52,384 nucleotides of DNA from Clostridia bacterium. Lineage in GTDB: Bacteria; Bacillota; Clostridia; Christensenellales; Aristaeellaceae. Positions 1 through 52,384 of this stretch are shown here, piece after piece. The notes under the pieces are model-generated. The model saw only the letters and a list, made by a program, of their open reading frames with translations. It did no database searches and was not told the origin of the DNA. Each line of letters starts with the position of its first letter. Within the stretch, counting starts at the first letter, position 1. The position numbers and the translations under genes are program-made. Where the stretch lies: the NCBI GenBank assembly GCA_030526225.1, contig JAUNDF010000005.1, positions 1-52,384 of the forward strand. Direction: 5' to 3'.

Positions 1-66
1 GGCAACAGCAGCAATCGCAATAACGGCGGTTCCTCCGGCGGCCCGAATGGCGGTGGCAAGCCGTGA
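1..66 (+). CDS. C-terminal tail of an upstream protein, probably a HlyD/MacA-type adaptor (partial)
   Basis: Frame 1 is open from the window edge to a TGA at 64-66 and encodes a 21-residue tail rich in Gly, Asn and Ser. The stop overlaps the GTG start of the next gene (GTGA), so the two are probably co-transcribed. In Firmicute MacAB-like operons the gene before the ATPase usually encodes the membrane-fusion adaptor, and low-complexity tails are common there. The assignment is by context only, because no domain is visible. Confidence 0.45.
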   Translation, partial: GNSSNRNNGGSSGGPNGGGKP

Positions 67-773
67 GCGTGTATCAGCAAAATGAGCCCTTCTTCATGAT
101 GAAGGGCATCAACAAATTCTACCAGATGGGCGAGGAACAGGCGCATATCCTCAAGGATGTGAACCTCACCATCGAGCGGGGTGAGTTTCTGTCTATCCTC
201 GGCCCCTCCGGCAGCGGCAAATCCACGCTGATGAACATCATCGGCTGTCTGGATGTGGCCACCTCCGGCGAGTATGTGCTCAGCGGTCAGTCCGTTGAGG
301 GCATGTCGGAAAAGGAGCTGGCGCGGCTGCGATCCAGGGAAATCGGCTTCATCTTCCAGAACCATCAGCTGCTTCCTCGGATGAATGCCATTAAGAACGT
401 GGAGCTGCCCCTGATTTATGCAGGGCTCACGCCCCATGAGCGCCACCACCGTGCCAAGGAAATGCTGGAGCGGGTGGGCCTTGCGGACAGAATGCACCAC
501 TATCCCAATCAGCTTTCCGGCGGCCAGTGCCAGCGTGTGGCCATCGCCCGTGCTTTGGCGGGCAGCCCTTCCATCCTTCTGGCCGATGAGCCCACCGGCG
601 CACTGGACCAAAAGACCGGCAAGCAGGTGATGGAGCTGTTCCGGGAGCTGAACAGCGAGGGCAAAACCATCATCATGATTACCCATGATATGAACATTGC
701 CGCCAACGCCCGCCGCATTGTCCGCATCATTGACGGCGTTTTGTCGGAAGGAGGCAGCGTGACCGATGCTTAA
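63..773 (+). CDS. MacB/LolD-type ABC transporter ATPase
   Basis: 236 residues, the usual size of a stand-alone MacB/LolD-class nucleotide-binding domain. Walker A GPSGSGKST starts near residue 47. The signature LSGGQCQRVAIARAL, Walker B ILLADEPTGALD and the H-loop ITHD follow in order. It should power the permease encoded directly downstream, whose ATG at 766 lies inside the last codons of this gene (8-base overlap). The GTG at 63 overlaps the upstream stop; ATG codons at 96 and 99 are possible alternative starts. The substrate cannot be told from sequence; the family exports peptides, lipids or drugs. Confidence 0.93.
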   Translation: MSVYQQNEPFFMMKGINKFYQMGEEQAHILKDVNLTIERGEFLSILGPSGSGKSTLMNIIGCLDVATSGEYVLSGQSVEGMSEKELARLRSREIGFIFQNHQLLPRMNAIKNVELPLIYAGLTPHERHHRAKEMLERVGLADRMHHYPNQLSGGQCQRVAIARALAGSPSILLADEPTGALDQKTGKQVMELFRELNSEGKTIIMITHDMNIAANARRIVRIIDGVLSEGGSVTDA

Positions 774-1977
774 AAAATTTCGCGGCTTCCTGACCATGCT
801 TTGGGAATGCTTCACCATGTCGGTGCGCAACATCTGGTCCAACAAGGTGCGCAGCGCACTGACCATTCTGGGCATTTTCATTGGTGTTACGGCGGTCATC
901 GCACTGATTACCACCATGAGCGGCTTTTCAGGCTCCATCACCTCCAGCTTTGCCGGCATGGGCGCGGGCACGCTGACCGTTTCCGTCACCGGCAACGAGC
1001 TGAAGACGGGCCTTCAGCCATAGGACCTGAAAACGCTTTCCGCTCTTGATGAGGTGAAGGGCGTTGTGCCCTCCATTACCCTGCGGACCCGCGTTTCCCG
1101 GGGCGGCGAATACGATACCGGCATCATCGTTTCCGGCAAGAACGGCTACTACTTCCACGCCAATGACGATCAGGTGGCAAGAGGACGCAGACTCAGCGAA
1201 ATCGATGATGACAACCGCACCTTCACCTGCCTGATTACCAAGGAGCTGATGGAGCAGTTCTTCTGGGGCGAGGACCCGCTGGGGCAGAACATGTTTATCA
1301 ACGGCATGCCCTTTACGGTGGTGGGCATCATCAGCGATGAAGGCTCCACCAGCGTAGCGGATATGCTGGGCGGCACCCCCGACATCCTGATTCCCTACAC
1401 CACCGCCATGAAGCTCAACAGTGCCAGCGAGGTTACCTCCTGCACCGTATACCTGACGGACGGCGTCACCAATGACGAGGCAAAAACGGCGCTGGAAAAC
1501 ACGCTGGATGCCATGTTCTCCTTTGAGGATGACGTGTACACCATCACCGACATGTCCGCCATTGAAGACGTAATGAATGATATGCTGGGCATGGTTTCCA
1601 CCCTGCTGGCCGGTATCGCTTCCATTGCCCTGATTGTCGGCGGCATCGGCATTATGAACATGATGCTCACCACCGTTACCGAGCGCACCACAGAAATCGG
1701 CCTGAAGAAGGCCATCGGTGCCATGCCGTGGCATATTCAGACCCAGTTCCTGGTGGAAAGCGTGCTGCTGAGTGTCATCGGCGGCATACTGGGCGTGATA
1801 TTCGGCCTGATGCTCAGTCTGATTCTGTGCAACGCCATCGGCGCGGAATTTGTGGTCAATTACGGAGCCATTGCGCTGGGTGTCGGCTTCTCGGCCGCTG
1901 TGGGCATCATCTTCGGCTGGGCCCCTGCACGAAAGGCAAGCAGGCTGAACCCCATCGATGCCTTGCGTTCTGTGTAA
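766..1977 (+). CDS. MacB-type ABC permease (FtsX-like) with one in-frame TAG
   Basis: Inner-membrane permease partner of the preceding ATPase, about 403 residues if TAG is read. A transmembrane helix near residues 25-45 is followed by a large extracytoplasmic MacB-PCD domain and three C-terminal helices of the FtsX domain (GGIGIMNMMLTTVTERTTE, then ARKASRLNPIDAL). Codon 86 (1021-1023) is TAG. The frame continues without a break, and the context GLQP-TAG-DLKTLSALDEV matches the family pattern in which a polar residue, often Glu or Gln, precedes an Asp-Leu helix start. The upstream fragment alone would be a useless single-helix stub. The true stop is TAA. Confidence 0.9.
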
Positions 1978-2023
1978 ACTGTTTTGCGTGAATGCCTCAA
2001 GAAGAAACGGGAGGTTTTGTGAT

Positions 2024-3097
2024 ATGAAATGCTTCAAGAAATTCCTCGCAGCGATGACGGCTGCCATGGTGTGCCTGTCTGCACTGCCTGCGCTGGCACA
2101 GGGCGGGCTGGATGCGGAAGGCAAGGTCGTCAACATTCGTGAGCTGCCGGTGACCGCCAATGTCTCCGGCACGGTGGTCCAGCTGACGGTCCGGGAGGGC
2201 TCCCGGGTGAAAAAGGGCGACACCATCGCCCAGCTGAAAACCACCAAGGTCTATGCCACCGAAAGCGGCACCGTCCGTCTGTTCGGTCAGGCCGGTGACA
2301 GCGCGGAGAACCTGACTGCCCGCTACGGCGCGGTGGCCTATGTGGAGCCTGACCTGCGCTACTACCTTTCTGCCAGCACCAAGTATGCCTACGATGCCGA
2401 GGAAAACCTGATTATCCATCCCGGCGAGCAGGTGTTCCTGCGCGGTGCCAAGGAGACCAAGCATACAGGCAAGGGTGTGGTCACCACGGTGGATGGCACC
2501 AGCTACACCATCGAAATCACTGAGGGCAGCGATTTCGAGAAGGGCGAGTATGTGTATGCCTTCCGCAAGCAGAATTATGAGGGTGCCTCCCGCATCGGCC
2601 GCGGCAGTGTGAAGCGCAGCGAGTACACTGCCTATCAGGGCAGCGGCGTGGTGGTCCGCTACTGCGTGGAGGACGGTGCCCATGTCAACAAGGGCGATGT
2701 GCTGTTTGAAACCGTGGAGGGCAGCTTCACCGGCTACGGCAGCCCCGCGGCTGATATCAAGGCTGATTGCGACGGCGTGGTCAGCAGTTTGTCTGTCACC
2801 AGCGGCGGCAGCGTTTCCGCCGGCGATGTGGTCTGCTGCCTGTACCCTGACGAAGCCCTCCGTGTGGAGGCTGATGTGGAGGAAGAGGATCTGGCGTCCG
2901 TAAAGCCCGGCAAAAAGGTCAATGTCGCTCCCAACTATGCGGTGGATGGCGCATCTGTGCGCACCGGTACGGTGGAGGAGGTTTCCTCTGTTGGTACGGC
3001 CAAGGACGGCAGTGATGAAACCACCTTCAAGGTGATTATCCGTCTGGATGATGCCTCCGGGCTCAATTACGGCACGAGCGTTACCGTCACCGACTAA
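2024..3097 (+). CDS. Secreted HlyD/biotinyl-lipoyl-like adaptor protein
   Basis: About 357 residues. The start at 2024 is chosen because a GGGAGG site lies 9 bases upstream and a signal peptide follows (MKCFKKFLAAMTAAMVCLSA, cleavage near ALAQG). The body has lipoyl/barrel-sandwich strands (ITANV-like SGTVVQLTVREGSRVKKGD near the N-terminus, repeated as DGVVSSLSVTSGGSVSAGD) and a C-terminal beta-barrel, as in membrane-fusion proteins. It lies 46 bases after the permease gene and probably couples to that exporter. If the protein ending at position 66 is also an adaptor, the locus has two. Confidence 0.75.
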   Translation: MKCFKKFLAAMTAAMVCLSALPALAQGGLDAEGKVVNIRELPVTANVSGTVVQLTVREGSRVKKGDTIAQLKTTKVYATESGTVRLFGQAGDSAENLTARYGAVAYVEPDLRYYLSASTKYAYDAEENLIIHPGEQVFLRGAKETKHTGKGVVTTVDGTSYTIEITEGSDFEKGEYVYAFRKQNYEGASRIGRGSVKRSEYTAYQGSGVVVRYCVEDGAHVNKGDVLFETVEGSFTGYGSPAADIKADCDGVVSSLSVTSGGSVSAGDVVCCLYPDEALRVEADVEEEDLASVKPGKKVNVAPNYAVDGASVRTGTVEEVSSVGTAKDGSDETTFKVIIRLDDASGLNYGTSVTVTD

Positions 3098-3121
3098 GAA
3101 GGACTCACCAATAAACAATAG

Positions 3122-3157
3122 AAAAGCCATGCGCTCCGATGTGGGCGCATGGCTTTT
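3122..3157. terminator. Bidirectional rho-independent terminator
   Basis: A 13-base perfect stem (AAAAGCCATGCGC with GCGCATGGCTTTT) closes a 10-base loop. It has A-rich and T-rich flanks and sits between two convergent genes. Confidence 0.85.
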
Positions 3158-3159
3158 GC

Positions 3160-4680
3160 TTATGGGGTTTCTTTCGGCCTGCAGATGTTTTCCACAAACC
3201 AGGGGGAGTAGCTGCCGCATTCCTCGTTGAGGCGGTCATAGCCGATTTCTTCAGCCAGAGTGGGCTTGCCGGAGAACAAATCCGTGCCAAGGGCGAGCCT
3301 GCTGCCCTCAATATCGTAGCCCAATGCGGAGAGCATGGTGGGAAACATATCCATGGGGGTAAAGACGCGGTGGGTGGTTTCACCGGCAGGTGTCTTCTGC
3401 GGGTTCAGGATGGCATTGTACATGGTGCGCTCGTAGTAGGGTGTATCACCCACCAGCGCCTCATCCATGCGGGGATGGTCACCCACCAGCACAATCACCG
3501 TGTCCTCATAAAAGGGCTGCTGCTTGCACCAGTCGATAAAGTCCGCGGCCTGACGGTCGGCGCAGGCGATGACATTGGCGGCCTGTTCGTCATATTCCGT
3601 GCCGCAGTCACTGCACACATAGCCGTCCCAGTGGTGCTGGTCCACGGTGAGGAAGGTCAGGTTGAAGGGCTTGCCTGTTTCGTACAGCCGCGTGGCTTCG
3701 TCCCGGGCGATGGTGTACAGATAGCTGTCCTCATAGCCCCAGAAGACATAATAATCAGGGGCCACATAGCCGGTTTCGCGGGCGGTGAACAAATCGAAGA
3801 TTTCATAGCCGCCGTGCTGGGTGAAGTAATTCCGTCTGCCGCCGAATTCGCTGTCCGAGCCGCAGAGGAATTCCTGCACATAACCATCCCGTGCAAGGAT
3901 GTCGCCGAAGGTGGTCAGCCCCGGGGCAAAATCCTGATACATGTTCATCACATTCTGCTCCACGGGGATGGAAAAGGGAACGCCGGAGGAGGTGGCCAGC
4001 AATGCGGCCATGGTCCAGCGGGTGCACTCCGGATTGTGATGGCCGCCCAGTATGCCGGCCTCCTTGTCGGTAAAGGTCAGCTCCTCCCGGGCCAGCTGGG
4101 TCAGCCGGGGCATCAGCTGCACGGGATAATGACCGCCGTTTGCTTCATCGGCATAGGTGGTTTCCATGCTTTCCAGATAGATGCAGATGAGGTTTTTCTT
4201 CTCCTTCGGGGGCGTGACGGATACCTGCTTCGGGTCCACATAATAATCCTCATACAGGGTGGTCTGCCGGCTGACAGACTGCAGATATTCCACAAACTGC
4301 GTGTTCTGCTCCGCCGCCACAAGCCCGGCAATCACCATGGCGGCACACAGCAGCGGCAATACCCGCCGAAGCACCCTGCGGACGATGGTGCCGTGCAGCT
4401 TTTGCCACAGGATATCAGTCACGCGGTTGTAATCGGCCAGAAAGGCCAGCAGGAGGTAGGGGAGCATCCACCACAGGATGCCGGGCAGACAGGCAGCTAC
4501 ACCGTCAGCAACAATATCTGCCCCGACGCCTGTCATGGGGGTGGTCAGGGTGTAAATCAGCTCCCGAAAGGTTACCTTAAACGCCCCGGCATACCAGGGA
4601 CATACTACCAGTAAAAATGAGGCGATCAGCCAGAAAAAACCGCCCAGCAGCAGGGGCCATCGCCGTTTGCGTTCAGTCAA
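3160..4680 (-). CDS. LTA synthase / OpgB-like phosphoglycerol transferase (sulfatase fold)
   Basis: 506 residues. Several N-terminal membrane helices (about 10-28, 62-82, 105-122) precede an extracellular alkaline-phosphatase/sulfatase domain. Metal and catalytic motifs are visible: IYLESMETT near 170, ECTRWTMAALLATSSG near 218-233 (candidate nucleophile Thr at 220 or 223) and VGDHPRM near residue 410. The CTRWTMA form resembles OpgB/MdoB more than Staphylococcus LtaS. It probably moves glycerol-phosphate from phosphatidylglycerol onto a cell-surface glycan or lipoteichoic acid. It stands alone on the minus strand, divergent from a GT2-GtrA gene of likely glycolipid function. Confidence 0.85.
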   Translation of the reverse strand: MTERKRRWPLLLGGFFWLIASFLLVVCPWYAGAFKVTFRELIYTLTTPMTGVGADIVADGVAACLPGILWWMLPYLLLAFLADYNRVTDILWQKLHGTIVRRVLRRVLPLLCAAMVIAGLVAAEQNTQFVEYLQSVSRQTTLYEDYYVDPKQVSVTPPKEKKNLICIYLESMETTYADEANGGHYPVQLMPRLTQLAREELTFTDKEAGILGGHHNPECTRWTMAALLATSSGVPFSIPVEQNVMNMYQDFAPGLTTFGDILARDGYVQEFLCGSDSEFGGRRNYFTQHGGYEIFDLFTARETGYVAPDYYVFWGYEDSYLYTIARDEATRLYETGKPFNLTFLTVDQHHWDGYVCSDCGTEYDEQAANVIACADRQAADFIDWCKQQPFYEDTVIVLVGDHPRMDEALVGDTPYYERTMYNAILNPQKTPAGETTHRVFTPMDMFPTMLSALGYDIEGSRLALGTDLFSGKPTLAEEIGYDRLNEECGSYSPWFVENICRPKETP

Positions 4681-4758
4681 ATCGATTCCCTCCGTTTGTT
4701 ATGGCAACCCATGCATTATATCATTGGAAACCATGAAATTCAACGCTGACAAATCAAG

Positions 4759-4788
4759 TAGACAAAAAAGAAGAAAATGGTGTATAAT
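4759..4788 (+). promoter_or_regulatory. Sigma-A-type promoter for the GT2-GtrA operon
   Basis: TAGACA at 4759-4764 and TATAAT at 4783-4788 with an 18-base spacer, about 90 bases upstream of the ATG at 4878. Confidence 0.6.
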
Positions 4789-4877
4789 AAACTGTCTACC
4801 TATGTAGTTTCATGGGTCTTGCCCATATCCGGGGCAGACGCAATGACCATAAATTGAAACCGAAAGGATGAAATACC

Positions 4878-5954
4878 ATGACGATGTCTCCGCAGCGCTG
4901 TGTGATGCTCATCCCCTCCCTGGAGCCGGATGAAAGGCTGCCGAAATACGTACAGGCTCTGCTGGACAAAGGGTTTGAAACCATTGTGGTGGTGGATGAC
5001 GGCTCCTCCGAGGCCTTCCAGGCTGTATTCCGTCAGCTGGAGGAAATGCAGGGCTGCCATGTGCTGCATCATGATGTCAACCACGGCAAGGGTGTTGCCC
5101 TGAAGACCGGCTATGCCTGGATTCGCGACAACTGCCCCGAGGCCACCGGTGTCATCACCGCTGATGCCGACGGCCAGCATACCGTGGAGGATTGCTGGAA
5201 GCTGGCGGAAGCGCTGGCCACCGGCAAGCGGGCACTGTATCTGGGCAGCCGCGATTTCTCCCTGCCCCATGTGCCGCCCCGCTCCCGCACCGGCAACCGG
5301 ATTACCAGTGTGGTGTTCAAGCTGCTGCACGGCGTTTGGCTTACCGATACACAGACGGGCCTTCGTGCCTTCCTGATGCAGGACCTGCCCTTCATGCTCA
5401 ATGTGGAGGGTGAGCGGTACGAGTATGAGATGAATGTGCTGATTGCCTGCGCCCGGGAAAAGCTGCCCATGGTGCCCATCACCATCGAAACCGTGTACGA
5501 AAACAACAACGAGGGCAGCCACTTCCATCCCATCAAGGACAGCATGAAGATTTACAAGGTCATCTTCCGGTCCTTCATCCGCTTTACCGGCGCGGCACTG
5601 CTGTGCTTCCTGATTGACTGGGGGCTGGAGCAGCTGTTTGCCGGGGTGGTGTTCCGCGGCCTTGCCCACAGGATGCGCATCGGCGTGGCCAATCTGCTGG
5701 CCCGCGTACTCAGCTCCGTGTGCAACTTCACCCTCAACCGCAATGTGGTCTTCAAGCAGAAGAGCAATCTGGGCGGTGCCATCTGGAAGTACGCACTGCT
5801 GTGCGTTGTGGTGCTGTGTGCCTCCATTGCGGGTCAGTGGCTGCTGACCGGCCTTGGCATGGCAGAATGGCTGGCCAAGCCCCTGTGCGATATCATCCTG
5901 TATCTGCTCAACTTCCGCATCCAGAACAAGTGGGTGTTCAAGGAGGCCAAGTGA
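4878..5954 (+). CDS. GT2 glycosyltransferase fused to a GtrA-like membrane domain
   Basis: 358 residues in two parts. Residues 1 to about 225 form a GT-A fold of the dolichol-phosphate-mannose-synthase type (VVVDDGSS, then the DXD-like stretch TADADGQH, and a later RSRTGNRI). Residues of about 228-355 are a four-helix GtrA domain (SVCNFTLNRNVVF, LYLLNFRIQNKWVF). Such fusions make or move polyprenyl-phosphate-linked sugars for decoration of surface polymers. The start at 4878 has a GAAAGGATG site upstream. The TGA stop overlaps the start of the following small gene. Confidence 0.88.
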   Translation: MTMSPQRCVMLIPSLEPDERLPKYVQALLDKGFETIVVVDDGSSEAFQAVFRQLEEMQGCHVLHHDVNHGKGVALKTGYAWIRDNCPEATGVITADADGQHTVEDCWKLAEALATGKRALYLGSRDFSLPHVPPRSRTGNRITSVVFKLLHGVWLTDTQTGLRAFLMQDLPFMLNVEGERYEYEMNVLIACAREKLPMVPITIETVYENNNEGSHFHPIKDSMKIYKVIFRSFIRFTGAALLCFLIDWGLEQLFAGVVFRGLAHRMRIGVANLLARVLSSVCNFTLNRNVVFKQKSNLGGAIWKYALLCVVVLCASIAGQWLLTGLGMAEWLAKPLCDIILYLLNFRIQNKWVFKEAK

Positions 5955-6106
5955 TGACAAAGCGCGTCAAAAATGCTGCGCTGATTGTGCTTGCGCTGCT
6001 CCTGCTGGTCTGTGCATGCATCGCGGTGCCATCTGCCTCCATCCGGGAGGATGCGGTGCAGCGCTACATGACGGAAACAGTGGATGACCTGTACGACTTC
6101 CTGTAA
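5954..6106 (+). CDS. Small 50-residue membrane or secreted protein
   Basis: The ATG overlaps the stop of the glycosyltransferase gene (TGATG), so translational coupling is likely. It has a basic N-terminus (MTKRVKNA), one hydrophobic segment (about residues 8-27) that could be a signal peptide or anchor, and a short polar tail ending in DDLYDFL. No family was recognised. It lies in the run that continues into the NAGPA-like gene. Confidence 0.6.
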   Translation: MTKRVKNAALIVLALLLLVCACIAVPSASIREDAVQRYMTETVDDLYDFL

Positions 6107-6121
6107 TTCCGAGGTGAATAT

Positions 6122-7096
6122 ATGCTGAAACGAATTCTTGCCCTGTCGGCGGCTGTGGTGATGCTCTCTGCCGCGGGCTTTGCGGAGGAGGCAGTCAGTC
6201 CTCTGCCCACATCTCTGACCCCCGGCCATGTGCCGAACCCTGCGGGCTTTACGGAATCCTCCTATGAGGATGCTGCCACAAGCGTTCAGATGGAGCATCT
6301 TTGGGTTGACGGTGTCCGCTTCAATGTGGCGCGCATCAAGGTGGCCGATGCCAGTCAGCTGCGCACCGCCATCGCCGCACCCTATGCCCAGAAGCGCACC
6401 AACCGCGTCTCTGCCATGGCCAATCAGAACAACGCCGTTATTGCCATCGGCGGTGACTTCTACGCCAGCGATGACAAGGGCTATGTGGTCCGCATGGGCG
6501 AGGTGGGCATGAAGCAGCCCAACCCCAACCGCGATATGCTGATTATCGATGACAAGGGCGATTTTCACTTTGTGCTGAAGACCAAGACCGAGCGGGATTA
6601 CGCCGCCGCCCTCCGCGTATACAAGGAAAGCGGCATGAACATGGTCAACGTGTTCAATTTCGGCCCTGCGCTTGTTATCGATGGCGTAAAGCAGGCGATT
6701 CCCAAGTCCTACTCCTACAATATGGAAATGCCTGAGCCCCGCACGGCCATCGGTCAGCTGGGTCCGCTGGAATACCTGTTTGTGGTGGCGGATGGCCGCG
6801 GTGCCGCCGATTCACCCGGCTGCACAGGCGAACAGCTGGCACAGTTCATGTTCGATCAGGGCTGCATCAACGCCTACAATCTCGATGGCGGCAACTCTGC
6901 CCTGATGGTGTTCAACGGTCAGAACTATTCCGAGAAGGAAGCCGCCGCGGAACGCGCCGTATCGGATATCGTGTACATCGCAACCGCGGTGGACCATGGC
7001 CTTGATGACATGCCCGCCGAGGAGCTGGAGGCACTGCGCCAGGAATCCGCCTTTGTGGTGCACGAGGATGAACCGGCAGGGGAGAGCGCACCATGA
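6122..7096 (+). CDS. Secreted phosphodiester glycosidase family protein (NAGPA/DUF2233)
   Basis: 324 residues with a signal peptide (cleavage near SAAGFAEE). The NAGPA/DUF2233 fold is shown by GGDFYASDDKGYVVRMGE in the middle and NLDGGNSALMVFNG near residue 260. The family cleaves, or may transfer, sugar-1-phosphodiester groups and is often found with exopolysaccharide or wall-sugar genes, matching the GT2-GtrA neighbour. The C-terminal tail is acidic. The stop (TGA, 7094-7096) overlaps the next ATG, so these genes form one operon. Confidence 0.85.
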   Translation: MLKRILALSAAVVMLSAAGFAEEAVSPLPTSLTPGHVPNPAGFTESSYEDAATSVQMEHLWVDGVRFNVARIKVADASQLRTAIAAPYAQKRTNRVSAMANQNNAVIAIGGDFYASDDKGYVVRMGEVGMKQPNPNRDMLIIDDKGDFHFVLKTKTERDYAAALRVYKESGMNMVNVFNFGPALVIDGVKQAIPKSYSYNMEMPEPRTAIGQLGPLEYLFVVADGRGAADSPGCTGEQLAQFMFDQGCINAYNLDGGNSALMVFNGQNYSEKEAAAERAVSDIVYIATAVDHGLDDMPAEELEALRQESAFVVHEDEPAGESAP

Positions 7097-8040
7097 CGGA
7101 TATTCTGACCATCGGCGCTCTGCCTGTGACCGCTTTCGGTCTCGGCTGCGGCTTGGCAGGGCTGGCGGCACTGGCACTGACCGCACTGCTGGCACTGCGC
7201 GTGTGCCGCGTCAGCATGGATGCCTTTGCCCGCTTTGCACCGCTTTCGGTGGTGCTGGCCTTTGTCATGGGCAGACTGCTGTTCGTGATGGGTACCCCTG
7301 CCATGATGACAAACCCTGTGCGCATCATCCGCTTTTGGGAGGGCGGCTATTCCATCATCGGTGCGGCCATCGGCTTTTTGCTGGCGGCGTGGCTGACGGA
7401 AAAGCTGTGCGGCGAAAAGCATCACGGCCTTGTCAGCAGCGCATCGCTGGCGATACTGCCCGCAATTGCTATCCTTCGGCTCTTTGAGGGGATGATTTCC
7501 ATCGGCCGCGGCCGGGAGATTGTCCATCCTGCCTTCAAATTCCTCGGTGTTACGGATGCGGCAACGGGGACGCTGGTGCATCCTGTGTACCGGTATGAGT
7601 TCGTCTTTGCACTGGTTCTGTTTGCGGTGTTCCTGTATATCCTGCTTCGCCACAGCAGGGAAGAGGCAGGCCGCGCCGATTTCGCTCTGTCCATCCTGAC
7701 GGTCTTTTCCGCCGGACAGATGGTGCTGGAAAACATGAAGAACGACCTGCACATGGTCATCAGCTTTGTGCCCATCCAGCTGGCGGCAGAGCTTTTCATG
7801 TTCCTGCTTCCGCTGATTGTTTGGCTGGTGAAGGTGCAAAAGGGCAGTCATCCCATGAAAAAAAGCCGGATGGCAATCATCTGGCTTGTATTGGCCGCCT
7901 GCATTGGCCTGTTTGTGTTCATGGCCTTCCGCACCGACCGCGGGGCATATAAGATTGTGTATTACATTGTCACGATGCTGTGCGTGTCCGTGATGACCCT
8001 TGTCAATATGACCCTGTGCCGTCTCAGCCGTCAGGGCTGA
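7093..8040 (+). CDS. Lgt-like polytopic membrane protein, divergent
   Basis: 315 residues, about 8-9 predicted membrane helices. The arrangement resembles prolipoprotein diacylglyceryl transferase: FVMGRLLFV, then RFWEGGYSIIGAAIG where true Lgt has a GGLSFHGG-like motif, then AILRLFEGMISIGRG, and finally VHPVYRYEFVF. The His of the Lgt GG-x-S-x-H motif and the usual GRxGNFxNxE box are not present as such. I read it as an Lgt paralogue rather than the housekeeping enzyme. It is translationally coupled to the preceding gene and runs 10 bases into the convergent GNAT gene. Confidence 0.65.
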   Translation: MTDILTIGALPVTAFGLGCGLAGLAALALTALLALRVCRVSMDAFARFAPLSVVLAFVMGRLLFVMGTPAMMTNPVRIIRFWEGGYSIIGAAIGFLLAAWLTEKLCGEKHHGLVSSASLAILPAIAILRLFEGMISIGRGREIVHPAFKFLGVTDAATGTLVHPVYRYEFVFALVLFAVFLYILLRHSREEAGRADFALSILTVFSAGQMVLENMKNDLHMVISFVPIQLAAELFMFLLPLIVWLVKVQKGSHPMKKSRMAIIWLVLAACIGLFVFMAFRTDRGAYKIVYYIVTMLCVSVMTLVNMTLCRLSRQG

Positions 8041-8480
8041 CGGTTGGGGCAGTTCTTGCTGCAGCTCTTGCAGGTATCAAGGCACAAATCCTCACCCATC
8101 AAAAACATGGGCTGCATGCCGCCCACTTGTTCGCCCATGGGACGGAAGCCCAGCCGGGCAAAGAAGCCGGTGAGCTGCGCCGGAGCAATCAGCCTGATTT
8201 CTCTGGCGGCGTGGGTTTCAGCCTTGAACAGAAGCAGCCGCAGCGTCAAATCACCCAGCTTGCGGCCGCGCAGCTGCTAAAGAACGCCGATATCGCCGAT
8301 GTAAAACGCGCCGTCCTGCCACCAGATTCTGCCGGTGGCGGCGGGCATGCCCTCAAACCAGACAAGCACATTCCAGCTGGATGCATCAAGGGCATCGGCA
8401 CCCCGGCCGAACACACTTTCACGGATGGCCATGGCCTCGGCGGCCTCGGTACCCGGGGCAAACCATTTTCCTTCAACCAT
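8031..8480 (-). CDS. GNAT-family N-acetyltransferase with an in-frame TAG and Cys-rich tail
   Basis: 149 residues when TAG is read as an amino acid. The GNAT signature is split by the TAG (8277-8279, codon 68): DIGVL-TAG-QLRGRKLGDLTLRLLL, where the acetyl-CoA loop is QLRGRKLG. In related proteins the residue after VL is variable (P, K, E or Q). Earlier parts include WNVLVWFEGMPAATG. The C-terminus ends in CLDTCKSCSKNCPN, a five-Cys cluster that could bind metal and is odd for this family. The start at 8480 has a GGAAAGG site upstream. The substrate is unknown. Confidence 0.8.
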
Positions 8481-8534
8481 ATTGCAGCAACCTTTCCATC
8501 AACAAGATATATCATCAGATAGGGAGTGAAATCT

Positions 8535-8744
8535 ATGGAACGCGAAAAAATCGAACGAATCAACTTCCTTGCCAAAAAGAAAAAGGCAGAGGGCCTGACC
8601 GAGGAAGAACTGGCCGAGCAGGCAGTGCTGCGCCGCCAGTATCTGGATGAATTCCGCGCCGGCTTTCAGGCACAGCTGGACAATGTTATCATTCAGAATC
8701 CCGACGGAAGCCAGACGCCCCTGACCAAAAAGAAGCTGAACTGA
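8535..8744 (+). CDS. DUF896 (YnzC/YaaL-like) small protein
   Basis: 69 residues with the DUF896 pattern: IERINFLAKKKKAEGLTEEE near the N-terminus, then LRRQYLDEFRAGFQAQLDNV. The family is small, cytosolic and helical; in Bacillus it includes SOS-operon member YneB-adjacent YnzC, with no enzyme activity assigned. The ATG at 8535 has an AGGGAG site 8 bases upstream, better than the in-frame GTG at 8526. Confidence 0.88.
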   Translation: MEREKIERINFLAKKKKAEGLTEEELAEQAVLRRQYLDEFRAGFQAQLDNVIIQNPDGSQTPLTKKKLN

Positions 8745-8795
8745 TTCCAATTCAGTATACCAGCCGCGGGGAGAAGTGTCAAAGCATATTCGTGC

Positions 8796-8824
8796 TTGCA
8801 TAACTGCCCCACGGCATGTATAAT
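8796..8824 (+). promoter_or_regulatory. Sigma-A-type promoter for the DUF1292 gene
   Basis: TTGCAT at 8796-8801, 17-base spacer, TATAAT at 8819-8824, followed after 47 bases by the start codon. Confidence 0.75.
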
Positions 8825-8871
8825 AATAACGGAAATGACAGGCAGCCCTGTGCTGCGGAAAGGAGACTCCC

Positions 8872-9177
8872 ATGTACGATTACGAAGAGGAAGACCTGGT
8901 TATCTTCTCTGATGATGAAGGCAACGAGATTAAGCTGCTGCCCATCCAGTATTTCTTCTACAACGGTGACGAGTATGCCATCCTGGTGGATGTGGAAGCC
9001 GATGCCGATGAAGAGGCTGAGGATGTGGATTGCTTCGTGACCAAGGTTGTGGCCGGCACCGATGAAAACGGCGAAGAGATTGAAACCTACGAGCCCATCG
9101 AGGATGAAGCTCTGGAAGCCAAGCTGATCGAAATCGCTCAGACCACGCTGGATGAAGAGGACGAGGAAGAGGAATAA
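8872..9177 (+). CDS. DUF1292 acidic protein
   Basis: 101 residues, strongly acidic. The DUF1292 layout is visible: a short N-terminus ending in IFSDDEGNEIKLLPIQYFFY, then YAILVDVE, and a C-terminal part with VTKVVAGTDENGEE. The family is common near yqgF/alaS in Firmicutes, and its function is unknown. Here it stands as a single transcription unit with its own promoter and a downstream terminator. Confidence 0.88.
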   Translation: MYDYEEEDLVIFSDDEGNEIKLLPIQYFFYNGDEYAILVDVEADADEEAEDVDCFVTKVVAGTDENGEEIETYEPIEDEALEAKLIEIAQTTLDEEDEEEE

Positions 9178-9206
9178 GGCTTCCTTCGGACAAATTGTCC
9201 CCAATG

Positions 9207-9235
9207 CCGCTCTGCTGCAAGCAGGGCGGTTTTTG
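9207..9235 (+). terminator. Rho-independent terminator
   Basis: Stem CCGC.CTGC with GCAG.GCGG (one bulged base in each arm) followed by five T residues. It lies 30 bases after the DUF1292 gene. Confidence 0.75.
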
Positions 9236-9397
9236 CATGCACATCTTTGCGATATTGACAAAATCAAAACTTGTAAAAGAAGTGATGTTTCTTCCTGTTT
9301 TCAGGCAGGATTTTTCACCTTTGCGTTGAATCAATATAAATTGGCGCTTTTTTGTGCCTGTAATTAATTTTCGTGTTTATCGGAGGGAAGCCGATTT

Positions 9398-12300
9398 ATG
9401 TCGACCTTATCTGTTGCCGCCGCAGACCTGAAATTCCGCCTGGACGAAGCAGAATATGCCAAGGGTGAACAATTATTCAGAAAGGGCAGGACCCGCCTTG
9501 CAGAGGAGAGCGGCGCCCTGCTGCGTTATGCCGTCAGCGATGAAACCCGTTATGATGTACAGCTGACGGTGGAGGGTCCCGTCAAGTGCTCTTGCGCTTA
9601 TTGGCTGGAGCACGGCGTTTGCTGTCACACCGCCGCCGCTGTAATGGATGCATGCCACAGCGGCGTGATGGATGCCATGCGCCGCAAGCATGCCCAAAAC
9701 AGCGCTCCCCGGCTGATGGAGGCCATGGAGAACTGCATCCCCGATGCGGGCAATATCCAGATGGAGATTACCCTGTCCTGCCAGACAGGCACCCAGGAGC
9801 AGGCACCCGCCCTGCGCATCGGCCTGCGCATGGGCGAGGAACGGCTGTATGTGGTCAAATCCATTATGCAGCTGGTGGAATGCATGGAAACATTGCAGCC
9901 TCTTGACTTCGGCAAGGGCTTTTGCTATCAGCCCGACTGGATGCATCCCGGCGGCGCACAGGCCAATGTGCTGGAAATCATCCGCTCCCTTTGCCTTGCC
10001 CGCAAGAGTGCCGATGCATCCACCCATACCCCCGATGCCAAGCAGCTGCCCCTGCCCGAGCCTTTTGCGGAGTCAATCCTGAACGAACTGAAGAACACCT
10101 CCTTCCGCATGAGTGTGGGGGACAGAAACTTCGTGGTTCGCCGGGTGCAGTCGGCCCGTCTGCCGCTGCATTACAAGCTCACCGGATCCCTGCGCGGCTT
10201 AAGCCTTACTGCCTTCTATCCCCGGGATCTGCTGCCCCTGACTTCCTCCTGCTCCTATGTGCTGGTGGGCGACAAGGTGATTGCGGTGGATTCCGACCAG
10301 CGGCAGATTTTGAAGGCGCTGTACAGCGAGCAGTTCCACGGCATCAGCATGTTTGAATTCCCTACCAGGCAGTCCAATCAGGTGGTGGGCGAGCTGCTGC
10401 CCTTCCTTAAGCTGACCGGCACTGTGGAAGTGGACCCGCAGCTGGAAAAGCAGATGATTCGTCTGCCCCTCTCTGCCCGCGTGTATCTGGACCGCGCTGA
10501 CAAAGAGGTTCAGGCCAAAACGGAATTTGTCTACGGCGATGTGGTCATCGATCCCTTTGCCGAGGAGGAAAACGAGCCCACCAAGCCCGGCCGCCTGCTC
10601 CTGCGGGACGGCGGACTGGAGCGCTCCATTCTTGACTTGCTGGGCAGTGCGGGCTTTTATGTAAGAAGAGGAACGGTATACCTGTCCGGTGCGGAAAAGA
10701 TTTACGATTTCGTCACCGATGGTGTGCGTTCTCTGCAGGGACTGTGCGAGGTCTTCTTCAGCAATGACTTCAAGAAGCTGACACCCCGCCGCCCCAACAT
10801 CCGCAGTACCATGCGCATGAACGGCAACCGGCTGGAGCTGCAGTTCACCGAGGATGGCGAGCCCAGCGAAGAGATTCTGGCCATTCTGGAGGCGCTCAGC
10901 CGCCAGCGCCGCTACTTCCGGCTGAAGGATGGCTCCTTCCTTGACCTGAGTGCCATGGAGGAGTGGCGCCAGCTGGCCGATGCGGTGACGGAAGCGGCAC
11001 AGGCAGAGGGCCTCGACCGCGGTGACCGTCCTGATGGCGTGATTTCCCTGAATGCCTACCGCGCCGCATACTTCACTGAGCTGGTGGGCGACCAGCAGCT
11101 GCCCATCACGCTGGATGAAACCGTGCGCCGCATTGCCGCCGACCTGAACGGTGCCGAGGAGGCGGCTGTCTCCCTGCCCGAAGGCTTTACCCTGCGCAAC
11201 TATCAGGAGCGCGGCTATCGCTGGCTGATGACGCTGGACCGTCTCCGCATGGGCGGCGTTTTGGCAGATGACATGGGCCTTGGCAAAACCATTCAGGTCA
11301 TTGCCATGCTCAAAGCCAACAAGGGCTGCGGCAAAATGGCGCTGGTCATTGCGCCCACCTCACTGACCTACAACTGGCTGGGCGAGCTGGAGCGGTTTGC
11401 CCCGGAACTGTCGGCCATGGTCATTTCCGGCAGCGGTCCCCAGCGCGCCGCACAGATTAACCATGCCACCAATGCCAAGGATCTTGATGTGCTGATTACC
11501 AGCTATCCGCTGCTGCGGCGTGATATTGAAATGCTCCGGGAGATTCCCTTCCGCTTTGCCATTCTTGATGAGGCACAGCATGTGAAAAACGCCGGCAGCG
11601 TGGGTGCGGCGGCTGTTCGCCAGCTGCAGGCGGAAACACGGCTGGCCCTGACCGGTACACCCATGGAAAACTCCATCAGCGAGCTGTGGAGCATCTTTGA
11701 TTTCGTCCTGCCCGGTTATCTGTCCGGTCTCAGTGCCTTCCTGCGCCGCTATCAGGACGGGCAGAACGCCGATGAGCTCCAGCGCAAGATTCGACCCTTC
11801 CTGCTGCGCCGCTTGAAGAAGGAAGTGCTCAGCGACCTGCCGGACAAGACCGAGCGCGTGATGACCGCAGTCATGACAGCCGAGCAGGAGAAGGTCTATC
11901 AGGCATCCATGCTGCGTCTGCGCACCCGGGTGGATATGCTGCTGGCCGAAAAGGGCATGGGCAAGAGCCGCACCGAGGTGCTCTCTGCCATGACGGAGCT
12001 GCGGCAGATTTGCTGTCACCCCTCCCTTGTGCTGGATGACTATGCGGGCGAATCCGGCAAGCTGGATTTGCTGCTGGATATCCTGCCCGGTGCTGTGCAG
12101 GAGGGCCGCAGAATCCTGCTGTTCTCCCAGTTTACCACCATGCTCAAGATTATCCTCAAGCGCCTGACGGCCGAAGGCTACTCCTGCATGTATCTTGACG
12201 GCGATACGCCCTCCCGTCAGCGTGTGGAGCTGGCTGACAAGTTCAACAGCGGCGAGGCACAGGTGTTCCTCATTTCCCTCAAGGCCGGCGGCACGGGCCT

Positions 12301-12562
12301 CAACCTGACCGGTGCCGACACGGTCATTCATTACGACCCCTGGTGGAATCCCGCCGCAGAGGAGCAGGCTGCCGACCGCGCACACCGCATTGGTCAGAAG
12401 CGCAAGGTGGAGGTCATCCGCCTTGTGACCCACGGCACCATTGAGGAGCAGGTGGTGGAGCTTGGCCGCCGCAAGCGCGCGCTGTTTGACCAGCTGATTA
12501 CCCCCGGCGAGGAACTGGTGACCGCCCTCAGCGAGCAGGATATCCGCGCCCTGTTTGCGTAA
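9398..12562 (+). CDS. SNF2-family helicase with N-terminal SWIM zinc finger
   Basis: 1054 residues. A SWIM finger lies at about 64-77 (CSC, then CCH). A bacterial SNF2-associated middle region follows, then a full SNF2 motor: DDMGLGKTIQVIAML (motif I), LDEAQHVKN (motif II), LTGTPMENS (III), SLKAGGTGLNLTGAD (V) and QAADRAHRIGQ (VI). It is an ATP-driven double-stranded DNA translocase; the SWIM finger likely binds DNA or protein. It has no internal TAG across 3.2 kb. The start has a strong GGAGGG site. The role of such bacterial enzymes is unclear, with links to transcription recycling and defence. Confidence 0.93.
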   Translation: MSTLSVAAADLKFRLDEAEYAKGEQLFRKGRTRLAEESGALLRYAVSDETRYDVQLTVEGPVKCSCAYWLEHGVCCHTAAAVMDACHSGVMDAMRRKHAQNSAPRLMEAMENCIPDAGNIQMEITLSCQTGTQEQAPALRIGLRMGEERLYVVKSIMQLVECMETLQPLDFGKGFCYQPDWMHPGGAQANVLEIIRSLCLARKSADASTHTPDAKQLPLPEPFAESILNELKNTSFRMSVGDRNFVVRRVQSARLPLHYKLTGSLRGLSLTAFYPRDLLPLTSSCSYVLVGDKVIAVDSDQRQILKALYSEQFHGISMFEFPTRQSNQVVGELLPFLKLTGTVEVDPQLEKQMIRLPLSARVYLDRADKEVQAKTEFVYGDVVIDPFAEEENEPTKPGRLLLRDGGLERSILDLLGSAGFYVRRGTVYLSGAEKIYDFVTDGVRSLQGLCEVFFSNDFKKLTPRRPNIRSTMRMNGNRLELQFTEDGEPSEEILAILEALSRQRRYFRLKDGSFLDLSAMEEWRQLADAVTEAAQAEGLDRGDRPDGVISLNAYRAAYFTELVGDQQLPITLDETVRRIAADLNGAEEAAVSLPEGFTLRNYQERGYRWLMTLDRLRMGGVLADDMGLGKTIQVIAMLKANKGCGKMALVIAPTSLTYNWLGELERFAPELSAMVISGSGPQRAAQINHATNAKDLDVLITSYPLLRRDIEMLREIPFRFAILDEAQHVKNAGSVGAAAVRQLQAETRLALTGTPMENSISELWSIFDFVLPGYLSGLSAFLRRYQDGQNADELQRKIRPFLLRRLKKEVLSDLPDKTERVMTAVMTAEQEKVYQASMLRLRTRVDMLLAEKGMGKSRTEVLSAMTELRQICCHPSLVLDDYAGESGKLDLLLDILPGAVQEGRRILLFSQFTTMLKIILKRLTAEGYSCMYLDGDTPSRQRVELADKFNSGEAQVFLISLKAGGTGLNLTGADTVIHYDPWWNPAAEEQAADRAHRIGQKRKVEVIRLVTHGTIEEQVVELGRRKRALFDQLITPGEELVTALSEQDIRALFA

Positions 12563-12609
12563 CACAGACAGCCATATTCAAACGACGGTCAGAAGACGAG
12601 GTGGATTTT

Positions 12610-13209
12610 ATGTCAGATATGATGGAAAGCTTCAATGCCCGATGCATCAGCACTCTTGAAGAAAAGGGCTTTGCCAGTACCGATGCCCTTGTCTTTGGTG
12701 AGGGTGAAAGTGACAGCCCCCGGATTCTGCTCATCGGCGAAGCACCGGGGGAGCAGGAAACGCTGCAAAAGCGCCCCTTTGTGGGCAAGGCAGGCAAAAA
12801 TCTGGATGAGTTTCTGGCTGTTGTGGGGCTGAACCGGCCGGAGCTGTGGATTACCAACGTGGTGAAAATCCGCCCCACCAAATGCAGCGAAAAGGGGAGG
12901 CTCTCCAACCGTCCGCCCAACCGGGAGGAACTGGCGCTGTTCACGCCCTTCCTGTATGAGGAGCTTCTGCTGCTGAAGCCCCGGTTGATTGTCACGCTGG
13001 GCAATACGCCCCTCAAGGCACTGCTGGGCAAGGGTGCCCTCATCGGGGACCATCACGGCAGCATGACACAGGCAATCATCACCCACGGTGCGGAGCAGTG
13101 CGCATTCCCTGTTTACCCGCTGTATCATCCCGCATCCATCATCTACAACAGGTCCCTGAAGGATGTGTACCTCCGGGATCTGGAAAACCTTCGTTCCCTT
13201 TTGGGGTGA
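12610..13209 (+). CDS. Uracil-DNA glycosylase, family 4/5-like
   Basis: 199 residues. Motifs are IGEAPGEQE (motif 1, uracil pocket), KNLDEFL, ITNVVKIRPT and, near the end, LYHPASIIYN (motif 3). The protein should remove uracil from DNA in base excision repair. I do not see the four Cys of the 4Fe-4S cluster typical of family 4, so it may be one of the cluster-less relatives. The ATG at 12610 is preferred over GTG 12601 because AGGTGG sits just upstream. It follows the SNF2 gene by 47 bases. Confidence 0.85.
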   Translation: MSDMMESFNARCISTLEEKGFASTDALVFGEGESDSPRILLIGEAPGEQETLQKRPFVGKAGKNLDEFLAVVGLNRPELWITNVVKIRPTKCSEKGRLSNRPPNREELALFTPFLYEELLLLKPRLIVTLGNTPLKALLGKGALIGDHHGSMTQAIITHGAEQCAFPVYPLYHPASIIYNRSLKDVYLRDLENLRSLLG

Positions 13210-13226
13210 AGAATCGGCTGAAAATA

Positions 13227-13255
13227 TTGTATTCCCAAGGCATGTGTGTTATAAT
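13227..13255 (+). promoter_or_regulatory. Sigma-A-type promoter for the nfeD-floA operon
   Basis: TTGTAT at 13227-13232, 17-base spacer, TATAAT at 13250-13255; the NfeD start codon follows 27 bases later with AAAGGAGG between. Confidence 0.75.
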
Positions 13256-13282
13256 CCTGTCACAATGAAAGGAGGTGCACAC

Positions 13283-13780
13283 ATGCCTGATTTTTTCGCA
13301 GCCAATCTGCCCATCATCCTCTGCTGTCTGGCGGGTATCGTCTTTGCGGTGGTGGAGGCATTCATACCGGGCTTTGGCATTGCGGGTATCGGTGCGCTGC
13401 TGTGTGAGGGCGCCGCGGTGGTGCTTACCTGGTCCATCCACGGCTATGGCCCTGCGCTGTGGCTGATGGTCATCATCATCGTGCTGATGGCGCTGATTCT
13501 GTTTGTCTCCATGCGTTCGGCGGCCAAGGGTCGGCTGAGCAGAAGCAAGCTGATTCTGAAGGATACCGAAAGCGATGATGCCGGATACTCTGCCGTGGAG
13601 GACTATGCCGCGCTGATGGATAAAACCGGCACAACCCTGACCACCCTGCGCCCTGCAGGAATGGCCGCCATTGACGGCAAGCGCTGCAACGTGGTCAGCG
13701 AGGGCGGCTTTGTGGCCGAGAATACGGCTGTGCGCGTCATCGGCGTGGAGGGAACCCATATCATCGTCCGTGAGGAATAA
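13283..13780 (+). CDS. NfeD-like membrane protein
   Basis: 165 residues. Two or three N-terminal helices (about 8-58, including [20 protein letters not shown]) are followed by a soluble OB-fold NfeD domain ([36 protein letters not shown]). NfeD proteins pair with flotillin-type scaffolds and take part in membrane organisation. The next gene is indeed FloA. The ATG at 13283 has a near-perfect AAAGGAGGTG site. Confidence 0.9.
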
Positions 13781-13809
13781 CGGACACAACACTGTTTGGA
13801 GGAGATTCT

Positions 13810-14802
13810 ATGTTTTTTGCTGATTTCATGCCCATTGTCATCTTTGTGGTGGCAGTGATTCTGCTCATCATTTTCTTCCGCTTTTTCCCCATCGGCCTGT
13901 GGTTGTCTGCCCTGGCCAGCGGCGTGCACATTTCCATCGGCACGCTGGTCGGCATGCGCATCCGCCGCATCCAGCCCCAGCGTCTGGTGTATCCGCTGAT
14001 TAAGGCCACCAAGGCCGGCCTCAGCCTGACCATCAGCAAGCTGGAAACCCACTATCTGGCCGGCGGCAACGTGGACCGGGTCATCAACGCATTGATTGCC
14101 GCCCAGCGCGCCAACATCGAGATGGCCTTTGAAAAGGCCTGCGCCATCGATCTGGCTGGCCGTGATGTGTTCCAGGCTGTGCAGATGAGCGTTACCCCCA
14201 AGGTTATCGAAACCCCCGTGGTTGCCGCCATCGCCAAGGACGGCATCGAGCTGCGTGCCAAAGCCCGTGTGACCGTTCGCACCAACATTGAACGTCTGGT
14301 GGGCGGCGCCGGCGAGGAAACCGTTATCGCCCGTGTCGGCGAAGGCATCGTGACCACCGTCGGTTCCTCTGAAAGCCACAAGGCCGTGCTGGAAAACCCC
14401 GACCTCATCAGCCGCACCGTGCTGCAGAAGGGTCTGGATGCAGGCACCGCCTACGAGATTCTTTCCATCGACATCGCTGACGTGGACGTTGGCCGCAACG
14501 TGGGCGCACAGCTGCAGATGGATCAGGCAGAGGCTGACCGCCGCATTGCACAGGCCAAGGCCGAGGAACGCCGCGCCATGGCTGTTGCACACGAGCAGGA
14601 AATGAAGGCTGCCGTGCAGGAAATGCGCGCCAAGGTTGTGGAGGCCGAGGCAGAAGTGCCCAAGGCCATGGCTGCTGCCCTGCGTGACGGCAAGCTGGGT
14701 GTGCTGGATTACTACCAGATGAAGAATACCATCGCCGATACCGAAATGCGCGAAGGCATTGCCAAGGCAAGCAATCCCCAGAATACGGACAGCAAGCAGT
14801 AA
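13810..14802 (+). CDS. floA: Flotillin-like protein FloA
   Basis: 330 residues, the normal FloA/YqfA size. One N-terminal membrane hairpin (about residues 8-50) is followed by the SPFH/band-7 domain ([41 protein letters not shown]) and an Ala/Glu-rich coiled coil ([20 protein letters not shown]). FloA scaffolds functional membrane microdomains. It lies 29 bases downstream of nfeD in the same operon. Confidence 0.95.
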
Positions 14803-14832
14803 CAAAGCCCTGCCGCGAAAGGAGTAATGCGG

Positions 14833-15303
14833 ATGGAAGGATTTATTGTACTGCTGATATTCTATGCGGTCATTAAGCTTGCCACCAAGAAAAAGGAATC
14901 CGGAACGGCTCAGGGCAAGGCACAGCACAACCAGAAGGTGACCACCATGCAGGGGATGAAGGCCGTCAGGCCCGAAAGCGCCTCTGACGAGCACCTTTCG
15001 GATGAGCGGGATGTCTTCGGGCATACCATGGCCCAGCATGATGAGGAAAGCCACTGCGTGATGCCCGGCGAGCATGGCTTTGCCGACAAGCGCGATGTTT
15101 TTGCCGGAAGCCTTCATGCAGAAACCACCGAGGGTGAGGACATCGGCCATGAACACAGTAGCCACCTGACCAGTCGCCCTGCCGAGCAGGAAGCACCCGC
15201 CCTTGGCAATCTGGGTGTGGCCTTCTCCCGGGATGACCTTGTCCGGGCTGTGGTCATGCAGGAAATTCTCACACGCCCCTGTGACAGACGGAGGAACCGC
15301 TGA
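14833..15303 (+). CDS. Hypothetical protein downstream of floA
   Basis: About 156 residues with one short N-terminal hydrophobic segment (GFIVLLIFYAVIKLA) followed by a Lys-rich stop-transfer and a polar, low-complexity middle. The C-terminus holds a more ordered block (FSRDDLVRAVVMQEILTRP). I recognise no named domain. The gene sits in the nfeD-floA operon, and its product could be a membrane-tethered partner. The start could be 14827 or 14833; the latter is better spaced from GAAAGGAG. Confidence 0.7.
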   Translation: MEGFIVLLIFYAVIKLATKKKESGTAQGKAQHNQKVTTMQGMKAVRPESASDEHLSDERDVFGHTMAQHDEESHCVMPGEHGFADKRDVFAGSLHAETTEGEDIGHEHSSHLTSRPAEQEAPALGNLGVAFSRDDLVRAVVMQEILTRPCDRRRNR

Positions 15304-15497
15304 TGAAAATGCCCAATATGACGCACATTCCGTGGCACAAAAAAACAGCCCGCCAAAAGGGGCTGACCATTGCCGCCTATGTGCTGATTGCCGTTGAGTT
15401 TCTACTGCTGTTCCTGCATGCACCCATTCCGCGGGAAACGTATCTGTACGGTTTCCTGCTGTGCCTTGTGCTGGTTTTGATGGCACAGATGAAATAA
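15303..15497 (+). CDS. Small two-helix membrane protein
   Basis: 64 residues with two hydrophobic stretches (about 22-37 and 47-62), a basic N-terminus and almost no soluble part. The ATG overlaps the preceding stop (TGATG), so it is the last gene of the nfeD-floA operon. No family was recognised. Confidence 0.65.
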   Translation: MKMPNMTHIPWHKKTARQKGLTIAAYVLIAVEFLLLFLHAPIPRETYLYGFLLCLVLVLMAQMK

Positions 15498-15510
15498 TTC
15501 CATACAAAAC

Positions 15511-15540
15511 AGGCCGCACCCCGAATGAGGTGCGGCTTTT
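15511..15540. terminator. Terminator between the floA operon and glmS
   Basis: GCCGCACC at 15513-15520 pairs with GGTGCGGC at 15529-15536, followed by a T run. It serves the plus-strand operon and may also serve the convergent glmS. Confidence 0.75.
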
Positions 15541-15569
15541 GTGTGCAATTCTGTATGATGGCTTGCGGC

Positions 15570-17408
15570 TTATTCCACCGTTACGCTCTTGGCAAGGTTG
15601 CGGGGCTTGTCCACATCCAGTCCCTTGGCCACGGATACATAGTAGCCCATCAGCTGCAGGGGAATGATGGCCAGCGAGGTGGCGAACAGCGGGTCGGTGC
15701 GGGGGACATAGACGGTGAAATCGGCACTGTCCTCCAGACTGTAGTGGCCGCTGGTGGTCAGTCCCATCAGGTAGGCGCCGCGGCTCTTGCATTCCACCAT
15801 GTTGGAGAGGGTCTTTTCGTACAGGTCGGGCTGGGTCATCACGCCGATAACCAGCGTCTTGTCCTCAATCAGGCTGATGGTGCCGTGCTTCAGCTCACCG
15901 GCGGCATATGCCTCGGAGTGAATGTAGGAGATTTCCTTCATCTTCAGACTGCCTTCAAGGCTGATGGCATAGTCAACGCCGCGGCCGATGAAGAAAATGT
16001 CCCGGGCACCGGCCTGCTTGGCGGCAAACCACTGAATGCGCTCCTTGTCCTCCAGAATGCGGGAAATTTTGTCCGGCAGGGTTACCAGTTCCGCAATCAG
16101 GGCGTGATAGCGTTCGCTGCCGATGACGCCGCGGGCCATGGCAAAGCGGATGGCAATGGCATAGGCGGCAATCAGCTGGGTGGAGTATGCCTTGGTGGTG
16201 GCCACGGCAATTTCAGGGCCGGCAAGGGTGTACAGCACATGGTCAGCCTCGCGGGCGATGGAGCTGCCCACCACATTGACGATGGCCAGCGTGCGTGCGC
16301 CCAGCTGCTTGGCTTCCCGCAGGGCAGCCAGAGAGTCAGCCGTTTCGCCGCTCTGGCTGATGACGATGGCCAGCTCGCCCTTGGTCACCAGGGGATGACG
16401 GTAACGGTATTCGCTGGCCAGCTCCACGCGGACAGGAATCCGGGCCAGCTGCTCGGTGACATACTGCATCACCATGCCCACATGCCATGCGGAGCCGCAG
16501 GCCATGATGGTGATGTTGCTGATGCCGCTGATGATGTCATCCGTCAGGCCGATGGCGGACAAATCAACCTCGCCGTCCTTTACGCAGGAACGGATGGTAT
16601 CGGCCACGGCCTTGGGCTGCTCGTGGATTTCCTTCATCATGAAATGCTCATAGCCGCCCTTTTCGGCTGCCTCGGCATCCCAGGAGATGGTCACGGGCTC
16701 CTTCTCGATTTCCATGCCGTCCAGATTGTAGAACACAATGCCGTCGGCAGACATCTTGGCCATTTCCAGATTGTCGATGTAGTACACATTGCGGGTGTAC
16801 TTCAAAATGGCGGGCACATCGGAGGCAAGGAAGCAGCCATCCTTTTCAATGCCCATAATCAGCGGGCTCTGGTTGCGGGCGGCATAGATTTCGCCGGGGT
16901 TGCTCTTGAACATCACAGCCAGCGCATAGGAGCCGCGGATGCGCAGCAGTGCATGGCTGATGGCATCCACCGGGGTGCCTTCATACTTCTTGTAGTAGTA
17001 GTCAATCAGCTTGACAGCGACCTCGGTATCCGTCTGGGAGTAGAAGGTGTAGCCCTTGCGAATCAGCTTTTCCTTCAGCTCCAGATAGTTTTCGATGATG
17101 CCGTTGTGCACGGCGATTACATTGCCGTCGTCGGATACATGGGGATGGGCGTTGTGCTCGGTAGGCTCGCCATGGGTGGCCCAGCGGGTGTGGCCGATGC
17201 CGCAGCAGCCGGGAACATCCAGACCGCCGTTGGTCTTCTGACTCAATGCCTTCAGCCGGCCCTTTGCCTTGATGACGGCGGTGTCGCCCTCGCCGTCGCG
17301 CACAGCGATGCCGGCGGAGTCATAGCCGCGGTACTCCAGCTTGGAAAGCCCGTCCAGCAAAATCGGAGCTGCCTGTTCACTGCCTGTATATCCAACAATT
17401 CCGCACAT
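15570..17408 (-). CDS. glmS: Glutamine-fructose-6-phosphate aminotransferase
   Basis: 612 residues, standard GlmS length. The start is set by the catalytic N-terminal Cys (MCGIVGYTG), with a ribosome site AAGGAG just upstream. An N-terminal glutaminase domain (RWATHGEPT) and two SIS isomerase domains (SQSGETADSLAALRE, AYAAGELKHGTISLIE) end in the conserved KPRNLAKSVTVE. It makes glucosamine-6-phosphate, the first step to peptidoglycan amino sugars. The 5' leader (17409 to about 17500) shows no glmS ribozyme core that I can recognise. Confidence 0.97.
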   Translation of the reverse strand: MCGIVGYTGSEQAAPILLDGLSKLEYRGYDSAGIAVRDGEGDTAVIKAKGRLKALSQKTNGGLDVPGCCGIGHTRWATHGEPTEHNAHPHVSDDGNVIAVHNGIIENYLELKEKLIRKGYTFYSQTDTEVAVKLIDYYYKKYEGTPVDAISHALLRIRGSYALAVMFKSNPGEIYAARNQSPLIMGIEKDGCFLASDVPAILKYTRNVYYIDNLEMAKMSADGIVFYNLDGMEIEKEPVTISWDAEAAEKGGYEHFMMKEIHEQPKAVADTIRSCVKDGEVDLSAIGLTDDIISGISNITIMACGSAWHVGMVMQYVTEQLARIPVRVELASEYRYRHPLVTKGELAIVISQSGETADSLAALREAKQLGARTLAIVNVVGSSIAREADHVLYTLAGPEIAVATTKAYSTQLIAAYAIAIRFAMARGVIGSERYHALIAELVTLPDKISRILEDKERIQWFAAKQAGARDIFFIGRGVDYAISLEGSLKMKEISYIHSEAYAAGELKHGTISLIEDKTLVIGVMTQPDLYEKTLSNMVECKSRGAYLMGLTTSGHYSLEDSADFTVYVPRTDPLFATSLAIIPLQLMGYYVSVAKGLDVDKPRNLAKSVTVE

Positions 17409-17589
17409 GATTTTAATCTCCTTATGGTGTCGGTTATTACATGTCTTGTTTCCTGACCCGGTCTGGTCGATAACAAGGATAATACAATTCAATACAATTG
17501 TCAATCATTTTTTAAGACAATAGCATACAATTGCCCCTTTATCATGCCTTAAAGCCGCGATTTGATACAGTGATGACGCCCGAAATCAG

Positions 17590-17618
17590 TTGATAAGAAG
17601 CGGAATTTATCGTATAAT
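17590..17618 (+). promoter_or_regulatory. Sigma-A-type promoter
   Basis: TTGATA at 17590-17595, 17-base spacer, TATAAT at 17613-17618. It drives the gene at 17698 and probably the following dnaD/dnaI-like genes. Confidence 0.75.
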
Positions 17619-17697
17619 CTAAATTGGCTATGTATTGTTTATTGCGGGGTGCATCCCCATTGCGAAAGAGAAACTGCAAGGAAAGGCGGTTGCCGGA

Positions 17698-18212
17698 ATG
17701 AAACATCTGCGCCGATTGATTTGGTGACAGTGCTGTTGGGGCTGATGACCGTTACCTTTTATTATGCCATGAACCTTGCCAATGTGCAGGTGATTCTCAA
17801 GGACGGCATGGCCCTGCGCGCCCGCGTGGTGATGCTGACGGCTGAGGAAAGCGAGCTGGGCAAGTACTTCCAGCAAAGCTTTCTGGAGCGCGATACGGCG
17901 TTGCAGACCGTGCACAACGGCACATCCCCTTATCAGAACTACAACATCCGCGGCATCGACCATCGCCTGGACATGGATTTTACATGGATCTGGCCCTGGG
18001 ATGAATCGGTAAAGGTGGATATCACCGAGCGGATTCCCCGCATTGACGGCCGTGCCAAGGGCTCTGCGGCGGAAGCGCTGGTGGCCCAGTACGGTGACAA
18101 GGCACTGTACCCGCCGCAGTGGCAGGCAGCCCGGTACAGGGTGGTGCTGGTAAAGGAAAACGGGCAGTGGCGGATTAAATCCCTGACATTGCTCAACACG
18201 CTGGCAGAATAA
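17698..18212 (+). CDS. Membrane-anchored hypothetical protein with a probable 1-base frameshift near its start
   Basis: The best start is ATG 17698, with GGAAAGGCGG upstream, giving MKHLRRLIW and then a TGA at 17725. The next frame continues directly with TVLLGLMTVTFYYAMNLANV, a good membrane anchor, and stays open to TAA 18210-18212. Joining the two pieces with one extra base near 17722 gives a basic N-terminus plus anchor plus about 140 extracytoplasmic residues of a mixed fold (PPQWQAARYRVVLVKENGQW near the end). Without the repair, translation would have to start at TTG/GTG 17721-17730 with no ribosome site. No family was recognised. Confidence 0.6.
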
Positions 18213-18242
18213 GCAATTGATGAAAATACAGGGGGAAGCAGA

Positions 18243-19748
18243 GTGGGCCTGTTCAGTTTCGGCGATCAGTTCGCCATGTTTGATGTAACGCCGGTGGAAA
18301 ACCAGTTTATTCTGGAATATATGCCCGGTGCCCGCGGAGAGTTCGTCAAGGTGTATCTCTACGGCCTGCTGCATTGCTATCACCCGCAGGAAAACATGAG
18401 CATCCAGCAGATGAGCCACGATATTGATGTATCCGAGGAGGACATCCTTGCGGCTTATCGTCACTGGGAGCGCAAGGGACTGGTGCGCCGCATCAGCGAC
18501 CAGCCACCGGTTTGGCAGTACCTTAATAAGAAGGAACAAATCCTGATGCATGCAGATACCGGCGTGGATTCCGCCTACGAGACCTTTGCCGAGGCGCTCC
18601 ATGCGCAGTTTGGCCACGAGCGCAAGTTGTCCGGCAAGGAAATCAATCTTGCCTACGAATGGGTGGAGGAGCTTGGTCTGCCCATGGAGGTTGTGCTGCT
18701 GCTGGTGCAGCACAAGATTGAGACCCGGGGCAAGAACTTCACCATGAAGTCCGCCGAACCGCTGGCAGTCACTTTGGCCTCCGAAAAGGCACACACTCTT
18801 GAGGATGCCGAGGTGGTGCTGCGCCGTGAAAAGGATATTTATGAGGGCAGCAAGCGGATTGTCCGCCGCCTTGGCAAGCGCCGGGAGCCCTCTGTGCCGG
18901 AACAGGAAATGTACCGGAAGTGGGTGCGGGAATGGGGCTATACCTACAGCGCCATCGAAGCGGCCTGCTCCGAAACCACCAAGGGCGAGCCCACCTTTGC
19001 CTATCTGGAGGGCATTCTGCAGGGCATGATGCGCCGCAACGGCGGTGCCATGACCAGTGCCGCCGAGGTAAACAAGCGGCAGAGCGAGGACAAAACCCGC
19101 ATCGAGCCCCTGAAGGCACTGCTGCAGCAGCTGAATACCAAATCCGCCACCATCAACGAGAACACCCTGTCTGCCTATCACGATATGCGGCAGCTTTACG
19201 GGGATGACATCATCCTGCTGGCCGGCAAGGAATGCGCCGCCCGGGGCAAAAGCGATTTGGACAGCGTCCGTCAGCTGCTGAATGTGTGGAAGCGCCGGAA
19301 TCTGCAGTCGGCAGAGGAAATCAAGGCATATATGCAGCTGATTGACAAGCAGAACACGCTCATCAGCAGTCTGTTTGAGGCATGGGGCAGCAAGAGCCGC
19401 ATCACCGCCGGAGACAGAGCGCTGGTGCAGAAATGGAAAGAGGAGTGGGGCTTCTCCTCGGACTTCATCCTGTACTGCGGTATGTTTGCCGCCAACGCGG
19501 AAAAACACATGCCCTATCTGGACGGCGTGCTGAAGAGCTTCCACGAGAAAAACATCACCACGCCGGAGGCTGCAGCGGCTGCCCATCGCGAATACCAGCT
19601 GCAGCAGACAAAGGTTCCTGCCGCCGCGGCACAGAAGCCCGGCAAAACGGTTATCGAGCAGCAGTATGAGCAGCGTACCTACGAAACGAACAACGATCTT
19701 CCCGATTGGATGATTAAGCGCATGGAGGAGAGACGGCGCAATGGCTGA
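18243..19748 (+). CDS. DnaD/DnaB-like replication initiation protein with repeated DnaD domains
   Basis: 501 residues, GTG start with GGGGGAAGC upstream. An N-terminal winged-helix part (MSHDIDVSEEDILAAYRHWE) is followed by DnaD-2-type helical modules near residues 120-200, 225-270 and 390-445. The last two share W-(x)n-EWG-[YF]-[ST]-(x)n and a C-terminal YL-[ED]-G-[IV]-L pattern. Such proteins help load the replicative helicase at the origin. The next gene encodes the DnaI-type AAA+ loader and overlaps by 8 bases, supporting a joint role. Confidence 0.88.
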   Translation: MGLFSFGDQFAMFDVTPVENQFILEYMPGARGEFVKVYLYGLLHCYHPQENMSIQQMSHDIDVSEEDILAAYRHWERKGLVRRISDQPPVWQYLNKKEQILMHADTGVDSAYETFAEALHAQFGHERKLSGKEINLAYEWVEELGLPMEVVLLLVQHKIETRGKNFTMKSAEPLAVTLASEKAHTLEDAEVVLRREKDIYEGSKRIVRRLGKRREPSVPEQEMYRKWVREWGYTYSAIEAACSETTKGEPTFAYLEGILQGMMRRNGGAMTSAAEVNKRQSEDKTRIEPLKALLQQLNTKSATINENTLSAYHDMRQLYGDDIILLAGKECAARGKSDLDSVRQLLNVWKRRNLQSAEEIKAYMQLIDKQNTLISSLFEAWGSKSRITAGDRALVQKWKEEWGFSSDFILYCGMFAANAEKHMPYLDGVLKSFHEKNITTPEAAAAAHREYQLQQTKVPAAAAQKPGKTVIEQQYEQRTYETNNDLPDWMIKRMEERRRNG

Positions 19749-20709
19749 TACAATCCTGAATGATTTGCTGGCAGAATATGCCCGTCAGCGCGAACTGGAT
19801 GAGCAAGAAAATCAGCGGCGGGAACAGGCTGCCATTGCTCGCTGTCCCGAAATCGGCAAGCTGATGCAGCAGCGCCAGCAGCTGATTTTTGCCGGTGTAC
19901 AGGGCATTCTGCACAGCGGCATGGATTTTTCTGCCACGGAAAAGAAAATGGCGCTGGCCAATGACAGAATCAACGCTTTGTTGGTGCAAAATGGCTTTCC
20001 GGCAGACTGGCTGGAGCCGGTGTACCGCTGCAAAACCTGCAGGGATACCGGCTATACCGGCGAACCCATCCGGGAGATGTGCCCCTGCCTGAAGAACGCC
20101 TACTATCAGAAGCTGTATCAGAAGGTGGGCCTGCATGAGGCACAGGAGCAGAGCTTTGAAAAATTCGATGCCTCTGTGTTCTCCGACAGGGTGGGGGAAG
20201 GCATGCCCTTTTCCCAGCGGGAGGCCATGGAGATGATTCGCGAGGCCTGTGAGCAGTTTGCCGATACAGCACCCGCAGCCCGCTACAACACCATGCTCCT
20301 GATGGGCAAGAGCGGTTTGGGCAAAACGTTCCTGATGCATGCCATGACCAAGCGGCTGATTGACCGGGGCGTGAACACCCTGCTTATCAGCGCCTTCCGA
20401 CTGCAGGAAATGACCCGCAAGGCGTATGTCACCGGCGACCAAAGCGGCGTGGAGGACATTATGAGTGCCTCTGTGCTGATGATTGATGACCTGGGCACTG
20501 AACCGCTGATGGAAAACATCACCGTCACCCAGCTGTATAACATCATCAACGAGCGCATCAACGCCAATATGTGCACGGTCATCAGTACCAATTTTTCTGA
20601 GGAAGAGCTGCGCAAGCGCTATACCGAGCGAATCACCTCCCGGCTGCTGGACAAGCGCCACTGTCAGGTGGTCAAGTTCATCGGCGATGATATCCGCATG
20701 AAAGCATAA
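19741..20709 (+). CDS. DnaC/DnaI-type helicase loader ATPase
   Basis: 322 residues. A zinc-binding motif lies near residues 98-117 (CKTCRDTGYTG, then MCPC), as in Firmicute DnaI. The AAA+ core has Walker A MGKSGLGKTFLMHAM, Walker B VLMIDDLGTEP, sensor I VISTNFS and an arginine-finger region ERITSRLLDKRH. It should deliver DnaB/DnaC helicase to the origin with the product of the preceding gene. Confidence 0.92.
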   Translation: MADTILNDLLAEYARQRELDEQENQRREQAAIARCPEIGKLMQQRQQLIFAGVQGILHSGMDFSATEKKMALANDRINALLVQNGFPADWLEPVYRCKTCRDTGYTGEPIREMCPCLKNAYYQKLYQKVGLHEAQEQSFEKFDASVFSDRVGEGMPFSQREAMEMIREACEQFADTAPAARYNTMLLMGKSGLGKTFLMHAMTKRLIDRGVNTLLISAFRLQEMTRKAYVTGDQSGVEDIMSASVLMIDDLGTEPLMENITVTQLYNIINERINANMCTVISTNFSEEELRKRYTERITSRLLDKRHCQVVKFIGDDIRMKA

Positions 20710-20720
20710 AGAGGGCAACA

Positions 20721-21071
20721 ATGAACATTCAGATGTATGTATCCAAAAAGAATTTTGATGTACAGAAGGCCGAGCGGTTTTTCAAGGAACGGCGCATCAC
20801 CGTGCAGGTGATGGACCTGAAAAAGCACAAGCTGGGCGAGCGTGAGCTGCAGGTGATGGCATCCGCCTGTGACGGGCTGATGAACCTCATCGACCGGGAT
20901 GACAAAAAGGTCAAGAGCCATCCCGCCTGCTACTACAATCAGGATAAGCTTCTGCTGGAGGCAATTCCGGAAGCTCCCTTCCTGCTCAAGGCCCCCATTG
21001 TCCGCAATGGACGCAAGGTCACCGTGGGCTATTGCCCCGATGAATGGGAAAAGTGGATTGCTGAAGGCTGA
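20721..21071 (+). CDS. ArsC/Spx-family thioredoxin-fold protein
   Basis: 116 residues matching the ArsC/Spx family layout: MYVSKKNFDVQKAERFFKER at the start and LLEAIPEAPFLLKAPIVRNG further on. The active-site Cys expected after the first strand is replaced (SKKNFD), so it is unlikely to act as an arsenate reductase. It lies 11 bases after the dnaI-like gene with an AGAGGG site. Confidence 0.8.
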   Translation: MNIQMYVSKKNFDVQKAERFFKERRITVQVMDLKKHKLGERELQVMASACDGLMNLIDRDDKKVKSHPACYYNQDKLLLEAIPEAPFLLKAPIVRNGRKVTVGYCPDEWEKWIAEG

Positions 21072-21100
21072 AATTTTTACGAAACTGTTACAATGTGACC

Positions 21101-21129
21101 TTGCCATGAACACGAAATGGGTTTATAAT
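21101..21129 (+). promoter_or_regulatory. Sigma-A-type promoter of the VanY cluster
   Basis: TTGCCA at 21101-21106, 17-base spacer, TATAAT at 21124-21129, about 70 bases upstream of the first VanY gene. Confidence 0.8.
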
Positions 21130-21199
21130 AATCTATATCTGTATGCCTGCGGCGTATGGATATGAAATCATTCATTCTGATGAAGAAGGAGGCGCACGG

Positions 21200-21877
21200 A
21201 TGGCCGGAGCGTTCAACACGCTGCTGTCCTTGGCAGCAGCAGGAACCATGATGATATCGGGCACCATCAACGATGCTGCGCCTCATAATGATGTAAACGG
21301 CAACCTGTTTTTGACCAACCGCCAGTGGCGCGTCAGCGAGGATTACGTTCCGCCCCTTGAAAAGGCGAATGTCCCCGGTCAGGTGAAGCGCATGCGGGAG
21401 GATGCCGTGCAGGCACTTTAGGAAATGTTTGCCGCCTGCAAAAAGGAAATCGGCATCACATTGACCTCTGTCAGCGGCTACCGCAGCTATTCCACCCAGA
21501 CCAATATCTATAAAAAGAAGCTGAGCAAGGTCAAAACCAAGGAAAAGGCAGATGAGTACGTGGCCCGCCCCGGTGCCAGTGAGCATCAACTGGCATTGGC
21601 CATGGATGTTGGCCAGAAGGACAGCAAGGCAGGGCTTACCGGCAGCTTCGGCAAAACAAAGGGCGGCAAGTGGCTGGCGAAAAACTGCTATCGCTTCGGG
21701 TTCATCCTCCGCTATCAGGAAGGCTGGGAGGACATCACCGGCTACGAATATGAACCGTGGCATGTGCGCTATGTGGGCAAGGAAAACGCCCTGAAGATAC
21801 AGGAGCAGGATATCCCCTTTGAAACCTGGATGCTGTACCAGCGGGAAGCTGCTTTGCTTGAATTTGTGGGTTACTAA
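21200..21877 (+). CDS. VanY-type D-alanyl-D-alanine carboxypeptidase, active-site intact, with an in-frame TAG
   Basis: 225 residues from ATG 21200 (AAGGAGG upstream). A short hydrophobic N-terminus (NTLLSLAAAGTMMIS) suggests export. Codon 74 (21419-21421) is TAG, in the context AVQAL-TAG-EMFAACKK. The family normally has an amphipathic helix with Glu, Gln or Lys here. After it come SGYRSYSTQ, the zinc motif SEHQLALAMD and the catalytic EPWHVRYVG, so all zinc ligands (His, Asp, His) and the general base Glu are present. It should trim the terminal D-Ala of peptidoglycan stems. Confidence 0.88.
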
Positions 21878-21898
21878 ATCATGTTGGATGAGGTGCGT

Positions 21899-23599
21899 AT
21901 GATGCGTAAATTCATTTTAACCCTGCTTTGTCTGGGCCTGACATTCATCCTGACCGTTGGCTTGGCAGAGGCTGATGATGCACTGCTGGTGGTCGCCAAT
22001 CAGGTAACACCTCTGACGGAGGAATATGTGCCCGACGGGCTGGTCAGTGCGGTTTCCCGCATCAATGACGAGCAGGAGAACAACATCAACGACGGTGTAT
22101 ATCTGGCCGTGACCGGCACAGTCCAGCTGTGCGAGCCGGCCTACAATGCGCTGGTGGAAATGTTCAACGCCGCCGAGCAGGATGGCGTAACGCTGTTCCT
22201 GCGCGCCGGCTATCGTTCCTATAACGAGCAGGAAACGCTGTACAAGCGCGCCGCCAAGAGCAACCGTCTGGCCGGTGTCCAGCCTGCAGGCGAGTGTGAT
22301 TATCAGACCGGTCTGGCCGCCACCGTGGTCGGTGAGGCCGAGCGGACCGGCACCATCACCGAGGAATTCGGCAATACAAAGGAAGGTCAGTGGCTGGCCG
22401 ACCATGCGGCAGAGTACGGCTTCATCATCCGTTACCCCAAGGGCAAGGAGCAGGAGACCGGCAACGCCTATGAGCCCTGGCACATCCGCTATGTGGGCAA
22501 GACTGCCGCAAAGGAAATCGCTTCTACCGGTATCACGCTGGAAGCTTATGTGGCACAGCTGAACGGTACCCAGCCCGCTGCTCTGGAGGTGCCTGCCGCG
22601 GCCCCTGCTGTGACCGAAGCCCCCGCAGATGATGAAGATGTGAATGAAGATGTCCTCGATGATGTCGACGCCGAAGAAGACGAGGCAGAAGAGGAAGCAC
22701 CGGAAGCAGACGAGCCTGAAGCTGATGCAGCCGAAGACGAGACCGAGCCTGACGCTGTTCCCGAAGCCGATGAGCCTGCCGAGGCTGAAGCGGCCCCCGA
22801 AGCTGCTCCTGCCGCCGCGGAACCTGTCAAGGTTGAATGGGATTTCCCGGTGGCGCTGGAGGACATGTCCGAAAGCTATCTGCTGCTTGTCAACGCCAGC
22901 CATCCGGTGGACAAGAGCTATGTGCCGGATAATCTGTCCAATCTGCGTTCCCGCTCCAACGATGCCGAGGGCAACAACCTGAACAACGGCATCAACATCG
23001 CCGTAACCGGCAAGGTACAGCTGTGCCGTGCCGCCTACAACGCCCTGAACAGAATGTTCAACATCGCCGAATCTCAGGGCATCATCCTGTATGTCCGCGG
23101 CGGTTACCGCAGCTACAAGGATCAGGCTAGCATCTACACCCGCTCCAAGCGTAGCAAGAACGCCGGCTTTGTGGAGCCTGCGGGCGAATCCGACTTCCAG
23201 ACCGGTTTGGCTGTGACCGTGGTTGGCGAAAAGAATCGTATCGGCAACCTGAGCGCCGGTCAGTTCTCCAGCTCCGTTGAGGGTCAGTGGCTGAAAATGA
23301 ATGCCCCCAAGTACGGCTTCATCGTCCGCTATCCTCAGGGCAAGGATGACATTACCGGCGGCCCCTACCAGCCCTGGCACCTGCGCTTTGTGGGCGTGAA
23401 GGTGGCGGAATACATCACCGAAAACAACCTGACGCTGGAGGAGTTTACCGCAGCCCGTCAGGAAGCCATGAACAAGTTCGTCACCGCCGGCGGTGATATC
23501 TACGCCGCCATTACCGAGGCACAGGTACCTGCCGGTCCTGCTGTGCTGAAGACCACCGGTCCCGACGGCGACCACGAAATCACACTGTTCCACGATTAA
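21899..23599 (+). CDS. Secreted tandem VanY-domain pseudoenzyme
   Basis: 566 residues: a signal peptide (MMRKFILTLLCLGLTFILTV), VanY-like domain A (about 30-220), an acidic Ala/Glu/Asp/Pro linker of roughly 90 residues, then domain B (about 315-525). Both domains keep the fold markers AGYRSY or GGYRSY and QTGLA, but the SxHxxGxAxD zinc motif has changed. Domain A reads CDYQTGLAAT (His to Tyr, Asp to Thr) and domain B SDFQTGLAVT (His to Phe, Asp to Thr). Domain B also has QPWH instead of EPWH. A zinc peptidase activity is therefore unlikely; a muropeptide-binding or regulatory role is an inference. Start 21899 or 21902. Confidence 0.85.
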   Translation: MMRKFILTLLCLGLTFILTVGLAEADDALLVVANQVTPLTEEYVPDGLVSAVSRINDEQENNINDGVYLAVTGTVQLCEPAYNALVEMFNAAEQDGVTLFLRAGYRSYNEQETLYKRAAKSNRLAGVQPAGECDYQTGLAATVVGEAERTGTITEEFGNTKEGQWLADHAAEYGFIIRYPKGKEQETGNAYEPWHIRYVGKTAAKEIASTGITLEAYVAQLNGTQPAALEVPAAAPAVTEAPADDEDVNEDVLDDVDAEEDEAEEEAPEADEPEADAAEDETEPDAVPEADEPAEAEAAPEAAPAAAEPVKVEWDFPVALEDMSESYLLLVNASHPVDKSYVPDNLSNLRSRSNDAEGNNLNNGINIAVTGKVQLCRAAYNALNRMFNIAESQGIILYVRGGYRSYKDQASIYTRSKRSKNAGFVEPAGESDFQTGLAVTVVGEKNRIGNLSAGQFSSSVEGQWLKMNAPKYGFIVRYPQGKDDITGGPYQPWHLRFVGVKVAEYITENNLTLEEFTAARQEAMNKFVTAGGDIYAAITEAQVPAGPAVLKTTGPDGDHEITLFHD

Positions 23600-23605
23600 T
23601 GTTTG

Positions 23606-23635
23606 ACAGCTCCGTTTTGACAGCGGAGCTGTTTT
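23606..23635 (+). terminator. Rho-independent hairpin between VanY genes
   Basis: ACAGCTCCG at 23606-23614 pairs with CGGAGCTGT at 23624-23632 and is followed by a short T run. It may only attenuate, as the next VanY gene starts 28 bases later. Confidence 0.65.
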
Positions 23636-23663
23636 CAAAAGCAAAGGATTGAAGGAAGAAACC

Positions 23664-24527
23664 ATGATGAAGAAACTGTTGTGCGCGGTTCTGGCCGCGG
23701 TGATGATGCTCTCTGTGATTTTGCCCGTACTGGCAGAGGACAGCGAGGTTGAATGGGAAGAAATCTTTGAGGAAGTGGCAGATGATTCCGCTCCCTCTGC
23801 CCATGGTGATGAAGTTCCCTGGACCTTCCCGGTGGCGCTGGAGGATATGGACCCCACGCTGATTGTGCTGGCCAACAAGCATATGCTCATTGATAAGGAC
23901 TATGTTTCCGGTGAACTGGTAACCATGAAGCGCCGCAAGGAAGCCGCCGACGGCAGCAACGCCAACGGCGGTGTACGCAAGGCCAGCAGCAGTGAAATGC
24001 AGCTGGAAAAGCGCTGCGGCACCGCTTTGGTGGAGATGTTTGAGGCCGCTGCAGAGGACGGCATCAAGCTGTACCTGAAGAGCGCCTACCGCTCCTACCG
24101 GACGCAGAAGACCATGTACTACAACCGTCTGGAGAAAAATGGCGGCAAGGATGACGGCTGGGTGGCCAAGCCCGGCACCAGCGACCATCAGACGGGCCTT
24201 GGCTGTGACATCGTCAGCTACGCATGGTGCGACAAAGCCATGAACGAAAAGTTCGCCCAGACGAAGGAAGCCCAGTGGATGGCCGAGCATTGCCACGAAT
24301 ACGGTTTTATCCTGCGCTATCCCGAGGACAAGACCGAGGTGACGGAAATCAATTTCGAGCCCTGGCATATGCGCTATGTGGGCATTCCAGCCGCCACCTA
24401 CATCATGGAAAACGGCCTGTGTCTGGAAGAATTCTATGAGGAGCTGCAGCTGGCCATTGACGAATATCTGGCGGCAGGCGGTGACCCCGAAAAGGTAAAC
24501 AAATTCATTCAGGTTTCCGCGGAATAA
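23664..24527 (+). CDS. VanY-type D-alanyl-D-alanine carboxypeptidase, active-site intact
   Basis: 287 residues, signal peptide MMKKLLCAVLAAVMMLSVIL with AXA-type cleavage near PVLAED. The zinc motif SDHQTGLGCD and catalytic EPWHMRYVG are complete. The pre-domain part (PWTFPVALEDM, then IDKDYV) matches a stretch of the tandem pseudoenzyme upstream (EWDFPVALEDM, VDKSYV), so the genes arose by duplication. It has its own ribosome site (GGAAGAAACC) behind a hairpin. Expected substrate: peptidoglycan pentapeptide. Confidence 0.92.
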   Translation: MMKKLLCAVLAAVMMLSVILPVLAEDSEVEWEEIFEEVADDSAPSAHGDEVPWTFPVALEDMDPTLIVLANKHMLIDKDYVSGELVTMKRRKEAADGSNANGGVRKASSSEMQLEKRCGTALVEMFEAAAEDGIKLYLKSAYRSYRTQKTMYYNRLEKNGGKDDGWVAKPGTSDHQTGLGCDIVSYAWCDKAMNEKFAQTKEAQWMAEHCHEYGFILRYPEDKTEVTEINFEPWHMRYVGIPAATYIMENGLCLEEFYEELQLAIDEYLAAGGDPEKVNKFIQVSAE

Positions 24528-24568
24528 TGGTCCGGCGCGGCTTTTCATGCAATCGTGCATAAAACCTC

Positions 24569-24597
24569 TTGCCAAGATGGCCGAACGATGCTATAAT
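24569..24597 (+). promoter_or_regulatory. Sigma-A-type promoter of pheST
   Basis: TTGCCA at 24569-24574, exact 17-base spacer, TATAAT at 24592-24597, directly before the T-box leader. Confidence 0.85.
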
Positions 24598-24599
24598 CC

Positions 24600-24875
24600 A
24601 TCCCATAAGGCAATGAAGGAGACAATGCCGGCGCAAGGTTCTGTCCAAGAGAGGGATGCACATGCTGCAAGCATCCTGTCAGAATGTCCGGAAATTCCCT
24701 CCTGAGCTGCATCGCTGAAGGCAACGCTGTGTAGGTGATGACGGGTCGGCTCCGTGAAAGGCATCGAGCGCATCGCTTTAGGGTTGATTCCCGGGCCGTG
24801 CGGAATCAGGGTGGTAACACGTGGAAGTATGTCCTCGTCCCTTTATTGGGGCGGGGCTTTTTCTTTTGTCCATCT
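24600..24875 (+). promoter_or_regulatory. T-box riboswitch, phenylalanine-specific
   Basis: This fills the 400-base gap before pheS. A stem-I-like segment with AGAGAGGG near 24650 is followed by GAAATTCCCTCCTGAGC, where TTC (24695-24697) is in the position expected for the specifier codon (Phe). The T-box core AGGGTGGTAACACG lies at 24808-24821 and would pair TGGT with an ACCA tRNA end. A strong terminator (about 24833-24873, CCTCGTCCC with GGGGCGGGG, then T run) ends the leader. Uncharged tRNA-Phe should favour the antiterminator and raise pheST expression. Confidence 0.9.
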
Positions 24876-24928
24876 GCCTGAAACACCAAACCCGTAAAAT
24901 ACCTTGAATTGAAAGGATGAATACAACC

Positions 24929-25957
24929 ATGGGCATGAAAGAAAAAATCGCCGAGATTCATCAGCTGATGGCCACCGAGCTGGGCAAGACTGACGGCACC
25001 CAGGCGCTGGAAAACCTGCGCGTAAAGGTGCTGGGCAAGAAGGGTGAGCTGACTGCGCTGCTGCGCGGCATGGGTCAGCTGTCTCCCGAAGAGCGCCCCG
25101 CTGCCGGTCAGCTGATTAACGAGGCACGGGAAAAGTTCACCGCCATGCTGGACAGTCGCCTGCAGGAGCTGAAGGCACTGGAGCGCGAGGCTGCCCTGAA
25201 GAAGGAAACCATCGACGTGACCCAGCCTGCTCCCCAGCCCGAAATGGGCAGCGAGCATCCCCTGACACTGGCTCTGCACGAGCTGGTGGACTGCTTCACC
25301 GGCATGGGCTTTGAGGTGATGGAAGGTCCCGAAGTGGAACTTGACCACTACAACTTCGAGCTGATGAACATCCCCAAGAACCATCCTGCCCGTGATGCAC
25401 AGGATACCTTCTATATTGATGACAACATCGTTCTGCGGACCCATACTTCCCCCATGCAGGCCCGCGCCATGCTGACCAAAAAGCCCCCCATCCGCATCAT
25501 CTGCCCCGGCCGCGTGTATCGTGCCGACGAGGTGGATGCCACCCACAGCCCTGTGTTCCATCAGATGGAAGGTCTGGTCATTGACAAGGATGTCAACATG
25601 GCTGACTTGCGCGGCACGCTGAATGCCTTCGCCGAGCGCCTGTACGGCAAGGGCATCACCACCCGCTTCCGCCCCAGCTTCTTCCCCTTCACCGAGCCCA
25701 GTGCCGAGGTTGACCTGACCTGTGTTTCCTGCCACGGCAAGGGCTGCCGCATCTGCAAGGGCACCGGCTGGATTGAAGTGCTGGGCTGCGGCATGGTCAA
25801 CCCCAAGGTGCTGGAGATGTGCGGCATCGACAGCACGGTCTATTCCGGCTTTGCCTTCGGTATCGGTCTGGAGCGTATCGCCATGCAGCGGTATTCCGTG
25901 CCGGATATGCGTCTGCTGTATGAGGGCGATATGCGCTTCCTCGGACAGTTCAAGTAA
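24929..25957 (+). CDS. pheS: Phenylalanine-tRNA ligase alpha subunit
   Basis: 342 residues from ATG 24929 (ATG 24917 is too close to the ribosome site). An N-terminal coiled coil is followed by the class II core: motif 2 region VYRADEVDATHSPVFHQMEG, then FRPSFFPFTEPSAEVD and motif 3 GFAFGIGLERIAM. A CxxC..CxxC-like patch (CVSCHGKGCRICKG) sits before motif 3, as in many Firmicute PheS. It forms an alpha2-beta2 enzyme with PheT, encoded 44 bases downstream. Confidence 0.97.
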   Translation: MGMKEKIAEIHQLMATELGKTDGTQALENLRVKVLGKKGELTALLRGMGQLSPEERPAAGQLINEAREKFTAMLDSRLQELKALEREAALKKETIDVTQPAPQPEMGSEHPLTLALHELVDCFTGMGFEVMEGPEVELDHYNFELMNIPKNHPARDAQDTFYIDDNIVLRTHTSPMQARAMLTKKPPIRIICPGRVYRADEVDATHSPVFHQMEGLVIDKDVNMADLRGTLNAFAERLYGKGITTRFRPSFFPFTEPSAEVDLTCVSCHGKGCRICKGTGWIEVLGCGMVNPKVLEMCGIDSTVYSGFAFGIGLERIAMQRYSVPDMRLLYEGDMRFLGQFK

Positions 25958-26001
25958 TGCAAATCAATTCAATTGACCGATGCTAAAGGAGGAACAATCC
26001 A

Positions 26002-28395
26002 ATGAAAATCCCCATGCAATGGATTAAGGAATATGCGCCTGTGGACATGGATCCCCAGACCTTCCAGGATAAAATGATTATGATCGGCAACGGCGTAGAG
26101 GGCTATGAAAACCTGGGCGCCGAGGTGGAAAACGTGGTGGTTGGCCGTGTGCTGACCTGCGAAAACCATCCTGACAGCGATCATCTGCACATCACCACCG
26201 TGGATGTGGGCGGCGAAGCTCCCCTGCAGATTGTGTGCGGTGCACCCAATGTGGCAGCGGGCCAGCTGGTGCCTGTGGCCATGGTCGGTGCCAAGCTGCC
26301 CGGCGGCGTGAAAATCAAAAAGGGCAAGCTGCGCGGCGTGGAAAGCCAGGGCATGATTTGCTCCGGTGACGAGCTGGGTGTGCCGGTTGAGCTGTATCCC
26401 TCCGTGGGCGCAGAAGGCATTTTGGTGTTCAACGAGGATCATCCTCTGGGCGCCGATGTCCGCCCCATTCTGGGCATTGATGACACCGTAATGGACTTTG
26501 AGGTGCTGGCCAACCGCCCCGACTGCCTCAGCGTATGGGGTCTGGCCCGTGAGGCTGCTGTGGCCTGCGGCACCGAGTTCAAAAAGCCCGAAATTACCGT
26601 GAAGGAATGCGGCGGTGACATCCATGACTTTGTCAAGGTGGAAGTGGAGGACAGCGAGCTGTGCCCCCGCTACATCGCCCGCGTCATCAAGGATGTCCGC
26701 GTCGGTCCCAGCCCCATGTGGCTGCGCAAGTATCTGCACGGTGCCGGCATGCGCTCCATCAACAACGTGGTTGACATCACCAACTTCGTGATGCTGGAGA
26801 CCGGTCATCCTATGCACGCCTTCAATCTGGATATGGTGGACGGTCATCACATCATCGTCCGTCAGGCCAGAGAAGGGGAGAGCATCACCACGCTGGATGG
26901 CAAGGAGCATCAGCTGACCCCCGGCCAGCTGGTTATCTGCGATGAAAACAAGCCCTCCTGCGTGGCCGGCATCATGGGCGGCGAGGAGAGCGAAATCCGC
27001 GAAAACACCAAGACGGTTATGTTCGAATGCGCTGTGTTCGACCGTGCCGCAACCCGTATCACCAGCCGTGCGCTGGGCATCCGTACCGAGTCCAGCGGCC
27101 GCTTTGAAAAGGGCGTTTCCGTCAAGACCGCCATGGAAGCCATGGAACGCGCCTGCCAGCTGATGGTTGAACTGGATGCCGGTGATGTGGTCAGCGGTGT
27201 GATTGATATTTATCCCAATCCTGCCGAAAAGCAGGTCATCAAGGCCAGCTGCGAGCGCATTGCCAAGCGCACCGGCGTGGACATCCCCGCCGATGACATC
27301 GTCAATATTCTCCGCCAGCTGCACTTTGAGGTGGAGTGCGACGGTGAAAGCCTGACCGTGACCGTGCCCGACTACCGTCAGGATGTGGAAAGCGGCGAGG
27401 CCGACCTGAGCGAGGAAGCACTCCGCGTTTATGGCTATGACCATATTCCTTCCACCAACCTGCGCGGTGAAACCACCCCCGGCGGCCGCAGTGCCGGCAT
27501 GCGCCTGAAGGACGAGGTGGCTCAGATTCTGTGCGGCATGGGCTTCTATGAAATCATGAACTTCTCCTTCGTCAGCCCCAAGACCGTGGAGAAGCTGAAC
27601 CTGCCCCAGGATAATCCCCGCCGCACCATGCTGGCCATCCGCAATCCTCTGGGTGAGGATACCAGCGTAATGCGCTCCACGCTGGTGCCGGATATGCTGT
27701 CCACCCTGTCTCTGAACATGAACCGCGGCAATGCCCAGGCTTATCTGTATGAAATTGCCAACGTGTTCGACCCCATCAACCGCACCGAGGAAAACCTGCC
27801 CAAGGAAACCATGAAGCTCTGTCTGGGTGCTTATGGCGACCACATGGATTTCTTCACCCTGCGCGGCATGGTGGAACGCCTGCTGACCCACATGGGCATT
27901 TCTGTACAGGCTCAGGTGGGCGGTGAGTGCTATATGCATCCCGGCCGCCGTGCTGTGCTGATGCATGAGGACACCGTGGTCTGCACCATCGGCGAAGTGC
28001 ATCCCGATACCCGCGATGCCTTTGAAATGCCGGCCCGCGCGCTGATTGCCGAGCTGGATATGGCCCAGATTGCCGCCATGCGCAAGCCCATGGGTGCCGT
28101 GAAGGCCAACCCCAAGTTCCCCGCCGTTTCCCGTGACCTGTCTCTGGTGATGGATGAATCCACGCCCGTTGGCCCCCTGATGAATGACATGGCCAAAGCC
28201 GCCGGTGCCATCAGCGAAGATGTGAAGATGTTCGACGTGTACCGTTCCGCCTTGCTGGGTGCCGACAAGAAGTCCGTTGCCTTCTCCTTCGTGTTCCGTC
28301 ATCCCGACCATACCCTGACCGAGGCTGAAATCACCTCTGCCATGGAAAAGGTCATCAAGGCTGCGGAAGCCCACGGCGCTGTCATCCGCGCATAA
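26002..28395 (+). CDS. pheT: Phenylalanine-tRNA ligase beta subunit
   Basis: 797 residues, normal length. Domains in order are the EMAP/OB tRNA-binding domain (near 40-150, HPDSDHLHITTVDVG), B3/B4 editing (NNVVDITNFVMLETGHPMHA), B5, the catalytic-like core (RNPLGEDTSVMRSTLVPDML) and the C-terminal FDX anticodon-binding domain (FPAVSRDLSLVMDE). AAAGGAGGAAC precedes the ATG. It is co-transcribed with pheS under T-box control. Confidence 0.97.
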   Translation: MKIPMQWIKEYAPVDMDPQTFQDKMIMIGNGVEGYENLGAEVENVVVGRVLTCENHPDSDHLHITTVDVGGEAPLQIVCGAPNVAAGQLVPVAMVGAKLPGGVKIKKGKLRGVESQGMICSGDELGVPVELYPSVGAEGILVFNEDHPLGADVRPILGIDDTVMDFEVLANRPDCLSVWGLAREAAVACGTEFKKPEITVKECGGDIHDFVKVEVEDSELCPRYIARVIKDVRVGPSPMWLRKYLHGAGMRSINNVVDITNFVMLETGHPMHAFNLDMVDGHHIIVRQAREGESITTLDGKEHQLTPGQLVICDENKPSCVAGIMGGEESEIRENTKTVMFECAVFDRAATRITSRALGIRTESSGRFEKGVSVKTAMEAMERACQLMVELDAGDVVSGVIDIYPNPAEKQVIKASCERIAKRTGVDIPADDIVNILRQLHFEVECDGESLTVTVPDYRQDVESGEADLSEEALRVYGYDHIPSTNLRGETTPGGRSAGMRLKDEVAQILCGMGFYEIMNFSFVSPKTVEKLNLPQDNPRRTMLAIRNPLGEDTSVMRSTLVPDMLSTLSLNMNRGNAQAYLYEIANVFDPINRTEENLPKETMKLCLGAYGDHMDFFTLRGMVERLLTHMGISVQAQVGGECYMHPGRRAVLMHEDTVVCTIGEVHPDTRDAFEMPARALIAELDMAQIAAMRKPMGAVKANPKFPAVSRDLSLVMDESTPVGPLMNDMAKAAGAISEDVKMFDVYRSALLGADKKSVAFSFVFRHPDHTLTEAEITSAMEKVIKAAEAHGAVIRA

Positions 28396-28409
28396 ATCAA
28401 CAACTGAAC

Positions 28410-28456
28410 TTGAATCAGACCGGACACTGTTGTATAATGCAGCAGTGTCCGGTTTT
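28410..28456 (+). promoter_or_regulatory. Terminator hairpin of pheT with the asparaginase promoter -10 box in its loop
   Basis: CCGGACACTG at 28420-28429 pairs perfectly with CAGTGTCCGG at 28443-28452, followed by TTTTT, which is a good intrinsic terminator. TTGAAT at 28410-28415 and TATAAT at 28433-28438 (17-base spacer) form a promoter whose -10 lies in the hairpin loop. The next gene starts at 28483. Confidence 0.75.
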
Positions 28457-28482
28457 TACTTATTATATATGAGGGAATTGCG

Positions 28483-29463
28483 ATGAATAAGAAGAAACAC
28501 ATTGTCGTGCTGGCCACCGGCGGCACCATTGCCGGGGCAGGGGAGGCAGGAAAGGCCACCGACTATGCCCCCGGCTCCATCTCCATCCAAACGCTGCTGG
28601 ATGGCGTGGAGAGCCTGAAGCGTGTGGCCGAGGTAACCGGCATTCAGGTGGTGAATGTCAATTCCGATGACATCACCGGCGATATCTGGATTGACTTGGC
28701 CCGCCGCATCAACCGCATGGCCATGGACCCCGCGGTGGACGGTTTTGTCATTACCCACGGCACCGATACGCTGGAGGAGACGGCGTACTTCCTGCATCTG
28801 ACGGTGAAAACGGAGAAGCCTGTGGTCATCACCGGTTCCATGCGGCCCTCCACGGCCATTTCGGCCGATGGTCCCATGAATATGCTGCAGGCTGTATCCG
28901 TTGCCGCCTGTGATGATGCCCGGGGCAAGGGTGTGCTGTGCGTGTTTTCCGATGCCATTTACGGTGCGCGCAATGTGCAGAAGGTCAGCATGACATCGGT
29001 CACCGCCTTTGATAACCGTGACTTGGGTATGCTGGGCTGTATCGTTGACGGTCACGTGATTTTCTACAATCAGCCTGCCCGGGAACACACGGTGCGCTCC
29101 GTGTTTGAGGTGGAGCAGATTGACCATCTGCCCAAGGTGGAAATCATCAGCTTTTATACCGATGCAGACCCAGAGCTGCTCCGCTTTGCAGGCCGCAATG
29201 CAGACGGCCTCGTGATTGCAGGTGCAGGCAACGGCAACTACAGCCGCCTGTTCCATCAGGCAGTGGGGGAGATGGGTATCCCTGTGGTGCGCTCCTCCCG
29301 CATCAGCGGCGGCGTGATTACCCCCGACAGCGCCTTTGACGAATGGGGCAATATCATCCGCAGCGACAATCTTCCGCCCACCAAGGCAAAGATTCTGCTT
29401 CAGCTGGCCCTGACCCGCACCAATGACATCGAACTGATGCAGAAATTCTTCACCGTCTATTGA
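28483..29463 (+). CDS. L-asparaginase (type II-like sequence, no signal peptide)
   Basis: 326 residues. Catalytic motifs: LATGGTIAGAG (first Thr nucleophile), the TDTLEETA block after ITHG, VITGSMRPSTAISADGP and a C-terminal SSRISGGVI. It hydrolyses asparagine to aspartate and ammonia. The sequence resembles the AnsB class, but no export signal is present, so it should be cytosolic. The ATG has a GAGGGAATTGCG leader. It lies upstream of, but is probably separate from, the Opp operon, which has its own promoter. Confidence 0.93.
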   Translation: MNKKKHIVVLATGGTIAGAGEAGKATDYAPGSISIQTLLDGVESLKRVAEVTGIQVVNVNSDDITGDIWIDLARRINRMAMDPAVDGFVITHGTDTLEETAYFLHLTVKTEKPVVITGSMRPSTAISADGPMNMLQAVSVAACDDARGKGVLCVFSDAIYGARNVQKVSMTSVTAFDNRDLGMLGCIVDGHVIFYNQPAREHTVRSVFEVEQIDHLPKVEIISFYTDADPELLRFAGRNADGLVIAGAGNGNYSRLFHQAVGEMGIPVVRSSRISGGVITPDSAFDEWGNIIRSDNLPPTKAKILLQLALTRTNDIELMQKFFTVY

Positions 29464-29626
29464 CTGATATTTGTCAATATGCAGGATTTTATAAAAATTA
29501 TACATCTGATGCATATGATTGACCTTGCGATTATTGTTCGTTCCGCACCGCAGAAAGATTCTGCCATTAATTTGCAATGAAAAGGACGAAATCAGCGGAA
29601 AAATATGAATAAAAATTGATTTCAAC

Positions 29627-29655
29627 TTGCAATTGTACGGATTCGATGGTATTAT
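29627..29655 (+). promoter_or_regulatory. Promoter of oppBCDF
   Basis: TTGCAA at 29627-29632, 17-base spacer, TATTAT at 29650-29655. The rest of the AT-rich 29464-29712 gap shows no gene or clear structure. Confidence 0.65.
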
Positions 29656-29712
29656 GGTATGGTACATCATTGTATAGGATATTAACCAATTAGACAGGAG
29701 CGTGAATCCCGG

Positions 29713-30624
29713 ATGCTGAAGTATACAGTCAAGCGTATATTGTTAGCGATTCTCACGGTTTTCATCATCGCAGCGGTTACGTTCTTTGCCATGAACGCAA
29801 TTCCCGGCGGTCCTTTTTCTACTGAAAAGGCCAAGGACCCTGCCGTAGAAGCTGCCCTGATGGCCCGTTACAATCTTGATAAGCCTGTGGGCGAGCAGTT
29901 TGTGCTCTACCTCGGCAAGCTGCTGCAGGGTGACTTCGGTGTATCCCTGAAGACCGGCCGTGACATTTCCACCACCATCTTCTCCAAGTTTGCCGTATCT
30001 GCCAAGCTGGGCGGTACTGCAGCGCTGTGTGCCGTGCTGGTGGGTGTGGTGCTGGGTTCCATTGCAGCATTGTGCCGCAACCGTTGGCCTGACCGCCTGA
30101 TTATTTTCCTGACCACCCTGTTCGTATCCGTGCCCAGCTTTATTTTGGCCACGGTGCTGCTGCTGATTTTCTGTCTGCAGCTTGGCTGGTTCCCGGTCTG
30201 GAGCCCCAAGAATCCGTCCATGGTGCTGCCTGTCATTTCTCTGATGCTCTCTCCCATGAGCTACATCACCCGACTGACCAAGACCAGCATGCTGGATGTG
30301 CTCGGTCAGGACTATGTCCGCACCGCCCGTGCCAAGGGTGTGCGCCAGTCTCTGGTGATTTTCAAGCATGCACTGCGCAATGCCCTGATTCCCGTCATTA
30401 CCTATGTCGGTCCCATGGTGGCCAGCATTCTGACCGGCTCCATGGTGGTTGAGACCGTATTCACCATCGGCGGTCTGGGCACTGAGTTCGTAAAGTCCAT
30501 CAACAACCAGGACTACACCATGATTATGGGCACCACCATTTTCCTTGCCGTCCTGATGGTTGTGGCAACGCTGATTTCCGACCTTGTGTACAAGCTGGTC
30601 GACCCCCGCATTACCTTTGATTAA
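29713..30624 (+). CDS. oppB: Oligopeptide ABC transporter permease OppB
   Basis: 303 residues with six membrane helices. The N-terminus (LKYTVKRILLAILTVFIIAA) and the EAA-like loop (DYVRTARAKGVRQSLVIFKH) are classical for DppB/OppB. It forms the membrane channel with OppC. An AGGAGCG site precedes the ATG. Confidence 0.95.
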   Translation: MLKYTVKRILLAILTVFIIAAVTFFAMNAIPGGPFSTEKAKDPAVEAALMARYNLDKPVGEQFVLYLGKLLQGDFGVSLKTGRDISTTIFSKFAVSAKLGGTAALCAVLVGVVLGSIAALCRNRWPDRLIIFLTTLFVSVPSFILATVLLLIFCLQLGWFPVWSPKNPSMVLPVISLMLSPMSYITRLTKTSMLDVLGQDYVRTARAKGVRQSLVIFKHALRNALIPVITYVGPMVASILTGSMVVETVFTIGGLGTEFVKSINNQDYTMIMGTTIFLAVLMVVATLISDLVYKLVDPRITFD

Positions 30625-30637
30625 GGAGAAGCACGCA

Positions 30638-31747
30638 ATGAGCCAGAAAGATACACTTCCCAAGAAGAATCCGCTCAGCCTCCAGCTTGATTTGAACAAG
30701 TTCGGCAGTGCAGAGGGACAGATTGATCCCGCGCTGTTTGCTCCCGCCACCGAGGAGGAAAAGCAGCAGCACGAAACCATGCGTGAATCCACCACCTTCT
30801 TCCGTGATGGTATGCGCAAGCTGCGCAAGAACCCCCTGGCAATGATCAGCCTTGTTGTGCTGCTGGTGCTGGTGCTGATGATTGTGTTCATCCCCATGTT
30901 CTACCCCTATCAGTATTCCGAGATGATTACCGTCAACGGCAAGCGTGACAAGACGGCCAAGAACCTGATGCCCTTCGAGTACTCCAAGAACGAGCTGAAG
31001 GCCATTGAGCAGGGTGAAAAGATTTTCCCCCACATCTTCGGTACCGACGAGCTTTGCCGTGACTACTTTATCCGCGTCATCTACGGCACCCGCGTATCGC
31101 TGATTGTCGGCCTCTTCGCCAGCCTGATTGTGCTGGTCATCGGCCTCCTTTACGGTGCAATATCCGGTTATGCCGGCGGCAAGGTGGATATGGTGATGAT
31201 GCGCATCGTCGACATCATCTACTCTCTGCCCGACACGCTGATGGTCATCCTGCTGAGCGTGGTGCTCAATCAGGTGGTCTCCGGCGCACTGCAGGGCACA
31301 TTCCTGGCCAAGATCGGTCCCAACATGATTTCTCTGTTTATCGTGTTCGGTCTGCTGTACTGGGTGGGCATGGCCCGTCTGGTCCGCGGTCAGATTCTGT
31401 CCATCAAGAATAACGAATATGTGCTGGCCGCCCGCGCCATGGGTGCCAAGCCCGGCCGCATCATCCGCCGCCATATTCTGCCCAACTGCATGTCCGTTAT
31501 CTTCATCTCTGTGGCTCTGCAGATTCCTTCCGCCATCTTCACCGAAAGCTTCCTCAGCTTCATCGGTCTGGGCGTACAGGCTCCCATGCCCTCTCTGGGC
31601 TCTCTGGCCAACGCTGCCCGCGGCGGTATGCAGAACTTCCCCTACAAGATGATTTTCCCCGCCCTGTTCATCTGCCTGATTGTGCTCAGCTTCAACCTGC
31701 TGGGTGACGGTCTGCGCGATGCCTTTGACCCCAAACTGAGGAGATAA
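30638..31747 (+). CDS. oppC: Oligopeptide ABC transporter permease OppC
   Basis: 369 residues from ATG 30638 (AAGGAGAAG upstream). A cytosolic N-terminal stretch of about 75 residues precedes the first helix (MISLVVLLVLVLMIVFI). An extracytoplasmic insert (HIFGTDELCRDYFIRVIYGT) and the EAA loop (YVLAARAMGAKPGRIIRRHI) identify OppC. It lies 13 bases after oppB. Confidence 0.95.
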   Translation: MSQKDTLPKKNPLSLQLDLNKFGSAEGQIDPALFAPATEEEKQQHETMRESTTFFRDGMRKLRKNPLAMISLVVLLVLVLMIVFIPMFYPYQYSEMITVNGKRDKTAKNLMPFEYSKNELKAIEQGEKIFPHIFGTDELCRDYFIRVIYGTRVSLIVGLFASLIVLVIGLLYGAISGYAGGKVDMVMMRIVDIIYSLPDTLMVILLSVVLNQVVSGALQGTFLAKIGPNMISLFIVFGLLYWVGMARLVRGQILSIKNNEYVLAARAMGAKPGRIIRRHILPNCMSVIFISVALQIPSAIFTESFLSFIGLGVQAPMPSLGSLANAARGGMQNFPYKMIFPALFICLIVLSFNLLGDGLRDAFDPKLRR

Positions 31748-31751
31748 GAAC

Positions 31752-32756
31752 ATGTCTGAACATACACCTTTGCTGCAGGTCAAGAACCTGTGCACTACCT
31801 TTGATGTTGATGCCGGTGAAGTTCGTGCTGTCAACGGCGTCTCCTTTAACCTGGAAAAGGGCAAGGTGCTGGGCATTGTCGGCGAATCCGGCTCCGGCAA
31901 GTCCGTAACCGCTTATTCCATCATGCGCATTCTGGTGGAGCCCGGCAAAATCAAGAGCGGCGAGATTCTCTTCAACGGTGAGAATGTGGTCAACTTCTCC
32001 GAAAAGAAGATGCGTGAATTCCGCGGCAAGCGCGTGTCCATCATCTTCCAGGACCCCATGACCAGCCTGAACCCCACCTTCACCATCGGCAATCAGCTGC
32101 GGGAGGCCATCCTGCTGCACACCGACCGCACCCGTGAGCAGGCCAATGCCCGCGCCAAGGAGATGCTGGAGCTGGTTGGCGTAAACGAGCCCGAAAAGCG
32201 CCTGAAGCAGTATCCCCATGAGCTGTCCGGCGGTATGCGTCAGCGCGTGATGATTGCCATGGCCCTGGCCTGTGAGCCCGACATCCTGATTGCAGACGAA
32301 CCCACCACCGCTCTGGACGTGACCATTCAGGCACAGATTCTGGAGCTGATGCAGGAGCTGCAGAAGAAGCTGGGCATGGCCATCATCATGATTACCCATG
32401 ACCTGGGCGTTATTGCCGACATGTGCGATGAAATCATCGTCATGTATGCCGGCCGTGTGTGCGAGCGCGGTACTGTAGACGAAATCTTCTACAACCCCAA
32501 GCACGAATACACCAAGGGTCTGCTGCGCTCCATTCCCCGCCTGACCCGCGAGCACGAGAAGCTGGTGCCCATCTCCGGCTCTCCCGTGGACCTGACCAAC
32601 ATGCCCGCCGGCTGCGCCTTTGCTTCCCGCTGCAGCGCCGCCATGAAGGTGTGCCTGCATCACAAGCCCGAGGAGCTGCTGATTAACGATTGTCATGCCG
32701 CTTCCTGCTGGATGAATGTCAAGCCGATTCTGAACAAGGAGGATAAGGCCGAATGA
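31752..32756 (+). CDS. oppD: Oligopeptide ABC transporter ATPase OppD
   Basis: 334 residues. Walker [10 protein letters not shown], signature [15 protein letters not shown], Walker [13 protein letters not shown] and ITHDLGV are complete. The C-terminal oligopeptide extension with Cys ([15 protein letters not shown]) is present and may hold an iron-sulfur cluster as in related proteins. The stop overlaps oppF by four bases (ATGA). Confidence 0.96.
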
Positions 32757-33718
32757 GTGAGCATTTGCTTGAGGTCAAAAACCTGAAACAGCATTTCCCG
32801 ATTAAGACCGGCTGGTTTTCCTCTACGCCCCTGAAGGCCGTTGACGGTGTTTCCTTCGACATTGATGAAGGCGAGACCCTTGGTCTGGTAGGCGAGTCCG
32901 GCTGCGGCAAGACCACGGTCGGCCGTACCATCCTGCACCTGTACAAGCCCACCTCCGGTGAGGTTATCTATCAGGGCAAGCAGATTACCCCTGCCAACGT
33001 AAAGGATTTCCGCAGGGAAATGCAGATTGTTTTCCAGGATCCCTACTCCTCCCTCAACCCCCGCATGACGGTGGCTGATATCGTAGGTGAGCCTCTGGAT
33101 ATCCATCACCTGTATGCCAACAAGAATGAGCGCATGGAAAAGATTACCCATCTGCTCAATCTGGTGGGCCTGAACAGCGACCATGCCCGCCGCTATGCCC
33201 ACGAGTTTTCCGGCGGTCAGCGTCAGCGCATCGGCATTGCCCGCGCACTGGCTGTGGACCCCAAATTCATCGTGTGCGACGAGCCTGTATCCGCTCTGGA
33301 CGTTTCCATTCAGGCACAGGTCATCAACACCTTTGAGGAACTGCAGGAAAAGCTGGGCATTGCTTATCTGTTCATTGCGCACGACCTGCTGGTTGTGCAG
33401 CACATTTCCAAGCGCATTGCCGTTATGTATCTGGGCAAGATTGTTGAAATCGGCGAGGCAAATGATATCATCTACAGCCCCAGCCATCCCTATACTCAGT
33501 CCCTGATTTCCGCTATCCCGATTCCTGACCCCAACACCGCCCGGGAAAAGCAGCGGATTCCGCTCATCGGCGATGTTCCCAGCCCCATGCATATGCCCTC
33601 CGGCTGCCCCTTCCGTACCCGCTGCCGCTATGCCACCGAGCAGTGCGCCAAGGAATGCCCCAGCCTGCAGGAGATTGCACCCGGTCATCAGATCGCTTGC
33701 TGGAATCCCCACATTTAA
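32753..33718 (+). CDS. oppF: Oligopeptide ABC transporter ATPase OppF
   Basis: 321 residues. Walker [10 protein letters not shown], signature [15 protein letters not shown], Walker [13 protein letters not shown] and IAHDLLV, then the Cys-bearing C-terminal extension ([15 protein letters not shown]). It works with OppD as a heterodimer. Confidence 0.96.
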
Positions 33719-33805
33719 TCGGTTCAAGTCTTATACCATGGTCTGCTCTGAAGGTATGTGAACGGTTAACGCCGTATTGCATATAGACATCCATGTACAC
33801 TCATG

Positions 33806-33841
33806 CGGCAGCACCGGCAGGATACTTGTCAGGTGCTGCCG
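33806..33841 (+). other. Stable hairpin between oppF and oppA
   Basis: CGGCAGCACC at 33806-33815 pairs with GGTGCTGCCG at 33832-33841 but is followed by GATAAATAATT rather than a T run. It may protect the 3' end of the oppF message or act as a weak terminator. The rest of the 249-base gap is AT-rich and holds the oppA promoter. Confidence 0.6.
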
Positions 33842-33904
33842 GATAAATAATTGGTTTAGTCAATTAAATCATTGTATTTATTCTGTATTTCTTAACAATC
33901 TTTG

Positions 33905-33933
33905 TTGACCGATGCGCCGCGTTGATGTACAAT
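33905..33933 (+). promoter_or_regulatory. Promoter of oppA
   Basis: TTGACC at 33905-33910, 17-base spacer, TACAAT at 33928-33933, then an AGGAGGAAA site before ATG 33968. A separate strong promoter for the binding protein is common in Opp loci. Confidence 0.75.
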
Positions 33934-33967
33934 TGTCTACAAATTTCAAAATAGGAGGAAACCTATC

Positions 33968-35647
33968 ATGAAAAAGCTGCTTGCCATGCTGCTGGCTGTT
34001 GCCATGATGGCCGGCACTGTATCCGCTTTTGCTGATGCAGGCTCCGAACCCAACTGGACTGAATTCGATGCTCTGATTGCTTCTATCAAGAGCGAAACCG
34101 ACTTCGCCAAGCGTGAAGCCCTCATGCACCAGGCTGAGGACATGCTGATGGAGACCGGTGCCCTCGTGCCCCTGTACTATTACAACGATATGTACATGCA
34201 GAAGGCTTCTGTGGAAGGCGTTTACGCCAACCTGTTCCAGACCAAGTTCTTCCAGTACGCCACCAACGGCGATGCTACCAACCTGAACATCAACCTGGCT
34301 TCCGAGCCCGACTATGTCGATCCCGCTCTGAACTCCTCCGTTGACGGTGCCTGCATCGCTGCCCTGACCTTTGGTGGCCTGTACACCTACGACGCAGAAG
34401 GCGCTCTGGTGCCCAACTTCGCCACCGGCTACGAAATGTCCGATGACGGTCTGGTTTACACCTTCACCCTGCGTGACGGCCTGAAGTGGTCCGACGGTTC
34501 CGACCTGACTGCTGCCGACTTCGTTTGGAGCTGGAAGCGTGCCGCCGCTACCGAGACCGCTGCTGACTACTCCTACATGTTCAACGGCATCAAGGGCTAT
34601 CCCGATGAGCTGGCTGTGACCGCCTCCGAAGACGGCAAGCAGTTCACCGTGGAACTGACCGCTCCCTGCGCCTACATGCTGGACCTGGCTGCTTTCCCCA
34701 CCTTCTTCCCCGTGAAGCAGGATGTTGTTGAAGGCGCTGAAGGCTACAAGGATGCCGACGGCAATGTGGTTAAGCCCAATGCCTGGGCTCTGGAAGCCGG
34801 CTATGTGACCTCCGGTGCCTACACCCTGACTGAGTGGAAGCACAACGAATCCATGGTCTTCACCAAGAACCCCAACTTCTGGGATGCCGAGAACGTGAAG
34901 CTGGAAACCATCACCATGATGCTGTCTGCTGATGACACCGCTATCTACGGTGCATATCAGGCCGGCGACCTGGACTTCTGCGACTCCGTTCCCAACGACC
35001 TGGTTGAGTCCCTGAAGGAAGATCCCGAGTTCCACCTGATTTCCGCTCTGGGCACCTACTACATAATCTTCAACGTGAAGAGCCCCCTGTTCGACGGCAA
35101 GACTGTGGAGCAGGCCAACGCTATGCGTCAGGCTTTCTCTTACCTGATTGACCGTGACTACATCATCGAGACTGTTGGTCAGTGCGGCCAGGAAATGGCT
35201 AACGCCTTCATTCCCTCCGGCATGGCTGACGGCAACGGCGGCGTTTTCAAGGCCAACGATGCTGATTACACCTATCCCGATGCTGATACCGTTGGCTACT
35301 ACAACGGCGAGGTTGATGAGGCCAAGGCCATCGAGCTGCTGGAGTCCGCCGGCTTCGAGTTTGTTGACGGCAAGCTGTCCGATGCTACCCCCATCTCCTT
35401 CGAGTACCTGACCAACGAGTCCTCCGGTCACGTTGCCATCGCTGAGTGCATCCAGCAGGACCTGTCTGCTATCGGCATCACCATGACCATCCGCACCTGC
35501 GACTGGAACGTCTTCCTGGAAGACCGTAAGAGCGGCAACTATGACGTTGCCCGTAACGGCTGGATCGCTGACTTCAACGATCCCATCAACATGCTTGAAA
35601 TGTGGACCACTGACTCCGGCAACAACGATGCTCAGTTCGGCCGCTAA
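33968..35647 (+). CDS. oppA: Oligopeptide-binding protein OppA, apparently circularly permuted
   Basis: 559 residues. A signal peptide (MKKLLAMLLAVAMMAGTVSA, type I-like, no lipobox Cys) is followed at residues 29-99 by what is normally the C-terminal end of clostridial OppA: WTEFDALIASIKSETD, HQAEDMLMETGALVPLYYY and FFQYA. The usual N-terminal start (NLNINLASEPDYVDPALNSS) then follows from about 104, with the whole middle. The protein stops at GNNDAQFGR, the point where the moved segment would normally attach. It should bind peptides for OppBCDF. Missing lipidation and the new order are unusual. See the findings. Confidence 0.88.
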   Translation: MKKLLAMLLAVAMMAGTVSAFADAGSEPNWTEFDALIASIKSETDFAKREALMHQAEDMLMETGALVPLYYYNDMYMQKASVEGVYANLFQTKFFQYATNGDATNLNINLASEPDYVDPALNSSVDGACIAALTFGGLYTYDAEGALVPNFATGYEMSDDGLVYTFTLRDGLKWSDGSDLTAADFVWSWKRAAATETAADYSYMFNGIKGYPDELAVTASEDGKQFTVELTAPCAYMLDLAAFPTFFPVKQDVVEGAEGYKDADGNVVKPNAWALEAGYVTSGAYTLTEWKHNESMVFTKNPNFWDAENVKLETITMMLSADDTAIYGAYQAGDLDFCDSVPNDLVESLKEDPEFHLISALGTYYIIFNVKSPLFDGKTVEQANAMRQAFSYLIDRDYIIETVGQCGQEMANAFIPSGMADGNGGVFKANDADYTYPDADTVGYYNGEVDEAKAIELLESAGFEFVDGKLSDATPISFEYLTNESSGHVAIAECIQQDLSAIGITMTIRTCDWNVFLEDRKSGNYDVARNGWIADFNDPINMLEMWTTDSGNNDAQFGR

Positions 35648-35662
35648 TTCCTGAAACCTTCG

Positions 35663-35693
35663 CCCTTCCCGGGTTCCCGGGGAGGGTTTTTCT
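35663..35693 (+). terminator. Rho-independent terminator of oppA
   Basis: CCCTTCCC (35663-35670) pairs with GGGGAGGG (35679-35686, one G-T pair) and is followed by a T-rich stretch. Confidence 0.8.
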
Positions 35694-35785
35694 ATTGCCT
35701 GCTTTATCGGGAAGATTTCTTCGTGCCATCTTCATCCGGATGTGGTATAATTATCGTAGTGTTTTTAGAAAGGGGAGGATATCGC

Positions 35786-38092
35786 ATGACAAACTGCAGC
35801 GTGTCGGTTCGGATGCTGGTGGAGTTTTCCATCCACGGCGGTGATATTCTCCCCGGCGGCAGCATCAAGGATATGCAGGATGGCATGCTCGGTCATAAGG
35901 CGCGGCAAAAGCTGCTGGGTGATGGCTGGGAAAGCGAAGTCTCCCTGACCCTTGATTTGCCGGAAGCGGACGGCATTGCACTCCGTGTCCTTGGCCGCAT
36001 GGACGCTTTCCATGATGGCGAGCTGCCTGTGATTGAGGAAATCAAGGTCAAAAAGGGCAGGGGAGAAATCACACTGGACCCTGCCCACCGGGCGCAGGCT
36101 GTGTGCTACGGACATATGCTCTGCACACAGGAACACATTCCGCAGGTGATGATTCGCATTGCCTATGTCTCTGTTGCCGGCACAATCCTTGAGCTGTTTG
36201 AGGAGATTCTTTCTGCATAGCAATGCGCGGCAGAATTTGATGCACTGGTACAGGCATATATGCGCCGTCTGGTGCTGATTGACCGTCACCATACCCTGCG
36301 GGATGAAACCTTGCTGCACCTTCAATTCCCTTTCCCGGAATACCGTCAGGGACAGCGTGAAATGGCGGCACAGGTGTACACGGCCATTAAGCGGCAGAAA
36401 AGACTGTTTGCGTCACTGCCCACCGGTACAGGCAAGTCTGTGGCTACGCTGTTTCCGGCAGTCAAGGCGCTTGGTACGGGATTGACGGAGCAAATCTATT
36501 ATCTGACAGCTCGTACAACCCAGCGTCAGGGTCCGCTTTAGGCACTGCGGATGATGCGCCTTCAGCCCCTGAAGCTGTGGACACTGGTGCTGGATGCCAA
36601 GGACCGTCAATGCCCTGCGAAGACCATGTGCCATCCTGACTATTGTCCAAGGGCCAAGGGACATTTCTTTCGGGATGGTGCCGCCATCGAAGAAATGATG
36701 CAGCAGGACCATTGGTCGCCCGAAGCCATCCGTGAAACGGCTGACAAGCATGATTTGTGTCCCTTTGAATTCAGCCTTTCCCTGGCGGAAATCGCCGATG
36801 TGACCATTTGTGACTACAATTATGCCTTTGATCCTGCGGTGCATATTCAGCGCATTTTTAATCGCCCCGGTGAAGTGACACTGCTTGTGGACGAAGCCCA
36901 TAATCTCCCCGACAGAGCCCGCGATATGCTCAGCGGCCATGTGGACGGAAGAAAGATTCGCAAGCTGCGCACCGCAGCAGGGAAACTGCTGGGCCGAAGC
37001 CATGACCTGTACAAAAGCATGACCCGCATGCTCAATGCCATTGTAGATTTGCCCATAGAAGATGGCGCTGCCGAAGGCTGTTTGAGTGACCTCCCGCAGA
37101 GCATTGACCGTGCCGTACAATAGCTGGCAGATGCGCTGGCACAGGCCCGCTATGAGCACATCCAGTGGGGCGAGGAAAAAGAGCTGGTGACGGAAATCAC
37201 CTACGATGTCTTCTCTTTTCTTCGCGCCAGACGGCGGGAAACACGGGACTATGTCTTCATTTGGGAAGGGCGGGACAGGAAGACAAGGCGCATTACCGCC
37301 TTTGCGCCCGATGTATCCGACTTTCTGCACGATACCACCGCGCCCATGAACGGCGTGGTCTGCTTTTCAGCCACCATGCACCCCATTGATGACATGAAGA
37401 TGCTCATCGGCGCAGATGAGGATGATGCCTGCTTCTCCATGCCATCACCTTTCCCGCCCGAGAATCTGCTGGTACTGCAGAAAAACATCAACACGCGATA
37501 TCAGCAGAGGGATGCCACTTTGCCGCAGATTGCCGACTGCATCCGTCAGCTGACGGAAAGCCATCCGGGCAAATACATGGTCTTTTTCCCCAGCTTTGCG
37601 TACATGGAAAAGGTGACGGAATTGCTGGATGAGGATACATACATGATGCAGCAGCGTTCCATGTCCTTATCCCAGCGGGAAGAATTTCTCGCGCGTTTTC
37701 TGCATGAGTCATCATAGGTGTTGGGGCTGTGTGTGCTGGGCGGCGTGTTTTCCGAAGGCATCGACCTGCCAGGAGATGCGCTGGACGGTGTCATCATCGT
37801 CGGTGTCGGACTGCCGCAGGTGGGCATCTTCCGCGAAGTATTGCGATAGGTACTGGAAAAGAAGTTCGGTCAGGGCTTCCTGTACGCCTACATGATTCCG
37901 GGGATGCAGAAGGTGGCACAGGCGGTGGGCCGCGTCATCCGCACCGAAACGGACAGAGGCGTTGCATTGCTGCTGGATGACCGCTATCCCTACGCATCCT
38001 ACCGCAAGCTGATGCCAACCCACTGGCAGGTCCAGCACGGAAATATCATAGAAGCCCTGAAGGAATTCTGGCACGAAAAAGAAACGCCGTAA
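35786..38092 (+). CDS. XPD/DinG-like Fe-S helicase with N-terminal PD-(D/E)XK domain; five in-frame TAG codons
   Basis: 768 residues if TAG is sense. N-terminal Cas4/RecB-like nuclease motifs are GRMD (Asp 73), EEIKVK (Glu 84-85, Lys 87) and HRAQAVCYG. Helicase motifs are PTGTGKS (212-218), four Cys likely binding 4Fe-4S (276, 282, 287, 325), VDEAH (368-372), FSATMHP, FSEGIDLPGD, GVGLPQ and VGRVIRTETDRG. TAG codons are 145, 252, 446, 644 and 688 (36218, 36539, 37121, 37715, 37847). All motifs lie in one frame with no TAA, TGA or shift until 38090. The ATG has GAAAGGGGAGG upstream. It unwinds DNA, probably in repair or recombination; it is followed by guanine deaminase and an alkyl-DNA repair gene. 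Confidence 0.9.
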
Positions 38093-38106
38093 TGCAGGAG
38101 GAAAGC

Positions 38107-39372
38107 ATGAATACAATTGTACTCAAGGGAACCTTTGTGGATGCACCCAAGGCAGGGAGTCTGCGGATTCGTGATGGCTATGCCATCTGCCGTGACGGCG
38201 TGTTTTGCGGATTTGAGCCGCAGCTGCCCGAGGGAACCGCGCCGGAGCAGGTGCAGGACTACACCGGCTGCCTGATTACCCCCGGCTTGGTGGATTTGCA
38301 TCTGCATGCGCCCCAATACAGCTACGCCGGTACGGCCATGGATGTTCAGCTGCTGGAGTGGCTGGACCAGTACACCTTCCCGGAGGAGGCAAGGTTTGCC
38401 GATTTGGAATACGCCAAAACCGCGTATGCGTATTTCGTGCGGGACCTTGTCAACAGCCCCACCACAAGGGCCTGCGTCTTTGCCACCATCCACACCGATG
38501 CAACACTGGAGCTGATGCGCCAGCTGCAGCAGGCAGGGCTGCCCGGCTATGTGGGCAAGCTGAACATGGACAGAAACTGCCCCGTTTATTATCGTGAAGC
38601 ATCCGTGGCAGATGGCGTGCGCGAAACGCGACGGTGGCTGGAGCAAACCGCGGCGGGTCAATTTGCTCCTGTCATGCCCATGATTACGCCGCGCTTTACG
38701 CCCACCATTACCGATGCGTATATGGCGTAGCTTGGCAAGCTGGCCAGGGAATATGGCGTGCCTGCCCAGAGCCATCTCAATGAAAACCTGAGCGAAATCG
38801 AATGGGTGAAGGCACTCTGCCCCGACAAACGGGACTACTGCGACACCTACGATGCCTACGGTCTGCTGGGTGATGTCCCCACCGTCATGGCCCATTGCAT
38901 TTACGGAACAGAGCGGGAAAAACAGCTCCTGAAGGACAAGCGGGTGATGATTGCCCATTGCCCCACCAGCAACAGCAACGTCATTGCCGGTCTTTGTCCT
39001 GCGGCAGCGTATCTCCGCGGCGGATGGGAAATCGGCCTCGGCAGCGATGTGGCAGGCGGTCACACGCTGAATCTGTTCGAGGTGATGGTATATACCGTTC
39101 AGGTGAGCAAAATGAAATGGATGCTTGAGGGGCAGAAAGACCATCCGCTGTCCATGGCGGAGGCATTCTATATGGCCACGGCAGGCGGCGGACGCTTCTT
39201 TGGCAAAGTCGGTTTGTTTGAGCCGGGTTATGCCTTTGATGCGCTGGTGCTGGATGAAAGCAAGCTGGCAAGTCCCCGCAGCTTTAATCCTGCCGAGCGG
39301 CTGGAGCGCTATGCCTATCAGGGGAACGGTCTGCTGAAGGCCAAGTATGTGGACGGACGCAGAATGCTGTAA
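38107..39372 (+). CDS. guaD: Guanine deaminase with one in-frame TAG
   Basis: 421 residues, normal length. Metal motif VDLHLHAPQYSYAG, substrate-loop EEARF, then ITPRFTPTITDAYMA-TAG-LGKLAREYGV (TAG codon 208, 38728-38730), QSHLNENLSEIEWV, HCIYGTERE, HCPTSNSNV and LGSDVAGGHTLN. All ligands of the amidohydrolase zinc site are present on both sides of the TAG, so neither half would work alone. It converts guanine to xanthine. The ATG at 38107 has GCAGGAGG upstream; it follows the helicase gene closely and likely shares its transcript. Confidence 0.93.
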
Positions 39373-39385
39373 GGGAGGCAGAGCA

Positions 39386-39901
39386 ATGGAAGCAATCTGC
39401 CGCTTTGAAACGCCCTTGGGGCCCATGGTCGGGAAAGCCCAAAACGGCAGTCTGTGCGGGCTTTGGTTTGTGGGGCAAAAGTACTTCCCGAATGATGTGT
39501 TCGCACTGTCGGAAAAGAAGGAACTGCCTGTCTTTCATGAAACAGAACGGTGGCTGTCATTGTTCTTTCAGGGGCGGGAGCCGCACTTTCTGCCGCAGCT
39601 GTCACCCCATGGAACAGCCTTTCAACAGAAGGTGTGGCAGTTATTGCTACGGATTCCCTACGGACAGACAACCACCTATGGAGCGCTGGCAAAGCAGATG
39701 GCTGCGCAGTGCGGACTAAAAAGCATGTCGGCACAGGCGGTCGGCGGCGCGGTGGGGCATAATCCCATCTCTCTGTTGATACCGTGTCATCGTGTAATCG
39801 GTGCCAACGGAAGCCTGACAGGCTATGCCGGTGGGATTGAATGCAAAAAAGCCCTGCTTTTGCTGGAGCAGGGGGAAAACAGGAAGAGCATCGACCTGTG
39901 A
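39386..39901 (+). CDS. ogt: Methylated-DNA-protein cysteine methyltransferase
   Basis: 171 residues. The active-site PCHRVIG, followed by NGSLTGYAGG, and the DNA-recognition helix region (FQQKVWQLLLRIPYGQTTTYG) are typical of O6-alkylguanine transferases. It repairs O6-alkylguanine by a suicide transfer to Cys. It lies 13 bases after guaD with AAGGGAGG. Confidence 0.95.
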   Translation: MEAICRFETPLGPMVGKAQNGSLCGLWFVGQKYFPNDVFALSEKKELPVFHETERWLSLFFQGREPHFLPQLSPHGTAFQQKVWQLLLRIPYGQTTTYGALAKQMAAQCGLKSMSAQAVGGAVGHNPISLLIPCHRVIGANGSLTGYAGGIECKKALLLLEQGENRKSIDL

Positions 39902-39919
39902 CGGGCCGATGCTCTTTTG
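39885..39919. terminator. Bidirectional terminator
   Basis: AGAGCATCG (39885-39893) pairs with CGATGCTCT (39907-39915) and is followed by TTTT. The left arm lies in the last codons of ogt; the MATE gene ends at 39920 on the other strand. Confidence 0.75.
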
Positions 39920-41293
39920 TTATGCATTTGTTTCCTTGTCCGGCATGGCCTTCAGCTCCCGCAGGATGCCGCTGACAATCGCCAGAGAAAGGATAAAGGT
40001 CAGCACATCGCTGATGGGCTGTGCAAGCTGAAGCCCCAGCAGCCCGAAGAGAGCGGGGAGAATCAGCAGCATGGGAATCAGGAAAATGCCTTGTCTTGCG
40101 CTGGAAATAATCGTGGCACGGATGCCGTAGCCGATGGACTGGGTAAACATATTGGCCATGGTGATATAACCCCACAGCGGCAGTGACAGCAGCTGCAGCC
40201 GCAGTGCCAGTGTACCGATGCGGATTACCTCCATGTCATCCCTGCGGAACTGGGTGATAATCCAGCCGCTGAAGGGGAAGGAAACCGCGGCTAGAATCAG
40301 CAGAATGATGGTCATCACCTTCACCCCAAAGGCGAAGGCTCTGCGGACCCGGGCATATTTTCCTGCACCGAAGCAGAAGCCGCACACAGGCTGGAAGCCC
40401 TGACCAAAGCCGATGACCGAGGAATTGAGGAACAGCGAGAACCGCGTCACAATGCTGATGGCGGCGATGGCGGCATCGCCCCAGGCGCCCGCCACATTGT
40501 TCAGCACAATGGCTGAAATACCGGCAATCCCCTGTCGGCCAAGGCTGGGAAGACCGTTGTAGAGGATTCTGCCGTACATCTTGCCGCTGGGCCTGAAGTT
40601 GCGCAGGCTGATGGAAATCGCGGCCGGGCGGCTAAGGCACATGGCCAGCAGAATCACAAAGCTGATAAACTGGCTGATGGCGGTGGCCAGTGCGGCACCG
40701 GCAGTGCCCATGTTCAGCCCGAAGATGAACAGCGGGTCGAGAATCATGTTCAATATGCCGCCGGTGGTGATGCCCACCATGCCGTACATGGTCAGTCCCT
40801 GAAAGCGCAGGAGATTGTTCATCACAAAGCCGGCCATCATAAAGGGGGCGGCGTAAAAAATATACCCGGCGTAGTCCTTGGCGTATGGCGCGATGGTTTC
40901 CGTTGCACCCAAAAAGCGGACCAGCGGATCGATACAAAGGGTAGCGCCGATGGCCAGCACAGTGCCGAAAATCAGTGCGGTAAAAAAGGCAACGGAAACA
41001 AACCGTTCTGCTTCTTTTTTGTTGCCTGCGCCCAACGCTTTGCTGACGTTGATGCCGCTGCCCATGCCGATGGTAAAGCTGAATGCCTGAATCAGCGACA
41101 TGGCGGAAAAAATCACGCCCACCGCACCCGATGCAGATGTACCCAGCTGGCTGACGAAGAATGTATCGGCCAGGTTATAAATGCTGGTAATCAGCATGGA
41201 AATAATGCTGGGCACGGCCAGCCGGGGAATGACCTTTTCTACCGGTGCCGACAGCAGCATATCATCGCGCTGCTGCTTTGTCATGGCTTTCAT
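39920..41293 (-). CDS. MATE-family efflux transporter
   Basis: 457 residues and about 12 membrane helices. The N-terminal block (VPSIISMLITSIYNLADTFF) and the mirrored second half (FGQGFQPVCGFCFGAGKYA) mark the DinF/NorM-type MATE fold, which exports cationic drugs or metabolites using Na+ or H+. The start at 41293 is supported by GGAGGAAAAG and by an ATGA overlap with the preceding BFD-like gene. Confidence 0.93.
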   Translation of the reverse strand: MKAMTKQQRDDMLLSAPVEKVIPRLAVPSIISMLITSIYNLADTFFVSQLGTSASGAVGVIFSAMSLIQAFSFTIGMGSGINVSKALGAGNKKEAERFVSVAFFTALIFGTVLAIGATLCIDPLVRFLGATETIAPYAKDYAGYIFYAAPFMMAGFVMNNLLRFQGLTMYGMVGITTGGILNMILDPLFIFGLNMGTAGAALATAISQFISFVILLAMCLSRPAAISISLRNFRPSGKMYGRILYNGLPSLGRQGIAGISAIVLNNVAGAWGDAAIAAISIVTRFSLFLNSSVIGFGQGFQPVCGFCFGAGKYARVRRAFAFGVKVMTIILLILAAVSFPFSGWIITQFRRDDMEVIRIGTLALRLQLLSLPLWGYITMANMFTQSIGYGIRATIISSARQGIFLIPMLLILPALFGLLGLQLAQPISDVLTFILSLAIVSGILRELKAMPDKETNA

Positions 41294-41478
41294 GCTTGCT
41301 TTTCCTCCAGCAGCTCCTCCACATAGCTGCGCAGGAATGCTTTGCAGCGGCCGCAGCCATAGCCGCAGTGGGTTCTCTCCTGTACCTCTTCCACGGTGGT
41401 GCAGCCGTCATTGACGGCATCAATCACATCCTGATATTTTACTTCATTGCAGGTACAAATCAATTTCTGTGTATTCAT
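41290..41478 (-). CDS. BFD-like (2Fe-2S)-binding small protein
   Basis: 62 residues from ATG 41478 (GGAGGTG upstream). The pattern CTC (first pair) then CGYGCGRC (second pair) fits a C-x-C-x(n)-C-x4-C cluster as in BFD/NirB-type Fer2-BFD domains. It may shuttle electrons or signal iron state. Its coupling to a MATE transporter is unusual, and the shared role is unknown. Confidence 0.85.
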   Translation of the reverse strand: MNTQKLICTCNEVKYQDVIDAVNDGCTTVEEVQERTHCGYGCGRCKAFLRSYVEELLEEKQA

Positions 41479-41555
41479 TTCAAACACCTCCATGATAAGT
41501 ATAGCACTTTATCACGGGAAAGCAAGCTTGCGAATCATTTTCATCGGTGCTTCGG

Positions 41556-41584
41556 TTGATAGTTTTCGCCCTTCATGGTATACT
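41556..41584 (+). promoter_or_regulatory. Promoter of glf
   Basis: TTGATA at 41556-41561, 17-base spacer, TATACT at 41579-41584, 33 bases before the start codon. Confidence 0.75.
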
Positions 41585-41617
41585 GATGTCATCAAGGAAA
41601 AATAAGGGCGTGACAAG

Positions 41618-42718
41618 ATGCAATACGATTATCTGGTGGTTGGCGCGGGCCTGTACGGTGCCGTGTTTGCCCAAATGGCCCGGGAAGCCGGAAAGAAAGT
41701 GCTGGTGGTGGACAAGCGCAGCCACATTGCCGGCAATGTGTATACCGAGGATGTGGAGGGCATTCAGGTTCATCGCTATGGTGCTCATATTTTCCATACC
41801 AACAATCGCCGCGTGTGGGATTATGTCCAGCGCTTTGCTGATTTCAACCGCTACACCAATTCCCCTGTGGCCAATTACAAGGGAGAACTGTACTCTCTGC
41901 CCTTCAACATGTATACCTTCAACAAAATGTGGGGCGTTGTCCGTCCGCAGGAGGCGGAGGAAATCATCAACCGCCAGCGGAAGGAAGCGGGCATCGAAGC
42001 ACCGCGAAATCTTGAAGAACAGGCCATTTCTCTGGTGGGTACGGATATCTACGAAAAGCTGGTCAAGGGCTATACTGAAAAGCAGTGGGGGAGACCCTGC
42101 GGCGAGCTGCCTGCCTTTATCATCAAGCGGCTGCCCGTTCGGTTGACCTTTGACAACAACTACTTCAATGCGTTGTATCAGGGCATCCCCATGGGCGGCT
42201 ATACCAACATGGTAGCACGCATGCTGGAGGGCGTGGAGGTCCGCCTTAATACCGACTATCTGGCCCATAAGGATGAGCTGGATGCGCTGGCTGACCGCGT
42301 GGTCTACACCGGCCCTGTGGATGCCTATTTCGGCTATCGGCTGGGGCATCTGGCTTACCGCTCTGTTCGCTTTGAAACAGAGGTGCTGGATACGCCAAAT
42401 TATCAGGGCAACGCTGTGGTCAACTACACCGACAGCGAAACACCCTGGACACGGATTATCGAGCATAAGTTCTTCGAATTCGGTACCCAGCCCAAAACCG
42501 TCATCAGCCGGGAATACTCCTCCGAATGGAAGCCCGGAGACGAGCCCTACTATCCCGTCAACGACAAGAAAAACGGTGCACTGGCTGATGCTTACCGTGC
42601 ACTGGCCGCGCAGGAGAAGAAGGTACTCTTCGGCGGCCGGCTTGGCGAATACAAGTACTATGACATGGATCAGGTCATCGCCGCGGCCATGGAAAAAGCA
42701 CAGCAGGAGCTTGCCTGA
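41618..42718 (+). CDS. glf: UDP-galactopyranose mutase
   Basis: 366 residues, normal length. FAD-binding GAGLYGAVFA, VDKRSHIAGN, then RYGAHIFHTNN and ARMLEGVEVRLNTDY. The second part has GRLGEYKYYDMDQVI, the conserved end of the family. It interconverts UDP-Galp and UDP-Galf, giving galactofuranose for surface glycans. Confidence 0.96.
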   Translation: MQYDYLVVGAGLYGAVFAQMAREAGKKVLVVDKRSHIAGNVYTEDVEGIQVHRYGAHIFHTNNRRVWDYVQRFADFNRYTNSPVANYKGELYSLPFNMYTFNKMWGVVRPQEAEEIINRQRKEAGIEAPRNLEEQAISLVGTDIYEKLVKGYTEKQWGRPCGELPAFIIKRLPVRLTFDNNYFNALYQGIPMGGYTNMVARMLEGVEVRLNTDYLAHKDELDALADRVVYTGPVDAYFGYRLGHLAYRSVRFETEVLDTPNYQGNAVVNYTDSETPWTRIIEHKFFEFGTQPKTVISREYSSEWKPGDEPYYPVNDKKNGALADAYRALAAQEKKVLFGGRLGEYKYYDMDQVIAAAMEKAQQELA

Positions 42719-42736
42719 TAACAGCACACAGCAGAA

Positions 42737-42772
42737 AACCCGTCCGGCACATATTTGCCGGACGGGTTCGTT
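42737..42772. terminator. Bidirectional terminator
   Basis: AACCCGTCCGGCA (42737-42749) pairs with TGCCGGACGGGTT (42756-42768), followed by CGTTTT. It lies between convergent glf and the motor cassette. Confidence 0.85.
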
Positions 42773-43255
42773 TTATCTGCCGGAGGTTGTTTTGGTGATA
42801 AAGGGGAAGCCCCAGATGTAATAGGTCACGCTCAATTCGCGAACGCTGTGCATATTGGCGTCGGTGAGGATGGTCGCCTGAATGTCGCCCATGCTTTGCC
42901 GCGGCAGGGATTTTGGGGCAAAGGAGCCAATCTGCACCACATCGCCTTCCATGGGGGTGATCTGGACCTCAACCATATCCGCCGTCACAAAGGCGGCATT
43001 CTTCAGGCGGACATTGTAGGTCAGGAACTGATAGCTTTCGCTCTCGCCAAGGGGACTCTGATTGAATACGGTGCCCTCAAAGCAGCTGTTGGCCAGCTGA
43101 GTTTTGATTTGGTCGAAATAGTCCTGCTGAACAACAGCCTCCGTGGCCTGGACGGTGACCTGCTCTACGGTGATGTTTGCGTTTAAAAACAGCCAGCCTG
43201 CGCCCAGAAGGGCGAGAATCAACAGGATGGTGGTGGTGATGGCAAGGGGCTTCAT
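42773..43255 (-). CDS. Membrane-anchored small protein, third gene of the motor-like cassette
   Basis: 160 residues. One N-terminal helix (about 6-24) is followed by an extracytoplasmic beta-rich part that I do not recognise. The ATG overlaps the stop of the OmpA-domain gene (4 bases), so it is co-translated with the motor proteins and may be a partner on the outer face of the membrane. It ends at the shared terminator. Confidence 0.7.
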   Translation of the reverse strand: MKPLAITTTILLILALLGAGWLFLNANITVEQVTVQATEAVVQQDYFDQIKTQLANSCFEGTVFNQSPLGESESYQFLTYNVRLKNAAFVTADMVEVQITPMEGDVVQIGSFAPKSLPRQSMGDIQATILTDANMHSVRELSVTYYIWGFPFITKTTSGR

Positions 43256-44583
43256 TCCGCTGTTCCTCCGTTTCCGCCCTGCTGCAGGAGCCTGTTCATT
43301 TCAGCAATCATTTCCGCATCCTTCAGGCGGAACTTAAACTGCACCCGTCGGGATGCTTCCCGATTTTCGGTGCCGTCGGGGTTGTAAATCAGGTCGGATT
43401 CACTGCGCCCCGTGGCCGTCAGGATGGATTGCAGCATCTGCCGGTCGGCGGCGCTGAGGCTCGGCATTTCCAGACAATACTTGGCAACGGCCAGTGCGCG
43501 GTTCTGGCTCAGTTCAAGGTTGGAGATGTATTCGCCCTGGCTGTCCGTATGGCCTTCAATGATGATTTCACCCAGATACGGCGCGTATTCCGGCTTGGTC
43601 AGCACGCTTAAGTAGACAGGCACAAACTGGTCCAGCAGGGCAAGACCGTCTGCCTTGATGTTGTATTGTCCAACGCCGAAGAAGATGGCGCTGTTGAGCA
43701 TGATGTCACCGGTGGCAGGGTCGACGGTGGCACTCAGGCTGGCGCGGGACAGCTCGGTGGACAGGTCGGTAATAATCTTGCTCCGCAGACCCACCAGATT
43801 ATCGATTTTGCCGGTTTGCTCGTCCAGCGCCGTCTGTTGATCGGAAACACGCTGCTGCAGCGTCAGCAGCTCCTGTTCCCGGATGGCCAGCTGCTCGTTG
43901 GCGGCATCGATTTCTGCCTGTTTCTGTGCCAAAGTGGTTTCCTGCTGTGTAAGAGTCGCCTGTTGTGATGACAAAGTGGTTTCTTGTTCGTCTAATTTTG
44001 CTTGTTGTGTGGCCATGGTGGTTTCTTGCTCGTCAAGCTTTGCCTGCTGAGCGGCCACGGTGGCGGCTTGCTCATCCAAAGCAGCCTTTTGTGCGGCCAA
44101 AGTGGCGGCTTGCTCGTCCAATTGCTGCTGCTGCAGTGCCAAAGTGGTTTTCTGCTGTTCAATTTCCTGCTGTTGTGCGGTTAAAGTGGCAGACTGGCTT
44201 TGCAGCGTGGCCTCTTGTGCGGTCAAAGTGGCGGCTTGTTCATCCAGCTGAGTTTGCTGAAGGTTCAATGCGGCCTGCTGTTCATCCAGCTGAGTCTGCT
44301 GGGCCAGCACCAGCACCGACTGCTCACCGATGACCACAGATTGCGCCGCCAGCTGAATGGCCTGATTGTCAAGCTGCCGGCGCTGCTCCTCCATCACTGA
44401 CTGCTGGCGCAGGATTTCCTCCGTCTTTTCAGAGAGCATGGTAAAGTACTGGTACAGGCTGACACAGAGAATCAGCACAAACACCAGCAAAAGCGCAGCC
44501 ATCATATCGGAGTAGCTGATCCAGCTGGCACCGGTGGAGCCGGTATGGCCGGCACGGCGGTTGTGCACTCGCTGTCTTGCCAT
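43252..44583 (-). CDS. MotB/ZorB-like OmpA-domain protein with long coiled coil of 14-residue repeats
   Basis: 443 residues. An N-terminal anchor with the ion-pathway Asp (YSDMMAALLLVFVLIL, Asp 26) fits MotB/ZorB proteins. Residues of about 95-225 are nine 14-residue units such as QLDEQAATLAAQKA (two heptads each), predicting a long rigid coiled coil. The C-terminus (about 285-425) is an OmpA-like peptidoglycan-binding domain (IIEGHTDSQGEYISN, LELSQNRALAVA). It should form the stator arm of the ion-driven motor with the gene just upstream (TAA-C-ATG spacing). Confidence 0.85.
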   Translation of the reverse strand: MARQRVHNRRAGHTGSTGASWISYSDMMAALLLVFVLILCVSLYQYFTMLSEKTEEILRQQSVMEEQRRQLDNQAIQLAAQSVVIGEQSVLVLAQQTQLDEQQAALNLQQTQLDEQAATLTAQEATLQSQSATLTAQQQEIEQQKTTLALQQQQLDEQAATLAAQKAALDEQAATVAAQQAKLDEQETTMATQQAKLDEQETTLSSQQATLTQQETTLAQKQAEIDAANEQLAIREQELLTLQQRVSDQQTALDEQTGKIDNLVGLRSKIITDLSTELSRASLSATVDPATGDIMLNSAIFFGVGQYNIKADGLALLDQFVPVYLSVLTKPEYAPYLGEIIIEGHTDSQGEYISNLELSQNRALAVAKYCLEMPSLSAADRQMLQSILTATGRSESDLIYNPDGTENREASRRVQFKFRLKDAEMIAEMNRLLQQGGNGGTAE

Positions 44584-44584
44584 G

Positions 44585-46093
44585 TTATGCCTCCTCCCGG
44601 GATGCGGTCAGGGTCTTTTCCATGCTGGCCAGCAGCTGCTGAATCCGGCTCAGCTCCTTCACGGCATCACCGCTGGTGCCGGATTTGGGCAGGGCTTCAA
44701 TCTGCCGGGAAAGCTCGGCCATCATATCGTTGACCGATATATGGAAGGTGCCAAGGGCGCGGGAGAAGCCATCCACAATGCTGGAAACAAAGTACTGATA
44801 GCTTCCGGCCAGCCGGTCGGTGGATTGGGCGATGCTGTCGCTTGTCCTGGCCAGCTTGCCTACCGCGGCCTGATCTGCCTGATACATCTTGTCCATGCTG
44901 GTGTTGACAGCGGTGCGGAAGTCATCCATGGATTTGGTCAGCAGGATATGATAATCCTACAGAGAGGCCAGTGCGGCATGCTGATTGGCGGCGGCATCGT
45001 TCAGCCTTGTCAGCATATCGGCGGCGGATGCTTCAAACTGGGCATCGTGCTTTCGTGCTTCATTGATGCCGGCCACATACTGCTCAAACTGGGTCGTGAT
45101 GCTGCCGGAGATGCTCCGCAGCTCCTGTGCCTGGGTCAGGATGGTATCGGCGTTGGTCAGGCTCTGCTGAATTTTGTCAAGGGCATCGCGCTGGTTGCGG
45201 TTCACCTCGGTAAGCGTTTGCCCCAGTGCAAGGAACTGCTTGTTCAGGGACTGGTTCATCTGCTCCACAAAGCTGGTGACAATACGGCCCACGCCCTCTA
45301 CCTGTGCCTTGGTGGAAGCCACAAGGAATTCATCCATGGAGCGGGCCACAGGGGACAGGGCGCGGCTGACAGCCACCTCAATGCTGCCGGCCATCTGGGA
45401 GGCAAGGCCATCGGTGGCATTAAAGAGCATGTGGTTGCGGTCCTGATTCTGGCAAATCAGCTGCACGTCATTGTCCAGCGGGCGCTGCATGGCCAGCGAG
45501 GTAAAGGCCTCCACAAAGCGGTCAATGGCGTGATAGCTGGAGCCCTGCGAAATCTTGCAGGACATGTTGAACAGCAGAGAGCAGCTGATGCCCAGCACAG
45601 ATGTACCGAAGGCACCCTTCATACCGTCCAGCAGGACGGGAATGCCCTTCATCAGCGCTTCCGCATCAGACATGTTCAGCCCGGTCAGACCGCGCATCAG
45701 GCCGATAAAGGTGCCGAGAATGCCGAGGCTGGTCAAAAGGCTGGGAATCATCTCTGCCAGCTGGGCATTGCCCGGTCCGTGGGTTACGGTATCGTCATTG
45801 ATGTAGTCCTCCACGTTGCAGGGGAGGCCGCGGCGGTCCAGCTGCTCGGCATTTTGCAGAAAGCGCAGCCAGCTTCCCTTCAGCCGATTGCCCATAAAGC
45901 GCGTTTCCTGCCATACAGGCTTGCCGCCGGAGCGGTCATCCTCCTGCAGCTTCTTTACCGCTCTTTTCAGGGCGTGGGTAGTGCCCCAAAGGGGACAAAG
46001 GCATTTGAACACGCCAATGACAGTCACGATGATAATGGCGGCATAGATGATATAATCAGCCCAGTTGGGCAAAATTGCCTGAATGGTTTTCAT
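44585..46093 (-). CDS. ZorA/MotA/ExbB-like proton channel protein with one in-frame TAG
   Basis: 502 residues when TAG (44957-44959, codon 379) is read. TM1 lies near 14-33. The ExbB-type core is PSLLTSLGILGTFIGLMRGL (117-136) and GTSVLGISCSLLFNM (163-177). A cytoplasmic helical tail of over 300 residues follows, as in ZorA. The TAG falls in that tail (AALASL-TAG-DYHILLT), which continues 123 residues with strong helical character. The next gene encodes the MotB/ZorB partner. An ACGGAGG site precedes the ATG. It likely uses ion flow to drive a membrane motor. No ZorC or ZorD-like effector genes are beside it. Confidence 0.85.
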
Positions 46094-46191
46094 GGGACAA
46101 CCTCCGTCAAGGGATGATATTGATAATTCCAGTATAGCTTTCCCGCGGGCGTTTGTCTACATCATCAGGCACTTGCGGCAACTTTTACAAA

Positions 46192-46226
46192 TAAAACAGC
46201 CGCCGGATTGTCTCCGACGGCTGAAG
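46192..46226 (-). terminator. Terminator of the LCP gene
   Basis: On the minus strand CAGCCG.CGG pairs with CCG.CGGCTG around a short loop, followed by TTTTATTT. Confidence 0.7.
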
Positions 46227-46243
46227 GGGAAGCGCCATGCCAA

Positions 46244-47392
46244 TCAGTTGGCAGGATAATAAGCGCCATAGATAAAGTTGTGCAGTGCTTCCGTGTTCTT
46301 CTGCAGGTTCTTGTCGCTGATATAAACCACACTGATGGTGGTGCGGTCGCTGATGGCAATGTCCCGGTAGCTCCAGGCCTTTTCCTTGCCATCGCCCATG
46401 GGCAGGCGGAACTGCTCCATCAGGGGCTGGCCGCTCTGTGCCTTCTGCACAATGCCGCTGCCCAGAATGCCCATGCCAAGCTCCAGCATGGTGGCTGCGT
46501 TCATGTTGGTGCGCACATAGGGCACACAGGCATCCACCAGGTCGAACAGGCGGTCCATGTCCATGTCCTGCATTACCTTCTTCAGCAGCTCCAGCAGATT
46601 GCGCTGGCGGACCGTGCGGGCAAAGTCGTTGTCGATTTCACGCAGGCGGGCATACATAACAGCCTGAACGCCGTCCAGATGCTGAACGCCTGCCTTCCGC
46701 TCCAGCGGTACGCGCTTGTAGCCGGTGCCCTTGGTGTTGTCATAGGCCGGGGGATGCTTGCGCAGGTAGGCGTTGATGGCGGAGGCCTCCACCTTGGTCA
46801 TCTCGATATCAATGCCGCCGATGGCATCGATGATGGAAGCCAGACCGAAGAAGTTGATGGTGCAGTAGTACTGGATGTTCATCTGGAAGTTGTGGTTGAC
46901 CGTGCGCATGGCCAGTGCACCGCCGCCGCGGCTGTAAGCAAGGTTGATGCGGTTCTTGTTCTTGTAACCGGGGATGGTCACATAGGAATCGCGCTGGATG
47001 CTGGTCAGCTTCACAGAGCCGTCCTTCTTGTTGATGGACAGGATAATCTGCACGTCACCGTGCTGGTTGCCGTCACGGCCTGCATCCAGAGAAGTATCGC
47101 GGGTGTCGATGCCGATGAGCAGGATGTTGACTACATGGTCGGGCAGGTTGGGGTTCAGCTCCAGGTTGTCGGGATCAACGGTGTCGTCAACCTCCATCTC
47201 GATTTCCTCGGCAGCGGCAGCAGCGGTGCTGTCCAGGTTGAACAGGGCAGAGGCTTCGCTCTCGTCCTCCAGCTCCTCTTCGCTGAGATCCTCAAACAGA
47301 AGCTCGTCCGTATCGTCGGCTAATGCCACAGTGCCGAAGCACAGGCAGATAACCAGGGAAAGTGCAATCAGGCGTTTGAGCCAAATCGACAT
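46244..47392 (-). CDS. LytR-CpsA-Psr family wall-polymer ligase
   Basis: 382 residues, signal peptide (LKRLIALSLVICLCFGTVAL), acidic spacer of about 60 residues, then the LCP domain: NILLIGIDTRD, SIQRDSYVTIPGY, IDAIGGIDIEM, the Arg-rich AVMYARLREIDNDFARTVRQ. LCP enzymes attach teichoic acids or capsule to peptidoglycan. The AGGAGG site is just upstream of the ATG. It has its own terminator. Confidence 0.93.
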   Translation of the reverse strand: MSIWLKRLIALSLVICLCFGTVALADDTDELLFEDLSEEELEDESEASALFNLDSTAAAAAEEIEMEVDDTVDPDNLELNPNLPDHVVNILLIGIDTRDTSLDAGRDGNQHGDVQIILSINKKDGSVKLTSIQRDSYVTIPGYKNKNRINLAYSRGGGALAMRTVNHNFQMNIQYYCTINFFGLASIIDAIGGIDIEMTKVEASAINAYLRKHPPAYDNTKGTGYKRVPLERKAGVQHLDGVQAVMYARLREIDNDFARTVRQRNLLELLKKVMQDMDMDRLFDLVDACVPYVRTNMNAATMLELGMGILGSGIVQKAQSGQPLMEQFRLPMGDGKEKAWSYRDIAISDRTTISVVYISDKNLQKNTEALHNFIYGAYYPAN

Positions 47393-47492
47393 GTATTCTT
47401 TACCTCCTTATGCAAATGCGTTTGCACGGCTACTATTATAAAGAAAGAACAGGCAAAATGCAACAGCCAGAAAACTATGCATTTGTAAACAT

Positions 47493-48302
47493 TTATGTTC
47501 TATGCGGCTTTCCGTATGCCTGCTTCGCTGTTTTCCGCAGATAGGACAGCGCTTCCAGCAGTTCATTTTCCCGTTCGGGCGGCGTGGTATACGGCTCCAA
47601 AAGGAATGTCCCGTCATAGTCCATTTGATGCATTTCATCAAACAGCCGCGGGAAATCAAAGCAGCCCTGACCCGGCAGACACACGCGGCCCTGCTCATCC
47701 CAATCCAGCAGATGAACATGGCGGATTCTGCTGCCCATGGCATGGAGCATATCAAAGGGGTCAACACCGGCGCGCTGTGCCTGCTTGATATCAAGCACAA
47801 AATGGATGTCCGGCAGCAGCTCCGTTAGCCGCGCCACGTCATCTGTGGTGCGAAGTGCGGCCCAGCACACATTTTCGTAGAGCAGTTCAATTCCTTTTTC
47901 AGCCGCTTCACCGGCCATTTCTGCAAACCGGGGCTGCAGCTGATGGATGCGGTCGATGGTCATCCGGCTGGAAACACTGTGGGGACCGTGCATCACATAG
48001 TACTTTGCGCCGATGGCCTGTGCGCTGTCCAGCACACCGCGAAAGGCCTTCATGCCATCATGGTACTGGTGCATGGAGCGGGCAAAGATATCCGGCTCAA
48101 ACTGCGTTCCCTTGGGATGCACGGAGGTGCAGTGCATATCGCCCAGCTTTTCCCGCACCAGTTCGCCAAAGGATTTTGTGTACTCGCAGTGGGTTTCCAG
48201 AAAGATTTCGCAGGTGTCGATGGGGAAGCGGCGGATGTACGCCGCCTGCTCCTCTGTCTCCATCAGGCCGTAGAACGCGGCGGCAGACAGGCCGATTTTC
48301 AT
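47493..48302 (-). CDS. Sugar-phosphate isomerase/epimerase-like TIM barrel
   Basis: 269 residues of the AP-endonuclease-2/xylose-isomerase-like barrel: SVHPKGTQFEPDI, YVMHGPHSVS, LLYENVCWAAL, VLDIKQAQRAGV, HVHLLDWDEQG and TFLLEPYTTPP. Metal-site His, Glu and Asp residues are present. The substrate is unknown. Its ATG overlaps the TGA end of the nucleotidase gene by four bases when TAG is read through. Confidence 0.85.
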   Translation of the reverse strand: MKIGLSAAAFYGLMETEEQAAYIRRFPIDTCEIFLETHCEYTKSFGELVREKLGDMHCTSVHPKGTQFEPDIFARSMHQYHDGMKAFRGVLDSAQAIGAKYYVMHGPHSVSSRMTIDRIHQLQPRFAEMAGEAAEKGIELLYENVCWAALRTTDDVARLTELLPDIHFVLDIKQAQRAGVDPFDMLHAMGSRIRHVHLLDWDEQGRVCLPGQGCFDFPRLFDEMHQMDYDGTFLLEPYTTPPERENELLEALSYLRKTAKQAYGKPHRT

Positions 48303-48892
48303 TTTTCGCCCTCCTAGAGTTCGTCCAGCGTCATGTTGAAGCCATCGCTGAACTCATTCATAAAGATGTCCGCTTCCTCCAGCTGCAAAGCCGCGATGGA
48401 GGCCCGGATGTTCCTTGCGGCGGATGCAAATTCCCGGTTGCCGCACTGCAGCTCCTCCATGCACTTGGCATAGGCGCTGATGCGGTCCGCGGCCTTGACC
48501 AGCTTACATTCGGGGGCGGCTTCATCGGGCAGGAGGCTGTCTGCAAAGCCGGGGCGCAGGTCCTCCGGCAGTGTCAGCAGCAGCCGTGACAATGCCGCCT
48601 GCTCCTGACGGTGATAGGCATCCCGAATCATTTTGTCATGGTGCTTCACCGGTGTGGGCAAATCACCGGTAAAAATTTCGCTCACATCGTGATACACCGC
48701 CAGGGTAACGGTTTTGTTTTCATCATAATGGCGGCCAAGTCTTCTGTTGCCGATTACGGCAAGCCCGTGGGCAATCATGGCCGTCTGCAGGCTGTGCTCC
48801 GCATCGTTTTCCGGTCTCGCAGAATGCATCAGCCCCCAGCGGCTGATCAGCTTCAGGCGGGAAAGCCATGCAAAAAAGGTGCTCATCATCAT
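48299..48892 (-). CDS. YfbR-like HD-domain 5'-nucleotidase, ending TGA after an in-frame TAG
   Basis: 197 residues when TAG (48314-48316) is sense. HD motif pieces are ENDAEHSLQTAM, YHDVSEIFTGDLPTPVK and VKAADRISAYAKCMEE, which fit the YfbR/YGK1 5'-deoxynucleotidase class (dNMP to nucleoside). In the standard code it would stop at TAG after LDEL. Read through, it adds Gln-Glu-Gly-Glu-Lys and stops at TGA inside the next ATG (ATGA). Three adjacent ATGs (48892, 48889, 48886) follow GGAG; the last is best spaced. Confidence 0.88.
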
Positions 48893-48916
48893 AAACTCCT
48901 TTGCCTTGTGAAATGC

Positions 48917-48945
48917 TTGACAGATTTCATCAACTATGATACATT
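48917..48945 (+). promoter_or_regulatory. Promoter of thiT
   Basis: TTGACA at 48917-48922, 17-base spacer, TACATT at 48940-48945, then the TPP riboswitch. Confidence 0.65.
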
Positions 48946-48963
48946 ATACACGAAAATTGCATC

Positions 48964-49047
48964 TACCGCCAGGGGTGCCCGTTTCGGGCTGAGAGGATAT
49001 CCGACCCTTGGAACCTGTGTAGGTAATCCTACCGTAGGGAGGCGGAC
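48964..49047 (+). promoter_or_regulatory. TPP riboswitch (thi box)
   Basis: P1 pairs CCGCC (48966-48970) with GGCGG (49041-49045). The two core stretches are AGGGGTGCCC, then GGGCTGAGA, and ACCCTTGGAACCTG with the GTAGGGA end. It controls thiT, likely by the terminator 50 bases downstream; TPP should lower expression. Confidence 0.96.
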
Positions 49048-49096
49048 AGCAGCTGCTTTCGGGCATCTGCGACTGGACAAAATGTCCATCTGCTTT

Positions 49097-49123
49097 CCCG
49101 CGATATGATCGCGGGTTTTTCTT
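49097..49123 (+). terminator. Riboswitch-controlled terminator
   Basis: CCCGCGAT (49097-49104) pairs with ATCGCGGG, followed by TTTTTCTTTT, between the TPP aptamer and thiT. Confidence 0.85.
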
Positions 49124-49152
49124 TTGGAGATGCACAAAAGGAGGAATAGAAA

Positions 49153-49788
49153 ATGTTCAAAAAGTTTGCCGAGTTTTCCCCTGTGATGTGGGGCATTCTG
49201 GCTGCCCTCGTGGTGCTTGGTGCCGTGCTTTATCTGATGAAGAAAAGCAACACCAAATGGACCTCCCGCCTGATTGCCAATGCGGCGCTGACCATTGCGC
49301 TGGCAACGGTGCTGTCCTATATCCGCCTGTATCGCATGCCCCAGGGCGGCTCCATCACCCCGGCTTCCATGCTGCCCATCTTCATGTTCGCTTATGCCTA
49401 TGGTGCCGGCCCCGGCTGCTTTGTGGGTCTGGTGTTCGGCTTTATGCAGTGGCTGCAGGATGCCTTCTATATGGTCACTCCCGTGGAGGGCATTATGGAC
49501 TATCTGCTGGCTTATGCCCTGCTGGGTCTGGCCGGTCTTGCCCGCAAGCTGCCTGAACAGTATGCCCTGCAGGTGGGCTGTGTGATTGGTGCGCTGGGCC
49601 GTGCCATCTGCGCCATTGTTGCCGGCTTTGTGTTCTTTGCCGAGTATGCCCCCGAAGGACAGGCTCCGCTGGTGTATTCCATGGTGTACAACGGCCTGTA
49701 CCTCATCCCCGAAACCATCATCTGCGTGATTATTGCCTGCTTCCCCCAGATTCGCCGGGCGGCAAAGCGGCTTTCTCTGGCCAAATAA
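49153..49788 (+). CDS. thiT: Thiamine ECF transporter S component ThiT
   Basis: 211 residues, six helices. YuaJ/ThiT features are visible: SYIRLYRMPQGGSITPASML in the middle and a long helical end with PEGQAPLVYSMVYNG. The substrate is thiamine, matching the TPP riboswitch. It needs the shared EcfAA'T energy module, which is elsewhere in the genome. Confidence 0.95.
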   Translation: MFKKFAEFSPVMWGILAALVVLGAVLYLMKKSNTKWTSRLIANAALTIALATVLSYIRLYRMPQGGSITPASMLPIFMFAYAYGAGPGCFVGLVFGFMQWLQDAFYMVTPVEGIMDYLLAYALLGLAGLARKLPEQYALQVGCVIGALGRAICAIVAGFVFFAEYAPEGQAPLVYSMVYNGLYLIPETIICVIIACFPQIRRAAKRLSLAK

Positions 49789-49812
49789 CAGGCCGAAACC
49801 AGTCACCTTTTT

Positions 49813-49842
49813 CCTGTCGGATTCGTCCGGCAGGATTTTTTG
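49813..49842 (+). terminator. Terminator of thiT
   Basis: CCTGTCGG (49813-49820) pairs with CCGGCAGG (49827-49834), followed by a six-T run. Confidence 0.8.
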
Positions 49843-49946
49843 TTTCTGCATCGAATGATATATAAAAGAACTGTCGGCATCCGGCGCTGCAGCCGTGAAA
49901 TCCGGGTTCATTCTTTTTGTGATTTCGGATGAGCGGAGGAATTGCC

Positions 49947-50861
49947 ATGCTGGACCTTTGTACCCTTGGAACGGGCGGAGCACTGCCCTTGCCCGACCGC
50001 GGCCTTTCCAGCTTGTATGTCAGGCTGCAGGGGAGGGCGCTGCTGATTGACTGCGGGGAAAACACCCAGACGGCCATCCGGCGCATCGGCTGGGGCTTCC
50101 GCCATATTGAGGGACTTCTGCTGACCCATTACCATGCCGATCACTGCGGCGGACTGCCGGGCTTCCTGCTGTCGCTGGCCAAGTCCGGGCGAAAGGAGCC
50201 CTTCCACATTTATGGCTGTACGGGCCTGAAGCATGTGGTGGATGGTCTGCGGGTGGTGGCACCCCAGCTGCCCTATCCGGTGGAGCTGCACGAATTCCAT
50301 GAGGATTTGTACGAGTTTGATATCATCGGCTTGCAGGTGACTGCCTTTAGGCTGAATCACAGCGTGCCCTGCTACGGCTATCGTTTTGTATTGCCCCGTC
50401 CCCGGGCCTTTGATCCGCAGAAGGCAAGGGAGTTGGGCGTGCCGCAGAACCAGTGGGGGCTGCTCCAGCAGGGCGATGATGTTGTGCAGGCTGACGGCAG
50501 CATCATCAAGGCACAGCAGGTTCTTGGCCCCGAGCGCCCCGGCTTAAGCTTCGTGTATGCCACGGATACCCGTCCTGTGGATATCATCCCGGTGATGGGC
50601 GAAAACACCGACATGATGTTCCTTGAGGGCATGTACGGCAACGATGAAAAGCTTCATCAGGCTCACACCAACCGGCATATGCTCTTCCGGGAGGCCGCAG
50701 ATTTGGCCAAGCGAGCTAACACCAGACAGCTTGTGCTGACCCACTTCAGCAACTGCATCGATGTCCCTGCAGAGTATCTGCCGGAAGCCACCGCCATTTT
50801 CCCCAACACGGTTGCCGCAGAAGACCTGATGACCTTCCGCATTGCATGGCCGGGCAGATAA
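49947..50861 (+). CDS. rnz: Ribonuclease Z
   Basis: 304 residues. Metallo-beta-lactamase motif THYHADHCGGLPG, then FRLNHSVPCYGYRF, YATDTRP and LTHFSN identify tRNase Z, which matures tRNA 3' ends. The start at 49947 has GCGGAGG upstream, better than 49929. Confidence 0.93.
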   Translation: MLDLCTLGTGGALPLPDRGLSSLYVRLQGRALLIDCGENTQTAIRRIGWGFRHIEGLLLTHYHADHCGGLPGFLLSLAKSGRKEPFHIYGCTGLKHVVDGLRVVAPQLPYPVELHEFHEDLYEFDIIGLQVTAFRLNHSVPCYGYRFVLPRPRAFDPQKARELGVPQNQWGLLQQGDDVVQADGSIIKAQQVLGPERPGLSFVYATDTRPVDIIPVMGENTDMMFLEGMYGNDEKLHQAHTNRHMLFREAADLAKRANTRQLVLTHFSNCIDVPAEYLPEATAIFPNTVAAEDLMTFRIAWPGR

Positions 50862-50877
50862 AACAGAATCAATCAAA

Positions 50878-50920
50878 GAAGCACCGCAGTACAATCACTC
50901 ATGTACTGCGGTGCTTTTGC
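50878..50920. terminator. Bidirectional terminator
   Basis: GCACCGCAGTAC (50881-50892) pairs with GTACTGCGGTGC (50903-50914), with A-rich and T-rich flanks. It lies between convergent rnz and the complex-I-like gene. Confidence 0.9.
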
Positions 50921-50928
50921 GTGATGGA

Positions 50929-52384
50929 TCAGCGGGAAATCACCAGATACAGACAGGTGACGAACAAGCCGATGGCCATCATCAGCAGACCATAGGAAAT
51001 GGTACCGATAGAGTTGTCGGCGGTCTGCTTGGCGTTATCCAGCCAGAAGGCCAGCCGGTACTCGTAGTCGGTGGCCACAGGATTTTTGCGGCAGACCGTC
51101 TTGTTCAGGCCGTGAGCAACACCGTTGCAGATGCGGCCCAGCAGGAAGGTGAAGCGGTTGCCGGCAGGGGCTTCCTTCTTCTCGTGCTTTTTGCTGAACA
51201 CGGAACCGCGCATGGCAAAGGCGATGTTTTCTGGGATGGCGCTGACAAAGCTGACCAGCGCACCCACCAGCTTGGTGCCAATCAGGAACAGTCTTTCGGG
51301 CAGTTCGCCGATGATGGCAACCACGCCGCCCAGAATGCCGGGCAGCAGCTTCAGCAGCACAGGACGATACACGCCGTTTTCCAAATCAAACCATTCGGGC
51401 TTTCTGTCCACATACACGCGGATGCCGTTTTCCTTCTTCATCAGCAGGGGACGGACAATACACAGGTAGGTGAAGGCACCGATGGCGATGGAGTATCCGG
51501 CACCAATCAGGTTTTCGCCGGAAAAATAATGGATGGCGTGTTCCATGGGATGCTGGCCGAAGAAGGCGGCAGAGCGCTCACCAAGGGGGCTCATCAGCAG
51601 TCCGGGCAGGAAACCGAGGAAGGGGAGGATGACTGCGCTCAGCAGCAGTGCCACAGAGGACTGAACATTGATGTAGGTCTTGTTCTTTGCATCAAATTCT
51701 GCCTGACGGGTGGGGTGCTTCTGCCAGAACAGGCAGATGTACAGCTTGGTCATGTAGGCGATGGTCAGGCCACCGGAGATGATGAACAGAATCTCCAGGA
51801 ACCGGTAGCCGCCGGCCGCATGGCCATGAGCCTCCAGATGGTGCACCAGCTCCAGAATGCTTTCATGCAGCAGGCTCTTGGAGTTGTAGCCGCTGCCGAA
51901 GGGCGGGATACAGCCGATGGAAAGCGCACCCAGCAGGAAGGAGATGTGCAGCACAGGCTTGCCGCGGCCAAAACCACGGATATCGTTGAGGTTCAGCTTG
52001 TGCAGGTTCATGTAAACCACACCGGCCGCCATGAACAGGCACAGCTTGATGAGGGAGTGGTTGACCATGTGCATCACGGCACCGTAGCTGGCCAGAGAGC
52101 CTTCCTCGCCCAGCAGCACCATCATGCTCAGACCCACGGTGATAAAGCCAATCTGGCTCATGGAGGAGCAGGCGAGGGTGCGCTTCAGGTCAACGGAGAG
52201 CAGAGCCAGCACAGCGCCCACAAACATGGTGATGGCTGCCAGCACCAGCAGTGCATTGCCGAAGGCGGCATTGCCGGGCATAATCCGGCCGCAGATGACA
52301 ATCAGGCCGAACACGCCGCTCTTGGTCAGGATACCGGACAGCAGTGCGGAAGCAGGGGCCGGTGCCACAGGGTGTGCCTTGGGC
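50929..52384 (-). CDS. NuoL/HyfB/Mrp-like proton-translocating membrane subunit (partial)
   Basis: 485 residues visible; the N-terminal part lies beyond the window. The open frame begins PKAHPVAPAPASALLSGILT, the classic Lys-bearing helix of proton-conducting antiporter subunits, then LACSSMSQIGFITVGLS and MHMVNHSLIKLCLFMAAGVV. A long C-terminal helix region follows. Which complex (complex I, group 4 hydrogenase or Mrp) cannot be decided without the neighbours. No TAG is seen in the visible part. Confidence 0.9.
   Translation of the reverse strand, partial: PKAHPVAPAPASALLSGILTKSGVFGLIVICGRIMPGNAAFGNALLVLAAITMFVGAVLALLSVDLKRTLACSSMSQIGFITVGLSMMVLLGEEGSLASYGAVMHMVNHSLIKLCLFMAAGVVYMNLHKLNLNDIRGFGRGKPVLHISFLLGALSIGCIPPFGSGYNSKSLLHESILELVHHLEAHGHAAGGYRFLEILFIISGGLTIAYMTKLYICLFWQKHPTRQAEFDAKNKTYINVQSSVALLLSAVILPFLGFLPGLLMSPLGERSAAFFGQHPMEHAIHYFSGENLIGAGYSIAIGAFTYLCIVRPLLMKKENGIRVYVDRKPEWFDLENGVYRPVLLKLLPGILGGVVAIIGELPERLFLIGTKLVGALVSFVSAIPENIAFAMRGSVFSKKHEKKEAPAGNRFTFLLGRICNGVAHGLNKTVCRKNPVATDYEYRLAFWLDNAKQTADNSIGTISYGLLMMAIGLFVTCLYLVISR

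Follow-up and report, generated by a model that had tools for sequence, protein, structure and literature searches.

The open reading frame (ORF) at positions 33968-35647 of the window, i.e. the whole stretch of 52,384 nucleotides analysed here, is, as judged by sequence homology, a circularly permuted OppA. We regard it with high confidence as a genuine, working protein, secreted to serve as peptide receptor for OppBCDF, the importer whose genes lie just upstream, although data on function, binding and expression are lacking. This reading is carried by what could be established directly: the order of the parts, the conservation of that order in a clade, the operon, purifying selection in relatives, the predicted fold and the retained Trp and Asp of the peptide site. 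The features concerned are as follows.

29713-30624, + strand: oppB permease (PF00528, PF19300)
30638-31747, + strand: oppC permease (PF00528, PF12911; start picked by eye)
31752-32756, + strand: oppD ATPase (PF00005, PF08352)
32753-33718, + strand: oppF ATPase (PF00005, PF08352)
33968-35647, + strand: OppA of 559 aa, circularly permuted at the type A cut site (ORF, PDB matches, homologues, canonical profile, PF00496)
33968-34033, + strand: signal peptide (aa 1-22) without a lipobox Cys, probably cleaved behind SAFA; read from the sequence only
34049-34261, + strand: moved piece (aa 28-98), in canonical OppA the helices and strand at the C-terminal end (8are_A 455-510, 8ay0_A 451-506, canonical profile 435-503)
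34244-34285, + strand: junction at which the former C-terminus meets the former N-terminus, KFFQYATNGDATNL, at about aa 93-106 (alignments A2, A3)
34274-35644, + strand: body (aa 103-559), comprising canonical OppA from its N-terminus to the end of domain II, plus the greater part of domain III (PDB, 1ola, profile)
35618-35644, + strand: new C-terminus GNNDAQFGR, with the cut in the loop preceding the moved helix (sequence, homologues, profile)
35662-35687, + strand: terminator-like hairpin, then a T run (2 found vs. 1.5 expected in shuffles, weak alone)

When the window protein was searched against the PDB with phmmer, B. subtilis OppA (8are_A) was matched in two stretches, residues 19-450 by query positions 103-555 and residues 455-510 by positions 31-86, and DppE (8ay0_A) likewise (24-444 by 106-553; 451-506 by 31-86, domain E 1.2e-7). 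On a canonical clostridial OppA profile (506 positions, built from 22 canonical relatives) the ORF aligned first with positions 435-503 and then with 3-433, each part once. The canonical N-to-C domain order is thus not met, and the swapped profile order makes the window protein a permuted derivative homologous to OppA, not a canonical member. The preliminary description of this DNA had placed about 70 C-terminal residues of OppA right after the signal peptide, followed by the normal N-terminal start and an end at GNNDAQFGR, with all parts present once. The PDB and profile matches bear this out, including the match of the N-terminal piece to the OppA C-terminus, whose absence would have refuted it; circular permutation is supported as the reading and proves to be clade-wide, with similar events at other cut sites in the family. 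The same matches rule out the moved piece being a chance or unrelated helix, and in relatives the piece was found at its expected place far above chance (tblastn E about 1e-16 to 1e-40). A Shine-Dalgarno-like AGGAGG lies upstream of the ATG, and since the terminator-like hairpin begins 15 bases 3' of the stop codon, the gene ends where it had been placed. Annotation by domain models hides such permutations: Pfam gives a single, ordinary SBP_bac_5 match (PF00496, E 1.9e-83, 281 bits vs. a cut-off of 32.4), to the body, and NCBIfam gives no match at or above its curated cut-off.

The AlphaFold2 model of the window protein (pLDDT 91.8, pTM 0.87, 59 sequences) is a confident OppA fold, with OppA, MppA and DppE as the best structure matches in the PDB. 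Residues 1-442 of Salmonella OppA (1ola) were aligned with model residues 97-558 (Z 30.0, 418 residues, rmsd 2.4), that is, with the body only. As Foldseek and VIA align in chain order, they cover the body alone and did not place the moved piece on the OppA C-terminus. With that qualification, the model together with the 1ola match shows the three-domain, two-lobe fold. Packing of the moved piece at the place of the OppA C-terminus is predicted from sequence homology and model confidence, without a 3D superposition. For a protein of cut-site type C (see below) the model was obtained with pLDDT 80.8 and pTM 0.78 (9 sequences), and 1ola 1-272 was matched by its C-terminal half in an order-bound search that covers that half only. 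W532 and D535 of the window protein are invariant in the 59 rows of alignment A1, in a region aligned with GWLGDFNDP of 8are. By motif spacing they were equated with W498 and D501, which are named as the peptide site of AliD (PMC11192437). The Trp and Asp of the site for the peptide N-terminus are thus kept at the level of sequence.

The oppB, oppC, oppD and oppF genes precede the permuted oppA on the same strand, as expected of an operon. Counting repeat fetches, opp genes adjoin 104/104 type A, 10/10 type C and 12/15 type B ORF entries, and 31/36 canonical entries too. The window genome is 79.8% complete and consists of 136 contigs. At 35723-37717 and 38092-39372 genes are seemingly broken by frameshifts, as pseudogenes or through local sequence errors; downstream of oppA an amidohydrolase (guanine-deaminase-like) gene is split over two ORFs and a DinG/XPD-like helicase gene over at least three (DEAD, DEAD_2, Helicase_C_2).

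A scan of 84,980 species genomes gave 377 relatives, of which 80, a set biased to the query, were kept. The moved piece precedes the body in 80/80 kept loci, from separate assemblies and with best segments 58-76% identical, among them that of a named isolate, Proteiniclasticum aestuarii SCR006 (L065). Such homologues of the same order had been called for as a check, and because all 80 share it, the named isolate included, the order is not an artefact of assembly, the outcome that would have overturned the preliminary description. Within the window's own family the join profile matched 58/308 genomes (one row, cut by a contig end, starts within the join). In an alignment of 18 diverse rows the join proved conserved, and mean column identity is 59% over the 59 full-length rows of alignment A1. 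In 12/12 permuted gene pairs dN/dS was 0.02-0.24, indicating purifying selection; for the moved N-terminal piece alone it was 0-0.28, computable in 11 of the 12. Type A has spread to many families and persisted.

In a circularly permuted protein, wherever it was cut, the former ends of the chain are linked, C-terminus to N-terminus; a join profile (A2, then A4) therefore detects any cut, apart from those that fall inside the profile. Canonical proteins match one side of the join only (roughly A4 1-94 or A2 42-177) and are separable. The whole join was matched in 10/391 genomes of a class-wide sample, in 6/291 of a second draw (other profile, overlapping genomes) and in 11/398 of a phylum sample, one of the latter with an in-frame stop; around new cases, permuted proteins were found in 5/41 (family of G644), 18/148 (order of G653) and 5/13 (order of G744). 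Free of query bias are the shares from the family survey and from the class-wide, second-draw and phylum samples. Three cut sites emerged in canonical profile numbering: type A between 433 and 435 (two fused doubles and 93 distinct ORFs, of which some are truncated at contig ends), type B between 345 and 347 (14 distinct ORFs and 3 more intact) and type C between 262 and 263 (9 distinct ORFs). No fourth site was seen among the join-profile matches. Single-contig genomes with a permuted OppA include G344 (type B) and G644 (type C). Type B and C proteins also match SBP_bac_5, in two stretches. In another single-contig genome (L177) a type B OppA is split by an in-frame TGA (ORFs at reverse-strand 1150 and 1636), and the canonical OppA L167:1198-3226 has an insertion of about 58 residues in domain II, behind profile position 113.

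Read off the alignments, the cuts lie near residues 443, 357 and 272-290 of OppA. Domain III comprises residues 270-486 (PMC6305025) and alone makes up lobe 2 (PMC11192437); by these limits all three cuts fall in lobe 2, the third near its edge. Both ends of canonical OppA lie in domain I, lobe 1, and the earlier statement that the two ends share a lobe agrees with the same published limits.

For the trees, the pieces were rearranged into one common order and type A was thinned from 97 to 43 rows. Truncated or odd ORFs (L087, L067, L088, L120, L167 and the L014 fragment), the fused doubles L049 and L058, the repeats L092-L100 and L003-L006 were omitted. The 86-row tree further lacks L107, L153, L002, L129, L126 and four repeats or fast copies, and the smaller tree has 46 rows. 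L020, wrongly labelled B in the first tree because of an overlong match, is absent from later trees and approximately unbiased (AU) tests and was counted as type A in the lipobox, neighbour and distinct-ORF tallies. Type A forms one clade beside canonical L130 and L162 and type C L110, and the main type C clade (L102, L106, L135-L138) is placed apart from this region. Type B occurs in two places, each by canonical proteins (L159; L161 and L163). AU tests rejected a single clade holding all type B proteins (p 0.014 for the 86-row set and 1.3e-9 for the 46-row set), a single clade holding all type C proteins (p 1.1e-65) and the placing of L110 with the main C clade (p 7.5e-49). Of two long-branched type C proteins, L107 was rejected as a member of the main C clade (p 2.7e-4) and L153 was not (p 0.054); given these branches and the mixed outcome, neither is required for the count below. 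The tree rows nearest to L107:5395-7032 are type B, a possible hop between cut sites, on a long branch.

A single ancient permutation for all is rejected, since the cut sites differ and neither B nor C is a single clade. The cut sites alone would demand at least three permutation events, and the simplest reading of the trees is five or more, or six if L107 is counted, with the reservation that reversals could mimic extra origins. In a rough model with about 30 loops to choose from, about 2.6% of random draws would confine five events to three of them.

The permuted OppA may have arisen through in-frame fusion of tandem copies, both ends of the double then being trimmed. Adjacent copies were found of canonical OppA in L131 and of type A in L023 (sequence identical to L164). 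Two ORFs of about 1300 aa, L049:724-4593 and L058:634-4593, from metagenome-assembled genomes (MAGs) labelled Chloroflexi and Anaerolineaceae, each hold two type A copies (92% and 85% identical, respectively), laid out as lipobox, long spacer, permuted OppA, a spacer of ~90 residues and a second permuted OppA. The ~90-residue spacer is of low complexity, like the N-terminal tether of the same proteins. The middle of a fused double reads as canonical OppA, with canonical profile matches there from 4 to 504, and such in-frame doubles are likely the expected intermediate of permutation. A leftover of tandem duplication is seen at L014:2979-3518, where a partial and decayed type A copy lies directly before an intact one.

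The route may also run backwards. L115:1854-3608 is a canonical OppA that the trees place inside the type A clade, and at the type A cut site it carries an insert, QLGKDTSNSSAPSWKEYD, in which what looks like the end of a type A protein is followed by a spacer and what looks like a type A start, the trace expected from a return to canonical order via a fused double. Holding type A together without L115 was not rejected (p 0.36 with 86 rows, 0.072 with 46), and L162, of the sister group, likewise has an insert at this site. Reversal in L115 is thus possible, not proven.

Inspection of aa 1-30 of the window protein shows no Cys, hence no lipobox, and its signal peptide is probably of type I. The preliminary description had noted this absence: it holds for the window protein and fails as a family rule, a pattern search having found a lipobox in 61/96 type A ORFs, as in 26/32 canonical, 8/14 type B and 9/9 type C ORFs, with some of the type A hits doubtful as they fall within an ordinary signal peptide. 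The L108 and L174 groups of type B are without lipobox. The median spacer from the Cys to the first core residue is 14.5 residues in canonical proteins and 27, 21.5 and 25 in types A, B and C, uncorrected for kinship, and spacer lengths of canonical and permuted proteins overlap. L024:2257-4602 (start unsure) and L051:2314-4599 have Ala/Glu-rich spacers of about 200-210 residues or more before the permuted OppA, and in L059:2749-4596 and L060:1286-3259 the lipid seems to be replaced by a coiled-coil-like arm on a membrane helix that apparently stays uncleaved.

We infer that the permuted OppA would fold as a normal three-domain, two-lobe receptor because the two former ends of the chain are neighbours in domain I, where a short linker joins them, and that it would close on its peptide and hand it to OppBC as usual. 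The new N-terminus, with its membrane anchor where there is one, would exit from lobe 2, formed by domain III, and no longer from domain I in lobe 1; for the window protein, which has no lipobox, an anchor on lobe 2 has not been demonstrated. Repeated permutation at three loops inside domain III means that OppA either tolerates an anchor at the new point well or gains from it, and this is undecided.

As to why the permutations occurred, not what they are, neutral drift has about an even chance of being right: touching ends, common tandem copies and tolerant loops in domain III would suffice, and the move of the anchor would have no function. It accords with the ends sharing a domain (PMC6305025, PMC11192437), with the reuse of the same three loops by unrelated lineages, with the canonical L115 inside the type A clade, which would make the change reversible, with the canonical order that many relatives retain beside the same opp genes, and with the lack of a lipobox in some permuted proteins. 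It does not readily explain why every cut lies in domain III and none in domains I and II, about 58% of the chain (by a hand estimate, without formal test, five uniformly placed events would all fall in domain III in about 1% of cases), nor the persistence and spread of type A through many families.

Selection for a membrane tether on lobe 2 in place of lobe 1 falls somewhat short of even odds. A lipid is carried by the N-terminus only, so permutation would be the sole way to relocate the anchor. The cuts converge on lobe 2, the lipobox is kept with varied spacers in many proteins of all three types, spacers reach about 210 residues and membrane helices can serve as anchors; the same idea has been proposed for a permuted glucose-binding protein (PMC4990184). 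It is weakened by the missing lipobox in the window protein and in the L108 and L174 groups, and by a spacer difference that takes no account of kinship. That the anchor move was selected for remains an inference from few independent events. Only tentatively do we put forward a fuller picture, in which permutation is recurrent and reversible, proceeds via fused doubles trimmed at the three domain III loops, alters closing or docking through the new tether on lobe 2, and can revert in type A (L115).

A decaying pseudogene or functionless chimera is very improbable: decayed partial copies do adjoin intact ones (L014) and L177, a type B relative, is interrupted by an in-frame TGA, but dN/dS is well under 1 in all permuted pairs tested and the window ORF is intact, with a ribosome-binding site and an operon. 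Misassembly or strain mixture, which the fragmented MAG and the broken-looking genes directly downstream might suggest, is ruled out by the identical order in separately assembled homologues and by the other cut sites in the single-contig genomes G344 and G644.

To our knowledge, natural circular permutations have mostly been isolated, single curiosities. Here one receptor family combines three cut sites, several origins, likely intermediates and perhaps a reversal, in bacteria that are related and with the same transporter genes adjoining, and the surprising part is that three loops of one lobe were used again and again. This combination makes the stepwise origin of permutations testable, and likewise whether it matters to an ABC importer where on its binding protein the membrane tether is attached. 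That OppA was cut and rejoined at only three places hints at a testable rule of protein evolution.

Compared with OppA and DppE of cluster C (PF00496; 8are, 1ola), the window protein shows full-length homology, the same predicted fold, the Trp and Asp of the peptide site and the oppBCDF operon, but its chain is permuted, its N-terminus comes from domain III instead of domain I and it has no lipobox Cys. PrgZ and AmiA/AliB/AliC/AliD share the layout of lipobox, spacer and OppA with many of the relatives, and have three domains and two lobes, but they keep the canonical order and a lobe 1 anchor. The join profile hit 31 sequences in the PDB, none of them across the join, and no report of a natural permutation in an OppA-type (cluster C) protein was found in a literature search that did not extend to subscription papers or preprints and saw its sources only in part.

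The one precedent found is of another class. TpMglB-2 (Tp0684) of Treponema pallidum is a natural permuted glucose-binding protein ('Cluster Bc'), and its authors suggested a link of permutation to membrane tethering (PMC4990184). Its permuted part matches poorly in sequence, and origin from another gene was considered (PMC4990184). Like many permuted OppA proteins it is a lipid-tethered binding protein of an ABC importer, in a clade that includes Gram-positive gut bacteria (PMC4990184). The window protein does not have the Cluster Bc fold (type I/cluster B, sugar-binding, its N-lobe permuted): only PF00496 was found, and the best PDB matches were OppA, MppA and DppE. As far as the papers searched show, permutation was already known for a binding protein of another class and not for one of the OppA type. 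TpMglB-2 differs in class (type I, cluster B), ligand and cut; in the permuted OppA, unlike in TpMglB-2, the moved piece matches OppA directly, and there are three cut sites with repeated origins.

Follow-up and report, generated by a model that had tools for sequence, protein, structure and literature searches.

The gene considered here contains five in-frame TAG codons, which raises the question of whether it is broken or is a working gene in which UAG is read as an amino acid and, if so, which amino acid. The window, i.e., the whole stretch of 52,384 nt that was analyzed, corresponds to contig C88 of a MAG from an uncultured bacterium of gut type; the MAG has 136 contigs totaling 2.19 Mb and is 80% complete. 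Approximately 647 kb of this genome was sampled in stretches. The evidence favors a reassignment of UAG from stop to glutamate in this genome, with an estimated probability of about 0.9. This assignment comes from sequence comparison in a single incomplete MAG, with no proteomics.

The frame on the forward strand extends without a frameshift from an ATG to a terminal TAA, and its interior has exactly five TAG codons but neither TAA nor TGA (Table 1). This agrees with an earlier reading made from the sequence only, which described five TAGs within one unshifted frame of 768 codons. An in-frame GTG is also present upstream, at position 35723; the ATG at 35786 fits as the start because homology begins at approximately residue 5. 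The same sequence-only reading considered the nuclease and helicase motifs to be intact, and an alignment of 18 sequences shows them to be invariant. These are the nuclease residues E51, R71, D73, E85, K87 and Q104, and in the helicase portion the Walker A motif, the Fe-S cysteines 276, 282, 287 and 325, the DEAH box and motif VI. The protein matches the Pfam domain Helicase_C_2 (PF13307) with 140 bits. Helicases of the DinG/YoaA/Rad3 type with an Fe-S cluster and an N-terminal RecB-type nuclease are common in Clostridia. Their domain order, Fe-S cysteines, DEAH box and motif VI are the same as those found here, and the five TAG codons are the only difference.

Table 1. Positions of the nuclease-helicase gene, its in-frame TAG codons and other TAG-containing frames in the window
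Feature	Position	Strand	Remarks
Nuclease-helicase gene	35786..38092	+	N-terminal RecB-type PD-(D/E)XK nuclease and DinG/Rad3-type Fe-S helicase; 768 aa; five TAG; TAA stop
In-frame TAG, residue 145	36218..36220	+	E/E/W in nearest relatives
In-frame TAG, residue 252	36539..36541	+	E in nearest relatives; column mainly E/D
In-frame TAG, residue 446	37121..37123	+	E in nearest relatives
In-frame TAG, residue 644 (ESS-TAG-VLGLCVLGG)	37715..37717	+	P in nearest relatives; column S/T/P
In-frame TAG, residue 688 (REVLR-TAG-VLEKKFG)	37847..37849	+	D/A in nearest relatives; column mainly D/E
Amidohydrolase gene, 426 aa, in-frame TAG at 38728	38092..39372	+	Pfam Glu over Gln by 0.7–1.1 bits
MacB/FtsX-type ABC permease gene, in-frame TAG at 1021	766..1977	+	D in relative
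GNAT acetyltransferase frame, in-frame TAG at 8277–8279	8034..8498	-	P in relative
Frame with weak MotA/ExbB similarity, internal TAG at 44957–44959	44588..46243	-	

The window also has a TPP riboswitch at positions 48961–49057 on the forward strand, scoring 69.8 bits where the gathering score is 54.3.

Relatives of the helicase are found in many named Clostridia genomes, mostly those of uncultured Clostridia and several from ruminant guts, the nearest with 61% identity. Among 80 such relatives, 78 have no internal stop codon, one has a single TAG and one a single TAA/TGA. A codon-by-codon comparison with five relatives shows 0.45–0.68 differences per third position in the six segments between the TAGs, compared with 0.07–0.44 at first and second positions. 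The third-position excess is present in all six segments, and therefore the frame has evolved as a protein through to its end. This bears directly on the possibility that the helicase is a pseudogene, or that its TAGs are errors of sequencing or assembly. Two properties are compatible with that explanation: relatives are present in only 27 of 60 related genomes, and the gene has a TAG density (five in 768 codons) roughly tenfold that of the genome on average (119 in 186,320 codons). However, neither TAA, TGA nor a frameshift accompanies the TAGs, all six segments evolve in a protein-like manner, and the same TAG-only pattern is present in essential genes on many contigs (GatB, MutL, DnaG and others), whereas random decay or G-to-T error would be expected to produce TAA and TGA as well. 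Decay or error is thus considered extremely improbable. The gene is an outlier in TAG density, not in kind, and the five-TAG helicase appears, from these comparisons, to be an ordinary working gene in a recoded code, intact rather than broken. Recoding, and not a pseudogene, was also what the sequence-only reading had proposed, and that proposal is supported both by this protein-like evolution and by the use of TAG in the rest of the genome.

As inferred from the sampled frames, UAG is a sense codon throughout the genome. Within 647 kb, 61 of 502 coding-like frames (186,320 codons) hold 68 internal TAGs that have coding signal on both sides, and these frames are spread over many contigs. They include genes for MutS, MutL, PhoH, DnaG (two TAGs), an RpoD-type sigma factor, RecD2, topoisomerase III and sensor kinases; the GatB gene likewise holds one internal TAG. 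The frequency of TAG is approximately 0.6–0.7 per 1000 codons, and TAG represents about 1% of the Glu codons (26 of ~2150 aligned). Standard annotation splits about one in eight coding frames here (61/502), and re-annotation is needed.

Proteins of a close relative in which RF1 is present (G060) were aligned to the DNA of this genome, which revealed 20 internal TAG and 9 internal TGA/TAA codons. On inspection, all 9 of the latter fall in upstream extensions or in gapped or poorly aligned stretches; in well-aligned genes TAG alone interrupts, never TAA or TGA. The first stop codon past the homologous C-termini is TAA in 73 cases, TGA in 49 and TAG in 2, and both TAG-terminated cases come from alignments at 33% identity. 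The power of this terminal-stop count is low, as G060 itself ends only 2 of 139 genes with TAG.

A separate observation concerns a 2138 bp contig of the same MAG (L260, G000:C28), which is AT-rich and very dense in in-frame TAGs (8 in 222 codons and 12 in 342 codons). It looks like a TAG-recoded phage that was binned with, or infects, this bacterium, and in which TAG could mean either Gln or Glu.

The sequence-only reading left the amino acid unnamed, and the comparisons presented here indicate glutamate. Residues of G060 opposite TAG were counted only in well-aligned columns, with antisense frames excluded. The 26 columns have Glu (8), Gln (5), Asp (3), Pro (2), Ala (2), Ser (2) and one each of His, Thr, Lys and Leu. 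With a likelihood model built from the genome's own sense codons, Glu ranks best, followed by Gln at -4.2 nats, Asp at -10.6, Ser at -19.9 and Lys at -20.1. When only alignments with at least 45% identity are considered, the columns are Glu 7, Asp 3, Gln 2, Pro 2 and single Ala, His and Lys residues.

A second comparison is independent of G060. TAG was read either as Glu or as Gln and the resulting proteins were scored against Pfam, with omission of matches whose stretch excludes the TAG. The sum of Glu minus Gln is about +25 bits over about 26 comparisons. The largest terms are Nudix (+4.8 bits), GatB_N (+3.9), His_kinase (+3.5), AAA_19 of RecD2 (+2.2) and BPD_transp_1 of a permease (+2.0), followed by HTH_5 of ArsR (+1.7), MutL (+1.6), Glycos_transf_1 and SBP_bac_1 (+1.1 each) and HATPase_c (+1.0). 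Smaller ones are GNAT (+0.8 and +0.5), TetR_N (+0.8), Amidohydro_1 (+0.7), MacB_PCD and Topoisom_bac (+0.6 each), Helicase_C_2 (+0.3) and MutS_V, DNAG_N and SNF2 (+0.1 each). The TetR term is not purely a column effect, in that the matched stretch was lengthened. Terms that favor Gln are HlyD_2 (-1.1), Transglut_core (-0.8), 7TMR-HDED (-0.4), a HATPase_c (-0.2), Glyco_hydro_3_C (-0.2) and PhoH (-0.1). Five genes were re-tested with other residues, and both Asp and Lys score below Glu.

In GatB the TAG is at the Glu position of the motif IGL-E-VH, which is Glu in all four GatB structure sequences compared; when ten residues were tried there in Pfam, Glu came first and Asp next, 3.3 bits behind. 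In MutL it is at the Glu of HPxKxEVR, also Glu in all four MutL structure sequences compared, and in the Nudix protein it is at the second E of the REUxEE box, which is Glu in the CTP pyrophosphohydrolase sequence compared. TAG is found at conserved Glu positions of the sensor-kinase, ArsR, permease and RecD2 families as well. The helicase had been put forward as the best single test gene, with the suggestion that homologue residues be read in its five columns. Some of these columns do have Glu, or mainly Glu and Asp, but on alignment with relatives the five prove to be variable polar sites that barely separate Glu from Gln, and the gene does not have that role. Judged by the alignments, the GatB, MutL and Nudix genes are far more diagnostic of the meaning of UAG.

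One rival reading is glutamine, i.e., NCBI code 15, with UAG read by a tRNA-Gln(CUA) or by a near-cognate tRNA-Gln(CUG) after loss of RF1. Gln is the commonest UAG reassignment elsewhere (PMC8629427, PMC9523058), and the Gln found in 5 of the 26 columns is above what is usual for a Glu codon. Three of these five alignments, however, are below 45% identity. Both the Pfam sum and the column likelihood lie toward Glu, TAG replaces an invariant or catalytic-box Glu in GatB, MutL and Nudix, and when 26 columns were drawn from CAG or from CAA codons the observed Glu preference was never reached (5000 trials each). A Gln reading is very unlikely on this evidence. An ambiguous UAG, read as both Glu and Gln, is equally unlikely. 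It could arise, e.g., from a tRNA-Gln-type CUA tRNA that receives Glu, which GatCAB then amidates only in part, and the mixed Glu/Gln columns and the presence of GatB are in its favor. However, GlnS is present beside GltX, so an indirect route to Gln is not required, and the Gln columns come mainly from low-identity alignments. The idea that Glu arises because GlnRS is missing and GatCAB is leaky is weakened by the same adjacency of GlnS and GltX. A GluQRS is present in addition to these two synthetases. As an observation apart from this question, GatB, the amidotransferase subunit involved in amidating Glu-tRNA-Gln or Asp-tRNA-Asn, itself has TAG at its invariant IGLE glutamate (L285, G000:C97, minus strand).

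Pyrrolysine is inserted at UAG in some archaea and bacteria, and this precedent is the basis for considering it here. No PylS was found over the cut-off in this incomplete genome (best score 26.7 bits against 178), a tRNA-Pyl was not found in the genome, and the many scattered Glu-like TAG sites do not fit such a use. This reading has next to no support.

The decoding machinery for UAG as glutamate is inferred: RF1 would be lost, and GltX would charge a CUA tRNA with Glu. RF1 was not found in the 80% complete MAG, and neither was RF2. In the family, RF1 is above the cut-off in 267 of 300 genomes, and only three besides this MAG have no match at all. A true loss of RF1, with RF2 located in the unassembled part, makes the absence of both factors likelier, which is support and not proof. 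A CUA tRNA was not found in the MAG, itself 80% complete, with the Rfam tRNA model, with ARAGORN (including relaxed settings) or with a sequence pattern. Three pattern matches were rejected, one being inside tRNA-Arg(UCU) and none a CUA tRNA. A weak tRNA match at L072:472-541 (G000:C12) was also rejected; this fragment is tRNA-like but degraded, has CGC in the anticodon loop and lacks the 5' acceptor arm. The missing CUA tRNA counts little against recoding because tRNA-Tyr and tRNA-Ile(GAU) were not found in the MAG either.

In the mechanism proposed, RF1, which acts at UAA and UAG, would have been lost, and RF2 would end genes at UAA and UGA. UAG would be read by a tRNA with a CUA anticodon, the simplest candidate being a copy of tRNA-Glu(CUC) with one anticodon change that is charged by the resident GltX. 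The likely route would be codon capture, and once UAG means Glu, GAG-to-TAG changes at Glu sites would be synonymous. TAG is seldom the stop codon in relatives. The rarity in G060 implies that loss of RF1 cost little and that TAG was nearly free, as codon capture requires, and this avoidance agrees with the codon-capture prediction. No convincing internal TAG was found in stretches of 15 other genomes of the family, small samples that include several genomes without a found RF1, and the genus is represented by this single genome in the comparison set. The recoding looks recent and narrow, subject to this small sampling. The complete proposal is that, through loss of RF1 and with a CUA tRNA dedicated to this codon, UAG was recently reassigned to Glu in full, a change that may be confined to one genus, and that UAA and UGA remain stops; it is considered highly probable.

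A screen of more than 250,000 genomes in 2021 reported that UGA, with Gly or Trp as its new meaning, was the codon reassigned in all bacterial code changes then known; the screen itself added changes in arginine codons (PMC8629427). The same kinds of change, together with a new case of UGA as Trp, are discussed in a survey published in 2026 that covered 42,109 bacterial genomes (PMC13092985). No report of UAG as Glu in any bacterium was found in the open-access literature searched; subscription papers and preprints were outside the scope. UAG as Glu with UAA and UGA as stops is thus undescribed for any prokaryote in the literature searched, and priority is not established. Two questions become accessible to testing with this case. 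One is whether natural code change is driven by the loss of RF1, which permits such change in engineered E. coli. The other is why the amino acid would be Glu, since plain misreading by tRNA-Gln would lead one to expect Gln.

Known codes resemble this one in part. An uncultured ciliate reads UAG as Glu, and peritrich ciliates read UAR as Glu (PMC11687900), as does the trypanosomatid Blastocrithidia (PMC12153298). The ciliate and Blastocrithidia codes share the reading of UAG as Glu but are eukaryotic nuclear codes in which UAA has changed too, whereas the present genome is bacterial and keeps UAA and UGA as stops. Gut phages use code 15, with UAG as Gln (PMC9523058); there UAG is sense and UAA and UGA are still stops, as here, but the amino acid is Gln and the setting viral, in contrast to Glu in a cell chromosome. 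The UGA codes of Mycoplasmatales, Absconditabacteria/Gracilibacteria and endosymbionts, with Trp or Gly, are likewise genome-wide changes from stop to sense, usually with one release factor lost (PMC8629427). Those recodings involve UGA and RF2, whereas here UAG and, by inference, RF1 are involved, and the UGA-recoded genomes cited are mostly small, whereas this genome has 57% GC and is larger than 2 Mb.
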